Shown: positions 1 to 64,000 of the stretch, one piece after another
Layout: every line of letters starts with the position of its first letter
Position numbering within the stretch: the first letter of the stretch is position 1
Notes under the pieces: generated by a model
What the model was told of the DNA's origin: nothing
Seen by the model: the letters and a program-made list of their open reading frames with translations, nothing else
The model's database searches: none
NCBI RefSeq assembly: GCF_900128965.1
Contig: NZ_FQUL01000009.1
Location: 1-64,000 of the forward strand
Length of the DNA: 64,000 nucleotides
Source: Ferrithrix thermotolerans DSM 19514
GTDB taxonomy: Bacteria > Actinomycetota > Acidimicrobiia > Acidimicrobiales > Acidimicrobiaceae
Reading direction: 5' to 3'
Translations under genes and position numbers: made by a program

Positions 1-48
1 GCCCGCCTCCCTCTTGTTGGTTGACGTATGAGATAAGTAGATCGGTCT

Positions 49-264
49 TTAGCTTGCGGTCTTGATGAGTTCTCTTTCGGAGTCTGTCTCATTACCTCTA
101 AGACTTTGTACGAGGGGTTCCGGAACCTCTCTGGTTAGAAAGTCGGGACGGTTTCCCGATGGGTCTTCCTTGCGGTACTGCAGATACACCCCTACTGAGA
201 GGATCGTAAAGATCATCCCCGTAACCATTACCATCAGTACCAAGTTCTTTAGTATCCAGGACAT
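49..264 (-). CDS. small single-pass membrane protein, unknown function
   Basis: A 71-residue protein starting MSWILKNLV. The start was chosen because AGGAGAGAC lies just upstream of this ATG; a longer reading frame reaches back to 327 but has no ribosome binding site and reads as non-coding. About 20 hydrophobic residues near the N-terminus (roughly 6-27) form one membrane segment. A charged tail of about 40 residues, rich in Glu, Arg and Pro, follows. No family is recognised. It is divergent from the DUF3054 gene, with about 295 bases between them in which no other gene is seen. Confidence 0.55.
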   Translation of the reverse strand: MSWILKNLVLMVMVTGMIFTILSVGVYLQYRKEDPSGNRPDFLTREVPEPLVQSLRGNETDSERELIKTAS

Positions 265-559
265 CTGTCTCTCCTTTGCCTGTTGTTTCTCTATGTCTAA
301 TAAGCTAAGGCACCAAGGTAATGACAACGTAAAGAAAACACACAGCCTAGGTAATGCTTTGATGTGTGATTCATGAGCTTGCGCCCAGATACTCCTTAGA
401 GAGAGGGACCTACGGCTACCAAAGTAGGCTAGGGAGGTCGGGCTTTGATCGAAGATTCGTGAAGTTTGCTGGATAGGCCGTACCTCACGTCCAAAGAAGT
501 GGTATAGCGAGATTGTCTTTCGTAGTAATTACTGCAGATCTGGGACTTAGACTAGTGAC

Positions 560-931
560 ATGAAGCGCCTGCCTTTTTATCTGCTTGATATAGCTGCAGT
601 ACTGTCATTTGTGATAATCGGTCGTTCAGCTCACGGTCACGCCGATAACCTTGGCGGCGTCTTTCGAACGTCATGGCCCTTCTTACTAGGAATGGCTGTA
701 GCGTGGGGAGTGCTTTCGCTTTCAAAGATCTCGTTCTCCTCCCCGCTAGGAGGGGTAACAATAGTCTTTACCATTGTGGTTGTCGGCATGACCACGAGAG
801 TGATTGTCGGGCAAGGAACAGCTCTAGGTTTCATTGCGGTCTCCTTAGCTTACTTCTCCCTTACCTCGGCACTTGTGCGCATAGTGTTCACGCTGTTTCA
901 TCGTCGGTCGTCTCTAAAGAAGGCCGTGTAG
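560..931 (+). CDS. DUF3054 family membrane protein
   Basis: A 123-residue protein with four predicted membrane segments. It has the N-terminal pattern typical of DUF3054: an Asp in the first helix (LLDIAAVLSFVIIGR), then GRSAHG. Length fits the family, which is common in actinobacteria and has no established function. No Shine-Dalgarno sequence precedes the ATG, but a TAGACT hexamer ends 6 bases before it, so transcription may begin at the start codon (a leaderless message); this is inference. The next gene is convergent and starts its 3' end only 22 bases away. Confidence 0.8.
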   Translation: MKRLPFYLLDIAAVLSFVIIGRSAHGHADNLGGVFRTSWPFLLGMAVAWGVLSLSKISFSSPLGGVTIVFTIVVVGMTTRVIVGQGTALGFIAVSLAYFSLTSALVRIVFTLFHRRSSLKKAV

Positions 932-953
932 CTGAAAGGCCAGCAGCTCAATC

Positions 954-1362
954 TCAGGCCGGATGCACAACCATCACTCGCAACGACGACATTTTTTCTA
1001 TCTGATAGGTGGTCGAACCCAGTAGGGCTTGAGATGCCATGGTCCTTCTCCTGGATCCCACTACCACAACCCCGACGTGCAACACTTCAGCATATCGAAT
1101 CACCGTCTCTGCGCAGAGCCACCTTAGAGCAGACAGCACCGATCCGGTCGCCGCAATATCAAAGGCCGCAAGCCACCTTGATGCTTTATCAACCAACTCG
1201 AGAGCTTCTGACTCCTCTTCAAGATAAAACCTTGCACCTCTTGCCTGATCCCACAGGCGCAAATGCACTACGTGTACGGTGATAGCTGACGACTTGCTAA
1301 GTTCCCCGACAGCTCCAAAGTGCCGCTGAAGAGAGGGTTTCGTCGTTCCCAAGAGGAATCAA
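954..1362 (-). pseudogene. universal stress protein (UspA family), frameshifted
   Basis: The C-terminal part, read from 1352 downward, carries the Usp nucleotide-binding signature: VVVGSRRR, then LLGSTTYQI about 9 residues later, then a final VMVVHP strand. The expected first strand is in another frame: VLIPLGNDETLSSAAL can be read from about 1365 downward, then hits a stop. Removing one A from the AAA run at 1317-1319 joins the two into VLIPLGNDE...LGAVGELSKSSA...VHVVHL, a normal Usp N-terminus. The gene is therefore either broken by a one-base insertion or carries a sequencing error. A start for the intact version is not obvious. The same open frame continues upstream to about 1470. Confidence 0.7.
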
Positions 1363-1732
1363 GACCTTTAGTGTAGAGTCGCTTCTATCTTGGTTGCTGT
1401 CAGAAGCACCAAGGCTTTGGGTGCGTAAGTACTCCTCGATCTCAAGCAGTGCCTTCGATTTAGCCTCTATTTACCGGAGCAAGTATCCTTCGCTCCTAAC
1501 ACCAGCAAGGGACGCCTAACCCAAAGTATCGGTCACTAAGACGCCTCGATCTCCCTGGTATTCCTGGTTGGGTCTCTGAGGGGCTTTGCCTGAAAGAGAA
1601 CGCTTCGAACTTCAGATCCGTTGCCATAGCAGCAAACTAGCTCTCTAAATCAGTCGCCCAATCTCCTTTAACGACATGTTGATGGGCTGTTAAGAACTGT
1701 TAATGACTACGTGAACAGCTAAGGCATCGAAC
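1363..1732. other. intergenic stretch without a clear gene
   Basis: Between the broken Usp gene and the PaiB-like gene. On the minus strand an open frame in phase with the Usp N-terminus continues to about 1470 (reading IEAKSKALLEIEEYL) and then stops. It has no start codon and could be a remnant of a longer ancestral protein. Nothing else is supported. Confidence 0.4.
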
Positions 1733-2356
1733 TTACAGATCTTTCAAATAGCCCATAGCCTCATACATCTCGATCTCTGCTCTTCTTGCCATGTCATCTC
1801 TGACAGCCTTTGCGTCTCTTAGATCTCTGTTTTGGCTCAGCTTGAACTTGGCATCAGTCTCTCGTACTAGAAACTCAACACCCACGACCGCTCTAAGCTG
1901 GGAGTCTATAAAGTCACGTGGGGCATCTGAGACATTCCACGGGTTCTTTGAGATCACCTCGAACTTCTCGGTAAGTCTCGTTACCACGGTCTCTATCCAA
2001 GAAGGTTCCTCGTGTATCTGCACCGTTCCCCTAAGTGCCACCTTTACATAGTTCCACGTTGGCACAACCTTTTGATGTTCTACCTTGGAGGGGTATACAC
2101 TTGGCGAGACGTATGCGCTAGGGCCATGCACCAACACAAAGGCATCTGATCCATCAAGGCATCTCCAGTGCGGATTCGCTCTAGCAAGGTGTCCAAGAAG
2201 TCGCAACACGTCACCCTCCTCATCTACCACAAATGGGAGGGTGGAGAGTTGAAACTCGTTGTCGGAGTAGGATATGAGGTCACTTGCTCCACTGTTTCTT
2301 AGCACGTCTAGGGTCTCTTGTTGCGAACGAGGCTGGAAGTGGCGAGGAATGTACAT
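1733..2356 (-). CDS. PaiB-like FMN-binding protein
   Basis: A 207-residue protein of the PaiB/FMN-binding split-barrel family. The hallmarks are all present and in order: MYIPRHF at the N-terminus, GHLARANPHW near residue 55, VLVHGPSAYVSPS near 83, and VVPTWNYV near 100. Length matches the family (about 200). Members bind FMN; Bacillus PaiB was described as a negative regulator of protease synthesis and sporulation, but the molecular role of most homologues is unknown. It is the last gene of the minus-strand peptide/amide cluster, 216 bases after the acetamidase. The family's historical link to protease control is suggestive here, since the cluster encodes peptidases, but that is inference. 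Confidence 0.85.
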   Translation of the reverse strand: MYIPRHFQPRSQQETLDVLRNSGASDLISYSDNEFQLSTLPFVVDEEGDVLRLLGHLARANPHWRCLDGSDAFVLVHGPSAYVSPSVYPSKVEHQKVVPTWNYVKVALRGTVQIHEEPSWIETVVTRLTEKFEVISKNPWNVSDAPRDFIDSQLRAVVGVEFLVRETDAKFKLSQNRDLRDAKAVRDDMARRAEIEMYEAMGYLKDL

Positions 2357-2572
2357 AGCAGATACCCTAGGCGCATCAACTGTTCAACATGATAGTTCCA
2401 AACACCAAAAAGTGCTCCTAAATCCTTTGTTCTAAATGCAGACAATTGCCTTGACCTGCAGTTCGTCAATATTATCTCTTTGAAACGACGCAACTCTTCA
2501 CTGTCTTTGTAACCCAAACACCCATCCAGCTGTAACTAGCAGAGAAACTCCCATCAGCGCACCTTAACGCAT

Positions 2573-3502
2573 CTATCTCAACAAGAGCGGACTTTCGTCT
2601 AACAACGCATGCACGCCAAAGCTTACGTTCGCCACTTGAGTTATCCTCAGATCGACGCACGAGCTTCCAAGTGCCAACGCTTCTGCACGGCTAAGCGAGT
2701 AGATCTCTTGCATCCACGTCACCATATGGTAAAGGGCGTCGGCCATAGCCACGTTTAGGTCTGGGTCGAAACCGAAGGTCAACCTTCCCTTGGGGGTTAC
2801 TGCGTGCACAGCGTCGATAGGGGCTTCTTTTAGGACCTCAATCTTTATGTGACTGGTCATCGCACACTCTATGGCCGTCCCACTCACCTCTCCATCACCT
2901 TGAGCCGCATGACCGTCACCCAGGCACAACATTGCACCGGGAACGGTCACCGGAATGTATAAGGTGGAGCCAGCAACCAGCTCCTTACAGTCGATGTTCC
3001 CTGCTCCCTTTGTTCTTGGTGGTATCGTCGAGTACTCTTCCTCAGAGTCTGGCGGCATACCGACCACACCAAGAAATGGGGCTATCTTCCTTGAGATACG
3101 GAACTGGTTGGTAGCCAATTGAGTCCCTGTGTCGATCGACCAAAGAAGCCACCTCGGTCCCTCTTTTAACACCTGAAGTCGACGATTGAGTTCGTTGTCC
3201 AGCACTCCGGCCGCTGTCCAGCCCCACGAACTTGGGGTGAGGGCGAGAAACGAGACCGCCAAAACGGTCCCCACCTCTGCTCCGATAACCTCGATCGGTC
3301 CTACAAGACAGTGACCTCTTCTATCTGGTAATAAAGTTTCAACCTTCTCACCTGGAAAGCTGTGACGCCTAAGCGACCCCGAGGCATCCAGAGTACTTAC
3401 CAAAAGTTCGTCTCCGGACCTTACGGTACATATCGGTTTCTTCCGCGTGGTAAAGACATCAGTCGCAGTAAGTGGAGTGGAATCCACTATCACACGGCCC
3501 AT
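2573..3502 (-). CDS. acetamidase/formamidase family protein
   Basis: A 309-residue protein of the FmdA/AmdA family, which hydrolyses short aliphatic amides to the acid and ammonia. Visible hallmarks are VGPIEVIGAEVGTVL, ...NIDCKELVAGSTLYIPV, GAMLCLGDGHAAQGDGEVSGTA and the C-terminal QVANVSFGVHAL. GDGHAAQGDGE carries the His and Asp ligands conserved in the family. The Asn-Ile-Asp-Cys segment also fits. The protein is near full length. It lies 48 bases downstream of the amidohydrolase gene and is probably in the same transcript. In this context it could release ammonia from amides produced by peptide breakdown; the actual substrate is not shown. Confidence 0.85.
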   Translation of the reverse strand: MGRVIVDSTPLTATDVFTTRKKPICTVRSGDELLVSTLDASGSLRRHSFPGEKVETLLPDRRGHCLVGPIEVIGAEVGTVLAVSFLALTPSSWGWTAAGVLDNELNRRLQVLKEGPRWLLWSIDTGTQLATNQFRISRKIAPFLGVVGMPPDSEEEYSTIPPRTKGAGNIDCKELVAGSTLYIPVTVPGAMLCLGDGHAAQGDGEVSGTAIECAMTSHIKIEVLKEAPIDAVHAVTPKGRLTFGFDPDLNVAMADALYHMVTWMQEIYSLSRAEALALGSSCVDLRITQVANVSFGVHALLDESPLLLR

Positions 3503-3550
3503 TGGGAACCCCCTGTCTCAATCTCATCCAACGAACAGTTCCCTTGCTGG

Positions 3551-4771
3551 CTAAGGTTCCACAAAGACGCCCTGAGAGGTCTGATAGTCGTAGCTGTATA
3601 TGTGTCTTCCCTTTGAAAAGGCAAGTTCTACCCTTGACATAAAGTCCAAAGGGTTACCAGACCATACACAAAGATCTGCGTCTTTCCCGACCTCCAGAGA
3701 TCCGACCCTGTCGTCGATACCCAGGATGCGAGCCGGATTTATCGTCACAGAAGCGAGCGCCGTCTCTTGATCGAGGCCCTCCTTGACCGCAAGCGCCGCT
3801 TGATAGATCAGAAAGTGTATCGGCACGACAGGGTGATCCGTGGTTATGGAGATACGAACTCCCTTTTCCACAAGCCTTGCAGGGTTTTTGAGCGACCTAT
3901 TTAGCAGTTCAACCTTTGAGCGGGCGGTAAAGAGAGGTCCGATTATGACTGGAATGTCCTTTGCAGCCAGTCGATCGGCTACTAAATGAGCTTCTGTTCC
4001 GTGATCTATGACCAGATCGTATCCGAACTCTTCCGCTATGCGAAGAGCAGTCATAATGTCATCGGCTCTATGAGAGTGCTGTCTCCAGGGAATCTCACGA
4101 GATAGCACCTTTGCCAGTGCCTCAAGCTTTAGGTCCCTCTCAACAAAGCCCTCTCCATCGGCTTGATTATCCAACTTTTTCATGTAGTTCTGCGCCTGTA
4201 CCAGCGCACTTCGTATAACGGCTGCCGTTCCTAGACGCGTACTTGGCATCTGTTTCTTATCACCATAGACCCGCTTGGGATTTTCTCCGAGTGCTGACTT
4301 CATACCGCTTGGACTCTTCATAACCATCTCGTCTATCACGCTTCCAAAACAACGAAGAGTAACGGCCTGTCCACCTATAGGATTACCCGAGCCAGGATTG
4401 ACGTTGACGATCAACACCCCTCCTTCGATCGCCTCTCGAAATGCGATGTCGCTAGGGTTGACTGCGTCGATAGCCCGTACATGTGCGGTATTAGGATCTG
4501 TCATCTCGTTGGTATCGTTGCCAGCCCAGCCGTTGGCCTCCTCGTGAATGCCCACATGCGTATGTGCATCGATAAATCCAGGTAAGATCCATTTTCCAGA
4601 GGCGTCTAGCTCGTGGTATCCCTTTGGGATCTCTTTACTTGAGTCCAAGATCTGCTCTATGACTCCCTCCGATATAACTACCGTCCCGTTCTCAATAACG
4701 TCACCCGTTATCGGAACCACACGGGCGTTCCGAATAGCTAGTGCTCTGGGAAGCTCTTCCATAGTTGTCAC
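3551..4771 (-). CDS. amidohydrolase, imidazolonepropionase-like
   Basis: A 406-residue cytoplasmic metal-dependent hydrolase. The N-terminal beta domain contains ALAIRNARVVPITG and ISEGVIEQI, then WILPGFIDAHTHVGIHE with the HxH metal pair. Later ligand positions include HSHRADD, VIDHGTEAHL and ISITTDHPVVP. The C-terminus returns to the beta domain: GSLEVGKDADLCVWSGNPLD. These are standard features of the amidohydrolase family. The substrate is unknown; related enzymes in peptide-use clusters act on cyclic imides or dipeptides. The gene lies between an S9 peptidase and the acetamidase, on the same strand and closely spaced, which favours a role in degrading imported peptides or amides. Confidence 0.85.
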   Translation of the reverse strand: MTTMEELPRALAIRNARVVPITGDVIENGTVVISEGVIEQILDSSKEIPKGYHELDASGKWILPGFIDAHTHVGIHEEANGWAGNDTNEMTDPNTAHVRAIDAVNPSDIAFREAIEGGVLIVNVNPGSGNPIGGQAVTLRCFGSVIDEMVMKSPSGMKSALGENPKRVYGDKKQMPSTRLGTAAVIRSALVQAQNYMKKLDNQADGEGFVERDLKLEALAKVLSREIPWRQHSHRADDIMTALRIAEEFGYDLVIDHGTEAHLVADRLAAKDIPVIIGPLFTARSKVELLNRSLKNPARLVEKGVRISITTDHPVVPIHFLIYQAALAVKEGLDQETALASVTINPARILGIDDRVGSLEVGKDADLCVWSGNPLDFMSRVELAFSKGRHIYSYDYQTSQGVFVEP

Positions 4772-4914
4772 CGCTTCGTCCTTCCTATCTCAAACACGCT
4801 GTTGTACCTCTAAGGGTCAAGAAGCTCCCTATCCACATGGGTGGAGATGATTCTCTAGTTGCGCTCACGCCCTTTCCACAGATCTAAAACAGTATCGCTC
4901 CAAGGACATATGAA

Positions 4915-6885
4915 CTAGTTATGTCCATCGAACCAGCTGAGGTGGCGCTCGACGTAGTCCTGCATCTGAGACGGGGTACGAAGGATATGAAAACCGCCGG
5001 GGTACCTTACCATCCGTGCCTCCTTGCCAAGAGCCCGTAGTCCTTGAAATATCTCCTCTCCCTGCCCAATTGGACACCTAAGGTCTCCTTCCCAGTGCAA
5101 GATCTGGGCAGGTGTAGTGACCTGTGGTAGATAGGTAACTGGGGAGTGCTCAAGGTAGTACTTTGGATCCTCCCATGGTGTTCCGCCAGACTCATAGGCA
5201 TTGAAGTACGGGATGTCTGTAGTTCCATACATGGAGACTAAGTTGGTGACTGGAGCCGATATGCAGGCAGCTCTAAACCTTGAGGTATGGCCGATGGTCC
5301 ATGAGGTCATGTACCCACCGTAAGAATATCCAGCTACATAGAGACGCTTCGGATCGGAGACCCCTTTTTCGATCAAAAGATCAAGTACCCCCATGAGATC
5401 TTGGAAGTCTCTACCTCCCCAATCTTTGACGCACGCCGTAGAGAACCTCTCCCCAAAGCCGTGACTCCCTCTTGGGTTTGGAAGAACCACCACATAGCCC
5501 TGGGCTGCCAGAGACTGATACAACGGCATCATCGACGCCTGAGGATGCCACCCATGAGGGCCACCATGGATCTCAAGTACCGTCTTTTGTGGAGTTCCCT
5601 CACGGAACTCCTTGGGATAGATAACAAAAGAACGGATTTCAAAGCCATCTTCTGTTGTATAGCAGATCTGCTCGAGCTTTCTTAGCTCTACCTCTTCAGA
5701 CAACGTTGCGTTGAAGGTGGAGATCGTCTTGAGTCCCGAGCCGTCTTTACCAATCCTCTTTACCTCAGCATAAGAGGCTGCCCAGACTCCGAGAAAGAAC
5801 AGATGCTCCTTCGAACCTACCACGTTCATGATCTGGAAGTCATCTATGAAAACAAGCTCAAGTTTTTGTGGCTGATCCTCTCTGACCGAGACAGAGAATA
5901 TCCCTTGCCTTCCACCGTCGTTCGCTAGAAAGTAGATGGTGTCGGAACCGTCGTCGCTCCATACATACGGCTTTCCCAGCGTGGCCTGAACCCCCCAAAC
6001 AGGACGATCCAAAGACCCGGTCAAAGATCTCGGCTTGCCGGAACCGTCAGATAAAACCACCCTTAGTTCAGAGTTCTTGGAGGAGTCACCCGGATCGTTC
6101 TCGTGACCCACAAAGGATATGAGGCTTCCATCCGGAGAGAACTGAGGCGAGGCTGCAGTCCCTACCTCGTTTGTAAGACGTATAGGCTCGTTATCTCCTT
6201 CTACGTCCACGATCCAAAGATCCCTCCGTTGATACATTCCCCTTTGATCCGTTCGGTCGGATGTAAAGGCTATCTTCTTACCGTCCGGAGACCAGATAGG
6301 CTCAAAGTCGTCGAAGTCTCCTTTCGTAAGCTGACGTTTGTCCTTCGGAGTTTGAAGCTTGGTAATAAAGATGTGTGAACGACCATCGTCGAACCGGCCG
6401 ATACCGTCGAAGCGGTTGTAAAGGTCGTCCCAGACAGTGGGTTTTGAGCGTTGTATCGAACTTTGTTGCTGTGCCTCGCCAGCTCCGTCTTCTCCATCTT
6501 TCGTCTTTGCCACGTAAGCGAGCGCCGATCCGTCAGGTGACCATGCGAAGTAACTTACACCTAAAGGCTCACTCGTAAGCTCCAGCGGTTCTCCCCCGTC
6601 CAAGGAAGCGACCATAATCTGACCCTTACCCTCTTTGGTTCTAAGGAAAGCCAGGTATCTTCCATCAGGCGACCATCTCGGAAAAGAATCTTTTTCACCG
6701 TAGCTGAACTGTCTTGAGCCCCCCTCTATCCCAAGTGTCCATATAGTACTTGACATGGAGTCAGTCCCTTTATCAGGCACCGACACTACGTGGGCGAGCC
6801 TCTTGCCATCGGGAGAGAGATCGAGATCACTCAATCCCTTTATCGACCATACGTCACTCGGTTCAAAACCACGCATACAATTCAC
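4915..6885 (-). CDS. S9 family prolyl-oligopeptidase-like peptidase
   Basis: A 656-residue two-domain serine peptidase. The N-terminal part (about 1-400) has repeated beta-propeller blades with the SPDGK motif: LSPDGKRLA, WSPDGRYLA, WSPDGSALA, WSPDGKKIA, FSPDGSLIS. The C-terminal alpha/beta-hydrolase domain has GYSYGG (nucleophile Ser521), Asp601 in EGDLRCP and His633 in GGFH. These features match acylaminoacyl-peptidase/dipeptidyl-peptidase enzymes of family S9, which trim short peptides. There is no signal peptide, so it should act in the cytoplasm on imported peptides. The listed start is a GTG; an ATG three codons in (6876), with AGAGG upstream, is an equally good start. It lies 85 bases downstream of the transporter ATPase gene. 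Confidence 0.9.
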   Translation of the reverse strand: MNCMRGFEPSDVWSIKGLSDLDLSPDGKRLAHVVSVPDKGTDSMSSTIWTLGIEGGSRQFSYGEKDSFPRWSPDGRYLAFLRTKEGKGQIMVASLDGGEPLELTSEPLGVSYFAWSPDGSALAYVAKTKDGEDGAGEAQQQSSIQRSKPTVWDDLYNRFDGIGRFDDGRSHIFITKLQTPKDKRQLTKGDFDDFEPIWSPDGKKIAFTSDRTDQRGMYQRRDLWIVDVEGDNEPIRLTNEVGTAASPQFSPDGSLISFVGHENDPGDSSKNSELRVVLSDGSGKPRSLTGSLDRPVWGVQATLGKPYVWSDDGSDTIYFLANDGGRQGIFSVSVREDQPQKLELVFIDDFQIMNVVGSKEHLFFLGVWAASYAEVKRIGKDGSGLKTISTFNATLSEEVELRKLEQICYTTEDGFEIRSFVIYPKEFREGTPQKTVLEIHGGPHGWHPQASMMPLYQSLAAQGYVVVLPNPRGSHGFGERFSTACVKDWGGRDFQDLMGVLDLLIEKGVSDPKRLYVAGYSYGGYMTSWTIGHTSRFRAACISAPVTNLVSMYGTTDIPYFNAYESGGTPWEDPKYYLEHSPVTYLPQVTTPAQILHWEGDLRCPIGQGEEIFQGLRALGKEARMVRYPGGFHILRTPSQMQDYVERHLSWFDGHN

Positions 6886-6970
6886 ATCCTCTTGCTAAGA
6901 ACTCCTCAAACGAAGCCATCTACTTCTAAAAAACTCGACCTTGCTTATCTAACTTGATCCGCCCTGGCGT

Positions 6971-9025
6971 CTAGATCTTTGTTTGACCCGATGCACTAGC
7001 TGCCTCTTCCAGCGGTTCTACAAGCGGAAAGTGGCAAGCTGCGTAGTGCTGATCACCAAAGGTCCTAAGCTTGGGCTCTTCTATGGCGCAGATCTCCTGA
7101 GCCCTTGGGCAACGCGTTCTAAACCTGCATCCTGAAGGGGGCGCTATTGGGCTCGGGAGCTCACCCGATATCACCCGCTTCTTCTTGTCCCGCTCGATCT
7201 CTGGGTCCGGAAGAGGGATAGTGTCTATCAGACCTTGTGTATAGGGGTGAGCAGCCCGAGAGTAGAGATCATCTCCTCGTGCCAACTCCACCAGTTTTCC
7301 TAAGTACATAACGCCTATACGATCCGCTAGGTACTTCACCACAGCAAGATCGTGTGATATCACCAGATAGGCCATGTCATGGGAGACCTGGAGTCTCTTC
7401 ATTAAATTTAGAACCTGAGACCGTATCGATACGTCCAAGGCACTAACTGGTTCATCAGCAACGATCAGCTTGGGGTTTAGGGTAAGAGCCCTTGCCAAGC
7501 CGATCCTTTGACGTTGCCCACCGGAGAACTCATGGGGAAAACGCTCTAGAGCCTTGGAGGGCAGACCCACCTCTCGCATTAGAGCTATCGACCGAGCTTC
7601 TTGATCCTTGGCACTTTCTACACCTTGGATGCTAAGGGGCTCTCGCAAGATAGCGGCGACCCGCATCCTCGGATCCAATGAACCATATGGATCCTGAAAC
7701 ATCATCTGAAGATCTCGGCGTTTTTTGGCTAGCGTCCGACCTCGTAGAGAAAATATATCCTCACCATTTAGAAGAACCTTACCTGAATCGGGCCGTTCCA
7801 GGCCCACTATCATCCGACCTAAGGTGGACTTACCACATCCAGACTCTCCCACCAGACCAAAGATCTCCCCCCGCCTCACCGTCAATGAGACACCGGAGAC
7901 CGCATGAACCTTTCCGACCTTTCTCTTTAGGATTGCTCCTGAGGTCACGGGGAAGGTCTTTTCGAGATCTATAACCTCAAGAAGCGGGGTCTCCCCTTCT
8001 CCCGCTCTTTCTCGTACTCCATGAGAAAGAGTTACCATCTTCTCTGGCTTTAACGGACCGTCCATAACGGGGTGGAAACAGGCTACGACGTGATCCTCCG
8101 ATCCAGAGAGAGACGGCTCGCTCTCTTGGCAGTCGCTCTTCGTGTATGCGCACCTTGGAGCGAAACGGCATCCCGGCGGAGGGTTGGTGAGGTCGGGGGG
8201 TATGCCCGGGATAGAAAACAAGGTCTTTGTATTGTCCTGATCCATACGGGGTATCGATGCCAGCAAAGCCTGGGTGTAAGGATGGCGCATATTTGAGAAT
8301 ATCTCTTTGGTCCCAGTCGCCTCAACCATCCTCCCAGCGTACATAACGTTTACCCGGTCAGCTCTTCCTGCTACGACTCCCATGTCGTGAGTGATAAGAA
8401 GAATGGACATTCCAAAGCGCTCTTTTAGGTCGTCTAGGAGCTTTAGAATCTGTGCCTGAATCGTTACGTCCAAAGCGGTCGTAGGCTCATCCGCTATCAG
8501 AACCTTCGGATCACACGACAGAGCTATTGCAATCATAACTCTCTGCCGTAGACCACCAGATAGTTGATGTGGGTAGTCAGATAGACGCTCCTTAGCTCCT
8601 GGTATACCAACCAAATCAAGGACCTCTATAGCCCTGTCTACCGCCTCTTTCTTCGAGCCACCTCGGTGGAGCAGTACAGGCTCAGCCACCTGTTCTCCAA
8701 TCGTCTTGGTCGGATTTAGGGAACTCGAAGAGTCTTGAAAGATCATGGCGATATCATTACCACGAATCTTACGCATCTCGGCGTCTGGCAGACCGACCAG
8801 CTCTCTGCCCTCAAGCTTTATCGAGCCACCAACGACCTTGCCACCTGGAGGCAAAAGACCCATGATGGACAGACCTGTTATGGACTTACCACATCCAGAC
8901 TCTCCCACCAACCCCAAGGTCTCTCCTGCGTCTATGTGGAGGTTGACATTACCTACCGCCTGAACGACACTTCGGGAAAGCTGGATGTGTGTGGAGAGAT
9001 CCTCTATCTCAAGAACTCTTGTCAC
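6971..9025 (-). CDS. oligopeptide/dipeptide ABC transporter, fused double ATPase
   Basis: A 684-residue protein containing two complete ABC ATPase domains in tandem, equivalent to DppD plus DppF. The first has Walker A GESGCGKS near residue 42, signature LSGGLRQR and Walker [10 protein letters not shown]. The second has Walker [10 protein letters not shown] near 400, signature FSGGQRQR and Walker [13 protein letters not shown]. Each half ends with the cysteine-rich oligopeptide-transporter tail ([12 protein letters not shown] and [14 protein letters not shown]). It energises uptake with the two permeases immediately upstream, 23 bases away. Fusion of the two ATPases is seen in other actinobacterial peptide or nickel importers and means one polypeptide supplies both sites. 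Confidence 0.93.
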
Positions 9026-9048
9026 GAAGCAATAACCCCTTCTACGCC

Positions 9049-10017
9049 CTAGCGGCGGCGCAATCTGACATCGACAGAATCTCTCAAGGCGTTTCCTATG
9101 AAGTTACACGCCATCACGACCAGAATTAGGCTTATACCAACTGGGTAAACTAACCACCAATATCCGTTGCCTAACGCCGTATTTGCAGTTGAGAGCATAT
9201 CCCCCCAATCCACATGCGGATACTGGAGGCCAAAGCCCAAAAATCCAAGCAAGGCGATCGCGATAATTGCATCCGCCACCTGAAAGGTAATGTTGACGAT
9301 CACTACCGACAAAGCGTTAGGCAATAAGTGCCTAAAGATCAGCCGGGTTCGACCACTACCCATGACCTTTGCAGCGGAGACAAAGTCTCTAACCCGCAAG
9401 GAGAGCACCTCTCCTCTTATCAGCCTTGCGGGAACGAGCCACGCAAAAAGACCTAGGATCAAGCTAAGGCTCAACACCGTCCCGCTATAGCGGGTCGCCA
9501 CAATAAGAACGATCAGAAGGTAGGGAATGGAGAGAATCACGTCGACTATGCGCATCATAACGCCGTCTAGTAGACCCCCAATCAGCCCCGAGATGGCACC
9601 ATAAAGGCTCCCAATTACTGTTGCAATAATGGCAGCAAAAAACCCGATCTCTAGCGCCGCTTGACCCCCCACCATCAGTCGGCCGAGCTCGTCATAGCCG
9701 TTGTTGTCCGTTCCAAGTGGATGACCCGAACCCGGAGGTAGATCAGAGTTGAGTACATTTCCCGAGATCTGATTCGAGTGGTACACGTGAGGACCCACGT
9801 AACAAAAAAGCACAAAGAAAATCAGTATCCCAAGCCCCACAATCGCCAGCTTGTTCTCTGCAAAGGATCTAACCGCCAGCCGCCAGCCGCTCGTAACGGT
9901 GTCATCCACTTCACCGCCGTCCAATGGATCGGTAATCCCTGGTTCAAAGGGACCGATCCCACCGCCTAAGTTTAGTGGTGACTCTTCCACGCCTTCGGTC
10001 TCTCTCTCCTCCATCAT
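9049..10017 (-). CDS. peptide ABC transporter permease, DppC-type
   Basis: A 322-residue inner-membrane permease. It has an N-terminal cytoplasmic segment, a first membrane helix around residue 55 (LAIVGLGILIFFVLF) and the binding-protein-dependent transport core. The EAA-loop region reads VSAAKVMGSGRTRLIFRHLLPNAL, typical of DppC/OppC. Just before helix 2 is HPLGTDNNGYDELGRLMVGG, a family-specific motif. The C-terminus is HVDWGDMLS...GNALRDSVDVR, which is also characteristic. Its start overlaps the end of the DppB-type gene by four bases (ATGA), indicating translational coupling. Confidence 0.92.
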   Translation of the reverse strand: MMEERETEGVEESPLNLGGGIGPFEPGITDPLDGGEVDDTVTSGWRLAVRSFAENKLAIVGLGILIFFVLFCYVGPHVYHSNQISGNVLNSDLPPGSGHPLGTDNNGYDELGRLMVGGQAALEIGFFAAIIATVIGSLYGAISGLIGGLLDGVMMRIVDVILSIPYLLIVLIVATRYSGTVLSLSLILGLFAWLVPARLIRGEVLSLRVRDFVSAAKVMGSGRTRLIFRHLLPNALSVVIVNITFQVADAIIAIALLGFLGFGLQYPHVDWGDMLSTANTALGNGYWWLVYPVGISLILVVMACNFIGNALRDSVDVRLRRR

Positions 10018-10961
10018 GACAGCCTCACTCTCGGATCTGCGATCGTGATCGCCACATCGGCTATGAAGTTTCCCGCCACGGTCAGGACACCTGCGATCAA
10101 GGTATAAGAGAGCAGTATCGGATAGTCCTCATTCTGCAAAGCGTTGTAGAACATAAGACCCAGTCCTGGATAGTTAAACAGCGTCTCGATGAGGAGGTTT
10201 CCAGCAAGGAGAGCGGGGACGGAAAGTCCTATCAGAGTGATCATAGGCAGTATCGAGTTTCTAAGGAGGTGCCCTGTAAGTACCGCCTTTTGCGACAGAC
10301 CCTTCGCTCGAGCAAGCCTTATATAGTCCTGCCCAAGTCCGTCTAACGCAGAGGAGCGCATGTACTGAGAGTACCCCGCTACCTGAATCGCAACGAGATT
10401 TAGGATCGGGAGGAACATCGCTCTTGGGTCTTCGATAACTCCTATGACTGAGACGGACTGCGAAGCCTCTGGAGGAAAGATCTTCAGACTTAGAGCGAAC
10501 GCTTGTATAAGGAGCAGACCGAGGAAGAAAGAGGGCATGGAGTAAAGAGTGAAGGCTCCAGAGGTGACGATATAGTCTCCAAGGTGATTCCGCCTTACAG
10601 CCTGATAGATGCCCAACGGAATCGCTATAAGGATCGCAAGCACCAAGGACACTCCCGATAGATACAGACTGCGCAGAACGTTTTCCCCTAGAACCGAAGT
10701 AACCGGTTGGTTCAACTTGTACGAGTATCCCAGATTTCCGTGAAGAAGCTGGAGAAGATAGTGCCAATACTGGATAACGATCGGATCGTCGTAACCGTTT
10801 GCCTTATTGAAAGCCGCAACCGCCTTGGGAGAGGCGTGAAGACCCAACACCGCCCTTCCAGGAGAGCTAGATATTAGGTGCAGCATGGCAAAGGCGACCA
10901 TTGAGATTCCAAGAACTACTACAAGGGAAGTTACAAAGCGACGGAAGAGATATCCGGCCAA
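10014..10961 (-). CDS. peptide ABC transporter permease, DppB-type
   Basis: A 315-residue permease with six membrane helices. The N-terminus (MAGYLFRRFVTSLVVVLGISMVAFAM) and the EAA loop (YIRLARAKGLSQKAVLTGHLLRNSILPM) are typical of DppB/OppB. Near the C-terminus, ETLFNYPGLGLMFYNAL is also a family hallmark. It pairs with the downstream DppC-type subunit, which it overlaps by four bases. The gene is separated from the binding-protein gene by 92 bases that contain a strong hairpin, so the permease genes may be expressed at a lower level than the binding protein. Confidence 0.92.
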   Translation of the reverse strand: MAGYLFRRFVTSLVVVLGISMVAFAMLHLISSSPGRAVLGLHASPKAVAAFNKANGYDDPIVIQYWHYLLQLLHGNLGYSYKLNQPVTSVLGENVLRSLYLSGVSLVLAILIAIPLGIYQAVRRNHLGDYIVTSGAFTLYSMPSFFLGLLLIQAFALSLKIFPPEASQSVSVIGVIEDPRAMFLPILNLVAIQVAGYSQYMRSSALDGLGQDYIRLARAKGLSQKAVLTGHLLRNSILPMITLIGLSVPALLAGNLLIETLFNYPGLGLMFYNALQNEDYPILLSYTLIAGVLTVAGNFIADVAITIADPRVRLS

Positions 10962-10990
10962 GACATGCTTCCTTTCTTTTCTTTAGACGC

Positions 10991-11020
10991 CTCGGCCCGA
11001 GCTCTAGAGCCCGGGCCGAG
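10991..11020 (-). terminator. intercistronic hairpin between binding-protein and permease genes
   Basis: A 30-base near-perfect inverted repeat: CTCGGCCCG and CGGGCCGAG arms (9 bp), with an inner GCTC/GAGC stem and one A.C mismatch between the two. No T-tract follows directly. Position between the abundant binding protein and the permeases fits a partial terminator or mRNA 3'-end stabiliser; that role is inferred. Confidence 0.7.
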
Positions 11021-11053
11021 TCCTTACTTTAGATTCACCCTAAGGCAGCCTGC

Positions 11054-12982
11054 CTACTTGGTAAAGTACCAGTACTGAGGTAGAGGCTGGAACTGGGTAA
11101 GGGCTGAGAAGGAGTTCTCGTTGGTAGCACTCAGACTCTTGCTCACAGCGTAGATGAAGTCAGACGCCGGTGTAAAGAGTGCTGGCTGCTGCTCCGTGAG
11201 GTAAGAGGCCTCCTGCGATACAGCGTTGGGATTAGACCCATACACCGAGTTACTGATCAACTTGTTTGCCGTTGCATCTGAGTAGCCACCGAAGTTGAAC
11301 GACCCACCTGTGTTGAAGATGTTGTTAGTTGTCGGATAGTCAGCTGCGCTGAACCCTCCAAAGTCATTGATGGCCCACTTGTTGTTGTTGGCTGGAGCGC
11401 CAGCAACTGAGTAGTTGGACACAAGGAAGTTGAAGGTCTTGGCGTTTAGCTGAATGTTTATCCCGACCTGTTTCGCAGCGGCGGCGAACGCCTGAGCCTG
11501 CTCACCAAGTATCGGCGGCGAGTTGGTATAGAACATCGTCGGAGAGATCGTGGCATGAAGCGGTATACCAGCTCCACAGTCGCCAGAAGCCGTGCCAGGC
11601 TTTACACACTCAGTCGTTCCGTTAGGAACAACCTTCCACCCGTGGCTCTTTAGCAGATTTGCAGCCGCAGAGATACTGTAGGGATACGGGTTGTTCTTAG
11701 CGTTGGCCGGGGTGTAAGGGCTAGGAGGAGACACTCCGATCGGACCATAGTCAGGAACCGCAGCACCTTTATACAGACCTTTTATGTATGCGGTTTGGTC
11801 CTCTAGGTGAGCTAGCGCCTGGCGCAGGTACAGCTGAGATATCTCGCTACTCCAGTTTCCAGTGGTGTCTGTAAAGTTATAGAACGCCGCTTGGAACCCA
11901 AAGTCAGGGAGACCGTAGACGTTGTACTTAGACTCAATCCTGGACACCTGGGGTAGAACTGAGAAGTCTACTCCTCCCACCGTCAGGTTGCCAGCGATTA
12001 ACTGGTTGAACTCAGCCTGGACGCTCGTAAACGTTACTCCTTGCAACTCGGAGAACTGCACCTTGTGTCCACCAAAGTGAGGGTTTGGCACCATAGTAAA
12101 CGCTCCAGTGGAAGGTGTGAACGACGTAAGGCGCATAGGGCCATCAACAACCTGCCAAAGCGGATTGGTTGCATAGGTAGACAGGTCGTTCGCCTGCTGA
12201 GAAAGGTAGTTGTAGATAGCCGTTGCGTTCGCCGGCACGGTGTAGTCAAGGTGCGGTCCGTTCGCCGAGGCTATGTTCCAAGCCGTAGATGGCATTGGAG
12301 TTATAAGACCTAGCTCGTTATCGGTGAAGAAGCTCGTATTATAGCTCCTGGTAAGCTGCAGCGTAACGGTGTACTTGCCAGTGGCGGTGGCTGAGACCAC
12401 GTTATCTGGAAAGAAACCAGGGGTGTAGTTTCCAAAGTTGGCAGCGCTCTCTTTGACCGCCGCCTTCAATTCATCGATAAAGAAAATGACGTCGTTTGCG
12501 TCCACCGGAGCCCCATTTGACCACGAGTATCCTGGCTTTATCGAGAACGTCACGGTCTTGCCGCCGTTAGAGTAGGTAGGCATGTTGGCAAGGCTTACCG
12601 TCGGGTTGATCTCTGGGATCGTGCCTACCGTACCCCAATAAAGAGGAACAAAGAGATAGTTCTCAAACTCATAAAGGTTATAGACCGAGCTGTTTGCGGC
12701 TGGAACAATTGGAAAGATGTAGTTCGGGTTTGTACCCGACAGCTGTCCAAAGGTTATTACACCGCCTGACTTAGCAGGAAGCCCCACAGGGGGCAACGTG
12801 CCGTACAGTCCGGGTACTGAACCCGCTGTACCTGCAGACGAACCCGTCGAAGCTTGAGTTGTCGCCGTGGATGACCCTGAGCCACAACTAGCAAGCGTCA
12901 CGGCCGCTGCCAATGCTACACCTATCGGGCCGACCTTGGAGGTTCGACGGCGAAGGCTGTCTGTTATTCTGTATACACTCAC
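11054..12982 (-). CDS. peptide ABC transporter substrate-binding lipoprotein
   Basis: A 642-residue extracytoplasmic solute-binding protein of family 5 (SBP_bac_5). A Lys/Arg-rich N-terminus precedes a hydrophobic stretch and the lipobox LASC, with lipidated Cys at about residue 33. After it comes a Ser/Thr/Gly-rich linker. Family features follow: TVSLANMPTYSNGGKTVTFSIKPGYSWSNGAPVDANDVIF and the loop containing AYIKGLYKGAAVPDYGPI. It should capture oligopeptides on the outer face of the membrane for the transporter downstream. The GTG start has no Shine-Dalgarno sequence; a TATAGT hexamer at 12990-12995 (minus) sits 7 bases before it. The gene has 266 bases of its own upstream region. Confidence 0.9.
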   Translation of the reverse strand: MSVYRITDSLRRRTSKVGPIGVALAAAVTLASCGSGSSTATTQASTGSSAGTAGSVPGLYGTLPPVGLPAKSGGVITFGQLSGTNPNYIFPIVPAANSSVYNLYEFENYLFVPLYWGTVGTIPEINPTVSLANMPTYSNGGKTVTFSIKPGYSWSNGAPVDANDVIFFIDELKAAVKESAANFGNYTPGFFPDNVVSATATGKYTVTLQLTRSYNTSFFTDNELGLITPMPSTAWNIASANGPHLDYTVPANATAIYNYLSQQANDLSTYATNPLWQVVDGPMRLTSFTPSTGAFTMVPNPHFGGHKVQFSELQGVTFTSVQAEFNQLIAGNLTVGGVDFSVLPQVSRIESKYNVYGLPDFGFQAAFYNFTDTTGNWSSEISQLYLRQALAHLEDQTAYIKGLYKGAAVPDYGPIGVSPPSPYTPANAKNNPYPYSISAAANLLKSHGWKVVPNGTTECVKPGTASGDCGAGIPLHATISPTMFYTNSPPILGEQAQAFAAAAKQVGINIQLNAKTFNFLVSNYSVAGAPANNNKWAINDFGGFSAADYPTTNNIFNTGGSFNFGGYSDATANKLISNSVYGSNPNAVSQEASYLTEQQPALFTPASDFIYAVSKSLSATNENSFSALTQFQPLPQYWYFTK

Positions 12983-12989
12983 GAACTTG

Positions 12990-12995
12990 ACTATA
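12990..12995 (-). promoter_or_regulatory. candidate -10 box of a leaderless promoter
   Basis: On the minus strand this reads TATAGT and lies 7 bases upstream of the GTG start of the peptide-binding lipoprotein. With normal spacing the transcript would start at or next to the G of GTG. No clear -35 and no Shine-Dalgarno sequence are seen. Confidence 0.4.
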
Positions 12996-13248
12996 ACACA
13001 TAAGAGGATCGCCGTGTTCGCATCGTCTGTAAATGAAAAGTAAACAAAAAGTTTCCCAGATGGTCACCGGAGTGAAACCAAAGCGAGTCTGTCGGCTATT
13101 TTCTACCTCTAACTGCACTTTTGATAGATAGGATCACGAAAAGCGATCTTTAGAATCGTAGATAAAGATAAGAATTAGCTAAGAGTTCTGCCTTAAAAAC
13201 CTTGGATACGTCTCGAATCACTAAGGCGTGTTCGTCTTTGGACCGCTC

Positions 13249-15276
13249 CTACAGGGTTTGTTTGTCTTGGTTGAGACGGTCCTCAAACCACCCAAGAAAC
13301 AGCTTTGCCCGCTCTACGCGATGCTTTGGGGACCCTGAACGGGACAGCTCATGATTCTCGCCAGGAAACCGCACCATCTCGACGCTACGACCTAACAGCT
13401 TTAGCCCCACAAACAACTCCTCGGCCTGGTTGATTGGACACCTCAAATCCTCCTCAGAGTGGACTATCAAAAGTGGAGTCTCTATCTCCTTGATGTAAGA
13501 CACAGGCGAGTTGCGCAAGTAGAGGGAGGGATCGTCTAGATAGCTGACACCCACATAGCTCTTTATGAATCCAGCTATGTCGGCGCTGTGTTCCATAGTT
13601 AGTAAGTTATTACACGCCCTCTCAGAGCAGGCGGCTTTGAAGATTGAACTGTGGCCGATTACCCAAGAGGTCATATAACCACCGTAAGAACCACCGGCGA
13701 CACCAAGGCGGTCTTTGTCGACCCATGAGAAGTTCTCCAGCGCATGCTCTACACACGCCATGACGTCCTCGAAGTCAACACCACCCCATCCAGAACCTGG
13801 GTCCTCTTCACACTCGGGCCACCTTATACTACGCCCCCAGGCTTCGCTATAGCCCAAACTTCCCCGAGGGTTACAGTAAAGCACACCGAATCCACGAGCA
13901 CTCTGAAGCTGAAACTCATCGAAGAGGTGGTTACCGTACTGGGTAAAGGGTCCGCCGTGCACGTTCAGCACCACCGGGTAGCGCTCACCAGGCACCGCAC
14001 CCTTAGGGGGCATAGCCCAACACTGCACCTCGGTCCCATCTTTCGACCTTGCATAGAACTCCTGTGGTACAACGAGATCGATCTCGCCCAACAGATCGGC
14101 TGTAAAGTCTGTGATCTTAGACTCGGACGAGACCTCCAACAGCCCTGAGTCTGTTACTTGGAACTCTGCCATGTGCAGCTCTTCCAAGGTCACAGAAGAC
14201 GTAGATATAAAGTACAGGGCATCTTTAGAGGCGGTCCAGTCGGAGATCCACCTATTTCCTCCCAACAACAGCTGGGGAGGTTCATCCGAGACAGCCGAGA
14301 CCTGATAAAGGGATATGTTACCGTGATCTTCGACCCCAAAGATCAAAGTGTCACCGCGCCAAAGAGGTGGCCTGGAGCTTCCAAAGGGCGAGCAGTTTCT
14401 GTCCAGCTCTGAACTCAGCGTTTTCACAAGACCTGTGTCCACGTCTATGACTGCAACTTGGAGATGTCTGGGGCTAGAGGCTGGCGTAGGGTTGTAAAAA
14501 CAAGCGATCCTTTCACCATCGAAGGACCAAGAAGGCAAAGCAAAGGCTCTATCAGTGGTAGTTAGACGAGTAAGGACTCCATCTATCAAAGAGAAGATCC
14601 ATACATCGTTACATAGATCAATGTCTCGTCCCTCATGTCGGGCAGAGACAAAGCAAATCTTGGAGCCATCTGGGGAGAAAGAGATTCCAGATGCGTCGTA
14701 GGATCCTTCAACCAGTGTGCTTACCCTACCACCCTTTTTCAGATCAATAAGAAAAATCTTTGACGGCCTGTCAAAGGTCCAACCAACACCGTTTAACCGA
14801 TACCTAAGTTCTGTAACTTTTCGAGCTGGCATCGCTTTGTCGTCCAAGGGATTTTCTTGCGTGCCGTACTGTAAAGGGTCAGTCTCTCTCGCCACAAAAG
14901 CCAGATTCTTAGAGTTCGCAGACCAAACCAGTTCGGTAATCTTCCCAGCGAAGCTGGCTACTTTGATCCTCTCGCCAAAGCCGTCCGCTGGATAGATAAA
15001 GACGTTAGAGACCTTACCTTCTGACTCAACGAAGGCAACGCTCTTAGAGTCAGGGGACCAGCGAGCAAGTGAGAGATTCTCACCTTCTAAAAGCTGTCGA
15101 AGGGGTCTATCGATGAGGTAAGGCTGATAGAGCCAGATTGTGCTTGCGTATCGATTTTCTTTGAGCCTAGGATCCACAACATTAAAGACCACCTTCTGGC
15201 CGTCTGCTGACACTTGAGGATCAGCGGCCTTTCTGAGTAGTTCGATATCTTCTGGCTCAAATCCTCTTTTTTCCAA
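13249..15276 (-). CDS. S9 family prolyl-oligopeptidase-like peptidase
   Basis: A 675-residue paralogue of the S9 peptidase encoded at 4915-6885. The propeller part begins MEKRGFEPEDIELLRKAADPQVS and has blade motifs such as WSPDSKSVAF and FSPDGSKICF. The C-terminal hydrolase has GGSYGG (Ser530), Asp610 in EEDLRCP and His642 in GENHE. The His-Glu context matches dipeptidyl-peptidase/acyl-peptidase members. It has no signal peptide and should be cytoplasmic. It lies between the M20 amidohydrolase and the peptide-binding protein, on the same strand. The two S9 enzymes share layout but differ in sequence, suggesting different peptide preferences. Confidence 0.9.
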   Translation of the reverse strand: MEKRGFEPEDIELLRKAADPQVSADGQKVVFNVVDPRLKENRYASTIWLYQPYLIDRPLRQLLEGENLSLARWSPDSKSVAFVESEGKVSNVFIYPADGFGERIKVASFAGKITELVWSANSKNLAFVARETDPLQYGTQENPLDDKAMPARKVTELRYRLNGVGWTFDRPSKIFLIDLKKGGRVSTLVEGSYDASGISFSPDGSKICFVSARHEGRDIDLCNDVWIFSLIDGVLTRLTTTDRAFALPSWSFDGERIACFYNPTPASSPRHLQVAVIDVDTGLVKTLSSELDRNCSPFGSSRPPLWRGDTLIFGVEDHGNISLYQVSAVSDEPPQLLLGGNRWISDWTASKDALYFISTSSVTLEELHMAEFQVTDSGLLEVSSESKITDFTADLLGEIDLVVPQEFYARSKDGTEVQCWAMPPKGAVPGERYPVVLNVHGGPFTQYGNHLFDEFQLQSARGFGVLYCNPRGSLGYSEAWGRSIRWPECEEDPGSGWGGVDFEDVMACVEHALENFSWVDKDRLGVAGGSYGGYMTSWVIGHSSIFKAACSERACNNLLTMEHSADIAGFIKSYVGVSYLDDPSLYLRNSPVSYIKEIETPLLIVHSEEDLRCPINQAEELFVGLKLLGRSVEMVRFPGENHELSRSGSPKHRVERAKLFLGWFEDRLNQDKQTL

Positions 15277-15357
15277 CTCTCTCTCCTGTGACTTGTCGCT
15301 AAAACTTAAAGACCGCCTATCTATCTACAAAGCGGCAAGCTAGACGTCCTTACCTTG

Positions 15358-16566
15358 CTAAATTGAAAGCTCTTCCAGACGTCTAACGGCAAGCTCCGCA
15401 TACAAAGCCGCTCCGTCCGAAAGCACATCATCGCTAAAGCTTGCATAGGGAGAGTGGTTGTTCGGAGCAGATGTGTAGTTCGAGTCATCTGGGCATGCAC
15501 CTAGAAAGATCATCGCACCTGGCACATGATTTAGGACTCTTGAGAAGTCTTCTGCGCCTGTAACAGGATTGGTCATCTTTACGAGTCGTTCTGCCCCAAA
15601 GACCTCGTCAACCACCTTGGAGACAAAGCCGACCTCATTTTCATCGTTGATGGTAACGGGATATTCAGTCCTAAACTCCGCCTCCACCTCAAGTCCATAT
15701 GCGTGACCGATACTCTTACACAGGCGCACCGACTCCACTGCTACCTGCTCCCGAACCTTGGGGGAGAAGGTACGAATCGTCGCTTCAAAGGTAGCTGACT
15801 CTGGAATGATGTTTCGTTTGGTACCTGCGTGAAAAGATCCCACGGTTACAACGACGGGTTCAAATGCGTCGATGGAGCGAGTTAGATAGGTCTGAAGAGC
15901 GCCAACCATCTCACAGGCTGCAGGTATCGGATCTTTTGCAAGGTGCGGTGCAGAGCCGTGACCCCCAGCGCCAATCACCTTTACCGCAAGCCCGTCTGAT
16001 GCTGCCATCATCGCTCCTGGCCTCGATGCAAAGGTACCTGACCTCCACGTAGAGGACATAACATGTATCGCATACGCTGCACTTGGGAGCTCACCACTTG
16101 CTCGTAGGACTCCCTCTTTTATCATCTCGCCCGCACCGTCGAAACCCTCTTCCCCTGGCTGAAACATAAACACCACATTGCCCTTTAGTGCGTCCTTACG
16201 GCTAGCCAGCAGGTGAGCTGCGCCTACGAGCATAGAGGTGTGAAGATCGTGCCCGCAGGCGTGCATTACCCCATCACGTGTTGATCTGTAAGGCAGATCA
16301 AGGTGCTCCGTAAGAGGCAGTGCATCCATGTCACCCCTCAGAAGTACTGTAGGACCTCCCTCGCTACCACGCAGAACGGCCGTGACCGATGTGAGTCCCT
16401 CTCCTTCCGATATGGACAGACCCAGTCCACTAAGTGACTCGATCACCTTCTTTTGCGTTAGCGGCAGATCAAGACCTAACTCTGGCTCCTGGTGGAGACT
16501 GTGCCTTAGTTCCTTGAGCTCGCCGTCTATCGATTGAGCCTGTTCCTTTAGAGTTTTTCCCATCAC
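15358..16566 (-). CDS. M20 family amidohydrolase (hippurate hydrolase/aminoacylase-like)
   Basis: A 402-residue zinc/manganese hydrolase of the M20D type. Ligand motifs are visible: RGDMDALP, MHACGHDLHTSMLVGAA with Cys104 and His106, FQPGEEG with Glu139/140, and AIHVM with His168. A late TGAEDFS carries another metal-binding His/Glu-region equivalent. Such enzymes remove acyl groups from amino acids or hydrolyse small N-acyl or dipeptide substrates in the cytoplasm. It is the first gene of the minus-strand peptide-use cluster, 81 bases before the S9 gene. The intergenic region upstream (16567-16998) should hold its promoter; none was clear. Confidence 0.9.
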   Translation of the reverse strand: MMGKTLKEQAQSIDGELKELRHSLHQEPELGLDLPLTQKKVIESLSGLGLSISEGEGLTSVTAVLRGSEGGPTVLLRGDMDALPLTEHLDLPYRSTRDGVMHACGHDLHTSMLVGAAHLLASRKDALKGNVVFMFQPGEEGFDGAGEMIKEGVLRASGELPSAAYAIHVMSSTWRSGTFASRPGAMMAASDGLAVKVIGAGGHGSAPHLAKDPIPAACEMVGALQTYLTRSIDAFEPVVVTVGSFHAGTKRNIIPESATFEATIRTFSPKVREQVAVESVRLCKSIGHAYGLEVEAEFRTEYPVTINDENEVGFVSKVVDEVFGAERLVKMTNPVTGAEDFSRVLNHVPGAMIFLGACPDDSNYTSAPNNHSPYASFSDDVLSDGAALYAELAVRRLEELSI

Positions 16567-16998
16567 CGCACCTCTCCATCTCCATCTGTATGCCCAAAGA
16601 GCACCACTTTAACCCGGTCAGCTCCGCCTGTTCGGTCTCTTAGGACCCCCAGAACACGGTAAAGTTGTATTCTGCATACACTTTTCACTTCAAACGATAC
16701 CAGAAATTACAGTTGCCAGTTGGGCACATTGCCATCATCGTTGGCTTTACCACCAAAAAACACCTATCGAAGACAGATAGAACGGAGAGAGTTCAAGCAA
16801 ACAAAGGGGTTGAGAGGTTACATCAGTCGAAATGGAGATCATCTAAGGACATGGGACCGCTCAAAGTGATGCGTCCCGGTAATAGTGGAGACTCCTAGTC
16901 TTTGGAGGTGGAGTTCGAGTGGCGGCAGTAAGGATATGCTCATTAGAACCTCGTGATCGTGCTATTCGAATTATCAATTATTAGTGATCAATGATCAC
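16567..16998. other. intergenic region upstream of the M20 gene
   Basis: No convincing gene. An open frame at 16665-16898 (+) has no ribosome binding site and no family features. At 16983-16999 there is a perfect inverted repeat, AGTGATC-AAT-GATCACT, directly abutting the left end of the IS3-like element. Confidence 0.5.
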
Positions 16999-17014
16999 TG
17001 AGGAGATTTCGGAC
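16999..17014 (+). repeat. left terminal inverted repeat of the IS3-like element
   Basis: Reads TGAGGAGATTTCGGAC; matches the complement of the right end with a few differences. It also overlaps a TGAGGAG/CTCCTCA hairpin (16999-17021). Confidence 0.55.
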
Positions 17015-17047
17015 CTCCTCACCAAATGAAACACGAACTCCCCTTAG

Positions 17048-17945
17048 CTATGCAGCCTGTAGCTTAGCGACTTGTTCGAACTGAATCGGTGATAGATAGT
17101 AGATGCTCGCGTGAAGCCTCTTGTGGTTGTACCACTTAGATCCAATCAAAGATCTCGGAACATGGTTCCTCTCGTGTGCTAAAGTCGGTTCGGTAGACGA
17201 GCTCTTTTTTGAGTGACACCCACAAAGACTTACGCCATAGCATTGTCAAAACTATCCCCGACCGTTCCCATCGATTGATGCATGCCCTAGATCTTCAACA
17301 TCTCTTGCGAAGTCGTCACTTGTGTATTGGAACCGTGATCACTGTGGAAGATCGTTGTCCGCAACACCGCTGTGCCCCAAACGGTTTTTGCCTGGTTAAG
17401 GGCACGAGTGAACAGTTGGGTGTCCATCGTGTCGCTCATCTTGTAGCCAAGTATTCTCCTCGAACACGCATCCATGATGATGACCAGATAGAGCCATCCT
17501 TCCTTTGTACCGATGTAGGTCAAATCTGAAACCCTGCGCTTGTCAGTCGCGTCAACGGTTAAGTTCCGTTTCACGAGATAAACGCTATTTCTGGCATGAC
17601 GATCAGGTCTCGTCTTCGATGGTATTGGTACGACCACAAGCTCCCTGGACACCGAGTTCGTCCATAACGCGACCGACGGTAGCCACCGAGACCTCGATGC
17701 AGCGACTCCAGAGCTTACGTGTGAGCCTCGGAGCCCCATAGATGCTCCGATTTGCCCGAAAGGTCTCTACAACATGCTTGCCTCTTGAGGATTTCATGGG
17801 CCTTAGAGGCCACCTCGTAGAGTTGGCGCCCCTCGGTGTTCCAGCGGTAGTAGCCAGAGCATGAGACCTTACAGACTTGGACAGAGCACTGAGACTAGGA
17901 ATTCGGCCTTCTGGGCATCGATGAACTGATAGATCAGTTCCCGCC
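17048..17945 (-). pseudogene. IS3-family transposase OrfB remnant
   Basis: Integrase-type transposase broken into several frames. From N to C: QFIDAQKAEFLVSVLC, then in another frame VCKVSCSGYYRWNTEG, then RSIYGAPRLTRKLW (the HTH_21 region), then TYIGTKEGWLYLVIIMDACSRRILGY and FHSDHGS of the DDE core. Past a stop after MLKI, fragments such as VSLKKELVYRTDF and YYLSPIQFEQVAKLQAA continue to the original stop at 17048. At least three frameshifts or stops separate these blocks, so no functional enzyme can be made. Confidence 0.85.
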
Positions 17946-17957
17946 GGTCTCCTTCAC

Positions 17958-18197
17958 CTAAAGATGGGCAGAAAATCGTTTTGAGATTTCTTTACACCAC
18001 TTACTAGCTGCTCGTTCATGTTGGCGAAGCCTACGGTTCTCTGTCGCAAGATCCGGTGTTACCCCTGCAACTCGTCGCTCCTTGCGGGCTTTGTCCACCC
18101 AGTTCGACAGCGTGGCCTTCGAGATACCAAGATCCTCGGCAACTTGCCTCAAGGGCAGGTTTCCGCTCTCGACGAGTCTCACTGCGTCTTTTTTGAA
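17958..18197 (-). pseudogene. IS3-family transposase OrfA remnant
   Basis: Reads EFKKDAVRLVESGNLPLRQVAEDLGISKATLSNWVDKARKERR, the usual helix-turn-helix DNA-binding module of OrfA, followed by ENRRLRQ of the leucine-zipper region. No standard start codon is seen in frame near the expected N-terminus; an internal GTG at 18182 is the first usable one. The downstream end no longer joins OrfB in the usual -1 frameshift arrangement. Confidence 0.75.
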
Positions 18198-18213
18198 TTC
18201 GTCACCCGAAAAT

Positions 18214-18230
18214 GTCGACGAGTCTTCTCA
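18214..18230 (-). repeat. right terminal inverted repeat of the IS3-like element
   Basis: On the minus strand this reads TGAGAAGACTCGTCGAC. It lies upstream of the orfA remnant, where an IS3 right end is expected. Confidence 0.55.
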
Positions 18231-18403
18231 CTCCTAGTTTTCTGTTCTTGGCGTTTCTCCCATACCTATATTCTTCTTGTTCTAAAGGAGAACCGTGTCC
18301 CGTATCGTAAGTAGCTTCAGTGTCCACATTCAACGCCATTCAAGATGTATGCTTGGCGCATAACCATATCGAAGACCAAGGAAGCATCGAGGAGATGACG
18401 GTA

Positions 18404-19615
18404 ATGTCCAAGCGCATTATATTTACAGGAGCTGAGGTGTTCGACGGTACGGGTTCGGCACCTAGGCGATGCGACATAACGATCGAAGACGGTAGATTCC
18501 TAGAGATCGGAACATCCCTGGATGGAGACGAGGTGGTGGATCTCACTGGATCGACTGTTCTACCTGGTCTATTTGACTGCCACGTTCACGTTACCTCATC
18601 GGGAATCGACTTTATGAGACACATTCAGTCTCCCTTTTCCTACCAGTTCTACCAGGCAGAACAGAACCTTATGGCAACATTGGCCTGTGGGATAACTACC
18701 GTCAGAGATGCATCAGGTGCAGACCTCGGCGTTCAACGGGCCGTGGAGGACGGACTGATAAAGGGACCTAGATTGCAGATCTCGGTAACCGCCCTGAGCC
18801 AAACCGGAGGGCACGGTGACGGCTGGATGCCATCGGGCTGTGTGATACCTCATTCAATTCCGCATCCGGGACGTCCAGCAGGTATAGTCGACGGTCCCGT
18901 CGAAGCAAGGAAAAAGGTTAGAGAACTTGCTAGAGCGGGCGCAAACGTAATCAAGGTGTTCACCTCTGGCGGAGTGCTATCCCCACGAGACAACCCTCGA
19001 CATGCACACTTCAGAGACGACGAGCTCGATGCGATCGTCATCGAGGCAACAGCACTCGGTATGTTCGTTATGGCCCATGCTCAGGCCACAGACGGCATCA
19101 AAAGTGCAATACGTGCAGGTATCCGTTCGATCGAACACGGAATATTCCTCGACGCTGAAGCGATCGAGATGATGCTAGACAAAGGAACCTGGCTGGTGCC
19201 AACCTTGGTTGCACCAAAGGCCGTTATCGATGCAGCCGAGATGGGTCTCTCGGTTCCCGAAAGCTCGGTTCAAAAGGCCAAGGAGGTTATGGAGGTTCAT
19301 AAGGAATCCTTCACACAAGCGGTCAAAGCGGGTGTAAAGATTGCCATGGGAACCGACTCAGGCGTAGGACCGCACGGAAACAACCTTGAAGAGCTATACC
19401 TAATGGAACAGGGAGGTATGCCTATCTACGACGTATTGGCCGCTACCACGTCCTCGGCAGCGAAGCTGTTAGGTTGGGATGAGCAGCTGGGTACGATCGA
19501 ACCTGGTAAACGAGCCGATCTTGTGGTTCTAGAGGGCCCTTTAGGCAGTACCTTGCAAGGGATAAAGTCAAAAATTAAAAAGGTCTACAAAGACGGAGTT
19601 TGCGTAAGCAGTTAG
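18404..19615 (+). CDS. amidohydrolase family protein (imidazolonepropionase/prolidase-like)
   Basis: A 403-residue metal-dependent hydrolase. The start was placed at the ATG of MSKRIIFTGAEV because GAGGAG lies 9 bases before it; the frame is open for a further 28 codons upstream without a binding site. Family motifs: VFDGTGSAPRRCDITIEDGRF, VLPGLFDCHVHVTSSG with the HxH pair, NVIKVFTSGGV with the carboxylated-Lys region, MAHAQA, SIEHGIFL, and GTDSGVGPHG. The end returns to the beta domain (GTIEPGKRADLVVLEG). The closest functional group is the Zn-dependent dipeptidase/Xaa-Pro hydrolase-like amidohydrolases; the substrate is unknown. A GntR gene lies convergent downstream and may regulate it. 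Confidence 0.85.
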   Translation: MSKRIIFTGAEVFDGTGSAPRRCDITIEDGRFLEIGTSLDGDEVVDLTGSTVLPGLFDCHVHVTSSGIDFMRHIQSPFSYQFYQAEQNLMATLACGITTVRDASGADLGVQRAVEDGLIKGPRLQISVTALSQTGGHGDGWMPSGCVIPHSIPHPGRPAGIVDGPVEARKKVRELARAGANVIKVFTSGGVLSPRDNPRHAHFRDDELDAIVIEATALGMFVMAHAQATDGIKSAIRAGIRSIEHGIFLDAEAIEMMLDKGTWLVPTLVAPKAVIDAAEMGLSVPESSVQKAKEVMEVHKESFTQAVKAGVKIAMGTDSGVGPHGNNLEELYLMEQGGMPIYDVLAATTSSAAKLLGWDEQLGTIEPGKRADLVVLEGPLGSTLQGIKSKIKKVYKDGVCVSS

Positions 19616-19632
19616 AACGAGTCCCCTGCGGA

Positions 19633-19662
19633 GGATCACTTAGCTCGCTTACGAGGTGATCC
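19633..19662. terminator. hairpin between convergent genes
   Basis: GGATCAC and GTGATCC form a 7-bp outer stem, with an inner CTCG-CTTA-CGAG stem. No T-tract. It fills the 48-base gap between the amidohydrolase and the convergent GntR gene and could stop transcription from both sides. Confidence 0.55.
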
Positions 19663-19663
19663 A

Positions 19664-20410
19664 CTAATCGTCCTTTGCAAAGCCGGACATAGACATATCC
19701 AAGAGTCCAATGCGGCTACGCTCGCAGTGTTGCGCCATCAGATCGTGCGCCCGAGAAGAGTCTCCTGCCAAGATCGCATCAATAACCTGTGCGTGCTCCT
19801 CCCAGGAAGCAGGTGCGCGTCTGAGAGCAATAGCGCCAAAGTACCATCTCACCCTCTCTTCTATTAAGGAGACCATAGATCCAAGAACACTGTTTCCCGT
19901 GAGATCGACGATCGCAAAGTGCAACTCAGAGTTTTTGTCTCCTATCGCTGCTTTATGCCCGACCTCCATCTCTTTTACACCCTCCTCGAAGACGTCTTTC
20001 AGCCTGACAATCTCCTGTTTGTCTGCACGTCCCTCTGCAATCACTACAGCAGCCTGACGGGCAGCCTCCGCCTCTAGCACCGTCCTCACGGAAAAGACTT
20101 CATCCACCTCTTTAGCGCTTGGAGTATGAACAAAGGCTCCAAACCCTTTCCTTAGATCAACCCAGCCGTCCTGTGCTAAAAGCTGCAGAGCCTCTCTTAC
20201 TGGGAGACGGCTAACACCTAGGGATTGAGCTAGCTCAGTCTCTACAGGATGGGTCCCAAAGGGTAGGTTTCCGCCGATGATGAAGGACTTCAGGGTCCGC
20301 GCTACCTCTATCCGCAGTGGATCTGGACGTCTAACCTTACCCATCACTGTAGGAAGAGTTCCTGCGTCAGCTTGAACGTTATCGGGAGATCCCTCCACGG
20401 CAGTCGCCAT
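19664..20410 (-). CDS. GntR family transcriptional regulator (FadR/FCD subfamily)
   Basis: A 248-residue regulator. The start at 20410 was chosen because GGAGGG lies 7 bases before this ATG; the frame extends 12 codons further upstream. The N-terminal winged helix reads IEVARTLKSFIIGGNLPFGTH...ELAQSLGVSRLPVREALQLLAQDGWVDLRKGFGAFV, a standard GntR DNA-binding domain. The C-terminal all-helical FCD ligand domain has Asp/His positions seen in VRTVLEAEAARQ, LHFAIVDLTGN and HAQVIDAIL, which in this family bind a metal and a small organic acid. An imperfect palindrome lies 35 bases upstream and is a candidate self-operator. The ligand is unknown. Confidence 0.88.
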   Translation of the reverse strand: MATAVEGSPDNVQADAGTLPTVMGKVRRPDPLRIEVARTLKSFIIGGNLPFGTHPVETELAQSLGVSRLPVREALQLLAQDGWVDLRKGFGAFVHTPSAKEVDEVFSVRTVLEAEAARQAAVVIAEGRADKQEIVRLKDVFEEGVKEMEVGHKAAIGDKNSELHFAIVDLTGNSVLGSMVSLIEERVRWYFGAIALRRAPASWEEHAQVIDAILAGDSSRAHDLMAQHCERSRIGLLDMSMSGFAKDD

Positions 20411-20444
20411 AACCCAACCCTCCACCATCGCCTCAAAGACCACC

Positions 20445-20463
20445 AAACTACCATGGATAGTTT
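20445..20463. promoter_or_regulatory. candidate GntR operator palindrome
   Basis: AAACTA-CCATGGA-TAGTTT: perfect 6-bp arms around a 7-base centre, located upstream of the GntR start codon and in the divergent region facing the aldo/keto reductase. Size and position fit a GntR dimer site; binding is inferred. Confidence 0.4.
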
Positions 20464-20581
20464 AAAGCCGTACAAACACCAACAAGGAACGAGACTGACC
20501 GACTTCAATGTTACACCCTCCGCAAGGTCGTGTCTCCATCTGCTTGGAAAACCAAATGACGCTCACAAGAAGCATTACCAC

Positions 20582-20602
20582 GGCTTCTAGCGATTAGAAG
20601 CC
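20582..20602. repeat. perfect hairpin in the GntR/aldo-keto reductase divergent region
   Basis: GGCTTCTA-GCGAT-TAGAAGCC, an 8-bp perfect stem with a 5-base loop. A second nested structure lies at 20623-20669 (AGACGA/TCGTCT outside, CTCTCC/GGAGAG inside). Apart from these and the GntR palindrome, nothing was recognised in the interval 20411-20736. Confidence 0.5.
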
Positions 20603-20736
20603 AGATGCGTGCTTTGAGACTTAGACGATTTCACCCTCTCCTCTCCGAGGAACTCTAGGAGAGTCGTCTTAGCAAAAGGTAACTTTAAAGTGGGTAACAT
20701 AGTTTCAACATACAACTATCTGAAGAGGGCAGGCCA

Positions 20737-21717
20737 TTGGAGAAGAGAAGCATTGGGACACAGGGACTTAGCGTGACCACAGTCGGACTCGGCTGCATGG
20801 GAATGAGCGACGCCTATGGACCATCTGACGAAAAGACCAACATCGAGGTCGTGCATAAGGCGATCGAGATGGGGGTCAACCACTTTGACACCGCAGATAT
20901 GTATGGACCTTTCCACAACGAGGTGCTTTTAGGCAAGGCGATCGCCGGACACCGAGAAGATGTCATAGTTGCCACCAAGTTCGGAAACGTAAGGAAGCCA
21001 AGCGGGGAGTTCCTCGGCGTTCGAGGAGACCCCAAGTACGTCAAAGAGGCCTGCGAAGCATCGCTAAAGAGGCTTGGGATCGAGACGATCGACCTTTATT
21101 ATCAGCACAGAGTCGACACGACGGTTCCGATCGAAGAGACCGTGGGAGCCATGGCGGAGCTCGTCCATGAAGGGAAGGTTAGATATCTAGGCCTGTCCGA
21201 GGCATCTGCCTCCACGATTCGACGAGCCCACAAGGTACATCCGATCTCAGCACTTCAAAGCGAGTACTCTTTGTGGTCAAGAGATCCTGAAGACGAGGTT
21301 TTATCGCTGACAGAAGAGCTCGGCATTGGATTTGTTGCGTACTCCCCTCTCGGTCGGGGATTCTTGACCGGAAACATAAAATCACCCAATGATCTTGCTG
21401 AGAACGACGCTAGGCGACGGCATCCAAGATTTCAAGGTGACAACTTTCAAAGGAACCTTGAACTAGTAAAGCATATCGAGAGACTCGCAACCGAGAAAGG
21501 GGTCACCCCTGCCCAGATAGCAATCGCTTGGGTCCTTGGTCGTGCACAAAACCTCGTTACCATTCCTGGAACCCGTTCAATAGACAGACTTGCAGAGAAC
21601 GTAGAGGCAGCCAACGTGCGACTTGGCGAGAAGGATCTTCAGGAGATCGACTCAATCTTTCATAAAGGAGCCATCGCTGGGGATCGATACCCCGACATGT
21701 CTACGGTAAACCGATAA
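20737..21717 (+). CDS. aldo/keto reductase
   Basis: A 326-residue NADPH-dependent oxidoreductase of the TIM-barrel AKR superfamily. The catalytic tetrad is visible: Asp and Tyr in FDTADMYG, Lys in VATKFGN, His in YYQHRVD. The cofactor-binding end [19 protein letters not shown] is also typical. The N-terminal [19 protein letters not shown] resembles the AKR13/YajO-like group. The start codon is TTG, with AGAGGGCAGG just upstream. The substrate is unknown. It is divergent from the GntR gene, 326 bases away, with several hairpins between. Confidence 0.88.
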
Positions 21718-22253
21718 GGACAAGAGGGGAGGCTTTTCATCAGCTCTTTCTAAAGCAGTACCATGTCTCGCGGCAGATCTGTTTCTGTACTTCTCACATA
21801 CCTCCTACGGGCTTATCGATCTCCGACTAACTCTCTATGTAGATCGAGATACGCCGCAGGTCCTTATCGCAGACCTAAAGCCTCTAGAAGATCTCAGGGA
21901 TATCCGTAGAGGCCGTAGTCCCAAAGTACGTACTTGTGATCGTCTTTTGTCTTAGAGACGACCTACTAAGACATGTTTTTGTAAGGTTTTAGATGACCAT
22001 CTAGACCAGCCGAGGTTATGTCTTTGAAACTATAGGGAGCATGTCTACATCGACTACCTGAGACCGAGATTACAGCGACCTAACAAAAACGCAGACCATA
22101 CACTCTGCTCTTCAACTGACTTCGACGTTAGACGCCTTCTCTCCCGATATATCGTGCTATAGCGCGATACTCTAAGCGTTCTCAACGGTATTTCTCAGAG
22201 TCGTCCGCTAGTTATTTTCTCAAAGATTTAATACAAAGACAGGAGAAAGCTAA
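21718..22253. other. intergenic stretch of 536 bases, no gene recognised
   Basis: Short frames exist on both strands, but none has a binding site or recognisable content. There is a perfect 7-bp inverted repeat, GCCTCTA...TAGAGGC (21880-21913), and a near-palindrome around 22148-22168 (TATCGTGC-TATA-GCGCGATA with one G.T mismatch). Confidence 0.4.
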
Positions 22254-22538
22254 ATGCCATTTCGTCACTTTGGAGAGTTCCAAGGGTTTCATAGCGGCAT
22301 CTATCTACTAATACCCATGGTGCTGAATTTATTAGTTATAAGCGCCGCAGTACTCTTTGGGATACTGCTTTATCGGCACTTTGCGCAAAACCGTGTTGGA
22401 ACAACGACCTCCGAGCTCACTGGATATGAGCACCCCGAGGATATTTTGAAGCGACGATTCGCCGAGGGCCTAATCTCCAAGGAGGAGTTCGAGGAAAAAA
22501 TGTCTACGCTACTACAGCAGACTCACCACCCCATCTAA
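22254..22538 (+). CDS. small membrane protein with SHOCT domain
   Basis: A 94-residue protein. One membrane helix (about residues 17-42, LIPMVLNLLVISAAVLFGILLY) is followed by a charged linker. The C-terminal SHOCT motif reads DILKRRFAEGLISKEEFEEKMSTL, a short helical oligomerisation module common at the ends of bacterial membrane proteins. The start ATG is preceded by CAGGAGAAAGCTAA. Function is unknown. Confidence 0.75.
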   Translation: MPFRHFGEFQGFHSGIYLLIPMVLNLLVISAAVLFGILLYRHFAQNRVGTTTSELTGYEHPEDILKRRFAEGLISKEEFEEKMSTLLQQTHHPI

Positions 22539-22566
22539 CTGTTGTCCCGCCTATATCTGGAGGTTT

Positions 22567-22608
22567 GCGAAGTTATCTCCACTACCCTCTTCGCTCTGCC
22601 GAGTTTTT
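22567..22608 (+). terminator. weak terminator candidate after the SHOCT gene
   Basis: GCGAAG and CTTCGC arms (6 bp, 16-base loop) followed 8 bases later by TTTTTT. The separation of stem and T-run makes it uncertain. Confidence 0.3.
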
Positions 22609-22633
22609 TAGCGGATACTGTAGTGTATAAGTC

Positions 22634-22655
22634 GTAGCTCAACAAGTAGAGCTAC
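22634..22655 (+). promoter_or_regulatory. 5' leader hairpin of the cold-shock gene
   Basis: GTAGCTC-AACAAGTA-GAGCTAC, a perfect 7-bp stem ending 26 bases before the GTG start. A TATAAG hexamer (22626-22631) just upstream could be a -10 box, though it would place the start inside the stem. Cold-shock genes often carry structured leaders. Confidence 0.4.
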
Positions 22656-22681
22656 AAATTGAAAGAGAAGAGATATAAAAA

Positions 22682-22882
22682 GTGGCAAAGGGAGCAGTTA
22701 AGTTCTTCAACTCCGACAAAGGATACGGATTCATTAGCAGAGACGGTGAGTCCGACGTGTTTGTACACCACACCAACATAGTTGGCACCGGTTACAAGAC
22801 TCTTGAGGTAGGTCAAGAGGTGGAGTTTGATATCGCACCTGGCAACAAGGGCGATGAAGCGAAGAACGTCAGAGTAATCTGA
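22682..22882 (+). CDS. cold-shock protein (CspA family)
   Basis: A 66-residue nucleic-acid-binding beta-barrel. RNP1 is KGYGFIS and RNP2 is DVFVHHT, with the standard start MAKGAVKFFNSDKG. Full length for the family. The start codon is GTG, with GAGAAGAG about 9 bases upstream. Such proteins bind single-stranded RNA and prevent secondary structure, acting in the cytoplasm. A strong hairpin with a T-rich tail follows the gene. Confidence 0.96.
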   Translation: MAKGAVKFFNSDKGYGFISRDGESDVFVHHTNIVGTGYKTLEVGQEVEFDIAPGNKGDEAKNVRVI

Positions 22883-22975
22883 TACCTAATTTGTAAGTGA
22901 TAATCAGATCCCTACAGGTATCTTAATCCTGGCTACAAGTCACGGAAAGGATCCTGGGGGTCGAGTTGGAATCAG

Positions 22976-23028
22976 ATCCAGTTCGCATGGCGCAGAGATG
23001 CATATGCAAACTGGATTTGCTTGTTTTT
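22976..23028. terminator. terminator after the cold-shock gene
   Basis: ATCCAGTTCGCAT and ATGCAAACTGGAT pair over 13 bp with one G.T mismatch, loop of 15 bases; TTGCTTGTTTTT follows. A second hairpin (GGCGTCTC / GAGGCGCC) sits at about 23036-23064. Together they separate the cold-shock gene from the convergent fdhD. Confidence 0.7.
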
Positions 23029-23133
23029 GAGACAAGGCGTCTCCCAACTTACCGTAGAGGCGCCATGACTCCAGGGACTCAAAGTCGCCCTCCTAATCCA
23101 CTTTGAAGTTCAAAGACGTCGCCATAGGATCTG

Positions 23134-24003
23134 TCATGGCTTAGCTACAGATGGATTAGCACTAATACGGCGGGGGTGGCTGTAGATGTTGAAAGACCCT
23201 CCCCTGGCAAATCCCAGTAAGGTTACTCCCATCTCCGAGGCCATATCGATTGCAAGCGTGGTAGGAGCCGACACGCAGACGACGGTTGGTATCTCCGCTG
23301 CTACCGCCTTTTGAACTATCTCAAATCCTGCTCTTCCGGAGACGACCATCACAGATGCCTTTCTGAGGAGATCGTTTAGAAGCAGATGCCCTATCGCCTT
23401 ATCGACGGCGTTGTGTCTGCCGACATCTTCTCTTACGATAAGTACCCTGCCTTCTACATCGAATATCGCAGCAGCATGAACAGCACCGGTTGCATCGAAG
23501 AAACGCTGTTGACTACGCATCAACTCCAACATCTCAAAGATCTGCGTAGCCTCTACGATATCGGTTCTTACGATCTTTGTGCACCGTTTCACTAAGTCCG
23601 TCACCGAATAGGTTCCACACACTCCGCAAGCGCTAGAAGATACCATGGTTCTAAGAGGCCCCACGATCTCTCTACGAAGAGTTCGGACCTGGGCTATCAA
23701 CACGTTGTAGTCCTGTCCATTGCTCCCCTGACAGCTGTAGCGCAGATCAACAATGTCGCGCCTCTCGGAGACATAACCTTCGGAAAAGAGTAATCCTGCT
23801 ACAAGTTCAAAGTCGTTCCCCGGTGTCCGCATAGTAACTGTAAAACGACTGGAGAGGTCTTTGTAGGCTATGAAGATCTCAAGCGGTTCTTCACCTACGA
23901 CGTCATCGTAGCGCTGCGAAAACGAGCCGTTGTAAACTCGAACGAGACGTTTCGACTTCGGTCCTGAGCGGCGCTCAAACATCTGGACTCTGACTAGCAT
24001 CAC
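23134..24003 (-). CDS. fdhD: formate dehydrogenase accessory sulfurtransferase FdhD
   Basis: A 289-residue protein with the FdhD hallmark SSSACGVCG (Cys126 and Cys129), the persulfide-carrying pair. It transfers sulfur from a cysteine desulfurase to the molybdenum cofactor of formate dehydrogenase. Other conserved blocks are EEPLEIFI, RTPGNDFELVAGLLFSEG and REDVGRHNAVDKAIGHLL. Length is normal. Its start lies 29 bases inside the DUF1641 gene, and it sits downstream of the dehydrogenase gene on the same strand, which fits its client. Confidence 0.93.
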   Translation of the reverse strand: MMLVRVQMFERRSGPKSKRLVRVYNGSFSQRYDDVVGEEPLEIFIAYKDLSSRFTVTMRTPGNDFELVAGLLFSEGYVSERRDIVDLRYSCQGSNGQDYNVLIAQVRTLRREIVGPLRTMVSSSACGVCGTYSVTDLVKRCTKIVRTDIVEATQIFEMLELMRSQQRFFDATGAVHAAAIFDVEGRVLIVREDVGRHNAVDKAIGHLLLNDLLRKASVMVVSGRAGFEIVQKAVAAEIPTVVCVSAPTTLAIDMASEMGVTLLGFARGGSFNIYSHPRRISANPSVAKP

Positions 24004-24397
24004 CCAGAACAGCTAAGAGATCTACTAATAAAGCTACTCCTCTTTTTACCTCCGGAGACAAAAGCCTCTTCAATGTCACTCGTAGAGGAGGAACCACTTG
24101 TGTCCTTCTCTCTCCTACAGAGCCAAGCAACATCGAAGTCACCTTCTTAAGCCTTACTGCATCAATGCTACCTAAAGCACCAAGTAGCTGCGCGACGTTG
24201 GTTACCCGCTCCCGTCCAGAGTCGGTATCGGCTCTCTCTAACAGATAGGCCGAAGCCACTGAAGACCGCTCGAGCAACAAAAGTATTTTGTCCAAAGCGC
24301 CAGACTCCGACAACCGCTGCAGGATCAGCTCTAGCTTCATGTGAGCGTCTGGCTCTATATGGGTTCTAGGAGACCGGTACTGAAGTGCCTTTCCCAC
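23975..24397 (-). CDS. DUF1641-like formate dehydrogenase-associated protein
   Basis: A 140-residue, largely helical, Leu-rich protein. The C-terminal SPEVKRGVALLVDLLAVLGDA fits the DUF1641 pattern in which a helix ends in RG-x3-LL-x2-LxxLG. In Bacillus the yjgD gene beside yjgC (formate dehydrogenase-like) encodes this family, and the neighbourhood here is the same. The GTG start shares one base with the dehydrogenase stop codon (TAGTG), so it is translationally coupled. Molecular role is unknown. Confidence 0.7.
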   Translation of the reverse strand: MGKALQYRSPRTHIEPDAHMKLELILQRLSESGALDKILLLLERSSVASAYLLERADTDSGRERVTNVAQLLGALGSIDAVRLKKVTSMLLGSVGERRTQVVPPLRVTLKRLLSPEVKRGVALLVDLLAVLGDASQSPDV

Positions 24398-27369
24398 TAT
24401 CTAACCTCTTTCTTACGTCTAACAGGTGGAGCAACGTAGTCACTTCGTAGCCACTTTTTCTCCACCATCACGCCAGGGTAGGGAGTCCGCTTACCGTATC
24501 TAAAGTTATTTCGTGGTAGCGGGGATCTTCCCTCCTTCTCGAGCACCTCCATCTTCACCGCAAGCTCCTTGTATGCGGGTGTATGGGTAGCAACGTCAGT
24601 ATGGGAAGAGGTAAGGACGTTGATAGCTTGTTCGTTCGAGGAGGAGTTCATGGGCATATAGAGTTGTTTTCCCTGCACTCTGTCGGTGACGACAGCCCTT
24701 ACTTTCACGGCTCCTCTCCTGGAGACAAGCCTCACTAAAGAACCGTCTTTGACTCCCCTCTCCTTTGCCAGTTCAGTCGAGACCTCAACGAAGGTAGAGG
24801 GAGTTCGTTCTTTAATACCCTGCGTCTTATAGGTCATGTTGCCTTCATGAAAATGCTCAAGAAGTCGCCCGTTGTTTAGGTGCAGATCGTACTCGTCGTC
24901 TGGCTCTTCGCTAACACCTTCATAGACAAGAGGCCAAAGCCTGGCCTTTTTGTCTTCGAATCCAAAACCATCCAGAAACAGAACCGGAGTATCGGTTCCG
25001 TCTTTGGCCACAGGCCACTGTAGTGACGAAAACCCCTCAAGATGGTCGTAGGAGACTCCCGCAAAGATAGGAGTAAGCATCGCAGCTTCGTCCATGATCT
25101 CAGCGGGAGTTTCGTAGTTCCACTTAGCACCTAAGGCACTTGCGAGATCACATATGATCTGCCAATCCGGACGGCTCTGGCCCAGAGGAGAAAGTACCTG
25201 GTTGATCTTTTGAATTCGTCTCTCGGTGTTGGTAAAGGTTCCTTCTTTTTCCAAAGAAGGTGAGGCTGGAAGGATCACATCAGCATATGCAGCAGTATCG
25301 GAGAAAAAGATGTCTTGAACCACAAATAGATCGAGCTTCTCAAAGGCTCCATGTACGAACGAAGCGTTAGAGTCGACTAGTCCCATGTCCTCGCCGATAA
25401 GGTAAAGACCCCTTAGCTTTCCTTCGTAGATCGCATCAACCATCTCGTGGTTGTCCAACCCCTTAGTCTTGGGCAGCTCAACGCCCCACGCTGCTTCGAA
25501 CCTCTCCCTAACCTCCTGGTCGTCTACTGACTGATAGCCCGGAAGGTTGTTAGGCATCGAGCCGAAGTCTGACGCGCCTTGGACGTTATTGTGGCCCCTA
25601 AGGGGATATGCACCACACCCTTTCTTTGCATAGTTCCCTGTAACTAGCAACAAGTTTGAGATTGCCGTAGAGGTGTCTGACCCCCTTTGATGCTGTGTAA
25701 CACCCATAGCCCATAAAACAGCTAGGGAGCTTGAAGAAGAGATCATCTCGGCAAGGGATATGATGCTGCTTATGTCTAGGCCACAGACTTCGGAGGCGTA
25801 GTCGAGGGAAAAGGGTTCTAGTGATTTTACGTACTGATCGAACCCTAAGGTGTTCTCCTCGACAAAGCTCTTTGCGTAAAGGTCGTTGTCGATCAGATAC
25901 TTCGTTACAGCCGACAGTAAGACCAGGTCGGTGCCCGGCTTGGGCGAGATGAATAGATCTGCCCTTTCAGCCATCTCGTGTCTACGCAGGTCTACAACTG
26001 CAAGCTTCTGTCCAAAGAGCTTATGGGCTCGCTTTACACGGGTAGCGATAACCGGATGGCTCTCCGCAGTGTTCGAGCCGATGATCAGCACCATATCGGC
26101 AGATGCTATATCTGAGATCGAACCCGAGTCGCCGCCTACCCCAACCGTGCGAAACAGACCCATAGTGGCCGGCGACTGGCAGTAACGGGAACAGTTGTCC
26201 ACGTTGTTGGTTCCAACCACCTGGCGCGCCAGTTTCTGCATGAGGTAGCTCTCCTCGTTGGTGCACTTCGACGAAGAGATAAAGCCCAGTGCGTCCGGAC
26301 CACTATGGTCTTTTATCTCAGCTATCTTCTTTGCTACAAAACCTAAAGCTTCCTCCCAGGACGCTTCGACAAAGTGGTCTCCGCGCCGAATAAGAGGTTG
26401 GGTAAGACGTTCCTCGGAGTTCACATAGTCCCAGCCAAACTTACCTTTGACACAGGTTGATATCTGATTTGCTGGACCCTCGGGGGTAGGTTCCACCTTT
26501 AGGATTTTTCTTCCTTTGGTCCACATCTCGAAGGAACATCCAACGCCGCAGTAGGTGCAGACCGTCTTCGTGCGACGAATCTGATGCTCTCTTAGACGCG
26601 CCTCGGCCTCCGACAAAGAAAGTATCGCACTGATCCCAACGGCGGGTTCGAGGGCCTTGGTCAAAGAGATGAGAGGTTTTTTAACCTCGGCCGAGATAGA
26701 AGTAAGTAGGCCAGCCTCCCCAAGCATGGACTTCTCCATCAAGGCGTTGCACGGACAGACGGTTACACAGTGTCCGCACCCCACACAGCTCGATGAGCCA
26801 GCGGGGACTCCACCGTCCCAAAGCACCCGTGGCTGCGACTGGCTCCAATCGATGCTGAGCGTCTCGTTTACTTGGAGGTTTTGACATGCTTCCACACATC
26901 GGCCACAGAGAATACACTGATCGGGATCGTATCTGTAAAACGGATGGCTGGAATCTACCTCAAAGCCCTTTGTTCTGTGAGGATACTCTAGCTCCGATAT
27001 CTCCATAGCTGAAAAGGTGTTGTGCACGATGCAGTTACCGTTGTTGTTCTCACAGACCGTGCAGTAAAGGTCGTGATTCTCAAGTATCCGCTGCATCCCC
27101 TCCTCTCGAGCCTCAGCGGCGTGACTGTCATTTACCTTTATTCTCTCCGACCCACAAAGCCGATAATCACAAGCTCTTTGCAACTGATCGTCGATGACGA
27201 CGAAACAGGTGTCGCAAGTTTTTATAGGTCCAAGGATATCGTTGAAGCAGATACTAGGTAGGTAGACGTCAATTCGTCGTAGGAAGCTTACTAAGTTCTC
27301 CCCCTCATTGGCGGTAAACTCTACTCCGTCAACGGTTACGGTAATATCTTTTGCCACGTACACTCCCAA
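24397..27369 (-). CDS. formate dehydrogenase catalytic subunit, NAD-linked type
   Basis: A 990-residue molybdopterin oxidoreductase with an N-terminal electron-transfer region. A [2Fe-2S] domain has Cys41, 52, 55 and 67. A NuoG-like [4Fe-4S] site has His99, Cys103, 106 and 113. Two 4Fe-4S ferredoxin motifs are CILCGRC (about 152) and CVGCGHC (about 195). The catalytic domain opens with CTYCGVGC (Cys271, 274, 278, then 306). At the position of selenocysteine in some enzymes there is Cys397 (CSRYCQSP). The C-terminal molydopterin-dinucleotide domain includes LHLNNGRLLEHFHEGNMT. This layout matches cytoplasmic formate dehydrogenases that pass electrons to NAD or ferredoxin. No separate diaphorase subunits lie nearby. 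YjgC-like oxidoreductases of another substrate remain possible. Confidence 0.88.
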   Translation of the reverse strand: MGVYVAKDITVTVDGVEFTANEGENLVSFLRRIDVYLPSICFNDILGPIKTCDTCFVVIDDQLQRACDYRLCGSERIKVNDSHAAEAREEGMQRILENHDLYCTVCENNNGNCIVHNTFSAMEISELEYPHRTKGFEVDSSHPFYRYDPDQCILCGRCVEACQNLQVNETLSIDWSQSQPRVLWDGGVPAGSSSCVGCGHCVTVCPCNALMEKSMLGEAGLLTSISAEVKKPLISLTKALEPAVGISAILSLSEAEARLREHQIRRTKTVCTYCGVGCSFEMWTKGRKILKVEPTPEGPANQISTCVKGKFGWDYVNSEERLTQPLIRRGDHFVEASWEEALGFVAKKIAEIKDHSGPDALGFISSSKCTNEESYLMQKLARQVVGTNNVDNCSRYCQSPATMGLFRTVGVGGDSGSISDIASADMVLIIGSNTAESHPVIATRVKRAHKLFGQKLAVVDLRRHEMAERADLFISPKPGTDLVLLSAVTKYLIDNDLYAKSFVEENTLGFDQYVKSLEPFSLDYASEVCGLDISSIISLAEMISSSSSLAVLWAMGVTQHQRGSDTSTAISNLLLVTGNYAKKGCGAYPLRGHNNVQGASDFGSMPNNLPGYQSVDDQEVRERFEAAWGVELPKTKGLDNHEMVDAIYEGKLRGLYLIGEDMGLVDSNASFVHGAFEKLDLFVVQDIFFSDTAAYADVILPASPSLEKEGTFTNTERRIQKINQVLSPLGQSRPDWQIICDLASALGAKWNYETPAEIMDEAAMLTPIFAGVSYDHLEGFSSLQWPVAKDGTDTPVLFLDGFGFEDKKARLWPLVYEGVSEEPDDEYDLHLNNGRLLEHFHEGNMTYKTQGIKERTPSTFVEVSTELAKERGVKDGSLVRLVSRRGAVKVRAVVTDRVQGKQLYMPMNSSSNEQAINVLTSSHTDVATHTPAYKELAVKMEVLEKEGRSPLPRNNFRYGKRTPYPGVMVEKKWLRSDYVAPPVRRKKEVR

Positions 27370-27444
27370 CCCAGATCCAATATGTACACTACTTCACGCA
27401 CTTATAGCTATAGAGGTCAATCTAGCCGTTATCTCAGGCTAACT

Positions 27445-28041
27445 TCAACTACTATCCCTCCCCCAAGCCTCAAGTAGCTGTAGGTACTCCAAAGTAGTAT
27501 CGACGTCGGTGAGCTTTTTCGCATCTAGTCCACTCTCCCCCGACGCCTCCAAAAGGCACAGATCAGGAAGGCTATCGTACAGCAAAGACCACCTCTTACC
27601 TCTCTCAAGGTCAAAGTTCAACGCTGCTTCGATCCCCACCTTGGAGATGAAAGTACAGCTGTATTGCTTACGGCCGTCCACGACAGGAACAACGCTCTTG
27701 CCGTCGCCGAGTTCAAGGATCGTTATCAAGGTCGAACAATCAATCAGTGGAAGATCGCAGGCGAGCACAAAGACTCCATCCAACTCGTATCTCTCTGCAA
27801 TCCATCTGATACCTTCTACGGTCGCCCTGAGCGGACCACCAAAGCTCTCTTGGTCTTCAAGATGGGGTAGGTTAGTATAGCAACCCCCTACCTCTGCAGT
27901 TACTAACGAGATCTGCGTCAGGGCTCGAGCCGCCACCAACGCCATAGTCAGACCTCCTGGAGTTGCTAGGTTCGCCTTAGCTGCACCCATCCGTGCGCTA
28001 CGACCTCCACTAAGTAGAAGTCCTCCGATGCGCCTCTCCAA
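27445..28041 (-). CDS. mobA: molybdenum cofactor guanylyltransferase MobA
   Basis: A 198-residue nucleotidyltransferase. The GTP-binding signature is GLLLSGGRSARMGAAKANL at the N-terminus and the second conserved block is ACDLPLID with its metal-binding Asp. It attaches GMP to molybdopterin, giving the dinucleotide cofactor needed by the dehydrogenase encoded 75 bases downstream. Length matches the family. It follows the DUF6457 gene by 23 bases on the same strand. Confidence 0.9.
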   Translation of the reverse strand: MERRIGGLLLSGGRSARMGAAKANLATPGGLTMALVAARALTQISLVTAEVGGCYTNLPHLEDQESFGGPLRATVEGIRWIAERYELDGVFVLACDLPLIDCSTLITILELGDGKSVVPVVDGRKQYSCTFISKVGIEAALNFDLERGKRWSLLYDSLPDLCLLEASGESGLDAKKLTDVDTTLEYLQLLEAWGRDSS

Positions 28042-28064
28042 GCCATCCTCCGAAGAACTCTCAG

Positions 28065-28283
28065 TTATGTTTGACTAGCTACAGAAGCCACGATCTCCAG
28101 CGCTTCCTCGGGAGAAAGACCTGCTAATGCAGAGAGCCAACAGACGATCGGAGCCATCTTTCGCTCGCTTGAGTGAGCAGCCACGGAGGCGATACGCAAT
28201 ACGTCCTCGATCTCTTCATCCGAAGGCACCCTAACATGAAATGCGTTGGCAACCGACTTCAGAAACTCATTGGAATCCACCAC
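28065..28283 (-). CDS. DUF6457 domain protein linked to MobA
   Basis: A 72-residue helical protein: FLKSVANAFHVRVPSDEEIEDVLRIASVAAHSSERKMAPIVCWLSALAGLSPEEA. The V-A-H-x3-R-x3-P pattern matches DUF6457, a small domain found next to or fused with MobA in actinobacteria. Here it is a separate gene immediately upstream of mobA. Role unknown; a link to cofactor maturation is inferred from context. Confidence 0.75.
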   Translation of the reverse strand: MVDSNEFLKSVANAFHVRVPSDEEIEDVLRIASVAAHSSERKMAPIVCWLSALAGLSPEEALEIVASVASQT

Positions 28284-28526
28284 CTTGATAGTACCTGCAA
28301 GGGTAGTGGCCTACCGCCGTGCGCTTAGGCAAAACTTAGGTCTAATTCGAACTTTCTATGATCGTCCAGCTTTACGCCCTAACCTCAGCCAATAAGATGA
28401 TCTTTACCATGAAGACGCTTACCATTTAGCTTTATCAACTAAGTCTCTCCGAGGTCAACTCTTCCCTCGAGCCTTCCTTTATCGAAGAGAATTTATTCAC
28501 ACAAAGTCAAGTTCGAAAGAACCTCC

Positions 28527-29771
28527 ATGTTTAAATCTCTAAACAAAGACACTAAGGCGCTGCTGTTATCACGCGTATCTTCAATGGTCGGCTCAACTGC
28601 GTTACCGATCGCTTTGACCTTTGCGGTGCTCGACCGTCACGGGAGCGCTCTTGACGTCGGGGTCGTAGTCGCTGCGTCCGATCTCCCATTTGTTCTTCTT
28701 TTGTTAGTGGGAGGAGTAGTGGCAGATCGTCACAGGAGGCGACTCATCGCTCTCATGTCAGACGGTATTCGGTCCCTGATCTCCCTGTCAATAACTCTTG
28801 TAATAGCGCTTCATATGGACTCTGTTCTCATACTTACACTGCTCTCTGTCCTGTGGGGGTCTGCGCGAGCGTTCTTTGTACCAACGATCGCAGGTATGGT
28901 TCCAGAGGTAACTCCAGCAGAACAACTGCATCGAGCGAACAGTCTTGTAGGAGCATCCACATCACTTGGAAATCTGGTTGGACCCGCTCTGGCGGGACTG
29001 ATAGTCGCAACGATGGGACCGGCTGAAGGCGCCCTCATGGCCTGTGCTGCTTACATCACGTCATCGTTCTTTCTTGCAAGGGTGTCTCAATCGAGAAAAG
29101 ACATCGACGAAGCTGTGACACGAGACAAAAAGCGCGTGTCTTTTCTAAGGGAGATAAAGGAGGGTTACATCGCCATCCGGTCGAAGTCGTGGGCTTTTTG
29201 GACCATCGTTATCTTCGGCGTCGCTCATCTGACCACATTTGGTCCTTTATTTGTTGTAGGTCCCGTAATCGCTGCCCGAGACCTAGGAGGAGCCGCTTCA
29301 TGGGGGTATATCGTTGCGGCAGAAGGCGTTGGGGCTCTCATAGGTTCCTTACTAGCGATGCGTCGCCCACCCAGGCACCCGTTGTTTAGAGCCGATACTC
29401 TCATGCTTTTAGGTGTACCCAGTTTTTTTCTACTCGCACTACACGTCGATTTAATCTACATACTTCTAAGCGTTGCTGTCTCTGGAGTAACACTTGGGTA
29501 CTTTGGCTCAGTGTGGGAGACCCTCTTGCAGAGGAGCTACCCACTTGAGCAGATCTCCAAAGTTAGCTCTTATGACTGGATGGGCTCTACCGCATTACTG
29601 CCACTAGGTGAAGCGTTCGGTGGTGCGGCAGCTGGAGTATTTGGAGAGTCCCAGGTATTGATCTTCGGCGGCGTGGCTCTGCTAACTTTATTTCTCATCC
29701 TTGTCGCTCTACCTTCTACACGTCGGGTTCGATATGAACAAGGTGGTGTTATTCGCTCTGCGAATAACTAA
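28527..29771 (+). CDS. MFS transporter (EntS-like, MFS_3)
   Basis: A 414-residue inner-membrane transporter with about twelve hydrophobic helices. GGVVADRHRRRLIALMSDGIRSLISL is the loop-2/3 signature of the major facilitator superfamily. The N-terminus (LNKDTKALLLSRVSSMVGSTALPIALTFAVLDRHGSALDVGVVVAA) and GNLVGPALAGLIVA resemble enterobactin exporter-like members. The C-terminus WETLLQRSYPLEQISKVSSYDWMGSTALLPLGEA is also typical of this group. Substrate unknown, probably an exporter. It is divergent from the DUF6457 gene, 243 bases away. No Shine-Dalgarno sequence is clear. Confidence 0.85.
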   Translation: MFKSLNKDTKALLLSRVSSMVGSTALPIALTFAVLDRHGSALDVGVVVAASDLPFVLLLLVGGVVADRHRRRLIALMSDGIRSLISLSITLVIALHMDSVLILTLLSVLWGSARAFFVPTIAGMVPEVTPAEQLHRANSLVGASTSLGNLVGPALAGLIVATMGPAEGALMACAAYITSSFFLARVSQSRKDIDEAVTRDKKRVSFLREIKEGYIAIRSKSWAFWTIVIFGVAHLTTFGPLFVVGPVIAARDLGGAASWGYIVAAEGVGALIGSLLAMRRPPRHPLFRADTLMLLGVPSFFLLALHVDLIYILLSVAVSGVTLGYFGSVWETLLQRSYPLEQISKVSSYDWMGSTALLPLGEAFGGAAAGVFGESQVLIFGGVALLTLFLILVALPSTRRVRYEQGGVIRSANN

Positions 29772-29915
29772 ATGCACCATTCTTATAGGCAATTAGTGCC
29801 TTCTTCGACCCTCATTCGTCGTCATGGAGATATATACTTCAATAAGTCTAGGACGTTTATAGCTCGTAGCCAAGGTAAGGCGGCCTCTGAAGGATTCTCA
29901 AGGAGGAAACAGGCC

Positions 29916-29954
29916 GTGTGCGATAAAGCTGTCTTGGGCGAATGCAAACTATGA
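29916..29954 (+). CDS. 12-codon upstream ORF coupled to the Rpf-like gene
   Basis: A GTG start with AAGGAGG 9 bases upstream (29900-29906), the strongest ribosome binding site in this neighbourhood. It encodes VCDKAVLGECKL and ends with TGA overlapping the ATG of the next gene (ATGA at 29951-29954). It contains two Cys codons. It may be a leader peptide or serve to load ribosomes onto the following gene; both are inference. Confidence 0.4.
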   Translation: MCDKAVLGECKL

Positions 29955-31003
29955 CTACACCTGGGTACAATCTGCTCCATGACTTCCAGAGACAGTTCAT
30001 TCTCTCACTTCTGAGGAAGATAGCCGCCGCCGCCTTAGCGACAGCTGTGTTCTTTGCTGGAGTAACCTACGCTACGTCGAAAGTTGCTTCTGCGTCGCCT
30101 AGCGAAAGTGCACTACAACAAGAAGCAGATCAGCTCTCAGCCACCATCTTGGCCCAGAGCTCTGAACTTCACAACCTGGCGGTACAACAGGCGGCTGCCC
30201 AAGAGACTTTGGCTCAGGCTCAAGATGCCGTGTCACAGTCAAAGACCCAGCTCGGAAGCGACCAGGCGGTGTTGCGTCAAGCGATGAGCGCACTAAGCAA
30301 CGCAGCTATCAACGAATTCGTCAACGAAAGCGGTGTGCAGTCTACGGTAGACATCTTTAGTTCCTCAATTCAGAACGCTATGTTGAAGACAGACTTTGCT
30401 AACGTGGCGACAACCAACATCTCGGACTACCTAACGCAAGTGAAGATAGCACAGTCCAAAGTTCAAACGGCTGAGACGGTTCTTCAGGCTAATCTGAGCC
30501 AGGCACAGAACGCTCTCAACACAGTAGAGGCTAACAAGTCCTACATCGAGTCCGAGATCACAAAGGAGCAAAACACCTTGTCTTCGATCAAAGGACAGAT
30601 ACAAAGTCTCGTTCAACAAGCCCTCCAGGCGCAGCTAGCACAGCAGTACAGTACCCCTCCACAAAGCTCCTCGAGCCAAGGGCTTCCAAGTGGAAACGGT
30701 CTGAAAAGCGTCATAGCAGCGGCAGGCGTAGGGAGCGGTTGGGGATCTATTCCTGCACCGCTTGACAGCGCTACATTAGCGGCTCTGCGAGGGTGCGAAT
30801 CGGGCGGCAACTACCAGGACAACACGGGTAACGGCTACTACGGTGCCTATCAGTTCTCAGCATCCACGTGGTGGGCGCTGGGGTTTTCCGGTCTTCCCTA
30901 TCAGGCCCCACCCAGCGTGCAGGACCAAGCAGCTTCTATCTTAGAGCAACGTTCTGGCTGGGGACAGTGGCCAGCGTGCGCAACGATGCTTGGACTGATT
31001 TAG
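29951..31003 (+). CDS. secreted Rpf-like transglycosylase with coiled coil
   Basis: A 350-residue exported protein. The N-terminus carries RKIAAAALATAVFFAGVTYA, a signal/anchor helix. Residues about 45-220 are a long Gln/Ala/Ser-rich coiled coil (AQSSELHNLAVQQAAAQ and similar heptads). After a short Ser-rich linker comes a transglycosylase-like/Rpf domain: LAALRGCESGGNYQDNTGNGYYGAYQFSASTWW, with the catalytic Glu in CESGG. Such domains cleave peptidoglycan and help growth or exit from dormancy in actinobacteria. The coiled coil resembles those of cell-wall hydrolases that need activation by division proteins. The start at 29951 is coupled to a 12-codon ORF; an ATG three codons earlier (29942) is the alternative. 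Confidence 0.88.
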   Translation: MTTPGYNLLHDFQRQFILSLLRKIAAAALATAVFFAGVTYATSKVASASPSESALQQEADQLSATILAQSSELHNLAVQQAAAQETLAQAQDAVSQSKTQLGSDQAVLRQAMSALSNAAINEFVNESGVQSTVDIFSSSIQNAMLKTDFANVATTNISDYLTQVKIAQSKVQTAETVLQANLSQAQNALNTVEANKSYIESEITKEQNTLSSIKGQIQSLVQQALQAQLAQQYSTPPQSSSSQGLPSGNGLKSVIAAAGVGSGWGSIPAPLDSATLAALRGCESGGNYQDNTGNGYYGAYQFSASTWWALGFSGLPYQAPPSVQDQAASILEQRSGWGQWPACATMLGLI

Positions 31004-31048
31004 CTGAAGCTTTCGATATAGACAAAGATCCCAAGTAGGATACCTTCT

Positions 31049-31960
31049 GTGTCCGTAGTCATACCTCCACTTCTATCTTCGATCAAAGAAGAGTTCCCAG
31101 ATCTAGAGATCGAGATATGGGAACAAACAGGCAGAAACACACTACCTAAGACCAAAGACCACTGCAGGTTTTACGTTCCTGGATACATGTCGGGGCGAAG
31201 CTCAATCATGATCTCTAACCAGATGCCGCAGATCGAGGTCGTTCAACTTCTCACAGCTGGAGTCGATGGAGTACGATCTCTCATTCCACAAAGTGCAACG
31301 CTGTGTAACGCCAAGGGGGTACACGACGCTTCAACCGCCGAGCTTGCCGTCGCACTGGCTCTAAATGCACGGCGTGGCCTTGACGGATTTCATAAGAAGC
31401 AGATGCGTGGAGTCTGGCAGCCCAAGACCTACCCTTCACTGGCGGACTCCAAGGTTCTCATAGTCGGATACGGATCCATAGGTGCTGCACTAGAGCGACG
31501 TCTCTTGCCCTTTGAGGTAGAGATAACAAGGGTGACGCGCAGGGCAAGACAGGGAACGCACGAGGTGACAGATCTTTTGAAACTTCTTCCAGATGCAGAT
31601 GTTGTCTTTCTTTTAGTACCGCTGACGCCAGAGACCGAAGGATTTTATAACGCCGCCATGTTTGAGGCGATGAAACCTGGAAGTGTTCTCGTAAACGTCG
31701 CCCGAGGTCCTGTGGTCGATACGAAGGATCTTCTAAACGCGTTGAAGGTTGGGAAGATCTTCGCCGCTATCGACGTCGTTGATCCAGAACCGCTTCCACC
31801 AGATCATCCCCTTTGGACAATGGATAACTGCATCGTCACGCCGCATATTGGTGGTAACTCCACAGCGTTTTACAAAAGAGCCCATCAACTCGTCATGGAG
31901 AATCTTGCAAGGTTCATCTCGCACGAGCCTCTCCTAAATGTAATCTCAGGTGAGTATTAG
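31049..31960 (+). CDS. D-isomer specific 2-hydroxyacid dehydrogenase
   Basis: A 303-residue NAD(P)-dependent dehydrogenase. The Rossmann motif is VLIVGYGSIGAALERRL, and the later signature VLVNVARGPVVDTKDLLNAL includes the catalytic Arg region. The His-Glu part is seen in DVVDPEPLPPDHPLW and TPHIGG. The GTG start has TAGGA about 10 bases upstream. Substrate is unknown: glyoxylate, phosphoglycerate or another 2-hydroxyacid. It starts 45 bases after the Rpf-like gene and may be co-transcribed with it. Confidence 0.88.
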   Translation: MSVVIPPLLSSIKEEFPDLEIEIWEQTGRNTLPKTKDHCRFYVPGYMSGRSSIMISNQMPQIEVVQLLTAGVDGVRSLIPQSATLCNAKGVHDASTAELAVALALNARRGLDGFHKKQMRGVWQPKTYPSLADSKVLIVGYGSIGAALERRLLPFEVEITRVTRRARQGTHEVTDLLKLLPDADVVFLLVPLTPETEGFYNAAMFEAMKPGSVLVNVARGPVVDTKDLLNALKVGKIFAAIDVVDPEPLPPDHPLWTMDNCIVTPHIGGNSTAFYKRAHQLVMENLARFISHEPLLNVISGEY

Positions 31961-32017
31961 CCACGATCAGAGTTGTTCTCCGCAACAAAGCCAACTACCT
32001 ACAACCGCTGCGTGCTG

Positions 32018-33055
32018 CTAAGAAGTGTTGTGAGTGCTGGAAGATAACCCCAGAGCGAAAAGTGTTCCAAAAAGATCGACTGCGGTATCTGGATGCCAAC
32101 TTTCCCACCTTCGCTCTCGATGGAGATCGCCCTCATCCAGCCCTTCTAAGCTAGTCAGCTGAAGAGCTTCGGTCTCTTCGGAGGGGCTGAAACTTGCGAC
32201 CTTTTCTTGCAGCTTTTCAGTAAGGAATGCACCCACCGCTATGGGCTGTCGCTGACCCTGGTTTCTTGTAAGTAGACCTAGTCTGATCTCTAACGGGTTT
32301 ACTTCAACCCCGAGTTCTTCTACCAACTCACGCGCCATAGCAAAGCGCAGTGGATCTCCACTAGCAAAGTCCTCAACACTTAGGTCGCCCCCTGCACTGT
32401 GCGAAAGTAGGCTTGGGTAAAGAGGTAGCCTTCGGCTGCGTCTCGCTGCAGCGAAGAAGAGTCTCCCTGGGGCCACCTCGCCCGCCAAGTTCACATGAAC
32501 GGCTAAAGAGTTGGCAAAGACAGAGTCTTGCAAAGAACGTGCACCTTCTTGCACAAGCCACTCCCTTATTCGACGAGGAACAAGGTCGGAGTCCTTCTTC
32601 ATGAACATCCAGTTAGTAAGGAGGTAGTGGATGTAACCGGTTCTTTGGAACCATAGTGTCACAACACCGCTGTCTATAACATGTTCGTTTTTTTTGCGGA
32701 CGATGTTGACTAAGGAAAATACCTCGCCATTGTAAAGACTTACCCTTCCGTCTTTAGCACCTACCTCCTCAGCCTGAAGGAGCGATACTACAGCATTTAG
32801 GTAGGTGTCTATAAAGTCCCTATCGAAAGCCAAAGAGTAGTTTTGTGACCTTTGAACGATAGGTATCAGCCAATCAATTAAAAGCTCCCGCAACTCCGAA
32901 GACTGTCCCTGAGATAGCTCTAAGCTCTCTCCTTGAGGTTTTACGTACGGCTCTTGATCCAACAGCACAGCTTCATACTGTTGCCCTAAAGTACTGCCCT
33001 TTGCAAAGTAGACCGTCTCTGTCTCTAAGCTAGGGTCAGATCGGCGCCTTGCCAC
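32018..33055 (-). CDS. NUDIX-like protein divergent from the CARF-RelE gene
   Basis: A 345-residue protein, not assigned to a named family with confidence. Residues about 195-290 look like a NUDIX fold: SHSAGGDLSVEDFASGDPL then ARELVEELGV, whose RE-x2-EE-xG core matches the NUDIX box. The upstream part of the box is irregular: Asp replaces the first Glu and the leading Gly is not at its usual distance. The N-terminal 180 residues are helix-rich and unrecognised (IDWLIPIVQRSQNY and similar). The GTG start has AGGAGA 10 bases upstream. It is divergent from the CARF-RelE gene with 125 bases between. A NUDIX enzyme could hydrolyse a nucleotide-type signal, but no such activity is shown by the sequence. 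Confidence 0.6.
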   Translation of the reverse strand: MARRRSDPSLETETVYFAKGSTLGQQYEAVLLDQEPYVKPQGESLELSQGQSSELRELLIDWLIPIVQRSQNYSLAFDRDFIDTYLNAVVSLLQAEEVGAKDGRVSLYNGEVFSLVNIVRKKNEHVIDSGVVTLWFQRTGYIHYLLTNWMFMKKDSDLVPRRIREWLVQEGARSLQDSVFANSLAVHVNLAGEVAPGRLFFAAARRSRRLPLYPSLLSHSAGGDLSVEDFASGDPLRFAMARELVEELGVEVNPLEIRLGLLTRNQGQRQPIAVGAFLTEKLQEKVASFSPSEETEALQLTSLEGLDEGDLHRERRWESWHPDTAVDLFGTLFALGLSSSTHNTS

Positions 33056-33180
33056 CTACCAACTATCTCCTGACCAGATCGATATCATCATCGAGACCAT
33101 CATCCCATGTAGCTCAACAACACTACAGTCTCTAGCCACATCTGGGCACCTATGTATGTGTTGTTTGCTATCGTATTCCC

Positions 33181-34284
33181 ATGGATACGGTAATTACGAC
33201 CTGTGGAATTAGCATACTAACCAACTATGCCAAAGCACAGAAGCTTGTTCTTCCACTCACCGAAAACGCTAATAAACGGGACAAACAAGAGGTAGACAAA
33301 CAAGCAAGTATCGAGATCGAGGAGATGCTTGCATTGATGGGAAAATCGATCAGCGAGCTAGCCACAGACGACCAAGCCTCCGCTGAGATCAACAGCCTGC
33401 ATCTCTACTATCAAGAAAAAAACGATTCACCCAAATCAGATAGACACGTCCTTATATCAACAGATACCTGGCTGGGTAGTGAGGCGACAGAGCTAGTAAA
33501 ACAGGCTCTCTTACACCGGGGTTACGAAAACATCGTCGTCAAGAAGGTCTCGAAGCTCTCCACCGCTAACTTTCGCGATTTCCGTGATGCAGCAGCAGAG
33601 TTGCTAAGCATGCTGATCAAATATCAGGAGGAGGCAAACCACCGCCGAAGTGAGGTCGTGATCAACCTCACCGGAGGATTCAAGTCCCTGCTTATAACCA
33701 TACCATCCTTTGCAGCAGCCTATAAAGTAAAGTGTTTCAACCTCTTCGAGGGGAATAGCTCAATTCTTTGGCTTCCCCTGTTGCCAACCAGATTTGACCC
33801 AGCTGAGTTTGTTCGAGCAAACCTAAATGAGTTCCGCTTATTGAACAGTGAAATCTGCAATACGATACATGAGGACCTCGCCTTTGCAGCGCTCAAGGTC
33901 GCTGACAACGTTTACATGTTGTCCGACTGGGGTGAGGCACTATGGCAAACATACCACCACGACATATACGAAGAAAAGCTGCTAGACCCTCCTATCTCAG
34001 GTATTGTATACGGACCAAAATTCAAGGAACAAGCTGAGGAGTTTGCACGAAAGAGCTCGAAGCTAGCGGAGCTCAATAAAAAGATCGACACCATAAGCTT
34101 CCTTTACCATAACGATAACTCAGGAAACCCAATAGTACTAAAAGGCACCACCATGAAGCCAATAAGGGGGTGCCATGGCGTAAGTACTCATGAGATATAC
34201 GCCTCAAACGACGACGCAACACGGATCTACATGCACATCGAGGGTGGAAAATGGGTTCTAGATACCCTTGGCAAACATCTCTAA
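33181..34284 (+). CDS. CARF-like domain fused to a RelE-like toxin domain
   Basis: A 367-residue protein. The N-terminus MDTVITTCGISILTNYAK and the later VVINLTGGFKSLLITIPSFAA (about residues 160-180) are the two nucleotide-pocket motifs of CARF domains in the APE2256-like group of CRISPR-associated effectors. Residues about 215-270 look like a linker. The C-terminal ~90 residues (ELNKKIDTISFLYH ... MKPIRGCHGVSTHEIYAS ... DATRIYMHIEGGKWVL) resemble a RelE/HigB-type mRNA interferase. This order matches CARF-RelE effectors such as Cami1, which are activated by cyclic oligoadenylate from type III CRISPR complexes. No cas gene or repeat array lies in this window. No Shine-Dalgarno sequence is seen; TGCTATCGT (33166-33174) ends 6 bases before the ATG and could be an extended -10 of a leaderless promoter. 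Confidence 0.72.
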   Translation: MDTVITTCGISILTNYAKAQKLVLPLTENANKRDKQEVDKQASIEIEEMLALMGKSISELATDDQASAEINSLHLYYQEKNDSPKSDRHVLISTDTWLGSEATELVKQALLHRGYENIVVKKVSKLSTANFRDFRDAAAELLSMLIKYQEEANHRRSEVVINLTGGFKSLLITIPSFAAAYKVKCFNLFEGNSSILWLPLLPTRFDPAEFVRANLNEFRLLNSEICNTIHEDLAFAALKVADNVYMLSDWGEALWQTYHHDIYEEKLLDPPISGIVYGPKFKEQAEEFARKSSKLAELNKKIDTISFLYHNDNSGNPIVLKGTTMKPIRGCHGVSTHEIYASNDDATRIYMHIEGGKWVLDTLGKHL

Positions 34285-34306
34285 GACTCCCCCATGCATC
34301 GCTTGT

Positions 34307-35422
34307 CTAGAGGTGAGCCTTTCGCCTCACCAAGATGGCCGAGCCTTTCGCCTCCAAGGAAACCTTGGATCCCAAAGAGACGATATCTAGATCGGAGGAT
34401 CCTTGAATAACTATGAAAGAAGTATCCCCTCTTTCCACCTTTATCTTTACGTTGGACCCCAAGAAGGTGACATCGGTAACTAGATACTCCCCGTCTGAAT
34501 CCGCCCTTATAGTCATAGCCTCCGGACGCACGAGTATCTCCGCAGATCCGCCAGGGGTTGGGGTCTCTTCGCTCTGACGGTAGGGAAAGTTTCCAACCCC
34601 GGGGACAACTGCAGTCTCTTTGTCTAGAAGCGTCCCCTCGAAGACGTTGACGTTCCCCACGAAGCTTGCAACAAAGTCGGTAGCGGGTGCAGAGTACACC
34701 TCAGTAGGCGTTCCAAACTGCTCCAGATTACCGTTGTTCATAACTGCGATTCGATCAGCCAAAGAAAGTGCCTCTTCTTGGTCGTGAGTCACGAAGAAAG
34801 TCGTAATACCCACCTCCCTTTGAAGTTGTTTGATCTGCTCTCTAAGGTTGGCACGGACCTTTGCGTCAAGGGCAGAGAGCGGCTCGTCCAGTAAGAGTAC
34901 CTCCGGCTTAATTGCCAGCGCCCTTGCGAGGGCTACCCGCTGCTGCTGACCTCCAGACATCTGATGCGGATACCTATCGGCCTGCTCAATAAGTCCTACC
35001 ATCTCTAGCATCTCATGAGCCCTTCTTCGCCGCTCGGTCGCAGAGATACCTCTCACCTTTAGACCAAACTCCACATTCGACAGTGAGGTCATGTTTGGAA
35101 AGAGCGAATAGCTTTGGAACACCATCCCTATCGATCGCTTAGACGCCGGAAGTCTCGTCACGTCCTTACCGCCTACATACACAGACCCTGAGTCGATAGG
35201 TTCGAGTCCCGCCAAGGCACGTAAAGCCGTCGTCTTTCCGCATCCTGAAGGACCTAACATCACTACAAACTCGCCTGGCTCAGCCTCAAGGCTAAGACCA
35301 GCTAAAGCAAGAACCGATCCGTATGCCCTTTTTACATTAGAGAGCCTGACAGATACGCCCTGTCCTTTTCCATCGCCTTGCCCGACTTCAGCTTTCACAG
35401 CGGTCTTTGAGGACTCCATCAC
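34307..35422 (-). CDS. ABC transporter ATPase, spermidine/iron/phosphonate type
   Basis: A 371-residue ATPase. Walker A is GPSGCGKTT near residue 58, signature MSGGQQQRVALARAL, Walker B EVLLLDEPLSALD, with the switch His in FVTHDQEEAL. The C-terminal part (from about 260) is a TOBE-type regulatory domain (EILVRPEAM). This group serves importers of polyamines, Fe(III) or 2-aminoethylphosphonate. It is the last gene of a four-gene minus-strand operon after the binding protein and two permeases, 42 bases after the second permease. Confidence 0.92.
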   Translation of the reverse strand: MMESSKTAVKAEVGQGDGKGQGVSVRLSNVKRAYGSVLALAGLSLEAEPGEFVVMLGPSGCGKTTALRALAGLEPIDSGSVYVGGKDVTRLPASKRSIGMVFQSYSLFPNMTSLSNVEFGLKVRGISATERRRRAHEMLEMVGLIEQADRYPHQMSGGQQQRVALARALAIKPEVLLLDEPLSALDAKVRANLREQIKQLQREVGITTFFVTHDQEEALSLADRIAVMNNGNLEQFGTPTEVYSAPATDFVASFVGNVNVFEGTLLDKETAVVPGVGNFPYRQSEETPTPGGSAEILVRPEAMTIRADSDGEYLVTDVTFLGSNVKIKVERGDTSFIVIQGSSDLDIVSLGSKVSLEAKGSAILVRRKAHL

Positions 35423-35464
35423 GATAACACACCCTTACACAAACAAACTAACGAATCAAGATAT

Positions 35465-36349
35465 CTACTCAGCAAGATCGACTACCTCTGAGGTCAGCTG
35501 GGCTGCAGCCAACAGCGCCCCACCCTTTTTTCTTCGACCCGATCGCCTCGAAAACACCACCGTGACCACCGAGAGAGGAATCCAAGTAAAAAGGAGTGCT
35601 ATTAGGGAAAAGGCGATCGCCTCGGATGCCTGCGTCTGTCCTATCTGAACCAGATACACAGCAAAGGTCGTAAAGCTAAGGAGCGATGCAACTGCAAACT
35701 CTCCTAAACAGAAGGCAAAGGCTAACACTACCACTCCAAGAACACCCGAACGGAGATTCGGAAGGAGAACCCACCACAAGATCTTACGCAACGAGGCACC
35801 TAGCGACTGACCCGCCTCAACCAGGGTCTTTATGTCAAGCGCCTGGACCGCTGAGTCCAAAGTCCGGTAGGTATATGGAAGTGCCAATATCACATACTCA
35901 AGCGCCAGTATCACCGGTGTGCCCATAATAATGTTTGGAAGCGAACCAAAACTTGTAATCACGCCCAAGGTGATGACCACCGACGGGATCACGAGGGGCA
36001 AAAGCGACAGTGCCTCCATGACCCTGCGTATCTTCGGAGCCTTCCAGTGTACCCAAACGGTGGTAGGAATCAAAAGTAGGAGCGTCAACAAGACCGTTCC
36101 TAGACCGATCTTCGCAGATAAGAACAAGGTAGACCAAAACTGCGGATCAGAGAGTAATTTGGAGTAGGCGGAGAACGATATCCCTCTCGTCGTACCGGTA
36201 AAGGAGAAGCGAGCCGAAGACACTATCGGCACCAAGAAGAATAGGCCTACTACGCCCAGAACTACAGATCGAAAAACCTTACCAACCTTTAGGACGTTTC
36301 CTCCACCGCCCCCTGTACTCGGTGCCGGCGCACCTATCACCGAAGCCAT
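35465..36349 (-). CDS. ABC transporter permease
   Basis: A 294-residue inner-membrane permease with about six helices. The EAA-like loop reads LVEAGQSLGASLRKILWWVLLPNLRSGVLG. It belongs to the PotC/PhnV/FbpB-like permeases that pair with the ATPase encoded downstream. Its start overlaps the preceding permease gene by 13 bases, so the pair is co-translated. The substrate cannot be told from the sequence. Confidence 0.9.
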   Translation of the reverse strand: MASVIGAPAPSTGGGGGNVLKVGKVFRSVVLGVVGLFFLVPIVSSARFSFTGTTRGISFSAYSKLLSDPQFWSTLFLSAKIGLGTVLLTLLLLIPTTVWVHWKAPKIRRVMEALSLLPLVIPSVVITLGVITSFGSLPNIIMGTPVILALEYVILALPYTYRTLDSAVQALDIKTLVEAGQSLGASLRKILWWVLLPNLRSGVLGVVVLAFAFCLGEFAVASLLSFTTFAVYLVQIGQTQASEAIAFSLIALLFTWIPLSVVTVVFSRRSGRRKKGGALLAAAQLTSEVVDLAE

Positions 36350-37293
36350 CTTGAAGCCCTTCTTTGAACTAGTCCGTACATCAACGCCGCTACTAGTACA
36401 ACCCCAATCATGCCAGCCCCCAAAGCGTTACCTAGGTGAGCGTGGCCTACTAAGACATTTCCAGATATCAACGATCCGATCTGAATAGGAACGATCGGAA
36501 TCGTTCCGGAGGTCAGAGCCGCTGCGGTAGCGTAGGCAGCAAATGCATCGGTAAATAGAACTAGGAAACCAGCGAGGAGCGGAGGAGCCAATAAAGGTCC
36601 ACCCACATAGCGCCAGAACTGCACCCTAGACGCCCCAAGAGACGACGCTGCATCTACCCATTCTTTGCGCAAAGCGTCTATCGGAGGGATCATAATAAGA
36701 ACCATAAGAGGTATGAGAAAGTACTCATAAACAACCGTTAGACCAAGCACAGAGTACAAGGAGAACCCATGGTTGTAAGGGTTAAACCCAATCTTGGTCA
36801 TAAGCTCAGTGACCAGGCCAAAGTTGCCCAAGGTAGCGATAAAGGAGAAGGCCAAGGGGACGCCACCGGTGTTCGCAAAGACTCCGGAGCCTGCGGTCAC
36901 AACTGCTCGCAAGGTTCTTCCAGGAGACGCCACTATCGCTAGGGCTACTAGTAGTCCAACTACAGTCGCTATTACAGCAGAGAAAAAGGATAACTGAATG
37001 GAGTTCTTAAAGGACTCAAAGTAGACGCCGGAGAATCCAACGGAGAAGTTTGAAAGTGTAAAACTCCCGTTGTCCGCCCGGAACGCGTCTACCACAACCG
37101 ATAACGCTGGGATTAGAAGGAAGACACCGAGGTACAACAAGAAGGGCATGACACCCATAAATCTTCGCCAGGTGCCGTACCTAAGTACCCTCACAAACCC
37201 TCCCTTAGACGGCTCGAGCAAGGGTTCGGAGGCGTTTACACCCCCGAACCCTTCTGCGAAACGATCGGTTTTGTTTGCAGGAGATACCGCCAA
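36337..37293 (-). CDS. ABC transporter permease
   Basis: A 318-residue inner-membrane permease. A charged N-terminus is followed by a first helix (MPFLLYLGVFLLIPALSVV) and five more. The cytoplasmic loop reads WVDAASSLGASRVQFWRYVGGPLLAPPLLAG, which matches the EAA motif of PotB/PhnU-type subunits. The gene starts 4 bases after the binding-protein stop codon and overlaps the second permease. Together with the binding protein and ATPase it forms a complete importer. Confidence 0.9.
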   Translation of the reverse strand: MAVSPANKTDRFAEGFGGVNASEPLLEPSKGGFVRVLRYGTWRRFMGVMPFLLYLGVFLLIPALSVVVDAFRADNGSFTLSNFSVGFSGVYFESFKNSIQLSFFSAVIATVVGLLVALAIVASPGRTLRAVVTAGSGVFANTGGVPLAFSFIATLGNFGLVTELMTKIGFNPYNHGFSLYSVLGLTVVYEYFLIPLMVLIMIPPIDALRKEWVDAASSLGASRVQFWRYVGGPLLAPPLLAGFLVLFTDAFAAYATAAALTSGTIPIVPIQIGSLISGNVLVGHAHLGNALGAGMIGVVLVAALMYGLVQRRASRWLR

Positions 37294-37297
37294 CTAA

Positions 37298-38470
37298 CTA
37301 TCCCTTAGCGCTTCCTACTGCATTCGCCCAGTCTGACGCCACCACGGTCTCAGCTGTATTTAGCTCTGAAGAGGTCGGGAACGACGGGGTTCCAGATACT
37401 GGAGGAAGTGCTGATAGATAGGTTTTGTTAACGGTACCAGCAGTCATCATCTGAGGCAGCTCCACCGGCCTTGCAAAGCCCTTCAACCACAGGTTCTGCC
37501 CTGTAGGTGAGTAAAGGAACTCCTCCCAAAGCCTTGCAGCTGCAGGATCCGGAGCGTACTTGGATATTGCTTGTGCATAGTATCCGGCTACTTGCGCATC
37601 GTTTGGAACGATGACCTTCCAGTCGATCTTTGGAGCCACTAACTTGCCGTAGGCAACGTTTAGGTAGTCCCAGTCGATATTGACTTTGATCTGGCCCGAC
37701 TCTATTGCCGCTGCTGAAGACTGCACCGGAACGTAGACACCCATCTTTGCCAGATTTGCAAAGTAGGTAAGGCCCGGTTTGATGTTAGCGAAGGAGCCGC
37801 CGTTAGCAAGGGCAGCTGCATATACTGCATTGAAAGCAGCAGCGGCTCCTACAGGATTACCGTCTAAAGCGACGTCACCCTTTAAAGCGGGATTCTCCAG
37901 GCTCTTGAATCCAGTTATCGGGACATGAATCGCAGTCGCATTGTAACCGATAGATATGTAACCACCGTAGTCATAGTACCAATCACCGTTTGCAGCCTTT
38001 TCGTTAGGAGCAATGTTGTTCCACGTGGCAACCTTGTAAGGAGCTAGAAGCCCTTCAGCTGCAGCGCTCTGAGCAAACGCCGGGCCTACGTCGATCACAT
38101 CAGGGGCCCGAGAAGAGTTCTTGAGTTGCTTTATCGCGTTAATCTCTTCCGCAGAGGATCCGTCTGGGTTGATATCGTTGATCTTGATACCGTACTTTGC
38201 CTTGAACGCTGACATGATCTCGCCGTAGTTCGCCCATCCTGGTGGGAGCGCCGTTACGTTTAGAACGCCCTCTTTCTTCGCCGCAGCAACCAACTGGCTC
38301 ATTCCTCCGCAAGCCGAAAGCGACTCACAGGTTGAGTAGTTAACTGCTGAGGACCCCGAAGAGGTGCTACCAGCCGAGGACGAACTTCCACAGGCCGCCA
38401 GAACCAAGGAGCCTGCTGCAACCACAGCAAAGGGCACCGCCCTCTTGCTCAACTTACTTGACTTAGACAA
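37298..38470 (-). CDS. ABC transporter substrate-binding lipoprotein
   Basis: A 390-residue exported protein with a basic N-terminus, hydrophobic core and lipobox LAAC (Cys27). The mature part begins with a Ser-rich linker and then CESLSACGGMSQLVAAAKKEGVLNVTALPPGWANYGEI. Later, NIDWDYLNVAYGKL and AARLWEEFLYSPTGQNLW fit periplasmic-binding-protein folds of the SBP_bac_6/8 type used with polyamine, iron or phosphonate importers. The start is TTG with GGAGG 6 bases upstream. A -35/-10 promoter lies about 75-100 bases upstream with a small hairpin at the transcript's 5' end. Confidence 0.88.
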   Translation of the reverse strand: MSKSSKLSKRAVPFAVVAAGSLVLAACGSSSSAGSTSSGSSAVNYSTCESLSACGGMSQLVAAAKKEGVLNVTALPPGWANYGEIMSAFKAKYGIKINDINPDGSSAEEINAIKQLKNSSRAPDVIDVGPAFAQSAAAEGLLAPYKVATWNNIAPNEKAANGDWYYDYGGYISIGYNATAIHVPITGFKSLENPALKGDVALDGNPVGAAAAFNAVYAAALANGGSFANIKPGLTYFANLAKMGVYVPVQSSAAAIESGQIKVNIDWDYLNVAYGKLVAPKIDWKVIVPNDAQVAGYYAQAISKYAPDPAAARLWEEFLYSPTGQNLWLKGFARPVELPQMMTAGTVNKTYLSALPPVSGTPSFPTSSELNTAETVVASDWANAVGSAKG

Positions 38471-38519
38471 CTACAACCTCCACACTCGGATCTTCTCGAA
38501 CCATCACAATAAACTATCA

Positions 38520-38535
38520 CTGCCGACCGTGGCAG
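38520..38535 (-). promoter_or_regulatory. hairpin at the 5' end of the importer transcript
   Basis: CTGCC-GACCGT-GGCAG (5-bp stem). With the promoter at 38544-38572, the message would begin within 2-3 bases of this stem, a position known to protect mRNAs from 5' decay; the role is inferred. Confidence 0.4.
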
Positions 38536-38543
38536 ATAAGCGA

Positions 38544-38572
38544 ATTGTACCTTACTTCTGCAAAGCTACCAA
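38544..38572 (-). promoter_or_regulatory. promoter of the four-gene ABC importer operon
   Basis: On the minus strand TTGGTA and TACAAT are separated by exactly 17 bases (TACAAT at 38544-38549, TTGGTA at 38567-38572). It gives a predicted leader of about 67 bases before the TTG start codon. No regulator site was recognised. Confidence 0.55.
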
Positions 38573-39176
38573 GGAGTAACTAGTCGGTAAACCATTACTA
38601 ACTTTAGATGAACACATAAACTTCACAGCAAACCTTAATAAAGTCGGAGCTTGAGGCTAATGAACCTCTGCCAACACAAAACATCGTCTAATAGGCAGGT
38701 TTAGGACCTAACCCCCAATAACCAAAAACATCACGAGGCACGACCAATTGAGTAGTTGATAACCTGTTCATTTCCTATACAGTGTCTCCTTATAGGAGAA
38801 GGTTTACTAATAAGAACCCACTCATATTGGAAATTAAGACGTAACTACATGAGGTAACGCCAGAAGTACACGCCCAAGCATCCTGGGTTGAAGAGGGCAC
38901 GAAGATGCAAGAACAGCTCATTTCCATACACGATCGTGTTCAAGGTGAAAGGCGTGAGAGCGAGTTAGCCGGTTGCCTATGAGACAACCCGCCGACCTCA
39001 CCTAGAAACACATACTGTACCGAAGCCGACTTATCTGGTCGCCACGGGGGTAGCACCGGGCTCGACCCACGAATTAAGGACTCCCAAGTGCCCTATCGTT
39101 TTGTTCTTAGTTGACCGGGCTGCAGATCCAATATAGGGTTCTAAAAGACCGAGAGCTTTCGACCTCGCACACTGAG
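38573..39176. other. 600-base intergenic stretch, no gene recognised
   Basis: Only very short frames; one of 25 codons (38905-38982, +) starts MQEQLISIHDRVQ after AAGAGGG but has no known relatives that I can recall. A TCTCC-TTAT-AGGAGA hairpin lies at about 38785-38798. The composition looks like decayed sequence rather than a structured RNA. Nothing else can be supported. Confidence 0.4.
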
Positions 39177-39202
39177 TTATCCATTGGCAAGCCGTTGGAT
39201 AA
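39177..39202 (-). terminator. hairpin downstream of the HIT gene
   Basis: TTATCCATTGGC and GCCGTTGGATAA form a stem with two mismatches and an AA loop. It lies 15 bases past the HIT stop codon; no T-tract. Confidence 0.5.
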
Positions 39203-39217
39203 ACCATGACTTAGCCC

Positions 39218-39610
39218 TTAGTACCTGCGTTTTGACGGAATCACACCTCTAACACCACCCACGGGGTCAGACACGTCTCCAAAACGACGGGGTATGACGT
39301 GTATGTGAAGGTGCATTACGCTCTGTCCCGCCGCAACACCCTCGTTCACGCCCAGATTAAACCCATCTGCTCCATCATCCACAAGGGATCTCCCTACCTC
39401 CACGGCAACGTTGAAGAGCCTCCCCACACTATTTGGAGTTAACTCTAAGAGGCTTGCCACATGCGCTTTGGGGATCACCAAACGATGCCCCTCGGAGACC
39501 GGATATCTGTCTTTCACTACCAAAACCTCTGGATCTATCCACGTTGAGCTTTGCGACAGCGAAAGATCACAAAAGACACATTTTTCAGTTAGGTCCAGTT
39601 GGGTTTCCAT
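39218..39610 (-). CDS. HIT family (histidine triad) hydrolase
   Basis: A 130-residue protein. The histidine triad reads HLHIHVIPR near the C-terminus (about residue 100), and an N-terminal CVFC motif resembles the zinc site of HIT proteins. VVKDRYPVSEGHRLVIPKAHV is the usual central region. Such enzymes hydrolyse nucleotide phosphoramidates or related nucleotides in the cytoplasm. The gene starts 22 bases inside the decarboxylase gene, so the two are on one transcript. Confidence 0.92.
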   Translation of the reverse strand: METQLDLTEKCVFCDLSLSQSSTWIDPEVLVVKDRYPVSEGHRLVIPKAHVASLLELTPNSVGRLFNVAVEVGRSLVDDGADGFNLGVNEGVAAGQSVMHLHIHVIPRRFGDVSDPVGGVRGVIPSKRRY

Positions 39611-40980
39611 GCCATCGAATCCAAGATCGCGGATACGTCCGCCTCAGTCGTCGTGGGGTTTACAAAGCAGAAGCGCAACACCTTTTCACCGTTGTGCGTG
39701 GTTGGAAGGACAAATCCCACCTGGTCACGAAGGGCTGCCTTTGACCAGGAGTCGTAGTCTAGCGGACCCCAGTTCTTACGCTTGAACATGACCACAGAGA
39801 GTTCTGGCTCCATAACTAGCTCTAGATAGTCCCTTGCGTCGATCTCCTTTGCCGTCCACTTTGCAAGGTCGATCGAAGCCTGAACCGCCTCCTTGTATGC
39901 GTCGGTCCCATTGACCGCAAGAGAGAACCAAAACGGTAAACCGCGCGTTCTGCGAGTTAGATGGTATGCAAAAGAGGCTGGATTCCACTCCTCCATGGTA
40001 TTTATATCATCCAGATAGGCAGCCTCCTGCGTGTGCGCCTTTACGGCCTTTATTGGATCTCTATAGATAAGCGCTGCACAGTCAAAGGGAGCAAACAACC
40101 ACTTGTGGGGGTCCACCACAAAGGAGTCCGCATCCTCTACGCCATGGTAAAGGTCTCTCTTTTCGTCTGACAAAAGACCGGCGCCTCCATAAGCACCGTC
40201 CACATGAAACCAGAGTCCCTTCTCTTTGGCGAAATCTGCAGCTCCTCTGAGGTCATCTACGATTCCGGCGTTAGTAGTACCGGCAGTGGCAACTACCGCA
40301 AAGACCTGCGTTCTCTCTTCTTCAGATAACGTCACCCACCTTTGCTCAAGATCATTCCTGGTAAGACGGCCTCGTTCGTCGCCTCCTGTGACAAAGATAT
40401 CTACGTCCATCACATTTGCTGCAGAGACGATCGAAGAGTGTGCCTCTTTGGAGCATAGGATCGCCCAGCGATTTGGCCGTTCGCCCCTTTTTTCAGCCTG
40501 AGTACGCCTACCAGTATGGAGACCAGAGAGATTACCCGCTGAACCCCCTGAGACGAAGGTTCCTCCCGCCCCCTTGGGCATCCCTGCCATCTCGGCCAGC
40601 CAAGCTAGGGCTTCATTTTCGAGATAGACTGCCCCCGCAGCCTCAAGCCATGAAGTTCCACATATCGACGAGGCCGATACTATAAGGTCAAACATGATCG
40701 ATGCCTTGGTCGGCGCTACAGGCACGAACGCTAGGAATCTAGGGTGGTCTGATGACAGAGTTGCAGGAGCGTATGAGTCAACAAAGCGCTTTAGCACCTC
40801 CTTGCCACCGAGGCCTTCTTTGGTAATATTTGACGGATACATCGCCTGGATCTCTTCGAGGGGTTTTGGTCCGTCAAGCGGAGGTGGCTGCATCGCTATT
40901 CTCTCCATCGCATAGCTCACGACCTGATCCGCTAACTCTCTGAGACTTTGATCTAGACGATGCATTTTGTCGTACGGCAC
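39589..40980 (-). CDS. PLP-dependent amino-acid decarboxylase
   Basis: A 463-residue enzyme of the group II decarboxylases (aromatic L-amino-acid, glutamate or tyrosine type). The PLP-binding lysine is in VVDPHKWLFAPFDCAALIYRD. GTFVSGGSAGNLSGLHTGRR is the phosphate-binding loop region and FHVDGAYGG holds the Asp that contacts the pyridine nitrogen. The N-terminus is typical of aromatic decarboxylases (YPSNITKEG, HPRFLAFVPVAPTKASIMFDLI). The exact substrate is not shown. It is divergent from the MarR gene, which may regulate it. Confidence 0.9.
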   Translation of the reverse strand: MPYDKMHRLDQSLRELADQVVSYAMERIAMQPPPLDGPKPLEEIQAMYPSNITKEGLGGKEVLKRFVDSYAPATLSSDHPRFLAFVPVAPTKASIMFDLIVSASSICGTSWLEAAGAVYLENEALAWLAEMAGMPKGAGGTFVSGGSAGNLSGLHTGRRTQAEKRGERPNRWAILCSKEAHSSIVSAANVMDVDIFVTGGDERGRLTRNDLEQRWVTLSEEERTQVFAVVATAGTTNAGIVDDLRGAADFAKEKGLWFHVDGAYGGAGLLSDEKRDLYHGVEDADSFVVDPHKWLFAPFDCAALIYRDPIKAVKAHTQEAAYLDDINTMEEWNPASFAYHLTRRTRGLPFWFSLAVNGTDAYKEAVQASIDLAKWTAKEIDARDYLELVMEPELSVVMFKRKNWGPLDYDSWSKAALRDQVGFVLPTTHNGEKVLRFCFVNPTTTEADVSAILDSMAWKPNWT

Positions 40981-41301
40981 GTGGACTCCTCTTTATCTAT
41001 GCAACAGATGTATAAACTTCTCTCACTCATCTAATATAGGGCTTACAGATACAACAGTCATGCAAAGTATACGTCGGATCGTCCACCCATAACCATACGC
41101 AATCTGCTAGGAGTCCCCAGCTACCGATTAGCCGGCTCTCATGACGGCTATGGTGGAACTGTCGTCTCGAGACCGCACTAATACAGCCAAAACCATTCCA
41201 TCGAGTCTCGTGTAGGATTACACAAAACGTAAGCTGACAGTTTCCTTAGTGGTTACACTCTTATCCAAAGGGTTCTACAGTCGGCTGACTAGTTTTATTT
41301 C
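40981..41301. other. divergent region between decarboxylase and MarR genes
   Basis: Contains a perfect TAGCCG...CGGCTA inverted repeat (41129-41150, 10-base spacer), a possible regulator site. No gene or clear promoter recognised. Confidence 0.35.
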
Positions 41302-41811
41302 ATGTACCGCCCTAGTCGCAAAGGTCAAGATGGAATGCAAAGTGGCAATGAGTCAAAGGTTTACGAAGAAGATCTGGAGAGTCACGTAAAGCACCTTGAA
41401 AAGGGACTGTTCCAATTGGCTCGTTCTCTAAGGAAGATCAGGGTCGGCGGGGAAGCCACGCCTACTTACGCGACCGGAGCTGGCTTTTGGGAGCTAGTGC
41501 TCCTAAAGCACCGCCACTCCATGAGGTCTTCTGAGATCGCGAGTTCGCTTGCGATCGATATTTCGACGGTCTCCCGACAGATCAAGGTCTTAGAACACGC
41601 TGGGTTGGTCAAGAAAGAGCCCGATTCAAATGACGCAAGGGCTGCAATAATATCTCTAACCAAAAAGGGCGAAGAGATTGTGGACCAGCTAATAAAAAAA
41701 CGTGAGGACACGGTCAGAAGAGCACTTGAAGGTTGGAGTGTCGAAGATAGAGAGTGCCTAATTAGGCTACTTGACCGTCTAGTAGTTGGACTTGACTCGG
41801 ACGAAAATTAA
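41302..41811 (+). CDS. MarR family transcriptional regulator
   Basis: A 169-residue regulator. The winged helix reads MRSSEIASSLAIDISTVSRQIKVLEHAGLVKKEPDSNDARAAIISLTKKGEEIVDQL, the usual MarR DNA-binding domain with its recognition helix and wing Arg. Flanking helices form the dimer interface. The listed start is an ATG with no binding site; an ATG at 41335 with AAAGG about 10 bases upstream is more likely, giving 158 residues. The divergent decarboxylase is the natural candidate target; ligand unknown. Confidence 0.88.
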   Translation: MYRPSRKGQDGMQSGNESKVYEEDLESHVKHLEKGLFQLARSLRKIRVGGEATPTYATGAGFWELVLLKHRHSMRSSEIASSLAIDISTVSRQIKVLEHAGLVKKEPDSNDARAAIISLTKKGEEIVDQLIKKREDTVRRALEGWSVEDRECLIRLLDRLVVGLDSDEN

Positions 41812-41866
41812 ACAAGGGGTCAGATCTCAGCTTTGATATTGGAGCCACCTACTGCCGATACCTTAG

Positions 41867-43495
41867 TCAGTGTCGTTTCTCGAGAACAAGTTTGACGTTT
41901 CTGTCCCGTCGTGTGCCGACAAAGTTCTTCGGCAAAAGTCGTGCGACGTTGTAAGCTACGCATCTATGCCACGATGCAAGATCCGTCGTCGAGTCGACTT
42001 CGTTGGTAAAGGCGGGAACATCGACGTTTCCCATCTCAAGGTGAACCTCCAGAGCATCTGGCCTCTCCAAAATCTCCACCACTCGAAACTGGCACGGCCA
42101 GTCCATGATCGAGACCGTCGTTACTTCGTAGAACCCATATCGCCTGTCATAGGGTGAGACCGAGCGAGAAACCTCGTTCACATGAGTATGACCACTTAAC
42201 CAAAGGATAACGTTTGGATAACGGTGCAAGAGATCCGATATCTCTCCTCTATCCACCTCTTGCCTTTGGGGATCCCGAAAGCTGTTTACCATCCGCTTTA
42301 GCGGATGGTGCGAGGTGATCACTACGTAGCGATCATGGCCAAAAGGGTTGACAGTGAGCCGACCGTCTACAAAATACCTAGAAGATGCGCTCTTCAACTG
42401 CTCCTCAAGCCAAAGAAACTGCGACCTATCTATAGCTCCCTCTGCTTCCCCACCGCTTACTGCAGTATCCAACGTAACCACCCGCATCTGATCCCCTAGG
42501 TCATATGAAAAGTAGGCCACATCTTCTTCGATGTTCCACTGGGTAAACCCATGACCAGGCGGACTTCCGGGAGCTTCCATATATATTCTGACCAGATCTG
42601 AGGTGGTAATGTGTCGACGCTTGGGGTCGAAAGATACGCTACGTTGCAGTCCACTTGAGAAGAATCCGGCCGGATCGTCCACAAAGTAGGAGTAAAGATC
42701 TAAGGGCAGTTCACCTCCACCAATATCCATCGACTTAGACCCTCCCTGCGTGATCTCCTGAAGTGCTGAGCTTACCTCACCAACGCCTTGGGAAAGAATT
42801 TCATGGTTTCCGTTACAGCCGAGCCAAGGGACCTTTAGCCCTTCGCTAACTATAGGTCTCATAGCCGCAGTTAGCATACCTTCTACCACAGGAAAGCCGA
42901 AGTGCTCTTTGTACACATCAAAACCACCGTCGGGATGCCAATACTCGCTATCCCCAAAAGAACTTGAACTTACAAACTCCGGCTGATTTGAGCCTGACGA
43001 AACGTCGGCCGTTCCCCCACTAAGTAGGGAGACAACCCATCCAACTTCATTGTTTTGTGCATTGTCGATCAGATCTCCGGTAGTAAGAACCAGGTCAACC
43101 TCTCTGCCAGAGAGCTCCGAGGGAGGCAAAGAGTTGATGGTCTTTACAAGTTCACAGACCATGGCGTAGATCAAAAACTCTTGAGGCCGATAACCGGGGA
43201 TCAAACCGGAAAAACGCTTATCTTTTGAGTACCTGTTGACGTACTCGAAACGGCTGGGGGACTTTACATCAGCAAGCTGAAAGTCAGTGATATGCACAAA
43301 TCGACATAGCGATACCACATCGTCACCCTCTCCTTGAACTGTAGTTTTAAGATCTTCCCACGTGGTTTCAGACTCCCCTGGACCAACACTGAGTTGTAAA
43401 AAGTCCGACCTGTTACCTTCGTAGATTGTCGACCCTCCCACCAAGGATTCGGCGCTGGTAAATGGGTGTATCGATCCGCCACCGTTGGTGTCCAA
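41867..43495 (-). CDS. metallophosphoesterase
   Basis: A 542-residue calcineurin-like phosphoesterase resembling the TIGR03767 group. Metal-binding motifs in order: HITDFQLAD, LTTGDLIDNAQNNE, GCNGNHE, SHHPLK and LSGHTHVNE. The TTG start has AGGAGGT 8 bases upstream. There is no clear signal peptide, so the location is uncertain. Substrate unknown. The 350 bases upstream contain a series of strong hairpins that could form its leader. It is convergent with the MarR gene, 55 bases apart. Confidence 0.85.
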   Translation of the reverse strand: MDTNGGGSIHPFTSAESLVGGSTIYEGNRSDFLQLSVGPGESETTWEDLKTTVQGEGDDVVSLCRFVHITDFQLADVKSPSRFEYVNRYSKDKRFSGLIPGYRPQEFLIYAMVCELVKTINSLPPSELSGREVDLVLTTGDLIDNAQNNEVGWVVSLLSGGTADVSSGSNQPEFVSSSSFGDSEYWHPDGGFDVYKEHFGFPVVEGMLTAAMRPIVSEGLKVPWLGCNGNHEILSQGVGEVSSALQEITQGGSKSMDIGGGELPLDLYSYFVDDPAGFFSSGLQRSVSFDPKRRHITTSDLVRIYMEAPGSPPGHGFTQWNIEEDVAYFSYDLGDQMRVVTLDTAVSGGEAEGAIDRSQFLWLEEQLKSASSRYFVDGRLTVNPFGHDRYVVITSHHPLKRMVNSFRDPQRQEVDRGEISDLLHRYPNVILWLSGHTHVNEVSRSVSPYDRRYGFYEVTTVSIMDWPCQFRVVEILERPDALEVHLEMGNVDVPAFTNEVDSTTDLASWHRCVAYNVARLLPKNFVGTRRDRNVKLVLEKRH

Positions 43496-43539
43496 GGCTG
43501 TCTACCTCCTAAAAGAGTTCTACATCAATAGATTATGCA

Positions 43540-43644
43540 CCGCCAGAGGAGGGGGCACTCCTCTGGCGGCCGATATCTCGGCGCATAACCTCGGCCTCGA
43601 ACCTTTGATAAGGCCTCGACGGTCCGAGCCGGGGGCAACGGCTC
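43540..43644. ncRNA. candidate structured RNA element
   Basis: Four consecutive inverted repeats lie within 105 bases of a 350-base gap. (a) CCGCCAGAGGAG / CTCCTCTGGCGG, a perfect 12-bp stem with loop GGGGCA. (b) GCCGA-TATC-TCGGC, sharing one base with (a). (c) GGCCT/AGGCC with a 13-base loop. (d) GAGCCG/CGGCTC with a 7-base loop. No gene or T-tract is present. The element could be a leader of the metallophosphoesterase on the minus strand (45 bases before its start) or a plus-strand RNA upstream of the patatin gene. It matches none of the riboswitch classes I can recall. Confidence 0.45.
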
Positions 43645-43845
43645 TAACCGCTAAAGAAGTTCTAAAGGCCGAACTTTTACAGACGATGAAAGACCAGTAA
43701 ATAAAGTGCGTCGCAATGGCGAACAGTGATCGATAAATATAGAGGCAACTAAACCTTGAGCTAAAGCTCAGGCAAGAGGCACGCTATGATTGTTCATAGA
43801 GCAAAAGTACCGACCACCGATTCAGTTGTTGAGAGGTGCAGGTGA

Positions 43846-44874
43846 ATGAAGAGATTCTCACTAATTCGATCGATAAGGGCCAGATCCGAGACAGACTCGA
43901 TCGATAAGGAGCGGTCAAAGACGATATTTGTGCTCGGAGGCGGAGGCGGCAAAGGAGCGTGCCAAGTGGGAATGCTCATCGCTCTAATCGAACAGGGCAT
44001 CCTGGCTGACATGGTAATTGGCGTCTCTGTAGGAGCTCTAAATGGTGCGGTCTACGCCACCAACCCCACTTTGGACGGGCTTCGATCCCTCGAGAACCTC
44101 TGGGAGTCCCTAGACAAAGACACAATAATGCCCAAGAGAAAGCTAGGTACGACCTGGAGATACGCCCAGAGGGCTGAAGCAGTTTATCCAGGGGAAGGTC
44201 TGCAAAATCTCATCGACACCTACCTGGATGTCTCCGACATATCCGATACCAAGATACCCCTCGAGGTTCTTGCGGCCGATTACAGCACAGGTGAAGAGAT
44301 CTGGTTTGGCTCTGGAGAGCCGCGTTCTGTCTTATACGCATCAGCAGCGATACCCGGCGTGTTCCCACCCCTACGACTCGACAATCGGCTACTTGTTGAC
44401 GGGGGGATTGTAAATGACACTCCCATCGACAGAGCCGTCTATCAAGGTGCAACACACATATACATGCTTTTGTGCGGAACACCTTATGCACAACTGCCGG
44501 ACCCAAAACGTCCCCTTGAGGCTTTAATTAGATCCTCTACCCATACAAAGACTGCTCACTTTCGGCACCAAATAGCTCATTTACCAAGTACAGTATCGCT
44601 CACGGTGCTTGACTGCCCAGAGGCTTCGGGCATAGAGGCCCTCGACTTCTCCAAAAAGAGTCTGCTACTTCGCTGCGGTTATGAGCGCGCTCATAAAATC
44701 CTGGCGCAAGAGACGCAACCCTCTTTCTCACCTCCCGCACCACAGGAAAGAACCTCACCGACAGATATAACTGAAAAGTTCTCAGTAAGAGGTCCCATGT
44801 CTTACCTACTTGAGAGACCAAAGAGAGAGATCTATCAAAGGGGACCAACAAAGACACGACTCAAGGCCGGTTGA
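43846..44874 (+). CDS. patatin-like phospholipase
   Basis: A 342-residue serine hydrolase of the patatin/RssA family. The oxyanion glycines are in LGGGGGKGACQVG (about 31-42), the nucleophile elbow is GVSVGAL with Ser61, and the catalytic Asp is in LVDGGIVNDTPID. These enzymes cleave acyl groups from membrane lipids. The C-terminal ~60 residues are charged and Pro-rich. The ATG has AGAGGTGCAGGTGA upstream. No signal peptide is seen. Confidence 0.9.
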   Translation: MKRFSLIRSIRARSETDSIDKERSKTIFVLGGGGGKGACQVGMLIALIEQGILADMVIGVSVGALNGAVYATNPTLDGLRSLENLWESLDKDTIMPKRKLGTTWRYAQRAEAVYPGEGLQNLIDTYLDVSDISDTKIPLEVLAADYSTGEEIWFGSGEPRSVLYASAAIPGVFPPLRLDNRLLVDGGIVNDTPIDRAVYQGATHIYMLLCGTPYAQLPDPKRPLEALIRSSTHTKTAHFRHQIAHLPSTVSLTVLDCPEASGIEALDFSKKSLLLRCGYERAHKILAQETQPSFSPPAPQERTSPTDITEKFSVRGPMSYLLERPKREIYQRGPTKTRLKAG

Positions 44875-44916
44875 CCTCGACCCTTATCCAACTGTAGCCA
44901 TAGCCGTGCAAGCCGA

Positions 44917-44937
44917 GCGTTCTAAATAGTGGAACGC
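44917..44937. terminator. hairpin between convergent patatin and esterase genes
   Basis: GCGTTC-TAAATAGTG-GAACGC, a perfect 6-bp stem, no T-tract. Confidence 0.45.
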
Positions 44938-44962
44938 CGTGACACATTGAGGATCTTATAAG

Positions 44963-45994
44963 CTATGCCGTTGCCTTCAACAGGGCCTGACCAAGGTACT
45001 CGCCTGCACGTTTGACCGCATCTTTAGCCTTATCCACAAGAGCTTCCATCGAGAAAAATCCATGTACCATCGAGTCGTATAGCCAAAGCTCTGCGGTCGC
45101 CCCTGCGTCTTTGAGGGCTTTGGCAAAGGCCACGCCTTGATCTCGCAATGGATCAAAGCCTGCCACGACGATCAAAGTCTTGGGATATGGAGCAAGATCA
45201 GGTGCAAGAAGAATCGAAAATCGAAGGTCCTCCGCTTCATCAGGACTGTTCAGGTAAAGTTCACCGAACCACTGCATGTCTTTTGCGGTGAGGAAGTACC
45301 CCTCCGAGTTCTCAAGATAAGAGGGATAACTATCCTGATGCGCAGCGTCGGTAACCGGATAGGCCAAGAGAGCAAAGTCAGGCTGTCCGTGTGCATCATT
45401 ACGGCTTAAATACGACACAACCGCCGCAAGGTTGGCTCCCGCCGAGTCACCAGCGACCGCTACGGGCACGGCCGCTCCTCTTTCCTTGTCACATAGCTCC
45501 CAATTCACCATCTTCGCATAACGAAATGCATCAAGAGCATCTTCAACGGCCGCTGGGAACTTGTTCTCAGGCGCAAGAGCATAGGCAACAGATATCACAA
45601 CGGAGTTGGAGTGGTGAGCTAGTGAACGTGCGAGTTGGTCGTGGGTTGAGATGCTACCCAAGACAAAGCCGCCGCCATGGTAAAAGACCGTAACACCCAC
45701 ACAATCCCTAGCTGCTTTCGGCCAATATACCCTAATTGGGATAGTTCGAAACCTTCCGTCCACTAGACGGTCTTCTACCTTTGCCATTGGTGTTAGGTCT
45801 TTACTCTGCAGCTGCGCCATTAGCTCCAGGTTGGAACGGGCAGTTTCAACACCTGCACTTGAAAGATCTACCGTCCCTACTGCTTGAAGTGACGAGAGAA
45901 GAGCCCCTATCTGAGCATCGAGCTGTGGCAAGATCTCACCCCTGATCGCTAGAGAATTTGCTTTACATTTACAATCATATTGTGCGTCACTCAC
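44963..45994 (-). CDS. alpha/beta hydrolase, hormone-sensitive lipase (HSL) family
   Basis: A 343-residue esterase/lipase. The HGGG oxyanion motif is in VFYHGGGFVLGSI, the nucleophile elbow is GDSAGANLAA, and the last catalytic residues are GFDPLRDQG and VHGFFSM (His). This is the arrangement of bacterial HSL-type carboxylesterases acting on short-chain esters. It starts 15 bases after the aldo/keto reductase stop codon and ends the larB-larC operon. Confidence 0.9.
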   Translation of the reverse strand: MSDAQYDCKCKANSLAIRGEILPQLDAQIGALLSSLQAVGTVDLSSAGVETARSNLELMAQLQSKDLTPMAKVEDRLVDGRFRTIPIRVYWPKAARDCVGVTVFYHGGGFVLGSISTHDQLARSLAHHSNSVVISVAYALAPENKFPAAVEDALDAFRYAKMVNWELCDKERGAAVPVAVAGDSAGANLAAVVSYLSRNDAHGQPDFALLAYPVTDAAHQDSYPSYLENSEGYFLTAKDMQWFGELYLNSPDEAEDLRFSILLAPDLAPYPKTLIVVAGFDPLRDQGVAFAKALKDAGATAELWLYDSMVHGFFSMEALVDKAKDAVKRAGEYLGQALLKATA

Positions 45995-46009
45995 ACATAA
46001 CTTCGCAGT

Positions 46010-46942
46010 TCACCCGTGACTGTGTAATAGCTGCTGAAGCTCTAGGTAGTCATTTTCTGAAAGCCGATGACTTTGGGTAGCCACGTTCGCCTTTATCTGT
46101 TCCCTCGACGTGGCACCTGCGATAACAGAGGAGACTTGCGGACGATAGAGAAGGTACGCAAAGGCCAGATCGAGTAGCTGCATCCCCCTATCTCTCGCAA
46201 AGGCCTCCAGAGCCTCAAGGAAATCGAAGTCAACGTTTTGAAGAATCTCCGGCCTACCTGAGAGTCTCGTTCCTTCTGGTGGTTTGGAGTTACGTCTGAA
46301 CTTCCCGGTTAGAAGGCCAGATGCAAGAGGGAAGAACGGAAGGAAACCAACACCAAAGGCTTGACATGCCCCTAAAACCTCGTCTTCTACACCTCGTTCT
46401 AAAACGGAGTAAAGGTTTTGAGCAGACACAAAGTGAGCAGTTCCGAGCTCCTTTGCGATAAAGGCAGCCTCTGCGATCTGCCATCCCTTGAGATTGGACG
46501 AGCCGATATAAAGTACCTTCCCGCTTCTTACAAGATCGTCTAACGCCTCAAGCGTCTCTTCTATGGGGGTTAGAGGGTCTGGTCTGTGCAACTGATACAA
46601 ATCTATGTGGTCAGTCTGGAGTCTCTTGAGCGATGCTTCAATAGCACACCGCAGATACCGACGCGAAGCCAATGCCCGTTCATTCGTTCCCATGTCCATG
46701 CCGAACTTTGTAGCAAGCACTATCTCATCACGCCGACCCTTTAGTATCTTTCCCATATAGGACTCTGAACCGCCCTTATTACCGTAGATATCGGCGGTAT
46801 CAAAGAAATTTATTCCTTGATCGAGCGCCTCGAAGATTACCTCTTTAGAGGTCTCAAAGTCACATCTTTGACCAAAGTTGTTGCAACCCAGACCAACCTC
46901 CGACACGGTCAGGCCAGAGTTTCCCAGCTGTCTAAAGTTCAT
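46010..46942 (-). CDS. aldo/keto reductase
   Basis: A 310-residue NADPH-dependent reductase, a paralogue in type of the one at 20737. Tetrad residues: FFDTADIYG (Asp, Tyr), LATKFGMD (Lys) and YQLHRPD (His). The cofactor region is SSVIAGATSREQIKANV. It overlaps larC by 11 bases, showing co-translation. A role in nickel-cofactor or lactate metabolism is only suggested by position. Substrate unknown. Confidence 0.88.
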   Translation of the reverse strand: MNFRQLGNSGLTVSEVGLGCNNFGQRCDFETSKEVIFEALDQGINFFDTADIYGNKGGSESYMGKILKGRRDEIVLATKFGMDMGTNERALASRRYLRCAIEASLKRLQTDHIDLYQLHRPDPLTPIEETLEALDDLVRSGKVLYIGSSNLKGWQIAEAAFIAKELGTAHFVSAQNLYSVLERGVEDEVLGACQAFGVGFLPFFPLASGLLTGKFRRNSKPPEGTRLSGRPEILQNVDFDFLEALEAFARDRGMQLLDLAFAYLLYRPQVSSVIAGATSREQIKANVATQSHRLSENDYLELQQLLHSHG

Positions 46943-48116
46943 TACGGTGCTCCTCCTTCTTCATGTAGATAGCCGAGGCTTTCTTGACTACGTCAGAGAC
47001 GCTTTCACCGGTAACCAAAGAGGCTCTAACTGCGTCGTCAAACTCTACCTTATGCCCAACCCTCGTGGACTTGATACGCACCTTGACGCCTTCGGTGACC
47101 TCAACCTCAGAAAAAAAGTGTGGTTCTACGCTCCTTTTGATCGGAAGAATCCGTAAGCCTGGCGAACGAGTCTCCCGATGAAGAAACTCTCTAAAGAAAG
47201 CAAGTTCGTTCCTTCGAACAAGGACGGTAATCTCAAACCCTGGTCTAGATTTTTTGCCGAAAACTGGAGCAGCCCAGCAGTCAAGTGCTCCGTACGCCAT
47301 TGCTCTATCAGTAAGAAGTCCTATCTCCTCACCGGTCAGATCATCTACGTGGACCGATATGGAGTAGATCTGATCAAGCGCTTCATAGTCTACTACATCT
47401 TCGAAGAGGTAGGCTGAAAGCACACCAGAAACCCCCTCCCTCACTTTTTGCCCCGCGCCATAGCCAACAGCACGTAAAAGTCCTTGGGTATCGTGGTATC
47501 GATATAGTCCAAAGTTAGCCAAGACCGCCAAGATAAGTGCTGCCGTAGGCGTTAGGTACTCAAAGGAGTCGTCCACCATCTTGACTGGAACGCCTGCTCT
47601 GATGAGAAGAGTGGCAACAACAGGCACCGGATTTGGATATCTTCCGTGTGCGATCTCTACCTGAGAGCACCCAACGGTGGCGCTGTTGCTGGAGAGTTGT
47701 TCGGGGCGAAGAGTGTGCAAGAGCGTCAAGGCCCCCAACAGATCTACGAAGGTGTCGGCTGTTCCAAGTTCATGCAGATGCACACCTCCATCGGATCCAT
47801 GCACCTTCGTCTCGCACTCACCAAGAAGCTCGAGCCCCCACCGAGCCCACCGCTTTGCTTCTTTTGGCACCTCAACCCGAGCAAGACCAGAGATCATCTC
47901 ATCAAGGGTCATGGGGCGATCTCCGCCTACTACCTCGAATCTCATCGCAGAAAGGGACGCTGGTTTGACCCGCTCAAACGCCACGTCTGCGCCAACAGCC
48001 TGCGCGATCATCGCCAGAGTATCACCTGGGGTTCTTAGGTCTTCAAAGAGATCACACAGCGCAGCGATAATCATATCACCGGCAGCGCCGTTGGAGAGAT
48101 CCAAGTGTAGTCTCAT
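46932..48116 (-). CDS. larC: nickel-pincer cofactor biosynthesis protein LarC
   Basis: A 394-residue protein of the LarC (DUF111) family. The start MRLHLDLSNGAAGDMIIAAL and later VHLHELGTADTFVDLLGALTLL are characteristic, as is the C-terminal block FEITVLVRRNELAFFREFLHRET. LarC inserts nickel into the dithiodicarboxylate nicotinate intermediate made by LarB and LarE. In some lactobacilli it is made by frameshift from two ORFs; here it is one continuous ORF. It overlaps larB by four bases (ATGA). Confidence 0.92.
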   Translation of the reverse strand: MRLHLDLSNGAAGDMIIAALCDLFEDLRTPGDTLAMIAQAVGADVAFERVKPASLSAMRFEVVGGDRPMTLDEMISGLARVEVPKEAKRWARWGLELLGECETKVHGSDGGVHLHELGTADTFVDLLGALTLLHTLRPEQLSSNSATVGCSQVEIAHGRYPNPVPVVATLLIRAGVPVKMVDDSFEYLTPTAALILAVLANFGLYRYHDTQGLLRAVGYGAGQKVREGVSGVLSAYLFEDVVDYEALDQIYSISVHVDDLTGEEIGLLTDRAMAYGALDCWAAPVFGKKSRPGFEITVLVRRNELAFFREFLHRETRSPGLRILPIKRSVEPHFFSEVEVTEGVKVRIKSTRVGHKVEFDDAVRASLVTGESVSDVVKKASAIYMKKEEHRNEL

Positions 48117-48844
48117 AGTCTCTTGGCCCGAGACGTATATCTCTTTACGACTCTAAAGGCAGCGCAGGCCGCACCAAAACCATTGTCTATACCCATAACA
48201 GAGACTCCTTGAGCACAGGTAGCTGTCATAGCCAACAGCGCAGTAAGTCCGTCAAAGGATGAACCGTAACCAGCCGACGTCGGTACAGCTACCACGGGTT
48301 GCGAAACAAGTCCACCAACCACCGACGCCAATGCCCCTTCCATACCCGCCACAACCACTATCACGTCAAAGTCCTCAAGTCTGGGTAGTATCTCCAGGAC
48401 TCTATCGACATGAGCTACACCCACATCGGCGTAGATCTCTCCGTGGATTCCTAGCGCAAACAAGGTTCCCATACACTCGTGAGCCACCCTTAGGTCCGAC
48501 GTACCGGCGGTAAGAACACCAACCTTGGCGTCTATCTTCGTCGGAGTGCCCACCACTATGGTTCTGTAGTCTGCTTCGATCTCGAGACCGGGAAAGACAT
48601 AAAGCGGGTGCGTCATCGACTCATAAAGCTTTGAAACTGCTCCAACAACGTCGTTGTTGCACCTCGTAAGCAGCACAGCCTCGTTAGATGTGTCTCTGTG
48701 ATGCTTGAGTATCGCCAATATCTCCTGCACCGTTTTGGACTGGCAGTAAACGGCTTCAGGCATCCCAATTCGCCTGCTTCGCAGGAGATCTACTCGCGCA
48801 ACAACCTCTTTGCTTGACTCTACGTTCAAACCTTGGTTTCTCAC
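48113..48844 (-). CDS. larB: nickel-pincer cofactor biosynthesis protein LarB
   Basis: A 243-residue protein. The C-terminal domain resembles PurE/AIR carboxylase and has the LarB signature: VAGMEGALASVVGGLVSQPVVAVPTSAGYG...DNGFGAACAA. The family carboxylates and hydrolyses nicotinic acid adenine dinucleotide, the first step of the nickel-pincer cofactor. The N-terminal part (about 1-90) includes ARVDLLRSRRIGMPEAVYCQSKT. It is the first gene of its operon, divergent from hisS. Confidence 0.92.
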   Translation of the reverse strand: MRNQGLNVESSKEVVARVDLLRSRRIGMPEAVYCQSKTVQEILAILKHHRDTSNEAVLLTRCNNDVVGAVSKLYESMTHPLYVFPGLEIEADYRTIVVGTPTKIDAKVGVLTAGTSDLRVAHECMGTLFALGIHGEIYADVGVAHVDRVLEILPRLEDFDVIVVVAGMEGALASVVGGLVSQPVVAVPTSAGYGSSFDGLTALLAMTATCAQGVSVMGIDNGFGAACAAFRVVKRYTSRAKRL

Positions 48845-49029
48845 CTCTTCAGCCTACAACGCCAGGTACCATTGGCACCTCAACCCCTAATCAGTGAGTT
48901 GCGCATTTGAGCTTCATGACGCTTAGGAAAGGTAGGGGCTCTTGACAAAGCCTCAAAGCTTTGTTGCGGCCAATGCCATCGGTCATTTTTGGGTCTAGGA
49001 TCATAGTGTGAGGTATGGGAGGTGACCAA

Positions 49030-50304
49030 GTGAAATCATCTAAGCCTTTTCGGGGAATGAAAGATGTGCTACCGGGCGAGGTCGAGAGACGCAACACGCT
49101 TATGGGCATTGTAAGGGCTGTCTATCGAGCGCACGGCTACCTCGAGATCGAAACTCCCATCGTTGAGTCACTAGATGTTCTTTTCGGATCAGGTGGGGGC
49201 GAAAACGAAAAGCTGACGTACAGGCTCCTAAAGCGTGGTGAGAAACTCGAGATAAACGAGTCCACCACAGCTGATGATCTTTGTGACGGAGGGTTGAGGT
49301 TCGACCTCACAGTTCCTTTGTGCAGGTTCTACGCAGAGAACATGCATAGACTACCAAAGCCCTTCAGATCCATACAGATTGGGCCTTCATTTCGAGCAGA
49401 GAGACCTCAAAAAGGACGATACCGCCAGTTCACACAGGCCGATATCGACATCATCGGCGATCCCACCCAGCTAGCAGAGATCGAACTCATTACTGCGTCC
49501 GGACACGCTCTCCACACCTTAGGACTAACAGACTTTTCAGTCAGACTAAATGACCGAAGAGCCTTGGATCAGATCCTTGCTAAGGCCGGCATCGAAGAAC
49601 ACCTGATAAAGTCAGCACAGATCGCTCTAGACAAGCTAGATAAACTTCCCCCTCAACAGGTCGTCGAAGAGCTTCACTTACGAGGAGTATCTTCCCCAAT
49701 AGCCGAAGGCATCGTTGGAAAGCTAACGCAGATCCCACCCCATAAAGCCATTGACGCTATGTCAGACCTCGGAGCAGAGGAGGCCCCTTTGTTCTCGCTA
49801 CAAACAATACTGCAACATAGCTCCCATAGCGTCAAAGGGATGAGAGTCATAGTTGATCCGCTCTGCGTTCGCGGCCTTGGATACTATACCTCGACGGTGT
49901 TTGAGGTATCCCACCCCGCTTCTCAGAGTTCGATCGCAGGAGGCGGACGATACGACAATATGTTGTCAAGATTCGGTCTTGACTCCCCTGCGTGCGGAAT
50001 CTCCTTAGGCTTTGATCGAATTCTCGCCATGATGGATGAGATGAGGCTCGAACGACCCAAAGGTGCAAAGAGACTATATCTAATTTTTGACCCAGAGATC
50101 GAACTCGACGTCGCACTAGTGACCTCACGAGAGTACCGGAAAGCGGGTTACCTGGTGTCCATGGTATCTCACCGAAGGGGGTCTCGTTCGCCGATGAAAC
50201 GCCTTGCAACAGAGGCAGAGGAGCTAAAGCGTCAAGGAGCATCTGAGGAGTTCTGGTTTCAGACTCTTGGCGAGGACCAAGAACCTCGTCTGCTCATGCA
50301 TTAG
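49030..50304 (+). CDS. hisS: histidine-tRNA ligase
   Basis: A 424-residue class II aminoacyl-tRNA synthetase. The GTG at 49030 is preferred because GGGAGGTG lies 7 bases upstream; an ATG at 49015 is inside that site. Motif 2 is FRAERPQKGRYRQFTQADID. The histidine-specific motif is RGLGYYTSTVFEV. Motif 3 is CGISLGFDRI. A C-terminal anticodon-binding domain follows (LYLIFDPEIELDVAL). Cytoplasmic, essential. Confidence 0.95.
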   Translation: MKSSKPFRGMKDVLPGEVERRNTLMGIVRAVYRAHGYLEIETPIVESLDVLFGSGGGENEKLTYRLLKRGEKLEINESTTADDLCDGGLRFDLTVPLCRFYAENMHRLPKPFRSIQIGPSFRAERPQKGRYRQFTQADIDIIGDPTQLAEIELITASGHALHTLGLTDFSVRLNDRRALDQILAKAGIEEHLIKSAQIALDKLDKLPPQQVVEELHLRGVSSPIAEGIVGKLTQIPPHKAIDAMSDLGAEEAPLFSLQTILQHSSHSVKGMRVIVDPLCVRGLGYYTSTVFEVSHPASQSSIAGGGRYDNMLSRFGLDSPACGISLGFDRILAMMDEMRLERPKGAKRLYLIFDPEIELDVALVTSREYRKAGYLVSMVSHRRGSRSPMKRLATEAEELKRQGASEEFWFQTLGEDQEPRLLMH

Positions 50305-50455
50305 AGACGGCCAGCTCCCTGAATTTCATCTGAGGAAACAAACACCTTTCATCTTTACTGTAAATTAACACAAAACAATCTTTCAAAGAGCCGAACAGCC
50401 GCTAGAGATAAAAAGGATAATTTAAATCGTCAATCTGTAAGACTTAGGGGGTTCG

Positions 50456-51898
50456 GTGACTGACACAAATACGGCGGCCGGTTCTGAAGAACATGGTCTA
50501 AGGCGCGGCGTACTAACGCTGTTCGACCCTGCGGTAATGGGGGTAGCCGGTGTAGCTCCCGCATACTCAATCGCAGCAAGTACGGCCACCTTGTTTGGAG
50601 CGGTAGCTCTAGGAGGACCAGCTGCTCTGTTGTACTGTGGTATCGCAATGTTCGGCATCGTTTGGGCCTTTAACTACCTCGGAAGAGTGGAGACCAACTC
50701 TGGTGCTAGCTACACCTGGGTTCGAAACGCCTTGCACCCGGCTCTAGGGTACATTGCGGGCTGGGCTCTAGTTGTATCGGCCCTGATCTTTATGGTCGCT
50801 GGTTCATTTCCTGCTGGATCCATAACGCTAGGGCTGTTCTCTACATCTCTCGCCAACAACACGCTGGCCGTCACCATCTTGGGATCGGTGTTCTTCCTAA
50901 TTATGGTTGGGGCAGTGGCTGCTGGAGTTACCATAACAGCAAAGCTACAGGTCATCATGTCCACCGTGGAACTCGCGCTACTTCTGCTGTTTGCAGCTCT
51001 GATGCTTCTCCATGGACACAATGCACACGCATTTTCATGGAGCTGGTTCTCGCCTGGGATATTTCACGGTTCCTCAGGTTTCTTCGCTGGCGCATTAGTA
51101 GCCGCCTTCTACTACTGGGGCTGGGACGTAACTGCAAACCTGAACGAGGAGACCAAGGGTTCGAAGGTGACGCCAGGCATAGGAGGAATAATCGGGGTCT
51201 TAGTCGTATTTGCTCTCTTTGAGGTATTCACAGTTGGATCAAATCTCGTCCTTAGCGCCAAGGATATCAACAACAACTCCGGCGATATTCTAGGAGTGCT
51301 TGGACAGATCGTCTGGCCGGGACTTGGCGGAAAGTTAATCGTAGTCGCAGTTATACTTTCCACCGTAGCAACCCTTGAGACCACTATAATTCAGGTGACC
51401 AGGACTATGTTCTCAATGGGGAGGGACGGAACTCTACCTAAGGTTCTTGGCAAGGTCCACCCCAAATGGAGAACTCCTTACATAGCAACGTTCGTAGTTG
51501 CAGTTATCTCTGTTGGGCTGTTCGTGGGATCTAATTACATCGGATCGATCGGAAATATCCTTACCGACGCAATCAACGCAATAGGTCTTCAAATTGCCAT
51601 CTATTACAGCCTTGCAGGACTATCCGTCGTCATCTTGTATCGCAAGCAGATTACCAAGAGCATTAGCAACTTCATATTCATGGGACTATGGCCCCTTTCT
51701 GGAGCCGTGTTCATGGCGATCATGTTCGTCAAAACCATTCCTGGTTTGAATCAAACTACATTGATCGTGGGCTTAGGCGCCATGGCTCTAGGTCTTATCC
51801 CCATGGCAATATATTGGGCTAAGGGAAGACCTTACTTCAATATGCCAACGCAACAAGAAAGACTTGCTCCTACAGAGGAAGAACTGGCAACCATTTAG
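50456..51898 (+). CDS. APC family amino-acid permease
   Basis: A 480-residue transporter with twelve hydrophobic segments. FDPAVMGVAGVAPAYSIAAST is the first unwound helix with the substrate-binding glycines, and GRVETNSGASYTWVRNALHP and FYYWGWDVTANLNEETKG are family motifs. It imports or exchanges amino acids across the inner membrane; specificity is unknown. The start codon is GTG; no strong binding site is seen. A 13-bp hairpin follows the stop codon. Confidence 0.92.
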   Translation: MTDTNTAAGSEEHGLRRGVLTLFDPAVMGVAGVAPAYSIAASTATLFGAVALGGPAALLYCGIAMFGIVWAFNYLGRVETNSGASYTWVRNALHPALGYIAGWALVVSALIFMVAGSFPAGSITLGLFSTSLANNTLAVTILGSVFFLIMVGAVAAGVTITAKLQVIMSTVELALLLLFAALMLLHGHNAHAFSWSWFSPGIFHGSSGFFAGALVAAFYYWGWDVTANLNEETKGSKVTPGIGGIIGVLVVFALFEVFTVGSNLVLSAKDINNNSGDILGVLGQIVWPGLGGKLIVVAVILSTVATLETTIIQVTRTMFSMGRDGTLPKVLGKVHPKWRTPYIATFVVAVISVGLFVGSNYIGSIGNILTDAINAIGLQIAIYYSLAGLSVVILYRKQITKSISNFIFMGLWPLSGAVFMAIMFVKTIPGLNQTTLIVGLGAMALGLIPMAIYWAKGRPYFNMPTQQERLAPTEEELATI

Positions 51899-51923
51899 GT
51901 CACTATACGGCATAGAAATATAG

Positions 51924-51956
51924 GTGAGGCGATGTGCTAACTACACATCGCCTCAC
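51924..51956 (+). terminator. terminator after the amino-acid permease
   Basis: GTGAGGCGATGTG-CTAACTA-CACATCGCCTCAC: a perfect 13-bp stem with a 7-base loop, followed by TTACTTAA. Confidence 0.8.
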
Positions 51957-52105
51957 TTACTTAACTCCGTAGCAACTCTCTCCTGGTAGTCGCTACCTAT
52001 CTCACTTGGCAAATCACCATGACAGCTAAGTGAAACATCCATGTCTTAGCACACGTTATGCCGAAAAACCCATCGGAGAGGCAGTTGAGTTACCCATCAT
52101 AAATC

Positions 52106-52192
52106 TGGCGGAGGGGGTGGGATTCGAACCCACGGGGCTTGTGACCCAACGGTTTTCAAGACCGTCGCATTTGTCCGCTCTGCCACCCCTCC
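52106..52192 (-). tRNA. tRNA-Ser (anticodon TGA)
   Basis: Read on the minus strand, the acceptor stem GGAGGGG pairs with CCCCTCC, followed by discriminator G and an encoded CCA. The anticodon arm is ACGGTCTTGAAAACCGT with anticodon TGA. The T-arm is GTGGGTTCGAATCCCAC. A long variable arm (GGGTCACAAGCCC) is present, as required for a serine tRNA. It lies 16 bases downstream of pheA on the same strand. Confidence 0.96.
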
Positions 52193-52208
52193 TTATGGAG
52201 TAGATAGA

Positions 52209-53153
52209 TCAGCCTAGCGGATTCAACAGTTCACGAACCCACCCTTTTCCCACATATCCTACCCGAGAAACGCTATTTTTTTCGATATCCTTTAGAGAAG
52301 AAACCGGCACTCTTGGATAGGACCCCAGAAACTTGACACCCGCTTGAGAGTCAGAGATGGCCTCTAGGCACTCCGCCACTGGCTCGTCTCTTATGTGACC
52401 CTCAAAGTCGATGATAAAGCAGTACTCACCCATAACCGACTTCGCGGGTCGAGACTCCAGCTTTGAGAGGTTGATCGACCGTCTAGCAAAGTGCTCAAGT
52501 ATTCCAAGTAAAGAACCCGGTCGATCCGCAAGCTGAAAGCAGACGATCGACGTCTTGTCGCACCCGGTCATCTCTGGAACCCCAGTCCTTGAGAGAAGCA
52601 CAAATCGAGTCTTGTTATTTGCGAAGTCTTCGATCTGCTCAGTCTCTACCCATAGTCCATATATCTGGGCCGCAACAAGCGGTCCGATCGCCGCAAGGGT
52701 GTGGTCGTCGGACTCAGCTACAATCTGTGCAGCCTGAGCGGTAGAGTCAGCTGTGCTAATTGTCACCCCGGGTAAGTTATGCTTTATGTAATTCGCACAC
52801 TGGGCTGTAGCGTGAGAGTAAGAGATGATCGTCTTAATCTCAGTTCTTTCAGTCCCTGGCTTTACGAGCAGGTTTTGGTGAATTTCCAACTCAACCTCTC
52901 GCTGGATGAGAAGGTGATGTTCGAATACCATAGGGTCTAACGTCGCAAGGACTGTACCTTCAATGGAATTTTCAATCGGTAAAAAACCAAGATCGAACTC
53001 CCCAGCCTCCGTTCGTTCAAGAACCTCCTTGAAACTCCCTAAGGGCACGGCTCTGTAACCTTTTAGATCATCAAGGCTAAAAAGCGCCTCCTCGGTAAAG
53101 GTACCCCGAGGCCCAAGATAGGCAACTGTCGGTTCGCTGAATTCATTGACCAC
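52209..53153 (-). CDS. pheA: prephenate dehydratase
   Basis: A 314-residue enzyme of phenylalanine synthesis converting prephenate to phenylpyruvate. The catalytic domain opens VAYLGPRGTFTEEAL and has LGFLPIENSIEGTVLATLD and NKTRFVLLSR (the TRF motif). A C-terminal ACT domain begins TSIVCFQLADRPGSLLGILEHFARRSINLSKLESRP, the site of feedback by phenylalanine. Full length and unfused, as is usual outside the enterobacteria. Confidence 0.95.
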   Translation of the reverse strand: MVNEFSEPTVAYLGPRGTFTEEALFSLDDLKGYRAVPLGSFKEVLERTEAGEFDLGFLPIENSIEGTVLATLDPMVFEHHLLIQREVELEIHQNLLVKPGTERTEIKTIISYSHATAQCANYIKHNLPGVTISTADSTAQAAQIVAESDDHTLAAIGPLVAAQIYGLWVETEQIEDFANNKTRFVLLSRTGVPEMTGCDKTSIVCFQLADRPGSLLGILEHFARRSINLSKLESRPAKSVMGEYCFIIDFEGHIRDEPVAECLEAISDSQAGVKFLGSYPRVPVSSLKDIEKNSVSRVGYVGKGWVRELLNPLG

Positions 53154-53194
53154 TATAGTTGAGACTAATAACCTCTTGACTTGTGAAACACCGG

Positions 53195-54079
53195 TCAGCC
53201 TAGTGAAAGGTCGCCTAACCCTCTTACCACCTCAACCAAAGCGCAGTGATCCAACTCCCCACCACCTGAGTACGACACTGCCTCTAGATAGCTCTTAGCT
53301 AGCTGGGTGAAGGGCATGACCACGGAGTTCTCGCGCGCATAGGCCTCCACGATACCGAGATCTTTTAGGTGAAGATCAACCTTGAAGCCCGGCGCATAAC
53401 TTTGATCAAGAATTTGACGAGCCTTTGCTTTCAGTAAGTTGGAACCCGCTCTGCCTGCCATGAGCGCTTCGAGAGCGGCCTCGGTATCGACCGAAGATCT
53501 TTCCAGAAGTGTTAGTCCCTCTGCGATAGTCGCAAGGATCCCTGCCACCATAACTTGATTCACTGCTTTAACGGCTTGCCCGCTCCCGGCACCTCCTACG
53601 TAGGAGATGTTGGTGCCCATGGCCCCTAGAACACTTGCACTGCGCTCAAAGACGTCTCTATCTCCTCCCACCATTATCGAGAGCGTTCCAGCTATAGCCC
53701 CTACATCGCCTCCAGAAACCGGAGCATCAAGGGCAGAGACCCCAATTTCTTTGGCACGTTCGTAGATCTCACGAGCTAGAGCAGGATCTTCGGTACCCAT
53801 ATCTATAAGGATCGAGTTGGGTTTCATCCCCCCTAGTACGCCACCTGGGCCAAGAACCACCTCTTTGGTGACGGCGGGCGTTGGAAGCATCGTCACCACA
53901 AACTCTGATACAGCACCAAGAGAGCTATAACTCTCGGCACGCTTGGCTCCAAGTGTCTCAAGCTCGATAACCGGACCCTCTGAGCGGCTCATAACAGTCA
54001 AATCAAAACCCGCCTTGAGCAAATTCTTTGCCATCGGTTTTCCCATCAGACCAAGACCAATAAGTCCCACCTTTGTCAA
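53195..54079 (-). CDS. 3-hydroxyisobutyrate dehydrogenase/tartronate semialdehyde reductase-type oxidoreductase
   Basis: A 294-residue beta-hydroxyacid dehydrogenase. The N-terminal NAD(P) motif is VGLIGLGLMGKPMAKNLLKAGFDL. The substrate region DAPVSGGDVGAIAGTLSIMVGG and the catalytic Lys helix GQAVKAVNQVMVAGIL are typical. The C-terminal KDLGIVEAYARE is also conserved. Specificity between 3-hydroxyisobutyrate and 2-hydroxy-3-oxopropionate cannot be settled from motifs. It ends 41 bases upstream of the pheA start on the same strand. Confidence 0.9.
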   Translation of the reverse strand: MTKVGLIGLGLMGKPMAKNLLKAGFDLTVMSRSEGPVIELETLGAKRAESYSSLGAVSEFVVTMLPTPAVTKEVVLGPGGVLGGMKPNSILIDMGTEDPALAREIYERAKEIGVSALDAPVSGGDVGAIAGTLSIMVGGDRDVFERSASVLGAMGTNISYVGGAGSGQAVKAVNQVMVAGILATIAEGLTLLERSSVDTEAALEALMAGRAGSNLLKAKARQILDQSYAPGFKVDLHLKDLGIVEAYARENSVVMPFTQLAKSYLEAVSYSGGGELDHCALVEVVRGLGDLSLG

Positions 54080-54103
54080 CTTCTAAGCTCCTAACTGTAA
54101 AGA

Positions 54104-54259
54104 TCACAACCCTTTTCGACGATCACGCCGACAACGTTCCGAGCAGTAGAGAACCTCGTTCCATGTATCCCTCCATCTCTTTCGATACACCATCTCTCGT
54201 CCACAGACCTTGCAGGTTTTCCGAGGAAGATGCGCCTTATTACCCTTGAAATCTGACAT
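54104..54259 (-). CDS. DUF2256 family zinc-ribbon-like small protein
   Basis: A 51-residue protein, short enough to be missed by usual cut-offs. It reads MSDFKGNKAHLPRKTCKVCG... and ...VLYCSERCRRDRRKGL. Two pairs of Cys (KTCKVCG and YCSERC) probably bind one zinc. The sequence fits DUF2256, whose members carry HLPxKxCxVCGRxFxWRKKW...W...YCSxRCR. Here the middle reads GREMVYRKRWRDTWNEV. Basic and likely nucleic-acid or protein binding; role unknown. No strong binding site was found. It starts 24 bases before the stop of the gene upstream of it (none on this strand), and lies 24 bases before the oxidoreductase start. Confidence 0.75.
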   Translation of the reverse strand: MSDFKGNKAHLPRKTCKVCGREMVYRKRWRDTWNEVLYCSERCRRDRRKGL

Positions 54260-54299
54260 CATATGTAAAGTAGATCGAGGCCACCCAACTAGAGATTAG

Positions 54300-56069
54300 T
54301 TGACCCTACAAAATTACTTAGAATCTAAGCTTCTCGGTGTGGCAAAACTAAGAAACAATTCCAACATAATCGCAGTAGCTCGTGGAGATCTGCCGGCAGA
54401 TCTTTTGTTGAAAGGAGGGAGGATATTTTCTACGTCTACCAAAGAGTGGATAGAGCTCGACCTCGCAATCACTTCCGGTGTCATAGTCGGTTGGGGTTCC
54501 AGGGACGCTAAAGAGGTAGTAGATGTAACTGGATGTTATCTGACACCGGGATTTATCGACTCTCATATGCACCTTGAATCCACAAAACTTTGGGTTGACA
54601 CCTTCGTCTCCACGGTCCTCCCTCACGGCACCACCGCAGTTGCAGCAGATCCACACGAGCTAGCAAACGTTCTAGGAATCGTTGGGGTAAAGGAGCTCAT
54701 CGAAGCCTCGTCCAAACTCCCTTTCACGTTTGGGGTCTGTGCATCCTCTTGCGTTCCAGCGTCCCACTTTGAATCCCCCGGAGCAGAGATAGACGCCAAC
54801 GATGTAGCCGAACTGCTCAAGGATCCCCATGTCATCGGAGTCGCAGAGATGATGAACTATCCAGGCGTGATACACGGTGACAAGGAGGTACTTGCAAAGA
54901 TTGCAGCGGCGGCTGACAGACGTGTAGATGGCCACTCCCCCGGCGTTAGCGGATCAGATCTTGATGCATATCTATGCGCTGGTATCGAATCGGATCACGA
55001 GTGTACGACCTACGAAGAAGCTCTGGAGAAGCGTAGAAAAGGTATGTGGATATTTTTAAGAGAGGGTTCTGCAGCACGCAACATAGCCGAGCTGTCAAGG
55101 ATGGTACGTGAGTTTGGACCCTATAGATGCGCACTTTGCACCGACGATCGTGAGCCTCGAGTTCTAATTGAGAAAGGACACATCAACGACTGTATACGCG
55201 TGGCATTGCAAAGTGGCATCACTTTAGAAGATGCTCTCCTGATGGCCACAGCCAACGCTGCTGAGTACCATGGCTTCAATCAACTGGGAACCTTAGCCCC
55301 TGGTTATCAGGCCGACGTACTGGTTTTCAACGATATCGAAACTTTGGAGCCTACCTACGTGTATCGCGCTGGACAACTAGTTGCATTCGAAGGAAAGGTC
55401 GTACCAGGTCTCTTCGAACGACTCGACCCTCCAAAATCGATGAAAAGTACCGTACACCTAGAGTCTCCTGTTACAGGAGACGAGCTAGTGCTCCCACCCA
55501 GCGACGACTCAGATCTGGTACGAGTTATTGGAGTGAAAGACGGCTCCATAACAACCACAGAGCAGATTATAACAGCTTCTGAGTTTCGCTCAAGGGGCGT
55601 CAATCGTCTCGCAGTAGTGGAGCGACACCGAAAAACTGGACGCTTCGGTCGAGGCTACACGGTTGGATTTGGGATTGCTTCAGGGGCGATCGCCTCTACC
55701 GTAGCTCATGACGCACACAACATAATGGTGGTCGGGGGTCTTTCGCAGTCCGACTCCGCAGACATGGCTACAGCCGTAAACTTCCTAGCAAAAGAGGGAG
55801 GCGGACAAGTTGTAGTCCAAGGAGGTGAGATCCTAGCATTCCTTCCGCTCCCTATTGCAGGGCTAATAAGCGATAAAACCGCCCCAGAGGTTGCAGAGGA
55901 GATGAGTAAAGTGCTGGCTGCATCCAAGACCCTCGGAAGCGAGGTGCAAGAGCCCTTTATGACCCTTAGTTTCCTCGGTCTGTCGGTAATTCCAGAGTTG
56001 AGACTGACCGATCTAGGTTTAGTCGACGTGCGATCGTTTGAACTCGTTGACCCTTTTCTAGGTAGGTAA
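54300..56069 (+). CDS. ade: adenine deaminase
   Basis: A 589-residue amidohydrolase that converts adenine to hypoxanthine and ammonia in purine salvage. Motifs: GVIVGWG, CYLTPGFIDSHMHLESTKL with the HxH pair, VAADPHELANVLG, IGVAEMMNYPGVI, VDGHSPGVSG, SDHECTTYEEA and CALCTDDREP. The C-terminal beta domain includes DDSDLVRVIGVKDGS. Length is normal (about 580). The start is uncertain: the frame opens with TTG at 54300 directly after a stop, with no binding site; a GTG at 54339 is an alternative. Confidence 0.9.
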   Translation: MTLQNYLESKLLGVAKLRNNSNIIAVARGDLPADLLLKGGRIFSTSTKEWIELDLAITSGVIVGWGSRDAKEVVDVTGCYLTPGFIDSHMHLESTKLWVDTFVSTVLPHGTTAVAADPHELANVLGIVGVKELIEASSKLPFTFGVCASSCVPASHFESPGAEIDANDVAELLKDPHVIGVAEMMNYPGVIHGDKEVLAKIAAAADRRVDGHSPGVSGSDLDAYLCAGIESDHECTTYEEALEKRRKGMWIFLREGSAARNIAELSRMVREFGPYRCALCTDDREPRVLIEKGHINDCIRVALQSGITLEDALLMATANAAEYHGFNQLGTLAPGYQADVLVFNDIETLEPTYVYRAGQLVAFEGKVVPGLFERLDPPKSMKSTVHLESPVTGDELVLPPSDDSDLVRVIGVKDGSITTTEQIITASEFRSRGVNRLAVVERHRKTGRFGRGYTVGFGIASGAIASTVAHDAHNIMVVGGLSQSDSADMATAVNFLAKEGGGQVVVQGGEILAFLPLPIAGLISDKTAPEVAEEMSKVLAASKTLGSEVQEPFMTLSFLGLSVIPELRLTDLGLVDVRSFELVDPFLGR

Positions 56070-56189
56070 AGGGGTGTTGCGACCTTTCGCGACTTACTTC
56101 TGGTTCGACACTGTGGAATAATTTAGCCTAAGAACAAAGAGCTACAAGGGCTTGATCTAGATAAATAGGTACTTGATAAGGAGAACATC

Positions 56190-57368
56190 ATGGCCGATGC
56201 AGTAGTAGTAGACGTTGTAAGAACTCCTGGAGGCAAGAGAAACGGATCACTTAGGAACTGGCACTCCGCCGATCTAGCAGCAGAGACACTCCGAGCCCTC
56301 GTGAAGCGTAACGACCTAGACCCAGCGCTTATCGAAGACGTAATAATGGGCTGTGTAATGCAGGTGGGAGAACAAGGAATAAACGTCGGTAGGAACGCCG
56401 TACTTGCAGCTGGATTTCCAGAGACTGTATGTGCCACTACTATCGACAGGCAGTGTGGCTCGTCACAACAGGCCGTTGCTTTCGCCGCACAAGCGGTTAT
56501 GTCTGGGGTGCACGAGATCGTAGTTGCAGCTGGTGTCGAGGTAATGACGAGGACACCTATGGGATCCTCGGTTGTACCAGGTCTCGGAAAACCCTTTGGG
56601 CCTAAAGTCCAAGAACGTTATAGAGACAGAGGAGGGCTTGTAAATCAGGGCATATCCGCTGAGTTGATCGCTGATCAGTGGGGGTTAACCCGTGAGGATC
56701 TAGATCGATTTGGATATGAAAGCCAGATGCGTGCATCAAAGGCTACACAAGAAGGTCGATTTGAGCGCGAAATCGTTCCTATCGAGATAAAAGATGACGA
56801 GGGTAATTTGACCGGTGAGATGCTAACCTTCGATGAGGGTATCCGCCCTGGAACAACCATGGAAGCTCTTGCAGGACTAAAGCCAGCTTTCAAAGAAGGT
56901 GGAAAGGTCACCGCAGGCAACTCTTCCCAGATAACAGATGGTGCTTCAGCAGCACTGATTATGACCGAGGAGAGAGCTAACCAGCTGGGCCTCACCCCGC
57001 GAGCCAGATTCCACGCCTTTTCATTGGCTGGTGTAGATCCTATAACCATGTTGACCGGTCCGATCCCAGCCACCCAGAAGGTCCTTGAAAAGGCAAAGAT
57101 GCAACTAGACGATATCGACCTAGTCGAGATAAACGAGGCGTTCGCCTCCGTAGTTCTTGCATGGGAGAAAGAGCTACATCCAGATATGGCTCGAGTTAAT
57201 GTGAATGGTGGAGCTATTGCGCTAGGCCATCCCCTGGGGGCATCAGGCACCAAACTCCTCGCAACTCTTATCAACGAGCTAGAGAGAACAGGAAAGAGAT
57301 TCGGCCTTCAGACGATGTGTGAAGGTGGCGGAATGGCCAACGCCTACATCGTAGAACGACTTGGATAG
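56190..57368 (+). CDS. acetyl-CoA acetyltransferase (thiolase)
   Basis: A 392-residue thiolase. The nucleophilic Cys is in ATTIDRQCGSSQQAV (about residue 90), the His in GGAIALGHPLGASGTKL and the second catalytic Cys in GLQTMCEGGGMA. It interconverts two acetyl-CoA with acetoacetyl-CoA or cleaves longer 3-ketoacyl-CoA. GGAGAACATC precedes the ATG. It stands alone here, not in a beta-oxidation operon. Confidence 0.93.
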   Translation: MADAVVVDVVRTPGGKRNGSLRNWHSADLAAETLRALVKRNDLDPALIEDVIMGCVMQVGEQGINVGRNAVLAAGFPETVCATTIDRQCGSSQQAVAFAAQAVMSGVHEIVVAAGVEVMTRTPMGSSVVPGLGKPFGPKVQERYRDRGGLVNQGISAELIADQWGLTREDLDRFGYESQMRASKATQEGRFEREIVPIEIKDDEGNLTGEMLTFDEGIRPGTTMEALAGLKPAFKEGGKVTAGNSSQITDGASAALIMTEERANQLGLTPRARFHAFSLAGVDPITMLTGPIPATQKVLEKAKMQLDDIDLVEINEAFASVVLAWEKELHPDMARVNVNGGAIALGHPLGASGTKLLATLINELERTGKRFGLQTMCEGGGMANAYIVERLG

Positions 57369-57394
57369 TGATGAATACTTAGCAGATGACGCTG

Positions 57395-57414
57395 ATGCCG
57401 CTAGAGGTCGGCAT
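57395..57414. terminator. hairpin between thiolase and crgA
   Basis: ATGCCG-CTAGAGGT-CGGCAT, a 6-bp perfect stem ending on the crgA stop codon; no T-tract. The genes are convergent. Confidence 0.45.
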
Positions 57415-57668
57415 TACCGATATTTAGTGGCAAAAGCAAACCCCAAGCCCATCAGTGCCATCCCGGCTAGGAGATACCAGGTGGACTCTCCGCCCGGGAG
57501 GATGGAGAGAAAGTTCACCACGATTAGGAGGGCTCCCAACAATAGTGGCGCAAATATAAGCCATAGATACCATCTCGGACTCTTTCGAGCGGACTTTGGC
57601 TTAGGAGGGGTGTACCTTCCAGCGGTTGGTCTCTTTGATCTATCGTTCTTCTTCGTGTCCTTTGACAT
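57414..57668 (-). CDS. crgA: cell division protein CrgA
   Basis: An 84-residue membrane protein. A basic, Pro-rich cytoplasmic N-terminus (KKNDRSKRPTAGRYTPPKPK) is followed by two membrane helices (WYLWLIFAPLLLGALLIVVNFLSIL and WYLLAGMALMGLGFAFA) joined by PGGESTW. This is the CrgA layout; the protein links FtsZ and peptidoglycan synthases at the actinobacterial septum. The start is the ATG at 57668; a TTG codon precedes it. Its position beside the pknB locus is the usual actinobacterial one. Confidence 0.92.
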   Translation of the reverse strand: MSKDTKKNDRSKRPTAGRYTPPKPKSARKSPRWYLWLIFAPLLLGALLIVVNFLSILPGGESTWYLLAGMALMGLGFAFATKYR

Positions 57669-57827
57669 CAACCCATAAGGCTACTAGCCCTACAGTCAGA
57701 GACATCTGAGTCGTTGTTGAGTTTATGGTGACGGTCACGACCATATCCTTATCCAGATCTCCGGAGGCAGGACCTTAGATCTCTAGCCAAAGACTATCGT
57801 TAACTCTGTATCCAAGTCACTCCCAAC

Positions 57828-58448
57828 ATGAAAGAAGATATACAGCATTTGAACCGCTATCGACCAAAGGTGCTAGTCGTTGACAACTACGACTCATTTG
57901 TGTACAACCTAGTTCAGTATCTGGGAGTTCAAGGAGCCGATCCTTTGGTAGTTCGTAACGATGCGATAGCAGCGTCTGATATCGAAGGCCTCGATCCTGA
58001 CGGCATACTAATTTCTCCTGGACCAGGGCATCCAAGCCAGACAGCCCTAGCAAATGAGATCTTGACCACCATCTCACAAGAGGTACCAACCTTGGGTGTC
58101 TGCTTGGGTCATCAGTGTTTAGCTTATGCGTACGGGGCTACCGTTCATAGAGCTCCTGCCGTAATGCACGGCAAGACCTCACTAATACAACACGATGGTA
58201 AAGGGGTATTCAAAGCGGTATCGGTTCCTTTACGGGCTACGAGATACCACTCTTTAGTCGTGGATGAGGCGACCCTACCCAAAGAACTGGTAGTAACTGC
58301 CCGAAGCGAGGACGGTCTCATAATGGGTCTGCGTCACAAGCTTTTTCCGATAGAGACGGTCCAGTTCCACCCCGAGTCTGTCCTAACCGCAGACGGGGAT
58401 CTAATGATTCAGAACTTTGTCTCACAGCTACTAAAGGGTTCTAACTAA
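57828..58448 (+). CDS. anthranilate/para-aminobenzoate synthase glutamine amidotransferase subunit
   Basis: A 206-residue class I amidotransferase (TrpG/PabA). The N-terminus VLVVDNYDSFVYNLVQYLG, the Cys nucleophile in GVCLGHQCLAYAYG and the His-Glu pair in VQFHPESV are all present. It provides ammonia from glutamine for anthranilate or aminodeoxychorismate synthesis. In many actinobacteria a trpG/pabA gene adjoins pknB, as here. The start may be the GTG of VLVVDNYDS, 13 codons later; no binding site decides it. Confidence 0.9.
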   Translation: MKEDIQHLNRYRPKVLVVDNYDSFVYNLVQYLGVQGADPLVVRNDAIAASDIEGLDPDGILISPGPGHPSQTALANEILTTISQEVPTLGVCLGHQCLAYAYGATVHRAPAVMHGKTSLIQHDGKGVFKAVSVPLRATRYHSLVVDEATLPKELVVTARSEDGLIMGLRHKLFPIETVQFHPESVLTADGDLMIQNFVSQLLKGSN

Positions 58449-58449
58449 A

Positions 58450-58464
58450 AGGCTTCCAAAGCCT
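58450..58464. terminator. hairpin between pabA/trpG and pknB
   Basis: AGGCTT-CCA-AAGCCT, a perfect 6-bp stem directly after the pabA/trpG stop codon; convergent genes. Confidence 0.4.
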
Positions 58465-58499
58465 ACCCCTTCAACTAGCACGATGTCCTCACGCACGCC

Positions 58500-60275
58500 T
58501 CATGTTCCGGGACCAGGAGGCTGATTGCTTGATTGAGTCGAACTAGAACTACTTTCAGTCGTGGTTGTAGTCGAGACGACTCCATTAGATACGATAAGAT
58601 CGACCGCCGAGTTTGGAGCGACAACGGTCCCCGAAGCCGGGGACTGCTGAAGCACGGTATTTGCGGGCTCGTTCGAGTCCTGGCTTGTAACTGTGCCAAC
58701 GCTGAGGTGATCTGCGGCGAGGGTGTTTGCAGCCTGCGATACGCTGTCACCTACCAGGGAAGGTACCTTTATCTGCGTAGGTCCGTTTGAGACCGTAAGA
58801 ACAACCGTAGACTGCCTATTCACCAACGTACCACCGGCTGGTGTTTGACTAATTACTGTGTTTGCCTGAGCGTTTGAGCTGTTCACGTAGTTAGTCGTCA
58901 CGTTGAAACCAAGACCAAAGAGGGTATTTTCAGCTGAGCTTACATTTTCGTTAGTTACAGTTGGAACCTTTATCTTTCCGGGGCCGCTAGACACGGTGAG
59001 AACTATGACCGTGCCTTTCTTTACCGACAGTCCAGGAGATGGAAGCTGGCTAATTACAAGACCTGCAGTTGAAGCATTTGTCTGATACACCAGTCGACTC
59101 TTTAGACCCACCGCCTTTACTTGACTCTGGGCACTTTGATAGGTAAGTCCAACCACAGCTGGTACCGTAGCGGTCGACGGTGGCGCTGCCTTGGCAGGAG
59201 CGAAGTAACCCATCTGGGAGGCTGCAAAGAGACCTCCCAGCCCAAGAAGGAGAACGATAAAGACGACCAGGGCTATAATCGCTCCTTTCTTGGAGCTCTT
59301 GTGCTCTTCCTCATCCGAATCAGCGCTGCTGCTCATCTGAGCGTTTGTAACAGGAATAGCAACTGTGGGATCGGCGACTGCAGCGCTTAGGACTCTAGTT
59401 CCATGTCCCGAGTCAAAGGCTTGGGTGTATCTACTACTGACCGAAGAGCCTTGCATAAAGTTGTTGAGATCGGATCGCAGATCATAAGCCGTCTCGTACC
59501 GATCCTTTGGGGACTTCTCAAGACACTTCATAATTATTGCTTCGAGGTCAGAAGGAACCGATGGATTTATCACCGATGGAGCTATCGGCGTCTCTTTGAC
59601 GTGTTTGTAGGCTATGGAGAGCGGTGAGTCACCCGAGAACGGCACCTTACCGGTAGCGAGCTCGTAAAGTACGACTCCGAGAGAGTAGATATCACTTGTC
59701 CCATCAAGCTGTCCCCCTTGAGCCTGTTCCGGGGATATGTATGATGCCGTACCCAACACAGATCCTGTCTGTGTCAGATCTCCGTCAGCAGTTATCGCTC
59801 TAGCGATACCAAAGTCAGCCACTTTAACATCCCCGTCTGGTGTTATAAGAACGTTTGAGGGCTTTATATCTCTGTGGATAACTCCATGTTTGTGGGCGAA
59901 ACTAAGAGCCGCTGCCACGTCCGCACCGATGGACGCTACCCTCTTGGGAGCAATCGGAGCTTCTTCCCTAATTAATCTCGCCAGAGTACGGCCAACCACC
60001 AACTCCATAACGATAAAGTAGGTACCTTTGTCTTTCCCCCAATCGAATACCGAGACTATGTTGGGGTGTGAGAGATTTGCAGCTGCCTGAGCCTCTCGCC
60101 TAAAACGTTCCACGAACGCCTCGTTAGTAGAGAGTTCAGGAAACAGAACCTTCAACGCAACAGGACGGTCAAGCAGTGTGTCACGCGCTTCATATACGTC
60201 GGCCATACCCCCGCGCGCGATCTTGGTCACCGGTTCGTAACGTGATCCGTATGATCTCTCGGTCGCTTGGCTCAT
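58500..60275 (-). CDS. pknB: Ser/Thr protein kinase with PASTA domains (PknB-like)
   Basis: A 591-residue membrane kinase. The kinase domain (1-270) has the Gly loop ARGGMADVYEA, Lys42, HRDIKPSNV with Asp136, and DFG (154-156). A membrane helix lies near 335-357 (GAIIALVVFIVLLLGLGGLFAA). Three extracellular PASTA repeats follow, each of about 65 residues and starting VPAVVGLTY, VPTVTNENV and VPSLVGDSV. The C-terminus is a Ser/Thr-rich tail. Such kinases sense peptidoglycan fragments and control cell-wall growth. It is next to the transpeptidase and phosphatase genes. Confidence 0.95.
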   Translation of the reverse strand: MSQATERSYGSRYEPVTKIARGGMADVYEARDTLLDRPVALKVLFPELSTNEAFVERFRREAQAAANLSHPNIVSVFDWGKDKGTYFIVMELVVGRTLARLIREEAPIAPKRVASIGADVAAALSFAHKHGVIHRDIKPSNVLITPDGDVKVADFGIARAITADGDLTQTGSVLGTASYISPEQAQGGQLDGTSDIYSLGVVLYELATGKVPFSGDSPLSIAYKHVKETPIAPSVINPSVPSDLEAIIMKCLEKSPKDRYETAYDLRSDLNNFMQGSSVSSRYTQAFDSGHGTRVLSAAVADPTVAIPVTNAQMSSSADSDEEEHKSSKKGAIIALVVFIVLLLGLGGLFAASQMGYFAPAKAAPPSTATVPAVVGLTYQSAQSQVKAVGLKSRLVYQTNASTAGLVISQLPSPGLSVKKGTVIVLTVSSGPGKIKVPTVTNENVSSAENTLFGLGFNVTTNYVNSSNAQANTVISQTPAGGTLVNRQSTVVLTVSNGPTQIKVPSLVGDSVSQAANTLAADHLSVGTVTSQDSNEPANTVLQQSPASGTVVAPNSAVDLIVSNGVVSTTTTTESSSSSTQSSNQPPGPGT

Positions 60276-60287
60276 CTCAATAAACTC

Positions 60288-61757
60288 CTACCCTACTCCT
60301 AGTGCGGCTGCAAGCATTGCTTTTACTACCGGTCCTGCGTACTGTGCTCCTGTTGGATTAGGACTTAGTCCAGGTTGCTGCGGAACTACCACTGCAACTG
60401 CTATCTGTGGATTCTGAGCCGGTGCAAACGCGACCATCCAGTTGTCGTCCCGACCTGTCGCCGTCGAGCCAGAGGATAGGTTGGTCTGCGCAGTTCCGGT
60501 TTTGGCCGCAATCTTTACTCCCGGAAGCGCTATGCCCTGAGCTGTACCACCGTTTACCACGCCTTCCATAAGGGACGTAACTTTTGCTGCGGTCTGAGCA
60601 GAGGTGGCGATCTTCCACGGATGCGGCTGATAGCGCCTAATTACCTGATTTTGATAGTTGACTATCTCAGACATAAGGTGAGGCGTCTCTATCACACCGT
60701 GGTTCGCAATCGCTGACGCTACCAGTGCCATCTGGAGAGGAGTGGCACTATCGTTACCTTGCCCTATCGCCGAGTAAGCGAGCTGAGGAAGATTCTGGCT
60801 GAAAAACGAGGCTGGAGGGAAGTACGAAGCAGCGGCTCCCGGTACGTCTAGAGGAGGAACGGCGTTAAATCCGAACGCAGCCGCCTCCTGCGCCAAGTTA
60901 GAGGCGCCAAGTTCCAGACCTATGTTGGCGAAGCCGGTGTCGCAGGATACCTGCAATAGAACCGGAAGTGTTCCACCACAGGCTTCGTAGGCGTAGTTGT
61001 GCAAGGTGAGCGTCGTCTGGGGGAGCTTTGTAACGCTCTCCACCGGAAAGCTCTGAGTCGCAATCGCTGGATCGTGGTCGTACACCGCCGATGAGGTTAC
61101 GATCTTGAAGGTAGACCCTGGAGGGAACGATCTTGAAGTGGCTAGATCCAATAGAGGAGGGTATGTTCCTAGGTTATATAGCTTCCAAGCAGCGGTTTCC
61201 ACTGAGCCGCTAGGAGAGCTTAGAGGATTTGGATCGAACGATGGAGCTGAGTATAGCGCCAAAATACTTCCCGTCTTAGGATCTATCGCTACTACTGCGC
61301 CATACAACGAACCTAGAGCTTTTGCTGCGGTCTCTTGAAGGGTTGAGTTTATGGTTGTCACCACAGAGTCAGTCTGATACTTAGTAGAAAACAACGACGA
61401 GATGCTGTTGGGTGGAGCAAGGCTCCCTTGGAGGTAAGAGTTGTAAGAGGCCTCTAAGCCCGAACGGCCATAGATGATTGAGTCAAACCCAGTAACATCC
61501 CCATAGAGAGATCCGTAGGGGTACTCTCTCTGGTAGTGGTACACGTTTTTTGCACTTACCGTGTCTGCGATAACCTTCCCATCGGCTGTCAAGATGGCTC
61601 CTCTTGGAAGAGAGAACTCCTTTGTGATTTGGTTATTGTTCCCGTTGGCATTAGAAAGTTTTTGAGCTTGAAGAACTTGAAGGTTATTCAGCTGCAGAAA
61701 CAGTAAAGAGAAGGCAATTAAGAAGAACACGGCAAGTGTAAAGATTCGTTTTTGCAC
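60288..61757 (-). CDS. pbpA: penicillin-binding transpeptidase (PbpA-like)
   Basis: A 489-residue membrane-anchored transpeptidase. One N-terminal helix (IFTLAVFFLIAFSLLFLQLNNL) is followed by a short extracellular domain and the transpeptidase. Catalytic motifs: SFPPGSTFKI (SxxK), SCDTG in place of SxN, and KTGTAQT. Lacks a glycosyltransferase domain, as in PbpA of actinobacteria. The GTG start shares one base with the pstP stop codon. A RodA gene, which normally lies between these two, is missing. Confidence 0.93.
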   Translation of the reverse strand: MQKRIFTLAVFFLIAFSLLFLQLNNLQVLQAQKLSNANGNNNQITKEFSLPRGAILTADGKVIADTVSAKNVYHYQREYPYGSLYGDVTGFDSIIYGRSGLEASYNSYLQGSLAPPNSISSLFSTKYQTDSVVTTINSTLQETAAKALGSLYGAVVAIDPKTGSILALYSAPSFDPNPLSSPSGSVETAAWKLYNLGTYPPLLDLATSRSFPPGSTFKIVTSSAVYDHDPAIATQSFPVESVTKLPQTTLTLHNYAYEACGGTLPVLLQVSCDTGFANIGLELGASNLAQEAAAFGFNAVPPLDVPGAAASYFPPASFFSQNLPQLAYSAIGQGNDSATPLQMALVASAIANHGVIETPHLMSEIVNYQNQVIRRYQPHPWKIATSAQTAAKVTSLMEGVVNGGTAQGIALPGVKIAAKTGTAQTNLSSGSTATGRDDNWMVAFAPAQNPQIAVAVVVPQQPGLSPNPTGAQYAGPVVKAMLAAALGVG

Positions 61758-63010
61758 TATCCAACACCCGACCCAGACACAGTTGTAGTTGTGGTAATCG
61801 ATGACTCGCTTCCTCCGAGTGGGTGGGCGGCTATGTAGTGTTGTTCTCTTATTCGCGCCTCTAAGTTCTTCACATAGTTATCGGCTGCAGAGAGAGAGGG
61901 TTCGAGCACCGTGTCTTTAATCGCCGATGCCTCCACGACATTTAGTTGATCTACTCGAAGGCTTGAAACCCTAACCACCGCAGGACTGTACCAAAGCAGT
62001 CCTCCGGGGTGTCCGTGAAATATCGCCACAGAGCCATGGGACTCGCCAACAAAGTAAGAGTGATCTTCGTACAGCTGAACCGCAAACAATACCCCCCCCA
62101 CTAGGAGAACAAAGAGCAGAAGAAACAGAGCAACTCGAACGGTTATAACACCTCCACCGCGTCTTGTAGCATGGCGATCTAGTGGACGAGGAATGGAGAG
62201 AAGCTCTGGACCTCTCTTTATGAGACTCCTACCTGTCGACTCATCCGGAGCCACTCCCAGCTCGGTTGCCGGATTATCGGATTTATCGACATCGAGAGCG
62301 ACAACCTCAACGAGAACAACTGAGATGTTGTCTGTTCCACCAGAGAGGTTTGCGCTCTCGATCAGCTGGTCTGCTTTTTCTTGCAACGTATTAGACCCAG
62401 AAAGAATCGACTCAATCTCAGCGTCCTTCACGTGATTTATGAGGCCATCTGAACACAGAAGGAGAATATCTCCTTCTGTTGGCATCACCTTGAACACATC
62501 TGCGTCCACTACTGGCTCGACACCCAAAGCTTTGGTTAGAACGTGTCGTTGACTGTGATGGGCTGCCTGCTCTTCGGTGATAGATCCGCTCCTAAGAAGC
62601 TCTCCAACGAAGGTATGATCTTTTGTGATTTGCTGAAGCTCACCCCTGTGAAACAGATACACTCTGGAGTCTCCGACGTTTTGAACAAGAAAATACTCCA
62701 GTCCATCCTCTTTCACAAGAAGGGCAGCAGTCAGGGTGGTGCCCATTCCCTTTAGGGTTTGTGAATGTGAGGCCTCAGATAGAATCCGTCGATTAGCTTC
62801 CAAGAAAGAGGCTCTGAAACCCTCAAGTGCTCCACTGTCGCTTGAGAGTTCGCTGATGGTATCCACTGCTAGCTTGGACGCCACCTCTCCTCCGGCATGC
62901 CCACCCATTCCATCAGCTACCGCAAACAGTTTGCCATCGGCGTAGATTGAATCCTGATTAATCCTTCTGACTCTACCCTTGTCGGTCGAGGACGCCCAAG
63001 CGAGCTTCAA
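61757..63010 (-). CDS. pstP: PP2C-family Ser/Thr phosphatase (PstP-like)
   Basis: A 417-residue membrane phosphatase. The catalytic domain (1-235) has RRINQDS, VADGMGGHAGGEVAS, LLLCSDGLINHV and GGTDNISVVLVEV, the metal-binding acidic residues of PP2C. A helix near 300 (ALFLLLFVLLVGGVLFAV) crosses the membrane, and the extracellular tail is about 100 residues. It opposes PknB-type kinases. It overlaps fhaB by four bases and pbpA by one. Confidence 0.94.
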   Translation of the reverse strand: MKLAWASSTDKGRVRRINQDSIYADGKLFAVADGMGGHAGGEVASKLAVDTISELSSDSGALEGFRASFLEANRRILSEASHSQTLKGMGTTLTAALLVKEDGLEYFLVQNVGDSRVYLFHRGELQQITKDHTFVGELLRSGSITEEQAAHHSQRHVLTKALGVEPVVDADVFKVMPTEGDILLLCSDGLINHVKDAEIESILSGSNTLQEKADQLIESANLSGGTDNISVVLVEVVALDVDKSDNPATELGVAPDESTGRSLIKRGPELLSIPRPLDRHATRRGGGVITVRVALFLLLFVLLVGGVLFAVQLYEDHSYFVGESHGSVAIFHGHPGGLLWYSPAVVRVSSLRVDQLNVVEASAIKDTVLEPSLSAADNYVKNLEARIREQHYIAAHPLGGSESSITTTTTVSGSGVG

Positions 63011-63528
63011 GGTTGGACCACCTCAAACAAACTCTTGCCGATCTTTACGAGATCTCCCTTCATGAGCTGAATTGGCACTGACACCCGCAAGGAGTTGACC
63101 ACAGTTCCATTTGTAGAACCTAGATCTGTGATCCAGAACCCGTCGTCTCTCCTTTCAATCTTTGCATGTTTAGAAGAAGCAAAATTATCGTCCGCCAGAG
63201 CAATGTCACACCCCTCTGAGCGACCAATTACAGTCTCTTCCTTTAACCTAAACTCCCGTCCCTGAAACGGTCCCTCTAGAGCTAGGAGCCTGAAGTCACC
63301 GACTCCACCTAGGACCACCTGCGAGGTGACCTTAGACCTCTCACTGGCCCCGATCGACACGGCCGTTCTGTGACTTGCTGTCCAATCAGAGACAGATCCA
63401 CTTGCAACCTTTTTAGCATTTTCCGAACTCTTCACCTCTACCCATATGGCTCTAAGGACGCGCAAGAAAAATAGCCACACGATAGCTATGAAGACGTATT
63501 TGAAAAGTTCAAGCAAAGGTACAGGCAC
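63007..63528 (-). CDS. fhaB: FHA-domain protein FhaB-like
   Basis: A 173-residue protein. An N-terminal helix (KYVFIAIVWLFFLRVLRAIWV) anchors it, and the C-terminal FHA domain (about 80-170) has IGRSEGCDIAL, SSKHAKIERR and DLGSTNGT, the phosphothreonine-binding motifs. In actinobacteria FhaB connects PknB-type signalling with the RodA/PbpA machinery. It overlaps pstP by four bases and follows the fhaA-like gene by 8. Confidence 0.93.
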   Translation of the reverse strand: MPVPLLELFKYVFIAIVWLFFLRVLRAIWVEVKSSENAKKVASGSVSDWTASHRTAVSIGASERSKVTSQVVLGGVGDFRLLALEGPFQGREFRLKEETVIGRSEGCDIALADDNFASSKHAKIERRDDGFWITDLGSTNGTVVNSLRVSVPIQLMKGDLVKIGKSLFEVVQP

Positions 63529-63536
63529 GGCTCCAG

Positions 63537-64000
63537 TTACTCCAGTAAGTAGACGAGCCGGGTTCCACCAACCGTAATCTCGTCTCCGCTAACTAATGGC
63601 ACCTCAGAGGTGATCCTTTGCTGGTTTACATACGTCCCGTTCGTGGATCCAAGATCCTTTAGATATGCGACAGAGTCAACAAGTTCGATTTGACAATGAC
63701 GTCGGGATACCCTTGGATCCTCAACGACCAAAGAGCAGACTGGAAGACGTCCGATGATGAACACACCGGGGTTTAGTTCGATCCTTCGACCATCTGGCAA
63801 GAGAAGAACGAAGCGGTCTCCGTACCCCTCCTCTTCAAAGAACGAACTCTCTACGTAAAATGAACCCGCCTTTTGTGTAAAGTCTTCTACAAAATCAATC
63901 TGAATCGAACCGACGAATTTGTAGGAGTGCTCTTCGGCTGTATCAACCAGAAGCGACTTTAGTTCTGCAAGTATTGCTTTGGCGATTGGCTCCAACTCCT
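63537..64000 (-). CDS. fhaA: FhaA-like FHA protein, 5' end outside the window
   Basis: Partial: the frame continues past base 64000, so the N-terminus is missing. The visible 154 residues start in the end of the DUF3662 (FhaA N-terminal) domain (ILAELKSLLVDTAEEHSYKFVGSIQIDFVED). An FHA domain follows with FIIGRLPVCSLVV, RVSRRHCQIEL and DLGSTNGTYVN. FhaA is a kinase substrate at the cell pole and septum in mycobacteria. It is the first gene visible of the operon leading into fhaB, pstP, pbpA and pknB. Confidence 0.85.
   Translation of the reverse strand, partial: ELEPIAKAILAELKSLLVDTAEEHSYKFVGSIQIDFVEDFTQKAGSFYVESSFFEEEGYGDRFVLLLPDGRRIELNPGVFIIGRLPVCSLVVEDPRVSRRHCQIELVDSVAYLKDLGSTNGTYVNQQRITSEVPLVSGDEITVGGTRLVYLLE

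What the first reader, a model, noticed from the sequence alone, without database searches (positions are those of the whole stretch)
43540..43644. Four tandem hairpins in an otherwise empty 350-base gap
A perfect 12-bp stem is followed by three shorter perfect stems within 105 bases. GC content and structure density are far above neighbouring gaps. A plain terminator would not need four stems, and neither flanking gene ends here: both start. This suggests a structured leader or an independent RNA.
Basis: partly seen in the sequence, partly recalled or inferred. Interest (0 to 1): 0.5.

Follow-up and report, generated by a model that had tools for sequence, protein, structure and literature searches.

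The report
Conserved RNA leader of phosphoesterase gene
The hairpins are a real, evolutionarily conserved RNA structure that sits just in front of a phosphoesterase gene in a small group of little-known Actinomycetes bacteria; it looks like a new control region in that gene's message, but what it senses or binds is not known.

Summary
In detail: 43540-43644 has 68% G+C against 43% in the rest of the gap and lies in the most stable of 4260 windows of 105 nt on either strand. The hairpins belong to a longer RNA fold on the MINUS strand, before the gene at 41867-43495 (TIGR03767-like metallophosphoesterase). Hairpins 3 and 4 lie 5' of it. All four genomes held for the genus carry it; 12 of 43 pairs show compensated double changes. 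The minus strand fits better than the plus (-51.3 versus -37.3 kcal/mol). The junction recurs before the orthologous gene in a second genus, where the divergent patatin gene is missing, so it goes with the phosphoesterase gene. It was found in 5 of 42 family genomes. Stem sequences drift while a YGCCCC loop stays; in the genus this hairpin type is found only here above chance level. No Rfam family matches. Best reading: an undescribed cis-acting mRNA leader, trigger unknown. Transcription is untested.

The parts
43530..43591 (-). P1, the 9-bp helix closing the three-way junction (arms 43583-43591 and 43530-43538)
   Evidence: 9 pairs, 100% of cells paired in 4 genomes; 8 of 9 pairs also form in G004 (97.8% of cells over 5 genomes); 7 of 9 pairs never vary
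43570..43581 (-).
   Evidence: 4 pairs, 100% of cells paired in 4 genomes, one of them by a G.U; a longer form in the G004 fold
43540..43569 (-).
   Evidence: 3 of 12 pairs with compensated double changes in 4 genomes, 5 of 12 in 5 genomes
43593..43615 (-).
   Evidence: 5 of 10 pairs with double changes, 85.0% of cells paired in 4 genomes; the window row holds 3 of the mismatches there
43620..43650 (-).
   Evidence: 4 of 8 pairs with double changes in 3 genomes; G003 had no letters here because only its second repeat copy was aligned
43657..43676 (-). H0, probable further 6-bp hairpin
   Evidence: 2 of 6 pairs with double changes, but 55 of 500 shuffles do as well: weak
43505..43510 (-). Shine-Dalgarno sequence AGGAGG of the metallophosphoesterase gene
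   Evidence: AGGAGGTA identical in the 4 genus members
41867..43495 (-). Metallophosphoesterase gene, TTG start, 542 aa; the gene that follows the leader
   Evidence: PF00149 28.2 bits; TIGR03767 297.1 bits, below its cut-off of 330.75
43846..44874 (+). Divergent patatin-like phospholipase gene; context, not part of the element
   Evidence: PF01734 108.8 bits; no match in G004, which keeps the element

Best explanation
The hairpins are the structured 5' untranslated leader of the metallophosphoesterase mRNA, made from the minus strand. Order 5' to 3': (probable H0) - HA hairpin with a YGCCCC loop - HB hairpin - three-way junction (P1, P3, and P2 with a second YGCCCC loop) - 34 nt - TTG start, with AGGAGG in between. 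Supported by comparison: the fold, its strand, its conservation and its link to this gene. Inferred: it is transcribed, and it acts in cis on translation or mRNA stability. The loops and the invariant P1 helix would be read by a partner specific to this message: a protein (perhaps the enzyme itself), an antisense RNA, or a small molecule. My split of the trigger, given a leader: protein or other macromolecule about 0.5, small ligand about 0.3, constitutive mRNA protection about 0.2.
For: Compensated double changes in 12 of 43 pairs, 95.7% of 164 cells paired, 26-46% when partners are slid by 1-3 columns. RNAalifold on its own finds the same helices on the minus strand, -51.3 kcal/mol, against -37.3 on the plus. 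13 G.U cells on the minus strand against 2 A.C. Energy z-score more negative on the minus strand in 6 of 6 stretches from 5 genomes. Same junction, same strand, upstream of the orthologous gene in another genus, where the patatin gene is missing and the upstream esterase is kept. Junction bins (0.76-0.96 identity) more conserved than the first 55 bases of the coding sequence (0.53-0.80). It ends 34 nt (window) or 45 nt (G004) before the start codon.
Against: No transcript data. Only 5 sequences. The pair counts use a structure I drew on the minus strand. The plus strand folds much alike and has 11 of 38 pairs with double changes. P1, the key helix, shows no double change. HA is degenerate or absent in G004, and the longer 136-nt G004 stretch folds only at z -2.20. 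No shared masking of the Shine-Dalgarno by the element was predicted, no terminator, no sigma-70-type promoter match in 43300-44000, so no switch mechanism is visible.
Confidence: 0.7

Rival explanations
1. An independent small RNA from the minus strand that ends before the gene, acting in trans through its two C-rich (YGCCCC) loops on G-rich sites of other messages.
For: Two hairpins expose the same YGCCCC loop while the stems drift. The element is compact and separate from the Shine-Dalgarno.
Against: No terminator-like site after it (longest T run in the 10 nt after P1 is 3, in G004, read). It sits 34-45 nt before the start of the same gene in two genera. HA's loop is not kept in G004. Targets were not searched.
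Confidence: 0.15
2. A DNA-level element: an operator or structured-DNA site in the divergent promoter region, with the hairpins as inverted repeats for a protein and no RNA role.
For: The gap must hold two promoters, and inverted repeats are typical operators (general knowledge). P1 is invariant in sequence.
Against: Stem sequences change on both arms together rather than staying fixed. Strand bias in wobble pairs and energies. It stays in place where the divergent partner is missing. One copy per genus genome among the candidates scored.
Confidence: 0.1
3. A transcription terminator or read-through barrier for one of the neighbours.
For: A strong G+C-rich perfect stem.
Against: Neither neighbour ends here. 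The only terminator-like site in 43300-44000 is elsewhere, at 43757-43770. No run of more than 3 T in the 10 nt after P1 in any of the 5 sequences (read).
Confidence: 0.05

Closest known systems
cis-regulatory mRNA leaders of bacteria in general (riboswitches, protein-binding leaders)
   Same: Conserved fold with compensating changes, close upstream of one orthologous gene, on its strand
   Different: No match to a described family; no visible expression switch; no known ligand or protein
C-rich-loop small RNAs of Staphylococcus, such as RsaE (content recalled; only listings seen)
   Same: Hairpin loops exposing a run of C
   Different: Loop is YGCCCC, no terminator seen, next to a gene start; no homology shown
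FinP antisense RNA (RF00107), best weak Rfam match
   Same: Two hairpins in a row on a leader-like region
   Different: 18.1 bits against a gathering score of 45, E 0.43, and on the plus strand

Membership tests
Any Rfam 15 family | Score at or above the family's gathering threshold | tested here: not met
   Only a tRNA elsewhere in the window at gathering. At E up to 10 on 381 bases: 3 matches, all far below their thresholds
Riboswitch | Conserved structured RNA domain upstream of a gene | tested here: met
Riboswitch | Binds a small molecule directly | not testable with these tools
   Needs in-line probing or binding assays
Riboswitch | Expression platform: terminator or conserved masking of the ribosome-binding site | tested here: inconclusive
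   No terminator. The Shine-Dalgarno is predicted mostly paired in 5 of 5 (mean unpaired probability 0.15-0.44), but with different partners; in none of the four genus members does the most probable partner lie in the element, in G004 it is the CCCC just 5' of P1
Intrinsic terminator | G+C-rich hairpin followed by a run of T at a gene end | tested here: not met
   Both flanking genes start here; no site found at the element
C-rich-loop trans-acting small RNA | Own promoter and terminator; pairs with ribosome-binding sites of several targets | tested here: inconclusive
   No terminator-like site in place and no sigma-70-type promoter match in 43300-44000 (other promoter types not covered); targets not searched
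FinP (RF00107) | Covariance-model score of 45 bits or more | tested here: not met
   18.1 bits

The most novel reading that the evidence does not exclude
A new class of gene-specific regulatory RNA: a three-way junction with a sequence-invariant closing helix plus two hairpins presenting the same YGCCCC loop, which controls a single phosphoesterase message through a dedicated partner (autoregulation by the enzyme, or a sense-antisense kissing pair, since a plus-strand transcript would carry exactly complementary GGGGCR loops).
Probability: 0.25. Interest if true: 0.6.

Novelty: new member of a known kind. Interest (0 to 1): 0.42.

Why it matters
It is a structured RNA, supported by comparison and absent from Rfam 15, found from one short gap in bacteria for which my searches turned up no RNA-level work on this gene. 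It ties an RNA control element to a phosphoesterase family whose substrate I could not find; one paper links the family to release of phosphate from organic matter (PMC9723661, passages only). If the leader responds to phosphate compounds or to the enzyme, it would help to identify the enzyme's role. Its narrow spread limits the general importance.

Tried and rejected
Known families: Rfam at gathering and relaxed thresholds gave nothing for this place. Phage and plasmid records: no match at E 1e-5.

Wider searches. Model R1 in 397 order genomes gave the window's own element plus one match in another genome; that one (L080) lies inside a 347-aa coding frame and is judged chance. R2 in 395 class genomes gave, besides the window, 8 weak matches (20.9-26.9 bits, E 9e-4 to 0.04 per genome), judged chance by their alignments. 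These two runs used stricter filters and scored only 8 or 13 candidates per genome. A sequence pattern in 397 order genomes gave two matches besides the window, without P2 and P3. The same pattern in viral contigs gave 31 stretches; R2 over these 31 and the two order loci (33 in all) gave one match at E 0.44, opposite a 650-aa coding frame. G001-G004 are not in the genome list and not among the matches, so these draws evidently did not hold them. The 21 loci around other phosphoesterase homologues (L053-L073; a few are cut by contig ends) gave no R2 match at E <= 5 and one R3 match at chance level (15.5 bits, E 0.36). A look at 200 nt upstream of 17 of those homologues found the P1 pattern in 0 of 17, with G004 as positive control, and a YGCCCC hexamer in 2 of 17, not in an open loop (start codon taken as the furthest possible, a guess).

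Shine-Dalgarno masking by the element: not shared. A regulon of YGCCCC hairpins: model R3 in 7 genomes found both hairpins of this leader in G001, G002 and G003; in the window genome it found P2 only (its HA has a 7-nt loop) and in G004 P2 only. The next best match in any of the 7 was 20.5 bits (E 0.42), chance level (at most 150 first-look candidates scored per genome).

My own errors: one search read nine loci as if the gene were on the plus strand; its results for those are void and one search replaces them. A roughly 19-bp hairpin that it threw up in another genus lies between convergent gene ends in the two loci examined, terminator-like. The pattern was written too narrowly and missed G000, G003 and G004; it is not used. 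MAFFT misplaced part of P3 and the loop of G004 in A4, so undercounts pairing there. Alignment A7 shifts P1 of G004 by one base and was not used for counts.

Papers: searches showed no description of this element among openly licensed PMC papers. I saw listings only, except passages of PMC9723661; one search matched 950 papers and showed 10. Subscription journals are not covered.

Full report
What is there. The gap 43496-43845 lies between two divergent genes: a metallophosphoesterase (41867-43495, minus, TTG start) and a patatin-like phospholipase (43846-44874, plus). The stretch folds better than all 200 dinucleotide shuffles on either strand, and the most stable of 4260 windows on each strand starts at 43531. 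G+C is 0.68 against 0.43 in the rest of the gap.

Relatives. The element is found in all four genomes held for the genus, the window's included. In G001 and G003 both flanking genes are present and syntenic. In G002 the contig ends just inside the phosphoesterase gene, and its protein search reports none. G003 carries an extra 57-nt tandem copy of HB, the P1 5' arm and P3. One family member, G010, has a single contig of 2,158,157 bases, which I recall as the size of Acidimicrobium ferrooxidans DSM 10331; the family is then probably Acidimicrobiaceae (size recalled; lineage).

Fold and covariation. On the minus strand the four sequences share HA, HB and a three-way junction of P1, P3 and P2 (G003 was aligned from its second copy onward, so its HA is not counted). 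Of 43 pairs, 12 have compensated double changes. Of 164 cells, 95.7% are standard pairs; with partners slid by 1-3 columns it is 26-46%. None of 500 shuffles reaches the observed value for four of the five measures; 4 of 500 do for the number of pair types. The shuffle control ignores relatedness, so this is not a probability. P1 and P3 have no double change: they are nearly invariant, which neither supports nor contradicts pairing. RNAalifold, which predicts its own structure, gives the same helices on the minus strand at -51.3 kcal/mol (covariation term -3.6), 45 pairs, 12 with double changes. On the plus-strand alignment it gives a similar layout at -37.3 kcal/mol (covariation term -0.4), 38 pairs, 11 with double changes, more of them broken. 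On the minus strand there are 13 G.U cells, against 2 A.C cells that would be G.U on plus, and 5 other mismatches (the structure counted was drawn on the minus strand). The energy z-score is more negative on the minus strand in all six stretches tested, from five genomes. A further hairpin H0 (43657-43676) is likely but weakly supported (55 of 500 shuffles as high).

A second genus. Model R1 finds the element in L052 of G004 at 25.4 bits (E 6e-4 among 28 loci), upstream of the orthologous phosphoesterase gene (44% identical). The junction there folds by itself at z -5.72 with P1, P3 and P2 in the same order, though the longer 136-nt stretch is only at z -2.20 and HA lacks the GCCCC loop. Its P2 stem has a different inner sequence but the loop region still shows CGCCCC. 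Over five sequences the junction has 5 of 25 pairs with double changes, all in P2. G004 has no patatin match. Its upstream neighbour is the orthologue of the window's esterase at 44963-45994 (56% identity). So the element stays with the phosphoesterase gene, on that gene's strand, where the divergent partner is missing.

Spread. R2, built with G004, finds the element in 5 of 42 family genomes: all 4 of the genus and the single genome held of G004's genus, and 0 of 37 in six other genera (an earlier run on 40 gave the same five). Outside the family only matches judged chance were seen, in searches of limited sensitivity. The phosphoesterase itself is wider, matched in 26 of 60 genomes including the window's, and 17 homologues examined upstream lack the element. 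It is therefore probably a lineage-bound leader.

The repeated loop. Seven HA and P2 hairpins from different genomes, aligned without gaps, share only GCCCC, preceded by a pyrimidine. All 8 stem pairs show double changes (the 7 rows mix two hairpins and leave out the window's own HA, whose loop is one longer, and G003's P2, identical to G002's). Searching whole genomes with that hairpin (R3) finds, in the genus, only this leader above chance level (at most 150 candidates scored per genome). So I find no sign of a widespread binding site; the loop looks dedicated to this message.

Conservation. In the four-genome alignment the junction bins (43530-43589) are 0.76-0.96 identical, above the first 55 bases of the coding sequence (bins 0.53-0.80). 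A separate conserved block at 43710-43724 (0.76) may hold a promoter or operator; this is a guess, and no sigma-70-type match was found in the region.

How it works. Supported by comparison: fold, strand, gene association and conservation. Inferred: the mRNA begins upstream of HA (perhaps near 43680-43700) and carries the element, which ends 34 nt (window) or 45 nt (G004) before the start codon. A partner reads the YGCCCC loops and the P1 helix and changes translation or decay of the message. The Shine-Dalgarno is predicted mostly paired in all five (mean unpaired probability 0.15-0.44) but with different partners, in the four genus members most probably outside the element. There is no terminator. 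So control through a bound macromolecule or through RNA stability seems more likely to me than a textbook riboswitch. The gene is TIGR03767-like but below that family's cut-off (297.1 bits, and 294.9 in G004, against 330.75). The alignment keeps GNHE, SHHP and GHTH motifs in all four proteins (that these are metal-binding motifs is recalled). One paper places TIGR03767 proteins among secreted enzymes that release phosphate from organic matter (PMC9723661, passages).

Known or new. No Rfam 15 family matches. Text searches showed no description in the openly licensed PMC papers (listings, and passages of one paper). I file it as a new member of a known kind, a structured mRNA leader, with unknown trigger.

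Noticed in passing
L074 (G003), about 320-434: A 57-nt tandem duplication repeats HB, the P1 5' arm and P3 between HA and the intact junction, so the spacing between HA and the junction can vary.
   Followed up: partly
43710-43724: A conserved block (0.76 identity in 4 genomes) between the leader and the patatin gene; possibly the divergent promoter or an operator.
   Followed up: no
51924-51956: A perfect 13-bp hairpin shortly after the ORF that ends at 51898, terminator-like but without a long T run.
   Followed up: no
62455-62479: A perfect 11-bp hairpin with a 3-nt loop.
   Followed up: no
L054:1346-1412, L057:1356-1422, L058 minus strand: In another genus of the family an inverted repeat of about 19 bp with in-step changes lies near the phosphoesterase gene; in L054 and L057 it is between convergent gene ends, so probably a two-way terminator.
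   Followed up: partly
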